Positions 1-32,958 of a stretch of 32,958 nucleotides of DNA are shown in pieces (position 1 is the stretch's first letter; each line of letters opens with the position of its first letter). The notes under the pieces are model-generated. The model did not search any database, had not been told where the DNA came from, and worked only from the letters and a program-made list of their open reading frames with translations. The translations under genes were made by a program, and so were the position numbers. The stretch is from a filamentous cyanobacterium CCP2 (GTDB lineage Bacteria; Cyanobacteriota; Cyanobacteriia; Elainellales; Elainellaceae): the NCBI GenBank assembly GCA_003003615.1, contig PVWD01000036.1:1-32958 (forward strand). Reading direction: 5' to 3'.

Positions 1-1
1 A

Positions 2-457
2 GATACAGTAGAACTGTTGCGTCGAGGTTGGCAGGTTTTGGCCATTGACAGTGAACCCAGGGCATTCGATCGCCTGTTGCGTCGTTCTGACCTCCAGCGC
101 GATCGTCTCCAAACCCAACTCGTGTCGTTTGAAGCATTGACTTTACCCGCTGCGGTTGATTTAATTAATGCCAGCTTTTGTCTCCCCTTTTGTCCACCTG
201 CTCATTTTGCAAAGCTATGGCAAACCATTGTCACATCGCTTAAACCGGAAGGGCGGTTTTGTGGACAACTGTTTGGCGATCGAGATTCCTGGGCGATTTA
301 TCCTCATCGAACCCACCACACTCGACAACAAGTTGAAGCGCTGCTACAACCCTTTGAAATTGAGCGGTTGGACGAGGAAGAACATCCAGGAGTGACAGCG
401 ATCGGTGAGGAAAAATACTGGCATATTTTTCATATCGTTGCGCGAAAAAAAGGCTAG
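2..457 (+). CDS. Class I SAM-dependent methyltransferase, 3' part (5' end outside window)
   Basis: The reading frame is already open at the left edge, so this is the C-terminal ~150 residues of a longer protein. The visible start resembles the stretch after the glycine-rich SAM-binding loop of TehB/UbiE-like methyltransferases: DTVELLRRGW followed by VLAIDSE, where the acidic residue would contact the SAM ribose. Further on, a hydrophobic strand (VDLINASFCLPFC) and a KPEGRF turn match the motif II and III strands of the Rossmann fold. The motif I glycines lie outside the window. A TTG at position 17 is not needed as a start because the frame continues upstream. The substrate cannot be told. 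The family call is fairly safe and the specific role is unknown. Confidence 0.75.
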   Translation, partial: DTVELLRRGWQVLAIDSEPRAFDRLLRRSDLQRDRLQTQLVSFEALTLPAAVDLINASFCLPFCPPAHFAKLWQTIVTSLKPEGRFCGQLFGDRDSWAIYPHRTHHTRQQVEALLQPFEIERLDEEEHPGVTAIGEEKYWHIFHIVARKKG

Positions 458-477
458 ACATAACCGAATAATGATTA

Positions 478-509
478 GGGTGTAAGCGTTTTCCGAAATA
501 CTTACACCC
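478..509. terminator. Convergent hairpin between the methyltransferase and mop genes
   Basis: A perfect 9-bp inverted repeat, GGGTGTAAG (478-486) and CTTACACCC (501-509), encloses a 14-nt loop. It lies between two convergent genes, the methyltransferase ending at 457 and mop ending at 533. It has no clear T-tract on either side, so it is a plausible but not proven bidirectional terminator. Confidence 0.5.
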
Positions 510-532
510 CCCAATTCTATCAGTGGATTACG

Positions 533-742
533 TTACTCGATCGCTACCATCACATCACTGGCTTTCACAACCGCGTAGGCTTCTTTACCCACACTTAACC
601 CCAAGCGTTCGGTTGAAGCTTTCGTGATCACAGCAGTTATTTCAACACCAGGTGCTACTTCTAAAACAACTTCCGTGTTTACAGCCCCAACTTCGATCGC
701 TTTAATCGTTCCTTTCAAAGTATTGCGCGCACTAATTTTCAT
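533..742 (-). CDS. Small Mop-domain molybdate-binding protein (molbindin)
   Basis: This 69-residue protein is a single Mop/TOBE-like domain. It starts MKISARNTLKGTI, continues with a VNTEVVLEVAPGVEITAVIT strand pair and ends in a KASDVMVAIE strand. Free-standing Mop proteins of this size form oligomers that bind several molybdate or tungstate ions and buffer them in the cytoplasm. A ribosome binding site (AAGGAA) lies 6 nt before the ATG. The gene is divergent from modA, with 268 bp between the ATG and the preferred modA start, which supports a molybdate role. The family is clear; binding of Mo rather than W is inferred. Confidence 0.9.
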   Translation of the reverse strand: MKISARNTLKGTIKAIEVGAVNTEVVLEVAPGVEITAVITKASTERLGLSVGKEAYAVVKASDVMVAIE

Positions 743-1010
743 ATTGGGTTCCTTGTTTAATCCAGCAGCAATTCTATATTTGACTTCGAGATGAATCTAT
801 GTCATTTTCACGTTGCACCAATACTTTATCAACAAAACTAAAACTTTTAAATACAAAAGGGAAATTAGTTAATCAATATAAGAATTAAAATCATTAATAA
901 GCCACTCTTTTTTGTGTCTTTCAATACCCTCTGAAACTGATTGAATTTGCATCATCCAAGAAGCACCTTGACCTTAAAGTATGGCAAAAATTATCATCCA
1001 CTTAAACACA

Positions 1011-1808
1011 ATGAAACGAAGACAAACAATTGCTTTTTTAGCGATAGCTCTAGTTGCCTTGATAGTAACTATTAGTGTTAAGATCGTTTCACCGACTCCA
1101 GCCAATGCTCAATCTGGGACAATTTTGATTGCGGCGGCAGCTAGTTTACAGAATGCTTTAGAGGAACTTGATCCAATCTTTGAAGGCGCGAATTCTGGCA
1201 TTACTGTTAACTATAACTTTGCGGCATCTGGTCCCCTACAGCAACAGATTGAGCAAGGCGCACCCGTGGATGTGTTTGTTTCTGCGGCAACCAAGCAGAT
1301 GGATGCCCTACAAGAACAGGACTTGATCCTGACCGATACTCGTCGCAATCTTTTAACCAACAATCTCGTTTTAATTGTGCCTAATAACTCCACGCTGGAA
1401 TTAACAGGCTTCCGACAACTAACCAACTCCAACGTTAGCAAAATATCAGTGGGTGAGCCGCGTAGTGTTCCGGCTGGACAGTATGCCGAAGAATTATTCA
1501 CTAACTTAGGAATCCTAGAACAACTGCGATCGAAATTTGTGTATGGCAACTCAGTTCGCAATGTTTTAGGCAGCGTGGAAAGTGAAAACGCGGATGCAGG
1601 AGTGGTGTACACAACGGATGCCAGGATCTCTAATCAGGTAAGACAGGTGGCAACCGCACCCAGTAACTTGCATTCACCGATCGTGTATCCGATCGCCGTC
1701 ATTCAATCCAGCCGAAATCAACAGGCGGCTCGCGCTTACGTACAATTTTTGAGTGGTCAATCCGCGCAAAATGTATTCAGAAACTATGGATTTGGAAGTG
1801 CTCAGTGA
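1011..1808 (+). CDS. modA: Molybdate ABC transporter, periplasmic substrate-binding protein
   Basis: ModA captures molybdate in the periplasm and delivers it to the ModBC transporter. I prefer the ATG at 1011 because it gives a classical signal peptide: MKRRQ, then a hydrophobic stretch, ending ANAQS near residue 34. An upstream in-frame ATG at 981 would add ten residues before the positive region. Neither start has a strong ribosome binding site. The mature protein begins with the AAAASLQNAL strand-loop of ModA oxyanion binding, and SAATKQMDAL and the VGEPRSVPAGQYAEE motif follow. The last bases overlap the GTG start of modBC by 4 nt, so translation is probably coupled. Confidence 0.93.
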   Translation: MKRRQTIAFLAIALVALIVTISVKIVSPTPANAQSGTILIAAAASLQNALEELDPIFEGANSGITVNYNFAASGPLQQQIEQGAPVDVFVSAATKQMDALQEQDLILTDTRRNLLTNNLVLIVPNNSTLELTGFRQLTNSNVSKISVGEPRSVPAGQYAEELFTNLGILEQLRSKFVYGNSVRNVLGSVESENADAGVVYTTDARISNQVRQVATAPSNLHSPIVYPIAVIQSSRNQQAARAYVQFLSGQSAQNVFRNYGFGSAQ

Positions 1809-3727
1809 GATTTGCTTCTATGTTTCCTAATTTATTGTCTGATCTATCTCCTCTGTGGATTTCCCTCAAAACGGCCGGACTGGCAACGATCGCTACATTC
1901 GTGTTCGGCACGGCAGCAGCGTACTGGATGTTGGGCTATCGCGGCCGCTGGAAAGCGCTGATTGAAGGAGTTTTGATTGCACCGCTGATTCTGCCTCCTA
2001 CGGTAGTTGGATTTCTGCTGCTGTTGCTGTTTGGCAGAAATGGCCCCCTTGGAAGGGTGATGCAGCACTTTGATTTCACCATTATCTTCACCTGGTATGC
2101 AGCAGTAGTGGCAGCGATCGTGGTCTCGTTTCCCCTCATGTATAAAACGGCATTGGGTGCATTCGAGCAAATTGATCCGAACCTGCTGCAAGTGGCCAGA
2201 ACCCTTGGTGCTTCCGAACGACGAGTATTTAGTCGTATTTTGTTGCCATTAGCCATTCCTGGTCTATTGGCTGGCGTTACCCTTGCTTTTGCGCGAGCCT
2301 TAGGAGAATTTGGCGCAACGCTGATGCTGGCGGGCAACATTCCCGGACAAACGCAAACCATACCGATGGCGATTTACTTTGCAGTGGAAGCCGGAGAGAT
2401 GGGTGAAGCGTGGCTGTGGGCGATCGTGATCATGACTCTGTCGCTGTCTGGTTTAGTGATCGTGAATTTGTGGCAGAAAGGACATGAGCAAAAACTGCAC
2501 GGTCAGGCAGGGTGGGTTGAAGCGGATGAACCTGTCAATCGGGGCGGCAAACTGATCGTAGCGCACGCAGGACAGTCAGTTCATTCAGGACAATCGACTC
2601 GCTCAAGACAATGGGCAAATCCTCAGTTACCCGATACTACTACAGGATTGTTGGTGGATATTGAGAAACAGCTACCCACCTTTAAACTCAATACGGCGTT
2701 TACAGCCCAGCAAGAAACGCTGGGAATTCTCGGCGGATCGGGTTCCGGCAAAAGCATGACCCTCCGCTGTATTGCGGGCGTGGAAACCCCCACCAAAGGG
2801 CGAATTGTCTTGAATGGACGATCGTTGTTTGATGCCGATCAGCGCATCAATTTGCCCAGCTACAAACGCAACATCAGTTTAGTGTTTCAAAACTATGCGT
2901 TGTTTCCCCACATGACGATCGCCCAAAATATCGCCTTTGGATTGCAAAACCTACCCAAATCGATACGGGCACAGCGGGTCAGGCAGCAGTTGGCACTGGT
3001 GCAATTGCAGGGCTTGGGCGATCGGTATCCCCATCAGCTTTCGGGGGGACAACAACAGCGGGTGGCGCTAGCTAGGGCGCTAGCTACTGAACCGGAAGCC
3101 CTATTGCTAGACGAGCCGTTCTCAGCCCTCGATACCTATCTCCGCAGCCAAATGGAACGGCAACTTTTGGAAATTTTGTCCAGCTATCGCGGTGTAACAT
3201 TATTTGTCACGCACAATCTGGAGGAAGCCTATCGCATCTGTGAAAAGCTGATGGCAATGTCGGGTGGAAAACCGATCGCCCATGATTCCAAACATCGTGT
3301 CTTTGAGCATCCCCAAACCGTTCGTGTGGCTCAACTCACAGGTTGTAAAAACTTTTCTCGTGCCGTGACTCAGAGTGCCAATTTAATCAGAGCGATCGAC
3401 TGGGACATTTCCCTACACGTTCTGGAAGGCATTCCCGACCGTCTCACTGATGTCGGTATTCGTGCTCATCAAATTAGTATCACGATTGATTCCCACGATC
3501 AAAACTCACAGAGTGAAAATACTTATCCGTGCTGGTTAGCGGCAACCAGTGAAACCCCACACCGCATGACACTGTTTCTCAAATTCAATGATCCATCTCA
3601 TGATTCGCAAGATTACCATGTGCAGGCAGAAATCTTCAAAGAGAAATGGAATGCTATCAAAGATCAGCCCTTCCCCTGGTATGTGCGCCTTAATCCCGAT
3701 CGCTTGATCCTAATGGTAAACGAATAA
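1805..3727 (+). CDS. modBC: Fused molybdate ABC transporter permease and ATPase (ModBC)
   Basis: A single 640-residue chain joins the inner-membrane permease ModB to the ATPase ModC. Residues ~1-225 are hydrophobic and contain the permease EAA-type loop (ARTLGASERRVFSRILLPLA) that docks on the ATPase. A hydrophilic linker of about 45 residues follows. The ATPase has a Walker A GGSGSGKS near residue 310, the signature LSGGQQQR and a Walker B LLLDEPFSALD. The C-terminal ~130 residues replace the usual TOBE/Mop domain with weakly similar sequence. GTG is the start and it overlaps the modA stop. The fusion is known from other cyanobacteria. The stop codon overlaps the ribosome binding site of cysK. 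Confidence 0.93.
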   Translation: MRFASMFPNLLSDLSPLWISLKTAGLATIATFVFGTAAAYWMLGYRGRWKALIEGVLIAPLILPPTVVGFLLLLLFGRNGPLGRVMQHFDFTIIFTWYAAVVAAIVVSFPLMYKTALGAFEQIDPNLLQVARTLGASERRVFSRILLPLAIPGLLAGVTLAFARALGEFGATLMLAGNIPGQTQTIPMAIYFAVEAGEMGEAWLWAIVIMTLSLSGLVIVNLWQKGHEQKLHGQAGWVEADEPVNRGGKLIVAHAGQSVHSGQSTRSRQWANPQLPDTTTGLLVDIEKQLPTFKLNTAFTAQQETLGILGGSGSGKSMTLRCIAGVETPTKGRIVLNGRSLFDADQRINLPSYKRNISLVFQNYALFPHMTIAQNIAFGLQNLPKSIRAQRVRQQLALVQLQGLGDRYPHQLSGGQQQRVALARALATEPEALLLDEPFSALDTYLRSQMERQLLEILSSYRGVTLFVTHNLEEAYRICEKLMAMSGGKPIAHDSKHRVFEHPQTVRVAQLTGCKNFSRAVTQSANLIRAIDWDISLHVLEGIPDRLTDVGIRAHQISITIDSHDQNSQSENTYPCWLAATSETPHRMTLFLKFNDPSHDSQDYHVQAEIFKEKWNAIKDQPFPWYVRLNPDRLILMVNE

Positions 3728-3739
3728 GGAGTTTCAACT

Positions 3740-4738
3740 ATGCCGATCGCAAACGATGTCACAGAATTGATTGGAAAAACGCCTCTGGTGCGCTTAAACC
3801 GAATTCCCCAGGCAGAAGGGGCTGTTGCCCAAGTTGTTGCCAAACTAGAAGGGATGAACCCAGCAGCATCCGTCAAAGACCGGATTGGGGTGAGTATGGT
3901 GCAGGCGGCTGAAGAGGCTGGGCTGATTACCCCTGGTCAGACAATTCTGGTGGAACCGACTTCAGGCAATACGGGAATTGCGCTGGCAATGGTGGCTGCT
4001 GCCAAGGGCTATCAATTGATTTTGACAATGCCCGAAACCATGAGTCTGGAACGGCGAGCCATGCTGAAGGCATACGGTGCTCAAGTCGAACTGACTCCTG
4101 GTGCTCAGGGCATGAAAGGGGCTGTGGCACGAGCAACGGAAATTGCCAATCAACTTTCCAATACGTTTATCCCTCAACAATTTGTCAATCCGGCAAATCC
4201 CAAAATTCACCGGGAAACCACCGCAGAAGAATTGTGGGCCGATACCAACGGACAGATTGATATTCTGATCGCTGGTGTTGGCACGGGTGGCACAATTACA
4301 GGGATTGCAGAGGTACTGAAGCAACGGAAACCAGAGTTTAAGGCGATCGCCGTTGAACCCCAAGAAAGTCCTGTTTTGTCTGGCGGCAATCCGGGTGCTC
4401 ACAAGATCCAGGGCATTGGGGCAGGCTTTATTCCTCAGGTCTTGCGAACTGATTTGATTGATGAAATTATTCAGGTCAGCAGTGAAGCGGCCATTACCTT
4501 CGGTCGCCGTCTGGCACGGGAAGAAGGATTGCTGTCTGGTATTTCTTCCGGCGCGGCGCTGTTTGCTGCAATCCAAGTTGCCAAACGTCCCGAAAATGCT
4601 GGAAAGCTGGTGGTGTTTGTACAACCCAGCTTTGGCGAACGCTACCTCAGCACGGTGCTGTTTCAAGACCTGCTGGAGGTGGAAGTGGCGCATCTGGGCG
4701 GCAGCAGCGATTGTGTCGTACCTTCAACGGTCAGTTGA
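3740..4738 (+). CDS. cysK: Cysteine synthase A (O-acetylserine sulfhydrylase)
   Basis: This PLP enzyme makes cysteine from O-acetylserine and sulfide. The Schiff-base lysine is K46 in NPAASVKDR. The substrate loop [11 protein letters not shown] and the phosphate-binding [10 protein letters not shown] are intact, and the C-terminal region carries [10 protein letters not shown]. Its 332 residues are normal for CysK, with a slightly longer C-terminal tail ([14 protein letters not shown]). A strong AAGGAG (3726-3731) lies 8 nt before the ATG and overlaps the modBC stop, so the gene is almost certainly co-transcribed with modA-modBC. That link between molybdate uptake and cysteine synthesis is uncommon. 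The 3' end overlaps the convergent small gene by 8 bp. Confidence 0.95.
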
Positions 4739-5051
4739 GGCTGCGCTCGGTCGCTAAGATCTGAGCAATTGCCTCTGGCAGGTCTTCCAGTCCTGTGTCC
4801 GCTTCAGTGGCTTTCACGGGTGAAACAAATGTGTAGCTGGGGTCGCACTCACCCGTGTCATACACTTGCACAGCCCATTGATCCGGGAGTCCTTCCACGC
4901 CAATTTCAACCACATGCCAGGTTTCGCCAATCGGGCGCACGTTCAACACTGAAAACCATTCCTGATCATCGCTAGTAAGCTCGTAATCGCTCATGAGAAA
5001 AGCGATCGCCAATTGTCCGATATCGTCGATCGATCGGTTGATTGCTGCCAT
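4731..5051 (-). CDS. Conserved small protein of unknown function
   Basis: A 106-residue acidic, soluble protein with no signal peptide or membrane segment. It reads like a small alpha/beta domain: an N-terminal helix ([21 protein letters not shown]), several strands ([30 protein letters not shown]) and a C-terminal helix ([12 protein letters not shown]). A strong ribosome binding site AAGGAG lies 7 nt before the ATG, which supports a real gene. It ends inside the last codons of the convergent cysK. I do not recognise a named family. Confidence 0.75.
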
Positions 5052-5096
5052 AATGACTCCTTAGAATCATGGATTTAATAAAACTGAATTTTGGAG

Positions 5097-5115
5097 AAGG
5101 GAGCAACGCCCCCTT
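5097..5115 (-). terminator. Short hairpin downstream of the small helical protein gene
   Basis: An 8-bp inverted repeat with one mismatch and a 3-nt loop: AAGGGAGC (5097-5104) against GCCCCCTT (5108-5115). It lies about 40 bp past the stop of the leftward gene ending at 5157. There is no strong T-run. It may be a weak terminator or a short dispersed palindrome. Confidence 0.35.
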
Positions 5116-5156
5116 GACCCCCAACTATTTATCGGATCTTATTTAATCCTCGATCC

Positions 5157-5444
5157 TTAGGGCTGAGGATAAAGATTGAGTTGGATAGCTAATTCACGAG
5201 CCACATGAAAGAGAAACTTAGCACCAGCTTGATTTTCTTGATGCGCCATGATTGTGCCCACTTTCACCAGGGTTTGCACCAAGCCTGCATCAATCAAGTC
5301 AGGTTGAGCATCCAGGATGTCTGGCTCTTGACCGTTGGGGCAATTAAGCAGTTGTTCAATCAATGTCAGATATTGTTCTTGACGTTGTTCTCTTAATTGT
5401 TCTGGAGATGGTTGTGTTGGTGGTTGTATTGGTGGTTGTGTCAT
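5157..5444 (-). CDS. Small helical protein resembling the N-terminal domain of cyanobacterial CHAT/TPR proteins
   Basis: About 95 residues from the ATG at 5444; an in-frame TTG at 5453 would add three. The N-terminus is a low-complexity proline/glutamine repeat (TQPPIQPPTQPSP). The body is helical, with the pattern YLTLIEQLLNCPNGQEPDIL, then DAGLVQTLVKVG, then AGAKFLFHVARELAIQLNL. From memory this pattern is common at the N-terminus of cyanobacterial proteins that continue into TPR repeats and a CHAT protease domain. Here it stands alone and ends with a normal stop. Function is unknown; a protein-interaction role is a guess. Confidence 0.7.
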   Translation of the reverse strand: MTQPPIQPPTQPSPEQLREQRQEQYLTLIEQLLNCPNGQEPDILDAQPDLIDAGLVQTLVKVGTIMAHQENQAGAKFLFHVARELAIQLNLYPQP

Positions 5445-5472
5445 TGGCTTCAATAGATGGTGAGTTGTGGAT

Positions 5473-5859
5473 TTAATAGATACTCTGCTGCCAGATCTTT
5501 TCCAAAGTAGCGATTTGCTGTTTACGAATTGTATGGCGATGAACTCGATAGCGATCGTTCAACAGTATTCCCGAATAAAATCCCAGCAAGATGGCAATAA
5601 TGAAACCCAGAAAAGCGGGAGTTGGGACCGTTGAGATAATCAACTTGAACAGTTGGTGAACAGAATCGATCGGTGAGAATCGGGAATGGATGGAAGAGAG
5701 AATAGCGGGATCGAGAGTGGTGCGATCGGCCAACATAACCAGGTGTTGAGCATTGATGAACTCAATATGATATTGCCAGATTCTCCAGGTGACTAATACC
5801 GGAGAAATCAAAACTGAGATCATTAAACAAAACGTGACCAGCTTCAAGAGCGCTTTCAT
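5473..5859 (-). CDS. Small membrane protein with two transmembrane segments, unknown function
   Basis: A 128-residue protein with a first hydrophobic helix at residues ~5-25 (LVTFCLMISVLISPVLV) and a second at ~80-100 (FLGFIIAILLGFYSGILL). A ~55-residue segment lies between them, and a basic C-terminal helix ends in EKIWQQSIY. This suggests both ends in the cytoplasm and a periplasmic or lumenal loop. The ribosome binding site GGAAG is 8 nt upstream. It lies 20 bp after the cupin gene on the same strand and may be the last member of the cox transcript. No family recognised. Confidence 0.7.
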   Translation of the reverse strand: MKALLKLVTFCLMISVLISPVLVTWRIWQYHIEFINAQHLVMLADRTTLDPAILSSIHSRFSPIDSVHQLFKLIISTVPTPAFLGFIIAILLGFYSGILLNDRYRVHRHTIRKQQIATLEKIWQQSIY

Positions 5860-5879
5860 AACTGACTTCCAATCGCAAT

Positions 5880-6491
5880 CTAGAAGTTCTTAGCCGTATG
5901 AGTGACGGGATCAAATTCAAATCGTTTGGAGTGATGAGTTTCGCCATACAGGCTGAAGGTAACAGTCGGCTCCTCACCCAGAGCGGTGACGCGATGAATG
6001 GCACCCGGTGTAAAGCTGATAATATCCCCTGGCAGCAGGGTCACGTCAGCGATCGGCTCAACCCGATTTGGAAACCGGGGATCATGAATCCGTTTCCAAA
6101 GGGTGTTATTCTCCTCACCCTTCAAGACAGCAATAATTCCCCAATTCCCGTGATTGTGAACTGACGACACCGTTCCAGGCAAAGAGGTTGTTATTTGCAC
6201 CGTTAATGGATAGCCAATTTCGTCGTAGAGCATAATGACCCCGTTGCCTGTCTCAGGATTAGGGTCTACATACTGCGTTTGTATCCAGTAGGAATTGGTG
6301 ATTAACCGTCGCACCAGTAGCCACAGTTGAGGCAAACAGTCTGTTTCATCGATCGCCCTTTCCAGTACATCTTCCACTTCCGTTAAGAAGCGATGAAACC
6401 GATAGGGGGTGCGGAGTAAATCCCATTCCCTGGGAGGCTGGCAAACCTGCCATTGCCCGTCGTCTGTAACGAATAAATCTCGATGTTTCAT
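5880..6491 (-). CDS. Cysteine-dioxygenase-like cupin protein
   Basis: A 203-residue single-domain cupin of the cysteine dioxygenase-like superfamily. The metal site is visible as H112-N-H114 in SVHNHGNWGIIAVLKGEE and a third histidine at H166 in TPGAIHRV, the H-x-H...H spacing of thiol dioxygenases. An N-terminal helical region (residues ~25-70) precedes the beta-barrel, as in cyanobacterial relatives. I chose the ATG at 6491, which has GAGATAG upstream. The frame also opens at a TTG at 6542 directly abutting the coxC stop and would add 17 residues. It is probably co-transcribed with coxBAC. The substrate (cysteine, a thiol or another small acid) cannot be told. Confidence 0.8.
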   Translation of the reverse strand: MKHRDLFVTDDGQWQVCQPPREWDLLRTPYRFHRFLTEVEDVLERAIDETDCLPQLWLLVRRLITNSYWIQTQYVDPNPETGNGVIMLYDEIGYPLTVQITTSLPGTVSSVHNHGNWGIIAVLKGEENNTLWKRIHDPRFPNRVEPIADVTLLPGDIISFTPGAIHRVTALGEEPTVTFSLYGETHHSKRFEFDPVTHTAKNF

Positions 6492-6542
6492 CGCTATCTC
6501 AAGCACAGCCACTAGTCCTCCGCTTCGTTGGGGGTGATTCAA

Positions 6543-7172
6543 CTAGAAAATCGTCAGAATGTACAATAAAGTGAATAAAACAATCCAAATAATATCTACA
6601 AAGTGCCAATAGATTTCCGCCATTTCAACTCCCACATGTTTGCTGATGGAATAGTGTCCCGATCGCCGCGATCGCCACAGTACTCCTAAAATCAGCAGCA
6701 GTCCGATAAACACATGCAGACCGTGAAATCCAGTCATTAAGTAAAAGCAGTTAGAGAAGATATTGGTGGTTAACCCATAGCCCAGCGTCAAATACTCGTA
6801 CACCTGCCCTGCCAGGAATACTGCCCCCATGAGCGCTGTCACGATATACCAGCGGCGCAATCCATGCACATCGTCTTTTTTGATAGCTGTATCTCCCAGG
6901 TGAATGACAAAGCTGCTCGATACCAGCACGATCGTATTGAGGGTGGGCAACAGCAACTCGACTTCTGTGCCTTCGGGCGGCCATGCGGCGGACTCTCCGC
7001 GTAAAACCAAATAAGACGCAAAGAATCCACCAAACATCAGGGATTCAGAGATTAAAAAGGTCAGCAGTCCCCAAACTCGCAGGTCTGTATGGATCTCCTC
7101 GTGGAGTTCCGTTGAGGATGGGACGACCTCATCTAGCGTCGTTTCAGGGGGATCGATCGTTGAACCTTGCAT
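6543..7172 (-). CDS. ctaE: Cytochrome c oxidase subunit III
   Basis: A 209-residue membrane protein of the short bacterial subunit III type, with about five transmembrane helices. Recognisable are the first helix LLTFLISESLMFGGFFASYLVL, the TLNTIVLVSSSFVIH helix, TGFHGLHVFIGLLLILG with its conserved histidines, and the C-terminal VEMAEIYWHFVDIIWIVLF. Subunit III has no redox centre and stabilises turnover of subunit I. It starts with ATG 13 bp after the coxA stop. It is the third gene of a coxB-coxA-coxC operon for the terminal oxidase in the thylakoid or cytoplasmic membrane. Confidence 0.95.
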   Translation of the reverse strand: MQGSTIDPPETTLDEVVPSSTELHEEIHTDLRVWGLLTFLISESLMFGGFFASYLVLRGESAAWPPEGTEVELLLPTLNTIVLVSSSFVIHLGDTAIKKDDVHGLRRWYIVTALMGAVFLAGQVYEYLTLGYGLTTNIFSNCFYLMTGFHGLHVFIGLLLILGVLWRSRRSGHYSISKHVGVEMAEIYWHFVDIIWIVLFTLLYILTIF

Positions 7173-7185
7173 AAATTTCGTCCCT

Positions 7186-8856
7186 TCAGGTTACAGGAAT
7201 CGTTTGATCGTTGTTCACCCCAGCATTCTGTGGATTCATGCCGTAGTCATACGGCCCGTGCGTCACCACAGGTAGCACTTCCCAGTTTTCAATCAGCGGC
7301 GGTGAACTGGTCGTCCATTCCAACGTGAGCGCATTCCAGGGGTTATCACCTGCTTTTGCCCCATTTAGCCAACTCCAGATCATGTTGATCGTGAAGGGAA
7401 TGACCGATGCTGCTAGCACAAACGCGCCCACGGTGCAGAGCTGATTAATGGTGGTGAACTGTGGATCATACATCGCCACACGCCGAGGCATTCCCTGTAA
7501 ACCCAGGTGGTGCATGGGCAGGAATGTCAGGTGTGTTCCTACAAAGGTCAGGGCAAAGTGAATTCGCCCCAATGTTTCGTTGGTCATGCGCCCGGTGATT
7601 TTCGGGAACCAGTGATAGATACCTGAATAAATACCAAATACAGAACCTCCAAATAACACGTAATGGAAATGCCCAACGACATAGTAAGTATCATGTACGT
7701 GTAAATCGAATGGAGCGGTTCCTAATGTGATACCATCCAACCCTCCTACCACGAACATGGATAATAAGCCGATCGCAAATAACATGGCGCTGGTGAAGCG
7801 AATCTTACCGCCCCACAACGTTGCCACCCATCCAAAAATCTTCACCCCGGTTGGCACTGCCACGATTAAAGTGGAGATGGTAAAAAACATTCGCATCCAG
7901 GGCGGCGTACCGCTGGTGAACATGTGATGTACCCAGACAAATAACCCGACGACACAGATAGTTAAACTGGAGTAAGCGATCGCTTTGTACCCAAAAATCG
8001 GTTTCCGAGCATGGACTGGAATCACCTCCGACATAATGCCGAAGATTGGCAAAATCATTAAATAGACAGCGGGATGTGAATAAAACCAGAACAGATGCTG
8101 ATACAGCACAACATTGCCACCCGCCTCAGGCTTGAAAAATGAGGTACCAAAGTTGATGTCAAACAGCAGCAATACCAACCCTGCGGCCAGCACTGGAGTA
8201 GAAAGCAATGCCAGGACGGACGTGGCCAGAATTGCCCAACAAAACAGCGGCAGTTGCTCCCATCTCAGACTGGGCACTTTCAGTTTAAGAATCGTGATCA
8301 CGAAGTTCACCGATCCCAAAATCGAGGAAGTTCCTACCAGCACGATCGCCAGAATCCACAGCGTTTGAGCCGTATTGGCTGTCACCAGGCTCAAGGGTGG
8401 GTAAGCCGTCCAGCCACTTTGTGATCCACCAAACAAAAAACTGAGCAACAGCAGCGCCCCCGCCGGAGGATTGAGCCAGAAGGCGATCGCATTCAGCCTG
8501 GGAAACGCCATGTCTCTGGCACCCACCATCAGCGGAATCAGGTAATTGCCAAACCCGCCGATCGCGCTGGGCACAATCCACAGAAAAATCATGATCGTGC
8601 CGTGATTGGTCATGAAGGCGTTGTACAAGTTGGGATCTAGCAAGTCGGAATCTGGCGTTGTCAATTCCACCCGAATTGCCACGGCCATCAGTCCACCAAT
8701 CAGGTAGAACACAAAGGCAGTTACCAGGTATTGAATCCCAATGACTTTATGATCAATGTTGAACGTGAAGTAGTCGTACCATTTCCAGGCTTTGGGAGGT
8801 GAGTTGTGCGAACCATCGGTGACAGTTACATCACGGAAATCTTCTACTTGAGTCAT
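7186..8856 (-). CDS. ctaD: Cytochrome c oxidase subunit I, heme-copper oxidase type A2
   Basis: The 556-residue catalytic subunit reduces O2 to water and pumps protons. It has about twelve membrane helices. Ligands seen: H85 (heme a) in MTNHGTIMIFLWIVP, H261 (CuB) and the cross-linked Y265 in YSHPAVY, H310-H311 (CuB), and H396/H398 (hemes a3 and a) in HDTYYVVGHFHY. The proton-channel glutamate of type A1 enzymes (HPEVY) is replaced by alanine and the preceding residues are Tyr-Ser, which defines type A2 with its alternative D-channel. No clear ribosome binding site precedes the ATG. Confidence 0.97.
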   Translation of the reverse strand: MTQVEDFRDVTVTDGSHNSPPKAWKWYDYFTFNIDHKVIGIQYLVTAFVFYLIGGLMAVAIRVELTTPDSDLLDPNLYNAFMTNHGTIMIFLWIVPSAIGGFGNYLIPLMVGARDMAFPRLNAIAFWLNPPAGALLLLSFLFGGSQSGWTAYPPLSLVTANTAQTLWILAIVLVGTSSILGSVNFVITILKLKVPSLRWEQLPLFCWAILATSVLALLSTPVLAAGLVLLLFDINFGTSFFKPEAGGNVVLYQHLFWFYSHPAVYLMILPIFGIMSEVIPVHARKPIFGYKAIAYSSLTICVVGLFVWVHHMFTSGTPPWMRMFFTISTLIVAVPTGVKIFGWVATLWGGKIRFTSAMLFAIGLLSMFVVGGLDGITLGTAPFDLHVHDTYYVVGHFHYVLFGGSVFGIYSGIYHWFPKITGRMTNETLGRIHFALTFVGTHLTFLPMHHLGLQGMPRRVAMYDPQFTTINQLCTVGAFVLAASVIPFTINMIWSWLNGAKAGDNPWNALTLEWTTSSPPLIENWEVLPVVTHGPYDYGMNPQNAGVNNDQTIPVT

Positions 8857-8887
8857 AGCAATTTTTCAATGAAGGGATAAATGGGTA

Positions 8888-8927
8888 GATGAGTGGATGA
8901 GTGGATGAGTGGATGAGTGGATGAGTG
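8888..8927. repeat. Five tandem copies of the octamer GATGAGTG between coxB and coxA
   Basis: Five exact, uninterrupted copies of GATGAGTG lie in the 78-bp gap between the coxB stop and the coxA start (CACTCATC on the transcribed strand). Such a simple array is prone to slipped-strand changes in copy number, which would alter the coxB-coxA spacing in 8-nt steps. No coding function. Confidence 0.9.
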
Positions 8928-8934
8928 GGGGATG

Positions 8935-9903
8935 CTAAAGCGAATTGGGATGGAGTTGAGTGAGTGTTTCTGCATTGATGTCGATCGCCCTGGCATAGGC
9001 TGCCAGCATTTCAGCATCTGATTGTTCCGCAGTTACGGCAATTTTTTGTTGCAAATCGCTGGATTGGGCAATCTGGTTTTCTGCCAGCCATGCATCATAG
9101 TCTTCTGGAGAATGCACAATCAGTTGTGTCCGCATACTGCCGTGGTAGCCGCCGCAAAGTTCTGCACAAACCACGGGGAACGTGCCGATTTTTGTGGCAA
9201 CAAACCGTAACACGGTTGCTTGTCCCGGCAAAGCATCCTGTTTCAGGCGAAACTGGGGCACCCAAAAGGAATGAATCACGTCTTGGGCAGAAAGGTTAAG
9301 CTGCACAGCTTTGCCCAGCGGTACATGCAGTTCGCCAGTTGTCACGTTGCTATCGGGATAGTTGAACAACCAGGCATACTGTAAACCCGTGACGTTCACG
9401 ACCAGATCAGCCGCACGAGCAGACTCAGCCGCTGGAGCACCAATGCCGTATTGAGGAGATGGCTCGATTGTGGGTTCTGCTGTGTCGCCTGCTGCCACCA
9501 GTGCAGCCGTCTGATGGGCTATCAGTCCGTGCTTGTGCGTTGGTGCCAGTCCACCCATCTGTTCATAAACATCTACACTGTAAATTCCTAACCCAATCAC
9601 GATCATGGCAGGAATTGCTGTCCAGAGAATTTCCAGGGAGAAGTTCCCTTCGATTGGCACGCCATCGGTTTCATCTCCAGCCCGCTGCCGAAACTGAATG
9701 ATAAACCAGACGATCGCCCCCTGTACTATCAGAAAAAGCGCTGTGGCGATTGTCACCATGACGTTGAAAAATCGATCGACCAACGGGGCTTGTGCAGATG
9801 CTTGTTCTGGCAATAAACCATGATGTTGACTGACCCAAAAGCTAATCAAGGTAATCATCACACCCGCAAGTAGGGTCAAAAGAGAAGCGGGAACTTGTTT
9901 CAT
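8935..9903 (-). CDS. ctaC: Cytochrome c oxidase subunit II (CuA subunit)
   Basis: A 322-residue subunit that accepts electrons from cytochrome c or plastocyanin. An N-terminal signal-anchor (residues ~8-24) and a second pair of membrane helices (~45-72 and ~93-110) precede a periplasmic/lumenal cupredoxin domain. CuA ligands are complete: H211, C246, E248, C250, H254 and M257 in VCAELCGGYHGSM. An alanine/proline-rich insertion at ~125-165 lies between the second helix and the cupredoxin domain. First gene of the coxBAC operon; its promoter must lie in the long intergenic region shared with the divergent Fe-S regulator. Confidence 0.96.
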   Translation of the reverse strand: MKQVPASLLTLLAGVMITLISFWVSQHHGLLPEQASAQAPLVDRFFNVMVTIATALFLIVQGAIVWFIIQFRQRAGDETDGVPIEGNFSLEILWTAIPAMIVIGLGIYSVDVYEQMGGLAPTHKHGLIAHQTAALVAAGDTAEPTIEPSPQYGIGAPAAESARAADLVVNVTGLQYAWLFNYPDSNVTTGELHVPLGKAVQLNLSAQDVIHSFWVPQFRLKQDALPGQATVLRFVATKIGTFPVVCAELCGGYHGSMRTQLIVHSPEDYDAWLAENQIAQSSDLQQKIAVTAEQSDAEMLAAYARAIDINAETLTQLHPNSL

Positions 9904-10535
9904 GTGCGTCTCCCGACTGTTGACTCAATGAAAGCAATTCATGAGGTTTCTCTGCTTATACCAGAAGCTTTTATGCCTGAGGAAACCGATCTTCTCTATC
10001 GATTCAGTTCACCCTATCAGCCCTGTACTCAATTACCGAAACTGTGATGCTGCACTGGATTGAAACGAGAATTTTGAATAGGGTACAGGTATTTTTGGCC
10101 CAAAAAATGAGTACTTATGGGAAAGGGGATTAGTATTTCGGTTTCCGATTTAGTTCAGGTTGAACAATACGAAGGGTAATACCAAAGGCGATCGAAAAAA
10201 TGATGGATTGATGCTGTGCAATCTGTAATCAATATTACTAAATGAATGCCTAAAATGCTTGCACTGAACATATTCTGGGCAAAGGTTAAGAAATTATTTA
10301 ACCGTTTAAGTTGAACAAAACAGAAGAGCTTTTTTCCTTATAACTTTATTTACAATTGGCGATCGATCCACTTGATTGAAATCCTTGAGAGTTGCTGCTT
10401 GAGTGGCAACTCTTATCTGACTTGCGCTCACATATCACAACAGAAGATTTGGCATTGGCAATCTGGCTCAAGACTCTCTCACGCTGATTCACCGGGAGCT
10501 ACCCCACTCCACTTGTCGTTAATCCGTGTAATCCT
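9904..10535. other. Long divergent intergenic region between coxB and the Fe-S regulator
   Basis: About 630 bp without a convincing gene. It must hold the promoters of the coxBAC operon (leftward) and the CnfR/PatB-like gene (rightward). I see an NtcA-like palindrome at 10225-10238 and a possible TATAAC -10 element at 10339-10344, about 190 bp before the regulator's ATG. A small inverted repeat, TTTTTGG-C-CCAAAAA, lies near 10092-10106. An open frame from 10372 has no ribosome binding site and overlaps the regulator in another frame, so I leave it out. Confidence 0.6.
10225..10238. promoter_or_regulatory. NtcA-like box GTA-N8-TAC
   Basis: GTAATCAATATTAC matches the GTAN8TAC consensus of the global nitrogen regulator NtcA and has 5-bp palindromic arms (GTAAT/ATTAC). 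A TAAAAT element lies 12 bp downstream, closer than the roughly 22 bp usual for NtcA-activated promoters, so the match is not ideal. The site lies about 300 bp from each divergent start. Confidence 0.35.
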
Positions 10536-12143
10536 ATGGCGCACACCATCACGAACCATTGTACGCAGTGTGGCGATTGTGTTCCTCAATGTCCCAAAGG
10601 TGCCATCAAATCTGAAGGCAGCGAATTATGGATCGATCCCATGCTGTGTGATGACTGTAAGGATGATGCTGTTGAACCACAATGCGTGAGTGTCTGCCCA
10701 ACTGATCTACCTCCGATGCGGTTACAGGCGAAAAAAGGACGCTGCAAAACAATCGCTAGAACTTTTCCCAGCCCCGACCTATTTGCCAATGGTAAAAGTA
10801 GCCTCTTTGCTTCTGCGATCGTGGTGTGGGAAGCCTGTAATGTGCTAGCGCAGCGCCAGTCGCTCCCCTGGAAAACTGATGCAGATGGGAAACTCTGCTA
10901 TGAACGCCAGGTTAATGGAGGGCGAGGAACGCTTGCTTTTCGCCTCACCCATCCCCTCGACTCAGAGCCATCTATTCCATTTGACAGCAAGACTGCTCAA
11001 GCTGAAATTGCCAGTTGGGATGTGCGAGCCGCCGGACTGCACCTGATTTATGCAGCTCACGCCATTGCGCTAGAACAGCCCTGGCAGCAGGAATTCATCA
11101 TCAGCGATCGTCAAATTGAAGACTATCTGGGACTAGAGAAACGCAAGGATCTTAGCAAACTCGCCAAGCTAACCTTAATTAAAACTCTAGTTCAGCAACC
11201 CTGTAGACTTCACCTGGATATGAATTGGCTTCAACAGGGAAGTATTCACAGTTTCTCGCTAGAGCAAAGTCGCCTATGGCATTTGCTAGACATTCAGCAC
11301 CACTTTCAGGAAGATGACCTGGGCTGCAAACATCTGACTGGACTGACCTTTAGAATTAGAGCAGGAATGTGGGCAAACTACTTTCTAAACCGTGACGGAT
11401 ATAAAAGTCGTACCGCTTTTTATCAATACGGGTTATTGCCAAAATCCCTGCTTACCACCGTGATGAGTATCTGGCAACAACACGAAGGTGCTGCTCGTAT
11501 CCTGTTGTGGCTATTGTTCAAAACCAAGATGGGACAGGAACAGCGAGTTACGATACCTACCTTGATGCGGATTGCCTACGGGGAAGCAAAACTAACTCAA
11601 GCTTCTGCACAACCGGACGGACGCAAGCGATTACTCCGTGCGTTTGAAAGTGACCTGGAAGTGCTCAATCATTATGGCATCAAACCCATTTTTGACCCTG
11701 TAACCTATCCATCCGATATTCAACCCCTCTGGGTTAAGCTGGCTGATTTACCAGATGATGCAGAAGCGGCTCTAGAATTTTGGACTGAGGATGGCAATCG
11801 GAACTGTCGGCTAACGGATGCGGCTCCTAGAGGTAAGTGGAATCGCCTGATGAATGCCCGCCTGCTCTGCTTTGAACTACCAGACGATTGGCAGAGTTCT
11901 CCGACGAAGCAGTCGAAACAGAAGCGCCGCCGCAAAACACGCCACCAAGTACTCCTTCAATCCCAATTAACGCTTTCAGGACAACAAATTATCGAAGCGA
12001 GACAAAAACATCAATTGAGTCAACGTGCCCTGGCTCGTCAAATTGGCAAAAGCCAGAGCTGGGTGCGAGACGTAGAACGAGGTCGTTTTCAACCCACTAC
12101 GCAAGATCAAGTACTCCTGCGTCAAGTGCTGGGGATTGGGTAA
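10536..12143 (+). CDS. CnfR/PatB-like transcriptional regulator: 2[4Fe-4S] ferredoxin domain plus C-terminal HTH
   Basis: A 535-residue protein. The N-terminus is a bacterial-type ferredoxin with C9, C12, C15 and C19, then C38, C41, C50 and C54 (CxxCxxCxxxCP and CxxCx8CxxxCP), suited to two oxygen-labile [4Fe-4S] clusters. A ~400-residue middle region has no family I can name from sequence. The last ~55 residues form an XRE-like helix-turn-helix (LSQRALARQIGKSQSWVRDVERG) after a basic stretch (KQKRRRKTRHQ). This architecture and length match CnfR of Leptolyngbya and PatB of Anabaena, activators of nif genes at low oxygen. Here the gene heads a pfl/adhE island and is divergent from cytochrome oxidase, so control of fermentation is inferred. 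It could instead be the genome's only cnfR. Confidence 0.85.
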   Translation: MAHTITNHCTQCGDCVPQCPKGAIKSEGSELWIDPMLCDDCKDDAVEPQCVSVCPTDLPPMRLQAKKGRCKTIARTFPSPDLFANGKSSLFASAIVVWEACNVLAQRQSLPWKTDADGKLCYERQVNGGRGTLAFRLTHPLDSEPSIPFDSKTAQAEIASWDVRAAGLHLIYAAHAIALEQPWQQEFIISDRQIEDYLGLEKRKDLSKLAKLTLIKTLVQQPCRLHLDMNWLQQGSIHSFSLEQSRLWHLLDIQHHFQEDDLGCKHLTGLTFRIRAGMWANYFLNRDGYKSRTAFYQYGLLPKSLLTTVMSIWQQHEGAARILLWLLFKTKMGQEQRVTIPTLMRIAYGEAKLTQASAQPDGRKRLLRAFESDLEVLNHYGIKPIFDPVTYPSDIQPLWVKLADLPDDAEAALEFWTEDGNRNCRLTDAAPRGKWNRLMNARLLCFELPDDWQSSPTKQSKQKRRRKTRHQVLLQSQLTLSGQQIIEARQKHQLSQRALARQIGKSQSWVRDVERGRFQPTTQDQVLLRQVLGIG

Positions 12144-12252
12144 AGGAATTGTGCTGGGTCTTGTGAATGTTACACAGAGCTAAAGGCAAAGTGCAAGCAT
12201 CTAGTTCTCGACGCTAAAAATGAGTTGAGGCTTAGTCGATCGCAGTTTGCCT

Positions 12253-12287
12253 TTCCTCACAAGTTCCCCAAATTCTTTTTTTATAAA
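12253..12287 (+). promoter_or_regulatory. pflB promoter with TTCCTCA-N4-TTCCCCA direct repeat and TATAAA -10 box
   Basis: TTCCTCA (12253-12259) and TTCCCCA (12264-12270) form a direct repeat with 11-bp spacing. A TATAAA at 12282-12287 follows. The repeat falls where a -35 box should be and no TTGACA-like -35 is present, which suggests an activator-dependent promoter. Positions 12257-12287 match 25 of 31 bases with the region upstream of pflA. A leader of about 120 nt separates it from the pflB ATG. Confidence 0.65.
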
Positions 12288-12413
12288 GGAAGAAGCACAG
12301 CAGATTTCCAAGAATCAACCTATCTTCTAACGCTGCAAATGATCTTGAAACCTGCTGCCTGTAAGCATAGCTCAACCCTCACCGCCCTTTCAAGCCAGGA
12401 GGCATGAAATACT

Positions 12414-14642
12414 ATGTTTGAGCAATGGCAGAGATTCAATGCTGGAAATTGGATAAACGAAATTGATGTGCGCTGCTTTATTCAAACTAACTACACGCCC
12501 TACGAGGGGGATGAATCCTTTCTGGTGAGTGCAACGGAGCGGACACAAACGCTGTGGAACCAGGTGACTCAACTGATGGCGCAAGAGCGAGAAAAGGGAA
12601 TTCTCGATGCCGATACGGCTGTAGTTTCCACAATCACCTCCCACCGCCCTGGCTACATTAACCGAAATCTAGAGCAAATTGTGGGCTTGCAGACCGATAA
12701 ACCCCTGAAACGAGCCATCATGCCGTTTGGGGGCATTCGTGTGGTAAAAACCTCCCTGGAAGCCTACGGTTATCAACTTAATCCCACCACTGAGGAAAAC
12801 TTTACCCGATACCGCAAAACTCACAACGATGGTGTATTCGATGGATACACCCGCGAGATGGGTCTGGCCCGTCACTCTGGCATTATTACGGGATTACCCG
12901 ATGCCTATGGTCGGGGACGAATTATTGGTGATTATCGACGAGTGCCGTTGTATGGAGTCGATCGCCTGATTGGCGACAAGAAAACCCAACTGGAATCACT
13001 GGAAGTTGACACGATTGATACCGATACGATTCGATTGCGCGAAGAGATCAACGAACAAATCAAAGCCTTATTTGAGCTAAAAGCAATGGCAGCCAGCTAT
13101 GGCTTCGAGATTGGTTGCCCCGCTGCGAATGCTAAAGAAGCGGTACAGTGGCTTTATCTGGCGTATCTGGCAGCCGTGAAAGAGCAGAATGGGGCAGCTA
13201 TGTCGCTGGGACGGGTATCCACGTTCCTGGATATTTATTTTGAGCGAGATTTGCAGCAGGGTATCGCCACCGAAGCCGAACTTCAAGAGTTGATTGATCA
13301 GTTTGTCATGAAGCTGCGGATGGTGCGTTTCTTGCGAACGCCCGAATACAATCAACTCTTTTCTGGCGATCCGACGTGGGTGACGGAATGCATTGGCGGC
13401 ATGGGCGAAGACGGTAGGCCGCTGGTGACAAAGACAAGCTTCCGGATGCTCAACACCCTGGTTAACCTGGGCCCCGCACCTGAACCCAATCTGACTGTGC
13501 TGTGGTCAGAGCGGCTACCGCAAGCTTTCAAGCGATACTGTGCCAAAGTTTCAACCGAAACCAGTTCGATTCAATACGAAAATGATGATTTAATGCGTCC
13601 TTACTGGGGCGATGATTATGCGATCGCCTGCTGTGTCTCTGCCATGCGAATTGGCAAACAAATGCAGTTTTTTGGGGCACGGGTGAATCTGGCGAAATGT
13701 CTGCTATATGCCATCAACGGCGGCAAGGATGAAAAATCCGGTGAGCAAATTGCCCCTGCCTATGCCCCCATTACCGCTGACGACCTGGATTACACCGAGG
13801 TAATGCAGAAGTTTGATCGCATGATGGACTGGCTGGCTAAAGCCTACATCAATACGCTCAATGTGATCCACTTTATGCACGACAAATACTGCTACGAGCG
13901 GCTAGAAATGGCACTGCACGATCGCGATGTCTTCCGCACGATGGCTTGTGGCATTGCGGGACTGTCGGTTGTTGCAGATTCGTTGTCAGCTATCAAATAC
14001 GCTAACGTGAAAGTCCTTCGGGATCAGCAGGGCTTGGCAATTGGCTATCAAATTGCAGGAGATTTTCCCAAATACGGCAACAATGACGATCGCGTGGATC
14101 AGATTGCAGTCGATCTGGTGAAACGCTTCATGAACAAACTGAAACAACATCAGACCTATCGCAATGCCGTTCCCACGCAATCCGTACTTACCATCACCTC
14201 GAATGTTGTTTATGGCAAGAAAACAGGCAATACACCGGATGGACGAAAAGCAGGTGAACCGTTTGCACCGGGTGCGAATCCAATGCATGGACGCGATAGC
14301 AAGGGAGCGATCGCTTCTCTGGCGTCTGTTGCCAAACTCCCCTACGCTTATGCCCAAGATGGTATCTCAAACACGTTTTCAATTGTGCCGGGAGCATTAG
14401 GGAAAACGGAGGGCGATCGCCTCACCAACCTCGTCGGGATGCTGGACGGCTACTTCCATGATGGCGGGCACCACATCAATGTGAATGTCCTAAATCGAGA
14501 CATGCTGTTGGAGGCAATGGATCATCCCGAACTGTATCCCCAACTGACCATTCGTGTCTCTGGTTATGCAGTCAATTTCATTAAACTAACGAGAGAACAA
14601 CAGTTGGATGTGATTAAGCGAACGTTCCACGATCGGTTCTAA
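12414..14642 (+). CDS. pflB: Pyruvate formate-lyase (formate acetyltransferase)
   Basis: A 742-residue glycyl-radical enzyme that converts pyruvate and CoA to acetyl-CoA and formate without oxygen. The thiyl pair is C406-C407 in IACCVSAM. The radical glycine is G717 in RVSGYAVNF near the C-terminus, after the conserved HHINVNVLN segment. Length is close to E. coli PflB (760). The ATG at 12414 follows an AGGAGG ten bases upstream. The glycyl radical is destroyed by oxygen, so in an oxygen-evolving organism it must act in the dark or under anoxia. It depends on PflA encoded 2 kb downstream. Confidence 0.97.
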
Positions 14643-14660
14643 ATTGGTTGTTGTAGGGGA

Positions 14661-14694
14661 GGTGATCGCTCTTGTGAAAGTGGGAGCGATCGCC
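14661..14694 (+). terminator. Hairpin after pflB
   Basis: An 11-bp inverted repeat with one G-T pair: GGTGATCGCTC (14661-14671) against GAGCGATCGCC (14684-14694), with a 12-nt loop. The bases after it, CTCAATTTT, are only partly T-rich. It begins 18 bp after the pflB stop and could attenuate read-through into the next gene. It is built around the common CGATCG sequence, so it may be partly accidental. Confidence 0.4.
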
Positions 14695-14739
14695 CTCAAT
14701 TTTCGATTCACGATGACGATCATGCTGATCCTTTAAAGC

Positions 14740-14769
14740 GCAGGTAACAAATTCGCAGGTGACAAATTC
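14740..14769 (+). repeat. Two adjacent 15-bp direct repeats upstream of the RetSat-like gene
   Basis: GCAGGTAACAAATTC (14740-14754) is followed immediately by GCAGGTGACAAATTC (14755-14769), 14 of 15 bases the same. The pair ends 50 bp before the start of the downstream oxidoreductase gene. It could be a tandem protein-binding site or a small duplication. Confidence 0.6.
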
Positions 14770-14819
14770 TGCTCAAGTTTTAATCTCTACAACAATCTCC
14801 AATGCCAAAGGAGGCAGTC

Positions 14820-16484
14820 ATGCAACAACCATCATCCCCTGTTGGCAATGACGGTTCCGATCGCGATCGTGCGTATGACCTGATTTTGATAGGGTCTGGG
14901 ATGGGCGCGCTCACTGTTGCCAGCCTGATGGCGCAGCTACGGGGCAAACGAGTTCTGGTTTTGGAACGCCACTTCAAGGCAGGTGGTTTTACCCACGATT
15001 TCAAGCGACAGCAGTTCCATTGGGATGTTGGTATTCACTACATTGGGCAGATGGACGAAGGCTCATCAATGCGGCAGATATTTGATCTGGTGACGCAAAA
15101 GAGTGTGCAGTGGAACAAGATGCCAGAACCGTTCGAGCGGTTTATCTATCCAAACTTGACGTTTGATTTGTATGGTGATCCGAAACGATTTCAAGCTGAT
15201 CTGATTTGGCAATTTCCAGAGGAAAAGCGATCGATTCAGAAGTATTTTCGAGACTTGAAGAAAGCGGCAGCGGTTCTATTTCTACATACTTTGCAGGTGA
15301 ATGGGAATTGGCTGTTTAAACTAATCAGTTATCTAGCTGAACTTTGGAGCGGAATCGGGCTAGACCTAACAACACAGGATTATCTCGATCGCCATTTCAC
15401 CAATCCTCAACTAAAATCACTGTTGGTTTCTCAATGGGGCGATTATGGTATTCCGCCCAGGCAAAGCCCGTTTGCAGTTCATGCAACGCTTGTCACCCAC
15501 TATCTGAACGGAGGCTATTACCCAATAGGGGGTGCAGGAACGATCGCGCAAAGTGTTAAAGCAATTGTTGAAGGGCAGGATGGGCGGATTTTGCTCAATC
15601 GAGAAGTGACTGAAATTTTGATTGAGAACAATCGGGCGGTTGGAGTAAAAGTTTGCAAAGTGAATGCGTTAGCCGAGCGTGAAGAAATCTATTACGCACC
15701 TGTGATTGTTTCTGATACAGGAGCCGCAACCACCTATCTCAAGTTGATTCCAAGGACTTATCCAATTCCATTTCGAGCAGCATTGCAGCAGTTTATTCAG
15801 CAGCATTCATCCATTACTAACGTAACGCTGTATTTAGGTTTATCGAATGATCCCAAGACGCTCGGTTTTCGGGGTGAAAATCACTGGATTTATGAGGCGA
15901 TGGATCACAATCAAACCTATGAGCAGCGCCAGCAGTGGATATTCAGTGGCAAAGCCCCACAATGCTATTTGTCTTTTCCATCCTTGAAAGATCCACATGC
16001 AAGGGCACACACCGCAGAAATGGTCGCCTGGGTGGATTACGACGCATTCACGCAATGGAAAACACAACCCTGGCTGCATCGCGATGGAAATTATCAGCAA
16101 TTAAAAGAACGCATCAGTCAAACCCTGATTCAACAGGTCGATCGCCATTACCCAGGTTTTGCCAAGCTCGTAACCTATCATGAACTCTCAACCCCGCTCA
16201 CGAATGAGCATTTCACCGGGCACTTTAAGGGCGGAATCTACGGCTTGCCCGCGATTGCAGAACGCCTTGCACCCCAAAACACTGCCTGGACAAAAGCTGA
16301 AACTCCAGTTCCCGGTTTGTATCTAACGGGTGCAGATCTGTACATGGGCGGCATTGTGCCTGCAATATTAGCCGGAATCATAACCGTGAGTTGTCTTCCG
16401 GATGGCATTTCGCTGCCACAAGTGTTTGTAACTGCGTCAAAGCAACAGAAGCGCGATCGCTTAAATAAGCCGAAGTCTACTTGA
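14820..16484 (+). CDS. FAD-dependent oxidoreductase of the CrtI/RetSat (retinol saturase-like) family
   Basis: A 554-residue flavoprotein. The ATG at 14820 is chosen because a strong AAAGGAGG (14807-14814) sits 5 nt before it; the earlier in-frame ATG at 14802 would put that site inside the coding region. A dinucleotide-binding GSGMGALT motif near the N-terminus is followed by LVLERHFKAGG and by FHWDVGIHYIGQM, a signature I associate with all-trans-retinol 13,14-reductases and carotenoid desaturase/isomerase relatives. A C-terminal FAD motif reads PGLYLTGADLYMGGIVPAILAG. It lies between pflB and pflA on the same strand. The substrate is unknown; a carotenoid or other polyene is likely, and a direct role in fermentation is not obvious. 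Confidence 0.82.
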   Translation: MQQPSSPVGNDGSDRDRAYDLILIGSGMGALTVASLMAQLRGKRVLVLERHFKAGGFTHDFKRQQFHWDVGIHYIGQMDEGSSMRQIFDLVTQKSVQWNKMPEPFERFIYPNLTFDLYGDPKRFQADLIWQFPEEKRSIQKYFRDLKKAAAVLFLHTLQVNGNWLFKLISYLAELWSGIGLDLTTQDYLDRHFTNPQLKSLLVSQWGDYGIPPRQSPFAVHATLVTHYLNGGYYPIGGAGTIAQSVKAIVEGQDGRILLNREVTEILIENNRAVGVKVCKVNALAEREEIYYAPVIVSDTGAATTYLKLIPRTYPIPFRAALQQFIQQHSSITNVTLYLGLSNDPKTLGFRGENHWIYEAMDHNQTYEQRQQWIFSGKAPQCYLSFPSLKDPHARAHTAEMVAWVDYDAFTQWKTQPWLHRDGNYQQLKERISQTLIQQVDRHYPGFAKLVTYHELSTPLTNEHFTGHFKGGIYGLPAIAERLAPQNTAWTKAETPVPGLYLTGADLYMGGIVPAILAGIITVSCLPDGISLPQVFVTASKQQKRDRLNKPKST

Positions 16485-16593
16485 CTTGCCCATTGTGAAT
16501 TACACCATGATTTAAGCGGTTTTTTGTCAAATTGCTGGCATCTCATACTCATGATTATGGGACACTGTCTAATATTTCTGACATTCGCGAACC

Positions 16594-16628
16594 CTCTTCA
16601 CAAGTTCCTCAGATTCTTTGCCTATAAC
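16594..16628 (+). promoter_or_regulatory. pflA-adhE promoter with second copy of the direct-repeat element
   Basis: The element reads CTCTTCA (16594-16600), CAAG, TTCCTCA (16605-16611), then TATAAC (16623-16628) as the -10 box. The block TCACAAGTTCC is identical to that before pflB and the distance to the TATAA is the same. It lies about 50 bp upstream of the pflA ATG, so it would start a pflA-adhE-synthetase transcript. Confidence 0.65.
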
Positions 16629-16678
16629 CAAAGTGAAGACAAAAAAGACTCGCCCAATCACGGCTAAAGGTAGTAGCG

Positions 16679-17443
16679 ATGCAAGTCTCACCATCCCACA
16701 TCTTACGTTCCACCAGTGTTCAAGGTTATATCCATTCGATCGAAACCTGCGGCACGGTAGATGGGCCAGGAATCCGGTTTGTTATCTTCACCGCTGGCTG
16801 TCCGCTGCGTTGTCTGTATTGCTCCAATCCAGATTGCCGTTACATAGAGAACGGTCAGAAAGCGACTGTTGATGAGTTGATGGAAGAGATTCAGAAATAC
16901 ACCGCCTACATGAATGCCTCTGGAGGTGGCGTGACGGTGAGCGGTGGAGAGCCATTGTACCAACCACATTTTGTTGCAGAGATTTTTAGACGCTGCAAAG
17001 CATTGGGTCTTCACACGGCTCTGGATACGTCTGGATACTGTGACTTGCAGATAGCAAAACCTGTGATTGAGCAAGCCGATTTGGTGTTGCTGGATATCAA
17101 ATCCTTTGAGCCTGACATTTACACCAAAGTCACCAGCGTTTCACTGGAGCCAACCTTGGCGATCGCCAACTACCTGAATCAGATCAATAAACCAACCTGG
17201 ATTCGATTTGTGTTAGTTCCCGGTCTAACTGATGCAACCCACAATGTTGCAGGATTGGCTGATTTTGTGGCAACGCTGACAAATGTTGAGAAGGTAGAAA
17301 TCTTACCGTTTCACAAAATGGGCGAATACAAGTGGGAGCAATTGGGCTATGAATACCAGCTCAAAGAGACGCAACCTCCCACGCCAGAGCAAGTGCAGGC
17401 GGCGCAGGCGATTTTTCGCAGTCGCGGAATCAACGTAGTCTGA
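16679..17443 (+). CDS. pflA: Pyruvate formate-lyase activating enzyme (radical SAM)
   Basis: This 254-residue enzyme uses S-adenosylmethionine and a [4Fe-4S] cluster to make the glycyl radical on PflB. The cluster cysteines are C41, C45 and C48 in GCPLRCLYCSN. The SAM-binding GGVTVSGGEPLYQP stretch and the DTSGYC strand follow, then LLDIKSF. DGPGIRFVIF just before the cysteines is typical of PflA. The length is normal for the family. An AAAGGTAG lies 6 to 8 nt before the ATG. An earlier in-frame opening is not supported. It is followed at 62 bp by adhE. Confidence 0.96.
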   Translation: MQVSPSHILRSTSVQGYIHSIETCGTVDGPGIRFVIFTAGCPLRCLYCSNPDCRYIENGQKATVDELMEEIQKYTAYMNASGGGVTVSGGEPLYQPHFVAEIFRRCKALGLHTALDTSGYCDLQIAKPVIEQADLVLLDIKSFEPDIYTKVTSVSLEPTLAIANYLNQINKPTWIRFVLVPGLTDATHNVAGLADFVATLTNVEKVEILPFHKMGEYKWEQLGYEYQLKETQPPTPEQVQAAQAIFRSRGINVV

Positions 17444-17451
17444 ATTCAATG

Positions 17452-17483
17452 CCCCGTCTGCTCGCATCGGGGTTATTTATTTT
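17452..17483 (+). terminator. Possible attenuator hairpin between pflA and adhE
   Basis: CCCCG (17452-17456) and CGGGG (17468-17472) form a short G+C-rich stem with an 11-nt loop. A T-rich stretch (TTATTTATTTT) follows. The stem is short, so termination would be partial. It could lower adhE expression relative to pflA. Confidence 0.4.
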
Positions 17484-17504
17484 CACCGCCCAATGGAGAT
17501 GACT

Positions 17505-20201
17505 ATGAGAATTACCAGTTTACAAGATCTGAAAACACTGATTCAACAGGTTAAAACTGCACAGGAACAGTATGCAACCTGTTCTCAGGAACAAGTCGAT
17601 CGAATTTTCAAACAAGCGGCACTCGCTGCCAATACCGCCCGTATCCCGCTAGCGAAACTAGCCGTGGAAGAAACGGGAATGGGGGTAGTGGAAGATAAGG
17701 TGATCAAAAATCACTTTGCTTCGGAATACATTTACAACAAGTACAAACACGAAAAGACCTGCGGCGTGATTGAAGTAGATCAGTCATTTGGGATTCAAAA
17801 AATTGCTGAACCTGTGGGAGTCATTGCCGGAATTATCCCAGTGACGAACCCTACCTCCACTACACTTTTCAAGGCGCTGATTGCCCTCAAAACCCGCAAC
17901 GCGATTATCTTCTCCCCCCATCCTCGTGCGAAACGATCGACCGCTGCCGCCGCCAAAGTAGTGTTAGAGGCAGCGATCGCCGCCGGTGCACCCGAACACC
18001 TGATTGGCTGGATTGACGAACCCACTGTAGAACTCTCACAAGCGTTAATGCAGCATCCCGATATCAAGCTGATTCTGGCAACAGGTGGGCCGGGTATGGT
18101 GAAAGCCGCTTACTCATCGGGACATCCTTCCTTGGGCGTTGGTGCAGGCAACACGCCAGCAGTGATTGATGCCACCGCAGATATTCAAACAGCAGTCAGT
18201 TCTATTCTGCTCAGCAAGACCTTTGACAACGGCATGATCTGTGCCTCAGAGCAATCGGTAATTGTGGTGGATTCCATCTACGAACAGGTGAAGCAAGAAT
18301 TCATCGATCGCGGCGCTTACTTCCTATCTCCCGAAGCGAAAGTGAAAGTAGGTGATGTACTACTGAAAGACGGGCATTTGAATCCAGCCATTGTCGGACA
18401 ATCGGTAGGAACGATCGCCCAACTGGCGGGGATTGGTCTGGTTTGTCTGGAGGATCAGAGTCAGCAGCGCAGACAAAGCGAGAGCCTCAATCCATTACCC
18501 TGCACTCTGCCCAAAGTGTTGATTGCTGAGGTCGAAGCGATCGGGGTTAGCGAACCGTTTGCCTACGAAAAACTATCACCTGTGCTGGCGATGTATCGAG
18601 CCAGCAGCTTTCATGATGCGGTGCAGAAAGCAGAACAACTGGTAGAATTTGGAGGACAGGGACATACCTCTGTGCTGTACATCAATCCAGCAAATTGGGA
18701 TGACATTGCCTATTTCAAGCACGCGGTCAAAACATCACGGGTGTTGATTAATACTCCGTCTTCTCAAGGGGCGATCGGCGACCTCTACAACTTCAAGCTT
18801 GATCCATCCTTGACGCTGGGCTGTGGCACCTGGGGCGGTAACACGGTATCCGATAATGTCACACCCCATCACCTGCTCAATATCAAAACCGTGTCCGAGC
18901 GGCGGGAAAATATGCTGTGGTTCCGCGTACCACCGAAAATCTATTTTAAGTCTAGCTGTCTACCTGTAGCGTTGCGTGAGTTAGCCGGTAAACAGCGGGC
19001 CTTTATCATCACTGATAAACCCTTATTCGATCTAGGTTTGGTTGACAAACTAACCACCGTTTTGGATGAGATCGGAGTCAAACATGATGTCTTTCATGAT
19101 GTCGAACCTGATCCAACTTTGACGAATGTCAACAAAGGCTTAGAGTTACTGCGGAGTTATCAACCGGATGTGATTATTGCGATCGGCGGCGGTTCTCCGA
19201 TGGATGCAGCAAAAGTTATGTGGTTGATGTATGAACATCCAGAAGTAGAGTTTGAAGGCTTGGCAACCCGGTTCATGGATATTCGCAAGCGGGTGTATGA
19301 GCTACCGCCTCTGGGACAGAAAGCCCTGCTGGTGGCAATTCCTACGACCTCCGGTACAGGGTCAGAGGTGACACCGTTTGCTGTTGTCACTGATGAGAAA
19401 GCAGGCATCAAATATCCTCTGGCGGATTACGCCCTCACGCCGAGTATGGCGATCGTCGATCCAGAACTGGTGCTGAATATGCCCAAAAAATTGACGGCTT
19501 ATGGCGGCATTGATGCGTTGACCCATGCCCTGGAATCTTATGTCTCTGTGCTAGCGACTGAATTTACAGAAGGGTTGGCGCTGGAAGCGATCGCCCTCCT
19601 CTTCCAGTATTTGCCTCGCGCCTACAACAAGGGTGCAACCGATCCAGAGGCACGGGAGAAAGTTCACTATGCCGCGACGATCGCTGGCATGGCCTTTGCC
19701 AATGCTTTCCTGGGTGTCTGTCACTCCATGGCGCACAAATTAGGCTCAACCTTCCATGTGCCGCACGGATTGGCGAATGCTTTGATGATTTCCCATGTGA
19801 TTCGCTACAATGCCACCGATATTCCCTTCAAGCAAGCGATCTTCCCACAGTACAAGTATCCTCATGCTAAAGAACGCTACGCCCAGATTGCCGATCATTT
19901 GCGCCTGGGTGGAGATACGCCGGATGAAAAAGTAGAACGGTTAGTGGAGGCGATCGAACACCTGAAACATCAGCTTGAAATTCCTCGCACTATCAAAGAA
20001 ACCCTGTCCGATGATGAACAGAATTTCTACAGCAAAGTAGAACAGATGGCAGAACAGGCGTTTGATGATCAATGCACAGGCGCAAACCCCCGCTATCCAC
20101 TAATCCAGGATTTGCAGGAGCTTTACACGCTGGCGTATCTGGGTTGCCGAACGGAATCAGCGCTCTATTACCAGCCCGAAACGGTGCCTGTCCTGGCATA
20201 A
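17505..20201 (+). CDS. adhE: Bifunctional acetaldehyde-CoA/alcohol dehydrogenase
   Basis: An 898-residue two-domain enzyme reducing acetyl-CoA to acetaldehyde and then ethanol with two NADH. The N-terminal aldehyde dehydrogenase half has the catalytic cysteine in DNGMICASEQ. With the ATG at 17505 this is C246, the same number as in E. coli AdhE. This start also has a GGAG (17495-17498) 6 nt upstream, so I prefer it to the ATG at 17493. The C-terminal half is an iron-dependent alcohol dehydrogenase with AIGGGSPMDAAK for NAD and the metal histidines in CHSMAHKLGSTFHVPHG. AdhE usually forms spirosomes. The next gene starts 9 bp after the stop. Confidence 0.97.
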   Translation: MRITSLQDLKTLIQQVKTAQEQYATCSQEQVDRIFKQAALAANTARIPLAKLAVEETGMGVVEDKVIKNHFASEYIYNKYKHEKTCGVIEVDQSFGIQKIAEPVGVIAGIIPVTNPTSTTLFKALIALKTRNAIIFSPHPRAKRSTAAAAKVVLEAAIAAGAPEHLIGWIDEPTVELSQALMQHPDIKLILATGGPGMVKAAYSSGHPSLGVGAGNTPAVIDATADIQTAVSSILLSKTFDNGMICASEQSVIVVDSIYEQVKQEFIDRGAYFLSPEAKVKVGDVLLKDGHLNPAIVGQSVGTIAQLAGIGLVCLEDQSQQRRQSESLNPLPCTLPKVLIAEVEAIGVSEPFAYEKLSPVLAMYRASSFHDAVQKAEQLVEFGGQGHTSVLYINPANWDDIAYFKHAVKTSRVLINTPSSQGAIGDLYNFKLDPSLTLGCGTWGGNTVSDNVTPHHLLNIKTVSERRENMLWFRVPPKIYFKSSCLPVALRELAGKQRAFIITDKPLFDLGLVDKLTTVLDEIGVKHDVFHDVEPDPTLTNVNKGLELLRSYQPDVIIAIGGGSPMDAAKVMWLMYEHPEVEFEGLATRFMDIRKRVYELPPLGQKALLVAIPTTSGTGSEVTPFAVVTDEKAGIKYPLADYALTPSMAIVDPELVLNMPKKLTAYGGIDALTHALESYVSVLATEFTEGLALEAIALLFQYLPRAYNKGATDPEAREKVHYAATIAGMAFANAFLGVCHSMAHKLGSTFHVPHGLANALMISHVIRYNATDIPFKQAIFPQYKYPHAKERYAQIADHLRLGGDTPDEKVERLVEAIEHLKHQLEIPRTIKETLSDDEQNFYSKVEQMAEQAFDDQCTGANPRYPLIQDLQELYTLAYLGCRTESALYYQPETVPVLA

Positions 20202-20210
20202 TGAATTCTG

Positions 20211-23021
20211 GTGCAACTTATGCAAATTCCCATGTCCTCTGCGTCTGACCGCACCTGTGATAGTTTGCGCAGCGCTGCGCAACAACTCTATCGTTCAGAA
20301 CACCGTCCGCTAGATGCTATCTTTGCACCCAAATCAGTCGCCGTGATTGGCGCAACCGATCGACCCGGTAGCGTCGGGCGAATTGTGTTATGGAATCTGC
20401 TCAGTAGTTCCTTTGGGGGCACGGTTTACCCGGTCAATCTCAAACGGCATAGCGTTCTGGGTATTAAAGCTTATCCTACTATTGCCGATGTTCCAGAAGC
20501 TGTGGATTTAGCCGTGATTGCAACGCCTGCATCTACCGTTCCGAGCGTAATTCAGGATTGTGTAGATGCCAATGTGAAAGGGGCGATCGTGCTTTCTGCT
20601 GGATTCAAAGAGATCGGTGCAGCCGGGATTGAACTAGAACACCAGATGCGCGAACAACTGCAACGGGGTAAGCTACGGCTGATTGGGCCCAATTGCCTGG
20701 GGGTGATGAATCCTATCACCGGATTGAATGCTACATTTGCTAATGCGATGGCGCGTCCTGGTAATGTTGGCTTTATCAGTCAAAGCGGTGCGCTCTGTTC
20801 TGCCATTTTAGATTGGAGCTTTCGAGAAAATGTAGGGTTCAGTGCCTTTATCTCGATCGGCTCCATGCTGGACGTGAATTGGGGAGACCTGATTGACTAC
20901 CTGGGAGATGACCCCAACACCCACAGCATTGTGATTTACATGGAGTCGATCGGCGATGCCCGTTCCTTCCTGTCCGCCGCCCGAGAAGTGGCCCTGACCA
21001 AACCGATCATCGTTCTCAAGGCCGGTCGAACCGAAGCCGCTGCTCAGGCTGCCACATCCCATACAGGAGCCTTAGCTGGAAGTGATGCGGTTTTGGATGC
21101 GGCATTTCGTCGGTGCGGGGTGCTGCGGGTAGATTCCATCTCTGAACTGTTTGATATGGCAGAGGTGCTGTCCAAGCAACCTCGTCCCCAGGGCCCACGC
21201 CTGACAATCATCACAAATGCCGGCGGCCCCGGTGTGCTAGCTACCGATGCCTTACTCCAACATGGGGGAAAACTGGCCCAGCTTTCACAGGAAACCATCA
21301 CCGCCCTCAATCAGCAGCTTCCCTGCTTCTGGAGTTACCAAAATCCGATCGATATTTTGGGCGATGCCGACCCAGACCGCTATCAGCAAGCCATCCAGAT
21401 CGCTGCCCAGGACTCCGAAAGTGATGGACTACTGGTGATTCTGACACCGCAGGCGATGACTGATCCAACTCACACCGCAGAACGATTGAAGACATGGATT
21501 GAACATCGAAGTTCACATCAACTGGCCAAACCGATTCTTGCTAGTTGGATGGGGGATGCCGATGTGAGCCAGGGGGAATTGCTGCTCAATCAGGCTAGTG
21601 TTCCCACCTATCGCTTTCCTGATACGGCGGCTCGTGTCTTTAGCTATCTGTGGCAATTCAGCTACAATCTGCGCGGTATCTACGAAACTCCGGTTCTACC
21701 AACCGACAGAGCATCAGAAACCCCCGATCGTCCCCTGGTTGCAGCCGTCATTACTGCGGCGCGACAGGCAAATTGCACAATTCTCACTGAAGCGGAATCG
21801 AAACAAATTTTAGCGGCATACGGTATTCCAGTGGTGCAAACCTGCGTTGCTACCAGTGAATCCGCAGCGATTGACTGTGCCGCAGCGATCGGTTATCCAG
21901 TGGTTCTCAAACTGTTCTCCAAAACTATCACTCATAAGACTGATGTGGGAGGCGTACAACTCAATCTGGTTGATGCAGAAGCTGTGCGACGAGCCTATCA
22001 GACTATTGAAACTTCTGTATCTGAAAAAGCTGGAGCCGAACACTTTTTAGGTGTAACGGTACAGCCAATGGTGCAGTTAAATGGCTATGAGTTGATTATC
22101 GGCAGCAGTCTCGATCCTCAGTTTGGCCCCGTGCTGCTGTTTGGTTCTGGTGGAAAACTGGTCGAAGTGTTTCAGGATCGAGCGATCGGTCTGCCGCCTC
22201 TCAACTCGACCCTGGCACGACGGTTAATGGAGCAGACACACATTTATAAAGCGCTGCAAGGGGTACGAGGACAACGACCAGTCGATCTGGATGGGCTTGA
22301 GCAACTGTTAGTGCGATTCAGTCAACTTGTGGCAGAACAGCGCTGGATTAAAGAGATTGACATTAATCCGCTGCTGGTATCTCCAATGGGAACAAATCGC
22401 GATTCGTCCCTCTTAGCATTGGATGCCCGCATTGTGTTACACGATCCAGCCATTCGCGCAGATCAGCTTCCAAAGTTAGCGATTCGCCCCTATCCTACCC
22501 AATACGTAACTCCCTGGCAGTTCAAGGATGGCACTGAAGTGATTATTCGTCCAATTCGTCCTGAGGATGAACCATTCGTCGTTCAGTTTCATCAAACATT
22601 GTCAGAGCAGAGCGTTTATTTTCGCTATTTTCACCTGATCAAACTGAGTCAGCGGATTGCTCACGATCGCCTCACCCGCATTTGTTTCATTGATTATGAT
22701 CGGGAAATGGCACTGGTTGCAGATTGTCAAAATCCTGAAACTGGAACCCATGAAATTCTGGCAATTGGACGACTCAGTAAACTGCACGGAACCAACACAG
22801 CAGAATTTGCCATGCTGGTCAGCGATCATATCCAGAGACAGGGTTTAGGAACAGAGTTGCTGAAACGACTGTTGCAAGTGGGACGAGATGAGCAACTCGA
22901 TCGGATTACAGCAGAAATTCTCTCTGATAACTCCGGAATGCAGCGAGTTTGCGAAAAATTGGGTTTCCATATCTCTCGCACCGCAGATCCTTCAGTTGTG
23001 AAAGCGGAAACTCAGCTATAA
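20211..23021 (+). CDS. Fused ADP-forming acetyl-CoA synthetase (alpha+beta) with C-terminal GNAT domain
   Basis: A 936-residue protein. Order of domains: CoA-binding (~35-165, with [15 protein letters not shown]), succinyl-CoA-ligase-like (~170-490), ATP-grasp (~515-735, with [22 protein letters not shown]) and GNAT acetyltransferase (~770-925, with [13 protein letters not shown] for acetyl-CoA). The phosphohistidine of ADP-forming synthetases is present as H284 in [10 protein letters not shown]. In enterobacterial Pat/PatZ protein acetyltransferases, which share this layout, that residue is reported as missing. The enzyme may therefore make acetate and ATP from acetyl-CoA, and the GNAT domain may acetylate proteins. 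GTG at 20211 is the first start; ATGs at 20220 and 20232 are equally possible since no clear ribosome binding site is seen. Confidence 0.88.
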
Positions 23022-23411
23022 GTTTCAACTCCGCTCTCCTCAATTATTTGACCGTTAAAGACAACCCTTGAGAACCAGGAATCATACTTATGCTAACCAC
23101 TTCTCCAACATATTGAACAGAGCCATTGAGGGATCAAGCAACGCTACTATTCCACGTTAGGATTTGGAGCGTTTGAGTCAGCACAGCATTTTTTGAGCTG
23201 AACAGCGCTTAGCTTTTTGCCTTGTCGTTCTAACTGCCGATACAGGCTAAAGGCTGCGACTCGATCGTCACCAAAATCAAAACGAGCTTTGGTTTGAATT
23301 TATAGAAGTAACTTGAGGAACTTGTGAGGAATACAAAAGTGATATTTAGCTGATCAAGATTGATCCTCAGCAGGTTTTTGCCACACACTCCTCTACAGTA
23401 AACAAATCCAG
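23022..23411. other. Gene-poor edge of the island left of the IS element
   Basis: About 390 bp with no intact gene. It contains the third copy of the direct-repeat promoter element on the minus strand (23299-23331) and a small inverted repeat GATCAA-GA-TTGATC (23352-23365). On the minus strand, from about 23300 to 23154, a 45-50 codon frame without a start (containing FGDDRVAAFSLYRQLERQGK) looks like a coding remnant that I cannot assign. Confidence 0.45.
23299..23331 (-). promoter_or_regulatory. Third copy of the direct-repeat promoter element, facing left, no intact gene downstream
   Basis: On the minus strand it reads TTCCTCA (23331-23325), CAAG, TTCCTCA (23320-23314), then TATAAA (23304-23299). 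Both half-repeats are perfect here, and the spacing to the -10 box is 2 nt shorter than in the pflB and pflA copies. Only a short unassigned frame remnant lies in front of it before the end of the synthetase gene. Confidence 0.5.
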
Positions 23412-23473
23412 GGTAGTGGACTAGACCTGTGGAAATGAGATAATCAAAGGGTTGTCTAGCCGAAGCTTTTGAA

Positions 23474-23764
23474 ATGGTGCTTGAACCAGTTCTTTGTCCT
23501 AGCTGTAGCAGTGATGAGGTAGTGAGACATGGGCGATCGAGTGAAGGCAAACAACGTTATAAGTGCCGCAATCGAGAGTGTTGCCGCTCCAGTTTTATTC
23601 GTGACTATAGCTACCGAGGATATCTGCCCCAAGTCAAGCAACAAATCACAGAGATGGCACTCAACGGCAGTGGCACTCGTGACACCGCTCGGGTACTCAA
23701 GGTTAGCCGCACCACTGTAACGGAAACGTTAAAAAAAAGATCGTCACCTGAAGTCGGTGAATGA
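23474..23764 (+). CDS. IS1-family transposase, InsA-like frame (zinc ribbon and HTH)
   Basis: A 96-codon frame. The N-terminus has a zinc-ribbon (CPSC...CRNRECC) and the RYKCRNREC segment of IS1 InsA. A helix-turn-helix (RDTARVLKVSRTTVTETLKK) that binds the ends follows. The frame reaches an A8 run at 23731-23738 and then reads out of frame to a stop at 23764. Joined to the next frame it would give a full IS1 transposase of about 250 residues. On its own it may act as an end-binding inhibitor, as InsA does in IS1. Confidence 0.88.
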   Translation: MVLEPVLCPSCSSDEVVRHGRSSEGKQRYKCRNRECCRSSFIRDYSYRGYLPQVKQQITEMALNGSGTRDTARVLKVSRTTVTETLKKRSSPEVGE

Positions 23765-24224
23765 AGCCCGTTTAGCAGCCCTGGAACCGACCCAAACGAT
23801 CGTTCATCTCTGCCAATGGCAGGACTTAGAGGCAGAAGCTGACGAGATGTGGAGTGATGTCAAATCAAAGCAACAACAACGGTGGTTGTGGCATGCGATT
23901 GACCATGCTACCGGGGAAGTCCTTGCCTATGTCTTGTCCCATCATCAGGATAGTGCTTTGCTGGAACTCAAAGCCTTGTTAGAACCGTTTGGCATCATGC
24001 AGTTCTACACCGATAATTGGGGTGCGTATCAACGGCATCTTGAACCTGCGTTTCACACGGTTGGTAAAACCAATACTCAAACGATTGAGCGCAAGCATCT
24101 CACTTTGCGAACAAGGATTAAGCGATTAGCACGCAAAACCATTTGCTTTTCTAAGTCCATCTGGTTGCATGATGTGGTCATTGGGTTATTCATCAACCGC
24201 TACGAGTTTGGTTTGGATATTTGA
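23733..24224 (+). CDS. IS1-family transposase, InsB-like DDE catalytic frame
   Basis: Open from 23733 just inside the A8 run; a GTG at 23757 is the first possible start inside it. All three catalytic acids are visible: D in DEMWSDVKSKQQQRWLW, D in YTDNWGAYQRHL, and E in TQTIERKHLTLRTRIKRL. The junction to the InsA frame requires a +1 shift or loss of one A. The -1 shift usual for IS1 would meet a TGA at 23749-23751. If the A-run were A7, the two frames would be one ORF reading LKKDRHLKSVNEAR. Confidence 0.88.
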   Translation, partial: KKDRHLKSVNEARLAALEPTQTIVHLCQWQDLEAEADEMWSDVKSKQQQRWLWHAIDHATGEVLAYVLSHHQDSALLELKALLEPFGIMQFYTDNWGAYQRHLEPAFHTVGKTNTQTIERKHLTLRTRIKRLARKTICFSKSIWLHDVVIGLFINRYEFGLDI

Positions 24225-24252
24225 ACCTCATCCACAGGTCTAGTCCACTACC

Positions 24253-24505
24253 GAAAATATTCCGTATCAGTTTCTAAAAAATAGATTTCTAACAGTGTGC
24301 CTATGCACGTTTTTCCCGTTTCATGTCGCCGACTCGGTGCCACAATTTCTAATACTCCATCCAAGTAATTCACCCGGTAGTCCAGGCTGTCCCCAATTTC
24401 GCCAACAGCGCCTCGTACTGCGCCCAGGTGACGTTAGAAATGGTGCGTCGTTCTTCGGGATCGTCCAGTTGCCAGTCTTGAGCCAGGTTATTGAGTAGCA
24501 GTATT
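24253..24505 (-). pseudogene. Uma2-family (DUF820) endonuclease-like remnant, cut by the IS and frameshifted
   Basis: On the minus strand the first part reads LLNNLAQDWQLDDPEERRTI, then SNVTWAQYEALLAKLG, typical of the N-terminus of cyanobacterial Uma2 proteins. After a frame change it continues GDSLDYRVNYLDGVLEIVAP, then SRRHETGKTCIGTLLEIYF. The homology stops at the right end of the IS element. The continuation is not found on the other side of the IS, so the rest is deleted. No start codon with a ribosome binding site survives. Confidence 0.75.
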
Positions 24506-24736
24506 GTCCTTCACCGTTTCCGATTTACCCGTATTTTAAACTTGTATTTCAATTAGCAAGTAGCAGCGCAGTCTTCAGCAGGGCCATTTACTGGGGTGGG
24601 GGTAGATGGGGTGGAGTTGGGACGATCGCGCGGCTAAGCAAAGTTTTCTAATTTCATGCTTGATTGCTGGCGCTTCTAAAACTGAAAGGTTGTTTTGAGA
24701 GTGGCAATCACGGCAGCAGGACAGCCACACTACGTT
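24506..24736. other. Non-coding stretch in the decayed zone
   Basis: I see no gene or strong signal here. Short open frames (for example one at 24575-24772 on the minus strand) lack ribosome binding sites and family resemblance. A G-rich tract near 24595-24620 is the only compositional oddity. Confidence 0.5.
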
Positions 24737-24845
24737 AGGTGTGAGCATCGGGATGAGCCAAGTAATCGACATAAACGGCTACATCAATGAGGAGCGCCCC
24801 TGCTGTCGCTGCTGCCTTCGCAGCGTTTACTAGACCTCTTGTATA
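24737..24845 (-). pseudogene. Fragment of an amidohydrolase gene, paralogous to the intact gene at 27018-28895
   Basis: On the minus strand this ~100-bp piece reads RGLVNAAKAAATAGALLIDV, then AVYVDYLAHPDAHT. It aligns with RGVYEVLKAAATAGTLAIDV, then VVYVDYLVHPDLHT of the complete amidohydrolase (about 27848-27960). Base-level similarity is obvious over about 94 bp, for example AATCGACATAAAC in both. Nothing recognisable from the rest of the gene remains. It ends directly at the strong hairpin at 24846. Confidence 0.8.
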
Positions 24846-24882
24846 TTAGTTTTTGTGGGGGCGAAGCCCCCACAAAAACTAA
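24846..24882. terminator. Perfect 17-bp hairpin
   Basis: TTAGTTTTTGTGGGGGC (24846-24862), loop GAA, and the exact inverse 24866-24882. The G+C-rich inner stem and the A/T-rich arms make it a strong bidirectional intrinsic terminator. It lies 26 bp past the stop of the leftward acylase frame ending at 24909. The same GGGGGCTTCGCCCCC core is, from memory, common in cyanobacterial genomes as a dispersed palindrome. Confidence 0.8.
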
Positions 24883-24908
24883 CCTTAAAAACCTAATTTG
24901 CAAGAGAT

Positions 24909-25997
24909 TTACTCTTCGGTTGCATTCTTGAAAACCATCGGTTCAGCGGGTTGAAACTGCGCTGACGTTTCGCCTGCATAGATTGCGCCATCGGTGAGCG
25001 TCAGTTTTTTGACCGGGCTACCTTCGCTGAAATCCATCTTGGCAAGATCGACCCAAAAAACGTTAGGGCTATGGGTTGATTCAAAGAAATAACGCCTGTT
25101 GGTTTGATCCGAAACCGTTCGCCAAAGGGTATCAGCAATATTGGGTTGCCCAGGAATCGTAATCCCAAATGGAACAGATACATTCCGCATCACTGAAAAT
25201 ACAGCACCAACGCCTTCAGTTGCATCCGCAGTTCTCGTTATCTCATTGATGTAGTAAGAAGCCCGGACAAATCGATCGGCTGCTCGGTTGGTACCCGGTA
25301 GCATTGTCTGCCCCCCAATTTGCTGCCAATATTGATTCAGCGCCAACTGCTGGTCGAAGACCGGAGAGTTAGTCATCACCTGGTAATCCCGACTGTGATG
25401 AATCACCAGTTCACCCTCAATATACTCAAAGATAGCTGAATCACCCGTTGCATCCGAAATCGACAGATGGGCGGTTCCGGCGTGACCATCTGGCGACATG
25501 ATGGGCATCACGTAAAAGGGTGCTTGCTCCATTGCTGTGACTGCCTCAGCCACGGTGGCAAAGTTGTCCAGCATGTACTGTGTCCACAGAGACAGGGAGA
25601 GCGGCTGGCGAGCATCGTTGGCGGCTGGAGTGGGGTATTCGGTTTCTGCCAGATACAGCATGTTGGCAACGAGTCCTTTCTCGTTCATGCCGTCTGCAAT
25701 CGCAATATCCTAAATTGCGGTTCCTACACTGCCATATTTTGAAGTCCAGCGAATCGAATTTGATCCGGCTGCACCATCGCGTTCGATGCCACGCGGAAAC
25801 GCCCAAAGATTGCTGCCCATATCGTTAAACCAGTCCATCGTGCGTCCGGCAATGACCAGATTGTCTAGCCCCAGATAGACCGCACGACTACAGGCCAGAG
25901 CGCTGGGCATCAGCCCCACAAACAAAGTTATCAACGCGGTCAAAGAATTGAACAGAGTACGGAAGTATGAACGGAAATTCAAAGTAGATTGCAGCAT
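24909..25997 (-). pseudogene. Choloylglycine hydrolase/penicillin V acylase-like (linear amide C-N hydrolase), interrupted by an in-frame TAG
   Basis: The whole 363-codon gene is present in one frame except for one TAG at 25710-25712. The N-terminal part has a signal peptide (FNSLTALITLFVGLMPSALA) followed by the Ntn nucleophile cysteine in CSRAVYLGLDNLVIAGRTMDW, as expected after signal cleavage. After the stop the frame continues DIAIADGMNEKGLVANMLYL to a normal end. Family members usually read GTAAYDIATADGMNEKG here, so the TAG probably replaced a tyrosine codon by one base change. Substrates in the family include bile salts, penicillin V and acyl-homoserine lactones. It is probably inactive unless the stop is read through. 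Confidence 0.85.
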
Positions 25998-26096
25998 AGA
26001 TAGAATTCTGAGTAATCAAATTGACAATAGAGTGAATAGATATCCTTCTGTGGCTAAACTCAACAATGTCCAGGTAGACTATCGCCTTCAATTCCA

Positions 26097-26852
26097 TTAA
26101 TCGCCAAAAATGACAGCATCTGGAATTTCATAGCGCTCCTGTCCAATCCGAATAATATTGAGATCGCCCTGCTTTTCGGCACTGAATTCACCAGGGTCTG
26201 CCTCGCTTCTGTCATATCCGATCGCATGACCATTCTCAAAGAAAATCACGCGAGTTCGTCCATCTGGCATCGTTACCGTCACGGTTCCATTTCCATTTCC
26301 TTCACGGGTTACACCAAAGGGACAAGACCCGGTTGGTTGTCCTACATCGATCGAGCAGGGAATATCACCCGTTGCATTGTAATTAGTCCCTGAAACTAAT
26401 GCATCATTCTGATTGGCGCTAACACCAGAAGAATTGTCACCAATGGTCATCTCCAGGCGATAGTTTGCCACCTCGTTCCGACGGGCAGCACTTCGCATCA
26501 TGTAAACCCGAATTGTGTAGTTGCCGCTTTCGCGTAGAACTCCCTCATACTGGTTCTCGTTGATCGATCCATTAAAAATAGCGACCTCGGTTTCACCAGG
26601 TTCCAGAATATTGAAGTAATTGGCAGTATTGTCGGTTGCCATGCTGACATTCATGGACTGGCCTGCCTGGGCGTTAAGCACATAGTCTACAGTTTCGTAG
26701 CCCGTAATGGTGTCCTCAATGACGGCACTGCTGGCATTCTGCTCAAACTGAACCTGCTCAGAACGAATATCGCTTTGGGCAAATACCAGGGGTGATGAAA
26801 AGAGAATCAATGCGGTGATAAAAAGGGGGATAGGAAATTTTGGATAGCTCAT
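26097..26852 (-). CDS. Secreted protein with PliG/PPC-like beta domain, unknown function
   Basis: 251 residues with a clear signal peptide (FPIPLFITALILFSSPLVFA, cleavage before QSDIRS). A strong GGAGGA lies 7 nt before the ATG. The middle (about 30-135) is a beta-rich domain ending YTIRVYMMRSAARRNEVANYRLEM. That pattern resembles inhibitors of g-type lysozyme (PliG) and bacterial PPC domains. The C-terminal part (~165-250) has a pair of cysteines (CSIDVGQPTGSC) and VTVTMPDGRTRVIFFENGHAIGYDRS. It is exported, probably to the periplasm. It sits between the acylase and the amidohydrolase on one strand. Lysozyme inhibition is only a possibility. Confidence 0.75.
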   Translation of the reverse strand: MSYPKFPIPLFITALILFSSPLVFAQSDIRSEQVQFEQNASSAVIEDTITGYETVDYVLNAQAGQSMNVSMATDNTANYFNILEPGETEVAIFNGSINENQYEGVLRESGNYTIRVYMMRSAARRNEVANYRLEMTIGDNSSGVSANQNDALVSGTNYNATGDIPCSIDVGQPTGSCPFGVTREGNGNGTVTVTMPDGRTRVIFFENGHAIGYDRSEADPGEFSAEKQGDLNIIRIGQERYEIPDAVIFGD

Positions 26853-27017
26853 GATAAATCCTCCAATTTTGAGCGAATTTTACGAGGAATAGTCAGGAGA
26901 TGCTTGCTGTATCAGCCTCTCGATCGAGTGAAGCTGCAAGCAGTATTTCGATCGCCTTCATTCATTGCTCCTCAACACCCAACGCCGCTGGAATAGCAGC
27001 AATTGCCAGTCTGTCCT

Positions 27018-28895
27018 CTACTGTTTGTAAACTGTTGTGCCCTCTTTAATCGTTTCCAGCACTTCAATGTCGCGGATGCTCATTGGATCGATCGTCAGCG
27101 GATTGTCCGATAGAATCGCAAAATCGGCTAGTTTGCCGACTTCGATCGAGCCTTTCTGGTCTTCTTCAAAATGCTGATAGGCAGCCCAGATCGTCAGGGC
27201 TTTCAGGGCTTCCAGAGGAGTCAGACATTGGTCTTCTCCCAGCACAAAGTCAGTGCGGGTGCAGCGGTTGACGGCTGACCAGATCGTGCGGGTGGCGTGA
27301 GGCAAAACCACAGGGGAGTCGGTGTGAATCGTCACTTTCATGTCTCGGTTCAATGCCGATCGCGTTGGCGAAATACGGGCGGCTCGCTCGGGCCCAAGAG
27401 TGACTTCTCGATGCCAGTCGCCCCAATAAAAGACATGGGCCGGGAATAGAGCCGGGAACATTCCCAATTCTTTCATCGCATCCAGCTGATCTTCCCTCAC
27501 CGTCTGACCATGAATCAGCGTCGTGCGACGATCGCGCAGTGTGCCGTTGGCATCGCCCTTGCCATACTTCTCCGTTGCCTTCTGCGTCACCATGATGAAC
27601 TGATCGATACCAGCATCTCCATTCGCATGTCCAATGATCTGCATATTGTGCTGGTAGGCGCTGTCCACCAGATTCATTGCCTGTTCCTCGGTATAAACCC
27701 CATATCCTTTGTAGTCGGCGGGTTGCCCTTCCGGTGGTTTGTAGTAAGGCTGGGATAACCAGGCGGTGCGTCCCTGGGGTGAGCCATCAAAAGTCAGCTT
27801 ACCTCCGGCTAATCGCAGGCGATCGGTATAGGTACGGCTGACCTCCCAGGTGTGAAGATCGGGATGAACCAGATAATCGACATAAACCACGACATCAATG
27901 GCAAGCGTCCCTGCGGTTGCTGCCGCCTTCAACACTTCATACACGCCCCTGGTAGCGCGCCCCTCCTGAGCCGTGGTAAACCCATAGCGAGCATAAATTT
28001 CGGTTCCCTTTCTGGCGAAATTGAGCGGCGCGTCTGGGCTAACCTTGGCGGTCTTTGCCACGGCAGAAAGCGCCAGATAAGCAGCGTTTTCTTCTAAAAC
28101 TCCATCGGGTTCGTTGCTGCCAGCCTGACGACGAATCACCCCTCCAGGCGGGTTGGGGGTGTCAGCAGTGATGTTGATGATCTCCAGGGCTTTGCTGTTG
28201 ACAGCGCCCAAATGTCCAGACTGGTGGATTACACAGATCGGTAGCTCAGTAGAAACTTCATCCAGATCAAAGCGAGTCGGGTGGCGGTTCTCTTGCAGTT
28301 GCGAGTCATCGTAGCCGTTGCCAATAATCCATCCCACATCAGCAGCTACAGGGTTTTGGCTCCACTCTCGCAGCTTTTCCTGCAGTTTGGCAATGCTATC
28401 CACAGTGCCATCCGGGGGAGGTAAGAGATCGGCAACCGATGCCGCCACACCTTGCTGGAACACATGCCCATGCGGGTCAATGAATCCGGGAACGATCGTC
28501 TTGCCCTGGAGATCAAAAATCTGGGTGGTGCTTCCCTTCAACGCCTCAATAGTGCGACGATCGCCGACCGCCAGAATTTTACCGTCCTTGACCGCAACGG
28601 CTTCTGCGGCAGGTTGATTATCGTTAACTGTAACCACAGTCGCATTGATGTAAATGGCATCGGCAAAGACGTTGTTTGGTGCAAGTTGAAGTTGCGCAAG
28701 TTGGGATTGTGGATGCAATGGCGTCGGCATCGCTTCAGCCTTATTTCCGAGCGCAACAGTCGTTACAAAGGAACCTGCTCCCAGCAGAAACATGCGGCGG
28801 GGCATTGTGAATGCTTCTGCTAAAAGCGTTAAAGCGGGATTACAACAGGGACAGATGGCGGAATGTTGCGGCTGAGGATTGTTTGAATAAGACAT
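27018..28895 (-). CDS. YtcJ-like metal-dependent amidohydrolase with Tat-like leader
   Basis: 625 residues of the amidohydrolase superfamily (Amidohydro_3). The first metal-binding pair is in VPGFIDPHGHVFQQG; a later histidine lies in IGHANGDAGIDQF and the barrel-end aspartate in VTIHTDSPVV. The N-terminus has a cysteine motif (CPCCNPAL) followed by PRRMFLLGAGSFVTTVALG, a leader pattern I have seen in relatives, which supports the ATG at 28895. It is likely exported. The substrate is unknown; family members hydrolyse N-substituted amides and related compounds. A short fragment of a paralogue lies at 24737-24845. Confidence 0.88.
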   Translation of the reverse strand: MSYSNNPQPQHSAICPCCNPALTLLAEAFTMPRRMFLLGAGSFVTTVALGNKAEAMPTPLHPQSQLAQLQLAPNNVFADAIYINATVVTVNDNQPAAEAVAVKDGKILAVGDRRTIEALKGSTTQIFDLQGKTIVPGFIDPHGHVFQQGVAASVADLLPPPDGTVDSIAKLQEKLREWSQNPVAADVGWIIGNGYDDSQLQENRHPTRFDLDEVSTELPICVIHQSGHLGAVNSKALEIINITADTPNPPGGVIRRQAGSNEPDGVLEENAAYLALSAVAKTAKVSPDAPLNFARKGTEIYARYGFTTAQEGRATRGVYEVLKAAATAGTLAIDVVVYVDYLVHPDLHTWEVSRTYTDRLRLAGGKLTFDGSPQGRTAWLSQPYYKPPEGQPADYKGYGVYTEEQAMNLVDSAYQHNMQIIGHANGDAGIDQFIMVTQKATEKYGKGDANGTLRDRRTTLIHGQTVREDQLDAMKELGMFPALFPAHVFYWGDWHREVTLGPERAARISPTRSALNRDMKVTIHTDSPVVLPHATRTIWSAVNRCTRTDFVLGEDQCLTPLEALKALTIWAAYQHFEEDQKGSIEVGKLADFAILSDNPLTIDPMSIRDIEVLETIKEGTTVYKQ

Positions 28896-28926
28896 TACAA
28901 CATAGAATTCTTTACTTTAATGGTAG

Positions 28927-29979
28927 GTAATCGTATCACACGCCTTTCAGGAAAAGTATCGCAAGCCAGGAATGACCTTTGAGAATACGCTGCAAACCAA
29001 CGGCACGTTACTGAATGATGAATGGTGCGAATTCTTTAAACAGAACAATTATCTGATTGGGTTGAGTCTGGATGGCCCCCAGAAATTACATGATGCCAAT
29101 CGAGTCGATAAGGGAGGCGGTGGCACGTTCGATCGCGTCATGCGCGGACTGCGACTGCTGCAAAAACATGGCGTGGACTACAACATTCTCACAACCGTTA
29201 ATCGTGTCAATGCCGATCATCCTCTGGAGGTTTATCGCTTTTTGCGCGATCAGGTGAAAACAGATTGGATTCAGTTTATTCCCGTTGTAGAACGCCTGAA
29301 TGAAAGCGGCGATACCCTCTACCAGGCTGGAACGATGGTATCCGATCGCTCGGTTCTTTCGGAACAGTTCGGCAATTTCTTAATCACCATTTTTGATGAA
29401 TGGATTCGGTATGATGTCGGTAAGGTCTTTGTCCAAACCTTTGAAGCTACGGCTCGGAGTTGGATGGGGTTGCCTTCAGGAATGTGTGTGTTTGCTCCTA
29501 CCTGTGGTCATGGCGTAGCACTGGAACACAATGGCGACCTCTATTCCTGCGATCACTTTGTCGAGCCAGATTATCTGCTGGGCAACATTCAGGAGACGCC
29601 CATGGCGGAATTGGTGGGGAGCGATCGGCAGTACAACTTTGGGCGAGACAAGTTAAGGTCGTTACCCAAATATTGCCGCGAATGCGACGTTCGATTTGCC
29701 TGTCATGGAGAATGTCCCAAAAATCGGTTCCTGCCCACACCCGACGGAGAACCGGGACTCAACTATCTCTGTGCTGGATACAAAAAATTCTTTCAGCATG
29801 TGAACCAACCGCTTCAGGTGCTTGCCACCTTGATGCGTCAGGGCAGACCCGCCTCCGACATCATGACCTGGTACGCGATGCAGGACAAAGCCGTCAAGGC
29901 GCAGCAACCGCCACCAGTCACAGCAGGGAAATCAGGGCGATCGAAACCACAAGGGTTTGGAGGACACAAAATGCTGTGA
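28927..29979 (+). pseudogene. Anaerobic sulfatase-maturase-like radical SAM/SPASM protein, 5' truncated
   Basis: The frame resembles anaerobic sulfatase-maturating enzymes from residue ~90 on: FQEKYRKPGMTFENTLQTNG, then LIGLSLDGPQKLHDANR, then the SPASM cysteines (MCVFAPTCGHG, CDHF, YCRECDVRFACHGECPKNR and LCAGY). The N-terminal radical SAM domain with the CxxxCxxC loop is absent. Homology begins near 28942, in the ~30 bp downstream of a TAG at 28924-28926. The ATG at 28972 lies inside conserved sequence and is not a natural start. The protein could not bind the SAM cluster. The junction falls beside the start of the divergent amidohydrolase gene. Confidence 0.8.
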
Positions 29980-29989
29980 TTTTCCCTTA

Positions 29990-30080
29990 GTTCTACCCGG
30001 TCATCTGCCGTCAAGATGCCTGCTTCTAACATGCGGTGATACTCCTCCACAGTCCAGGCTCGAACCTTGGTCAGCGCCAT
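29990..30080 (-). pseudogene. 5' fragment of a Uma2-family endonuclease-like gene
   Basis: From an ATG at 30080 with AGGAG 9 nt upstream it reads MALTKVRAWTVEEYHRMLEA, then GILTADDRVEL, the standard Uma2 N-terminus. Similarity ends at DDRVEL; the family would continue IEGEI, but here the sequence runs on into the 3' end of the sulfatase-maturase remnant in antisense. About 30 codons survive. Confidence 0.75.
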
Positions 30081-30220
30081 GTTCCGTTTCTCCTGCGCCA
30101 TGTTCACCCATGATAGCAAGTATGGCATTTTCATATCTCATGCTTAGAAGTTCATATCTCTCTCTTATTTCCTCGACCTATGGTTAGGGACAATCCAGCG
30201 AATCTATCCTCCGATCGCAT

Positions 30221-31147
30221 ATGTCAAATTCCTTACCTAGTTGGCATAATACATCGACTAAACAAACGATTCTGGAGTTTGTAGCAGCAGTGACCACCGC
30301 AGGGCAGCCAGACTTTGTCCCGCCAGCAGAACGCATTGCCACCTTTGACAACGATGGCACTTTATGGTGCGAACGCCCGATCCAAATTCAAGTGTTTTTC
30401 CTGAACGATCGCATCAAAAGCATGGCAGCAGAGAATCCCACCTTAGCCATACAACAACCGTTTAAGGCGATCGTGGAACAGGATTGGGAAACCCTGACAA
30501 CCTTCGGTAAAAAGGAGTTGCTAATTTTATTTTTCAGTTCCCACACGGCAATGACCCCAGAGGAATTCGCTCAACTTGCTCAAATCTGGTTTGAGTCAGC
30601 CACCCATCCTCGCTTCAAACGACTGTTCAAACAATGCGTCTTTCAACCAATGGTGGAACTACTGGATTACTTGCGAGCGAACGATTTCAAAACCTTTATT
30701 GTGACGGGGGGAGGAATCGAATTTGTCCGCACGATCGCCGAAGAAATTTACGGAATCCCACCAGAACAGGTGATTGGCAGCAGCAGCAAAACTCGCTTCG
30801 AGTGGCGAGAAGATCAACCGAATTTAATCAAGTTGCCAGAGTTGAATAGTTTTGACGATCGCGAAGAAAAGGTGAATAACATTCATCTGCACATTGGTCG
30901 TCGTCCTATCCTGGCAGTGGGTAATTCCGATGGCGATTTGGCAATGATGCAATATACAGCAGCCGGATCAGGTCGTCGCCTGACCTTGTTACTCCACCAC
31001 AATGATGTGGAACGGGAAGATGCCTACGATCGTGATTTTCGCCTCAGTCCATTGACGATCGCCCTGGATGAAGTACCCAAGCTAGGAGGCAGAATCATTA
31101 GCATGAAGCAGGATTTTGCTCAGGTATTTCCAGAATCACGGGCATAA
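30221..31147 (+). CDS. HAD-superfamily phosphatase
   Basis: 308 residues. HAD motif I is FDNDGTL with D43 as nucleophile and D45 as acid/base. Motif II is IVTGGG, and motif IV is AVGNSDGDLAMM. A cap domain of about 90 residues (SMAAENPTLA to the FKRLFKQCVF region) separates motifs I and II. From memory, this HAD subfamily often lies beside arylsulfatase and sulfatase-maturase genes in cyanobacteria, which fits the maturase remnant just upstream. The substrate is unknown. The gene ends 7 bp from the convergent corA. Confidence 0.88.
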   Translation: MSNSLPSWHNTSTKQTILEFVAAVTTAGQPDFVPPAERIATFDNDGTLWCERPIQIQVFFLNDRIKSMAAENPTLAIQQPFKAIVEQDWETLTTFGKKELLILFFSSHTAMTPEEFAQLAQIWFESATHPRFKRLFKQCVFQPMVELLDYLRANDFKTFIVTGGGIEFVRTIAEEIYGIPPEQVIGSSSKTRFEWREDQPNLIKLPELNSFDDREEKVNNIHLHIGRRPILAVGNSDGDLAMMQYTAAGSGRRLTLLLHHNDVEREDAYDRDFRLSPLTIALDEVPKLGGRIISMKQDFAQVFPESRA

Positions 31148-31154
31148 TAGAAAC

Positions 31155-32159
31155 TCATTGCAACCACTTCTGGGTTTTAGCATAGAGCAGACCTCCGATC
31201 CCAAATAAAGTCATCACCCCTAGCAAAGCAGGATATGCCCACACAATCTTCAATTCAGGCATATACTCGAAGTTCATGCCGTAGAGTCCCGTGAGAAATT
31301 GCAGTGGTAAGAAAATAGCAGAGATAATGGTCAGGCGATTAATCACTCGACCCAAGTTGCTGTCAATATTACCGCGCTGAATCTCTATGAGTTCAGACAT
31401 CCACGTTTGTAAAGACTGGTATTCCTGCAACAGATCATCAATCTGTTTCATTAATTCCTGATTGAATAGCACCGCCACTTCATGACTGATCCACTGCATC
31501 TCTCCATGGGCAACCTTCAAGAATAAGGCTTTCACCCGTTGCAAATTATGCCGACCCAAGCGAGTTGATTGTTTCAAGGTGGCAATATTTCGGTGAGTCG
31601 ATTCGTTACCAGCATTTTCCAAAACAATATCTTCCAGCTTTTCTAGCTGCAATGAGATCTGATCAAACACAGTGTAATAGTTATCGATAATTCCTTCAAA
31701 GATTAAGTACAGCAGGTAATCAACTGGTTTTCCTTGGATCTCGATCGGTTGCTGCTGAATGCTGTCAACGATCGATTCAAATAGAGCCAATTGGGAAGAT
31801 TCAAATGTCAGGAGAAAATTGCTTCCCAGAGCATAACTGCCGCGAATTTCTCTCAATCGAGACTGGTGCGGATGATGAGTCAGCAATTCATAATTGGTAA
31901 ACAAGCAATCGTCGATATCTTCATCAAATCCCAGTGGATGCCCCCTGAGAATCCTTTCCACACGGACGGATTTAAGCCCAAAACACTCACTGATCTGAAT
32001 CACTGCATTGCGATCACGTACCCCCACACATCGTAGCCAGATATTTTGGGTACGATCCACGCGGTGAAGGATAGCATCTAACTGTGAACTGGTGAAGGCA
32101 CTAAACGTATTCGACGAGAACGTGATCAGCGTAAAAGAGACGAGAGGTGAAGCTGCCAT
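31155..32159 (-). CDS. corA: CorA-family divalent cation transporter
   Basis: 334 residues from the ATG at 32159, which has AGGG 6 nt upstream. The frame stays open further up to 32285 but that stretch overlaps the DUF202 gene. A long N-terminal cytoplasmic alpha/beta domain and helical stalk (for example FDQISLQLEKLEDIVLENAG) precede two C-terminal membrane helices. The selectivity motif YGMNFEYMPE sits between them. CorA proteins form pentamers that import Mg2+, Co2+ or Ni2+. It follows the DUF202 gene by 17 bp. Confidence 0.92.
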   Translation of the reverse strand: MAASPLVSFTLITFSSNTFSAFTSSQLDAILHRVDRTQNIWLRCVGVRDRNAVIQISECFGLKSVRVERILRGHPLGFDEDIDDCLFTNYELLTHHPHQSRLREIRGSYALGSNFLLTFESSQLALFESIVDSIQQQPIEIQGKPVDYLLYLIFEGIIDNYYTVFDQISLQLEKLEDIVLENAGNESTHRNIATLKQSTRLGRHNLQRVKALFLKVAHGEMQWISHEVAVLFNQELMKQIDDLLQEYQSLQTWMSELIEIQRGNIDSNLGRVINRLTIISAIFLPLQFLTGLYGMNFEYMPELKIVWAYPALLGVMTLFGIGGLLYAKTQKWLQ

Positions 32160-32176
32160 AAGTGCCCTGAAAATCG

Positions 32177-32593
32177 CTATTGCCAGGGAAGGATGAATAG
32201 AACGGCAACAAATGCGATCAATCCATAGAGGGTAATAGAACCAACCAGAATGCTCGTGTTCAAGATGGACGGGGGGCGATCGCAATAGTCTTGTCGTTCT
32301 AGGGATTGGATTTCTGCTCGATAGGCAATGATCATCAGTACCAACAGAAAAATGCCTGAGCCGATCGTAGTCAACCCAATCAGACGAGCTCTATCCAAGC
32401 TAAATGCCTGATTCTGATCAGGAAAAGCCTGATGTAAAGCAGTCAAGAGACCATCAAATCCAGCACCAAACCCAATGATGCCCAAACAGTTTTGAATCCA
32501 ACTGGTCAGGGTTCGTTCGGCAGCTTCACGATTGCGCTTTATCGCCAATTCAGTCGTGTCATTGGTGGGTCTGTGGGAAACCAAACTCATCAC
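32177..32593 (-). CDS. DUF202 (YidH-like) membrane protein
   Basis: 138 residues with the DUF202 N-terminal signature NDTTELAIKRNREAAERTLTSWIQNCLGIIGFG and three membrane helices (about 32-50, 75-95 and 117-136). Function of the family is unknown. GTG at 32593 and ATG at 32590 lie only 0 to 2 nt from a perfect AGGAGG (32593-32598), unusually close. The TTG at 32584 would have a normal spacing of 8 nt. It precedes corA in the same direction. Confidence 0.82.
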   Translation of the reverse strand: MMSLVSHRPTNDTTELAIKRNREAAERTLTSWIQNCLGIIGFGAGFDGLLTALHQAFPDQNQAFSLDRARLIGLTTIGSGIFLLVLMIIAYRAEIQSLERQDYCDRPPSILNTSILVGSITLYGLIAFVAVLFILPWQ

Positions 32594-32616
32594 CTCCTGT
32601 CATTCGTGTCACGTAT

Positions 32617-32829
32617 CTATGTGACAGCTTTGTATAAAATGCCAATAAAGGCAATTAAACCAATACCAATTAAGCCCGTTGCCACCATTAAACCTAAAGA
32701 GCGACGAGGTGTATAAAAATAATCTGTATTGCGTCGAATATGCTGGAGTTCCCGACGATGCTCGGTCGCCGCTACTACGATGGCATAGACCCCCAATCCA
32801 ATAAACGCCAGACCCAAAATGCGGCTCAA
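32617..32829 (-). pseudogene. Second DUF202-like protein, N-terminally truncated
   Basis: The frame gives the last two membrane helices of a DUF202 protein: LSRILGLAFIGLGVYAIVVAA, then EHRRELQHI, then SLGLMVATGLIGIGLIAFIGI. Codons upstream of the TTG at 32829 still look homologous (AIRSFQAVQDINQVH), so the TTG is not a natural start. The family N-terminus with its ELA...RT..AW signature is missing; the frame meets TGA at 32911-32913 and no match is seen in the other frames to the window end. It may still be expressed as a small two-helix protein of about 70 residues. Confidence 0.6.
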
Positions 32830-32958
32830 GTGTACCTGATTAATATCCTGAACAGCCTGAAAACTTCGGATGGCACTAACCCTTAGTGGTGCAGAAAACT
32901 CAAAGTAGTCTCATCATGAGAATCTAACAACTTTGGAGAATTCAATCCGGCAATCTAA

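Follow-up and report, generated by a model that had tools for sequence, protein, structure and literature searches.

Knowledge of how cyanobacterial fermentation and hydrogen metabolism are switched on in dark anoxia is only patchy. In enterobacteria, pfl, adhE and the hydrogenases belong to the global anaerobic regulons of ArcA/ArcB and FNR, and the sites of FNR and CRP are inverted repeats (TTGAT-N4-ATCAA or TGTGA-N6-TCACA). OmpR/PhoB proteins bind tandem repeats with a spacing of about 11 bp in place of the -35 box, and the pho box of PhoB has this layout, being an activator-dependent 11-bp direct repeat in the -35 place. For cyanobacteria, the available portion of a 2015 review ascribes the low-oxygen induction of the bidirectional hydrogenase (hox) to an unidentified system (PMC4500134), and a 2026 review, in the part accessible, gives RpaA and CyAbrB1/2, with SigE, as the hox regulators of model strains (PMC13421787). 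For the CnfR cis-element of nif promoters (Tsujimoto et al. 2016), the available text of PMC8510180 gives a position 300-600 bp 5' of the nifB starts.

The element described here is a direct repeat of the word TCCTCA followed by a -10 box, and two of its sites head the genes of a fermentation island in the window, i.e., the whole 32,958-nucleotide stretch of DNA that was analysed. It resembles the pho box (PhoB/SphR) and other OmpR/PhoB sites in its 11-bp direct repeat at the -35 place, in the predicted activator-dependent -10 promoter and in the distance of about 11 bp from the second repeat to the -10 box, but differs in the word itself, in a regulon of fermentation, hydrogenase, PEP synthase and UspA genes, and in its linkage to hybrid receiver-DNA-binding-Hpt proteins rather than a classical kinase/regulator pair. 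The ArcA/ArcB and FNR regulons are comparable in their global anaerobic control, but the element is dissimilar in sequence and FNR sites are palindromes. An FNR/CRP site was considered and rejected, the symmetry of the 89-site consensus being direct, not inverted. Low-oxygen activation in cyanobacteria is shared with the ChlR palindrome (chlAII-ho2-hemN), and control of hox with RpaA and CyAbrB1/2, which are nevertheless different proteins with different sites, in PCC 7942 and PCC 6803. The CnfR cis-element of cyanobacterial nif promoters is likewise, as far as the available text describes it, a repeated upstream element of low-oxygen metabolism with a -10 but no -35 box; it differs in its position relative to nifB, and the local nif/cnfR element (GGGTACAAGTATT, 22-bp spacing) is unlike the TCCTCA element.

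No description of the element was found in the open-licence literature searched, although it may still be described elsewhere. Neither the literal CACAAGTTCCTCA nor the phrase 'low-oxygen response element' had a match in cyanobacterial open-licence papers; the available portions of the 2015 (PMC4500134) and 2026 (PMC13421787) reviews do not mention the element, and that of the latter names no hybrid regulator of the kind proposed below. With a conserved element, its defined regulon and a named candidate for the regulator, the question of anoxic control becomes testable in many strains.

Sites and genes of the fermentation island

12253..12286, + strand: site 1, operator and -10 box of pflB, TTCCTCACAAGTTCCCCAAATTCTTTTTTTATAA, weight matrix (PWM) score 50.0; repeats at 12254-12259 and 12265-12270, -10 box at 12282-12286
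12414..14642, + strand: pflB, pyruvate formate-lyase, predicted regulon member (TIGR01255, 1223 bits)
14802..16484, + strand: CrtI/CrtISO-like FAD oxidoreductase
16594..16627, + strand: site 2, operator and -10 box of pflA-adhE-acs, CTCTTCACAAGTTCCTCAGATTCTTTGCCTATAA, PWM score 48.5
16679..17443, + strand: pflA, PFL-activating enzyme, predicted regulon member (TIGR02493, 325 bits)
17493..20201, + strand: adhE, bifunctional aldehyde/alcohol dehydrogenase, 3' of pflA (NF010378)
20211..23021, + strand: ADP-forming acetate-CoA ligase (acs) with C-terminal GNAT domain, 3' of adhE
23300..23331, - strand: site 3, before a short remnant ORF only, TTCCTCACAAGTTCCTCAAGTTACTTCTATAA, PWM score 16.8

The 18-mer of site 1, TTCCTCACAAGTTCCCCA, lies at 12253-12270 (+) and that of site 2, CTCTTCACAAGTTCCTCA, at 16594-16611 (+). 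The initial annotation had reported that these two regions agree at 25 of 31 bases and end in TATAA at the same distance, and both observations hold. The -10 boxes at 12282-12286 and 16623-16627 are equally placed, and the best common 31-mer of the intergenic regions ahead of pflB and pflA is identical at 25 positions, a value reached by none of 500 dinucleotide shuffles (mean 18.3, maximum 22). The motif that it had proposed, TTCCTCA-N4-TTCCYCA, fits site 1 but is inexact at site 2, where CTCTTCA has two mismatches, and the N4 is not free because CAAG is conserved there. In the window alone this short motif gave weak evidence, with 11 matches at three mismatches versus 5.9 expected, and a longer core was required before the signal stood out over the motif counts.

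Site 3 is a third copy besides the two recorded earlier (TTCCTCACAAGTTCCTCA at 23331-23314 on the minus strand), and its TATAA sits 2 bp nearer than in sites 1 and 2. The ORF behind it is short, lacks a usual start codon and had no match among the other sequences compared. With only this remnant downstream and an IS1-type insertion close by, site 3 resembles a promoter whose gene has been lost. The insertion (window 23412-24252, about 80 bp behind the site) has perfect 22-bp inverted ends, and its transposase is encoded in two overlapping frames split near an A-run, with expression by frameshifting likely.

Anatomy of the element

The consensus of 89 strong sites is TCCTCACAAGTTCCTCAAATTCTTTTTCTATAAC, and the refined element reads TCCTCA-CAAGT-TCCTCA-AATTCTTT-N3-TATAAC. 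The direct repeat with an 11-bp period, TCCTCA-N5-TCCTCA, is therefore close to the earlier description; its N5 is mostly CAAGT, and the conserved block runs on past the repeats as ARATTCTTT. Two columns 5' of the search pattern are also conserved (C in 81/89 and T in 66/89 sites) and complete the first TCCTCA; as they lie outside the pattern, they were not selected by it.

The element occupies approximately the -35 position, and its distance from the -10 box hardly varies; this spacing is built into the 31-nt pattern, which matched in 55 genomes and gave 0 control matches. The exceptions are a site on contig C105, with its -10 box five bases further away, and the more closely spaced site at window position 23300. 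The suggestion of an activator-type operator in place of a -35 box is supported. The features of an OmpR/PhoB-type operator were thus found together, namely a direct repeat with a period of about 11 bp (89 sites), a location in the -35 place at a distance from the -10 box that is fixed apart from these exceptions, and an associated gene with an OmpR-type DNA-binding domain, represented by the PF00486 hybrids that adjoin sites.

Genome-wide occurrence and predicted regulon

In the genome examined (6.95 Mb, 528 contigs, 96.9% complete), the exact 18-mer was found in the window only. The 23-mer core CTCACAAGTTCCYCARATTCTTT, allowing up to three mismatches, gave six sites genome-wide versus 0 for the reversed pattern, so the motif is not scattered at random. 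Three of the six lie in the window, C105:5084 precedes a quinone oxidoreductase, and C422:8197 and C501:3695 precede UspA genes. One-mismatch matches to the short motif elsewhere (L008-L014) are regarded as chance because they lack the conserved core and a properly placed -10 box. A weak look-alike of the element, TTCCTCACAGCTTTCTCAAATGATTT, lacking a -10 box, lies at the end of the nif contig (L125 10329-10346, minus strand).

Homologues of pflB are present in 126 of 390 cyanobacterial genomes. The element stands ahead of pflB or pflA in about 18 of 60 pfl loci, mostly with 1-5 mismatches and mostly with TATAA after it; it is thus conserved before orthologous pfl genes and precedes both genes here and in other cyanobacteria, which supports the proposal that they form one regulon. 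Since the sites before pfl come from several families, this amounts to phylogenetic footprinting and not to copies of one locus. The full promoter pattern CTCACAASTTCCYCAAAKTCTTTNNYTATAA (31 nt, up to three mismatches, with the reversed pattern as control) matched in 24 of 61 pflB genomes and, over the class, in 55 of 390 genomes with 107 sites, the reversed control giving 0 in every genome. We are highly confident that the element is a real, conserved control site, and both it and its regulon are well supported.

A weight matrix built from 50 sites and scanned over the loci examined returned 119 distinct sites, 21 of them without an assigned downstream gene. The genes behind the others, named by eye from sequence except where a Pfam or NCBIfam assignment was available, are usp (19), pflA (17), PEP synthase (pps/ppsA; 16), pflB (15), a DSP-like phosphatase (7), a pentapeptide protein (5), and alternative oxidase (aox), hsp20 and an NrdG-like activase (3 each), with single sites before hoxE, hoxU, psbA, phosphoketolase (xfp) and a pyruvate-kinase-like gene. 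The homologue of the CrtI/CrtISO-like oxidoreductase in G037 (L243) has its own site, and in several genomes usp and then hoxE-hoxF follow a site. In one locus (L305, G382:C1:3648001-3668000) a strong site is followed by psbA and then by hoxE-hoxF; this psbA possibly encodes a low-oxygen D1 that is co-regulated with the hydrogenase.

Most of the named target genes belong to pyruvate/acetyl-CoA fermentation, hydrogen metabolism, and stress or low-oxygen life, a gene content from which we infer that anoxia or darkness is the signal. The element provides a candidate promoter responsive to anoxia and a means of predicting fermentation genes in unstudied cyanobacteria.

A candidate regulator

A phmmer homology search with a receiver-OmpR protein encoded near one site retrieved large hybrid proteins with an N-terminal receiver, a Trans_reg_C domain of the OmpR/PhoB type (PF00486), an Hpt domain and, usually, further receivers, PAS/GAF domains, and a histidine kinase or GGDEF domain. 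Sites adjoin the genes for such hybrids in about 15 genomes. The hybrid is divergent from site-usp-hoxEF(U) in G087, G107 and G129, from a weaker site-usp-hox in G282 and from site-hsp20 in G163; a site lies between the hybrid plus receiver and a phosphatase gene in G073, G237 and G006, and sites also adjoin the hybrid in G125, G180, G183, G197, G265 and G270. Of the 30 loci retrieved with the hybrid query, 10 had a site no more than 1.5 kb away, versus 0 of 30 OmpR paralogue loci. Single-domain OmpR regulators (query L308) had no linked sites, and they are unusable for a presence test because they are too numerous.

A tree built from 68 receiver-DNA-binding sequences placed every one of the 15 linked hybrids in a single clade (support 100/99), which has 28 members, from 28 genomes; 0 of 500 label shuffles were as clustered. 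Every genome with a clade member has the element (28/28, 27 by pattern and G125 by a weaker site), versus 7/33 genomes without one (p = 3.6e-11, uncorrected for kinship). In G103, one of these seven, the site adjoins the gene of a more distantly related hybrid in which R191 and T192 are retained. The residues A189, R191 and T192 of the recognition helix, together with C171, are invariant in the clade, including the member from the source genome, whereas the paralogues differ. This single orthogroup of hybrid regulators is, from sequence comparison, a strong candidate for the reader of the element and probably the correct one. Its likely representative in the source genome is:

G000:C274:62866-63744 (L400 6867-7745): 292 aa, receiver, DNA-binding domain and tail

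The recognition helix of this protein is intact. Its receiver is degenerate, with E-P-D for E-D-D and the phospho-accepting Asp53 replaced by Glu; it has no kinase half, and there is no site close to its gene. The protein may act constitutively, respond to another signal or not be the reader.

We propose that the element serves as the activator site in a class of promoters, conserved among cyanobacteria, that switch on fermentation and low-oxygen metabolism. The two TCCTCA words, 11 bp apart and on one face of the DNA, would substitute for the -35 box, and a tandem pair of a DNA-binding protein on the repeat would recruit RNA polymerase to a sigma-70-type -10 box, TATAAC. The reader would be one hybrid two-component orthogroup, controlled probably by phosphorelay or by redox through the conserved, clade-specific Cys171 of the DNA-binding domain. 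As a whole, this explanation seems likely to us on the strength of the genomic comparisons. Whether the Cys171 hybrid orthogroup is in effect a counterpart of ArcA/FNR, directly activating a global dark-anoxia regulon (pfl, hox, pps, usp, aox, adhE and xfp) via the TCCTCA repeat, we regard as evenly balanced; if true, the low-oxygen induction of hox would thereby gain a regulator. The candidate hybrid sensor-regulator is a little-studied protein, and dozens of cyanobacteria have the element ahead of genes for fermentation, hydrogen metabolism and stress.

Alternative regulators of the element

The hybrid could instead be only a regulon member or upstream partner, with the low-oxygen site serving another regulator, either an OmpR-type paralogue or an unlinked DNA-binding protein. 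A paralogue could act as reader, since OmpR-type proteins form an expanded family in these genomes, and the linkage could also arise if the hybrids were themselves regulon members. Such a reading gains from the degenerate receiver and the lack of a linked site in the source genome's clade member, from G337 and G351, which have sites but no close clade member and thus count against the hybrid, and from G152, where sites are also followed by genes for histidine kinases and receivers that lack this DNA-binding domain. We nevertheless consider it unlikely, if worth keeping in mind, as the clade-specific linkage, the co-occurrence and the invariant recognition helix speak for the hybrid as reader. 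A further rival reading would make the element a site of ChlR, a known low-oxygen activator of the MarR type. It draws on the one site that precedes a psbA (L305), since ChlR targets a low-oxygen psbA in Synechocystis according to the available part of the 2015 review (PMC4500134). It is scarcely credible, given that ChlR has very few targets and that its palindrome, TTMCC-N3/4-GGWAA in the accessible text of the 2026 review (PMC13421787), contrasts with an 89-site consensus that has neither dyad symmetry nor GGWAA; a ChlR site was rejected on these grounds.

The initial annotation had named CnfR, encoded directly upstream of pflB, as the protein that binds the repeat, and on this account CnfR would activate pfl along with nif. 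The features concerned are:

10081..10094, + strand: GGGTACAGGTATTT, match to the nifB-nifP tandem element, single copy, between cox and cnfR
10536..12143, + strand: CnfR (PatB) orthologue, 4Fe-4S ferredoxin-like N-terminus and XRE-type HTH C-terminus

An O2-labile 4Fe-4S activator such as CnfR would suit anoxia; cnfR not only adjoins pflB but lies with pfl in a nif-type neighbourhood in the source genome, and in G006 one site is found just 3' of cnfR. Against this, the adjacency of cnfR and pfl is not conserved. Orthology of CnfR is indicated by synteny, with coxBAC, cupin, cysK and mod mostly surrounding cnfR in 80 relatives, where the neighbourhood was available; pflB stands beside cnfR in 0 of these 80, and 0 sites of the element were found in the 80 cnfR loci (1.5 Mb). 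A CnfR cis-element is expected at nif promoters and in cnfR neighbourhoods, and in the source genome it is a different tandem element that occurs there. The source genome has nifH, nifU, nifS and nifB all on C346, and its nifB-nifP intergenic region carries GGGTACAAGTATT with 22-bp spacing on both sides (L125 = G000:C346, 5687-5745 and 6134-6190). The same word recurs at the matching cox-cnfR place in the four nearest relatives. This tandem element is probably the CnfR element of the lineage, and its placement agrees with the CnfR sites described 5' of nifB in the available text of PMC8510180. Furthermore, full-length CnfR is present in many genomes with few or no sites (e.g., G220, G125 and G051), whereas G304 has six sites yet only the C-terminal half of CnfR, and G340 likewise bears a site with only that half. 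CnfR as the reader is thus unsupported, and we consider it very improbable.

In G304 and G340, both nearly complete genomes, the CnfR-like matches restricted to the C-terminal half lie at G304:C1:4283917 and G340:C6:715767. The source genome also contains a CnfR-like paralogue (L002 1420-3084, G000:C1:9918-11486) that is 41% identical and whose open frame lacks the 4Fe-4S N-terminus. Directly 5' of coxA, an 8-bp unit, ATGAGTGG, forms an array at window positions 8873-8928.
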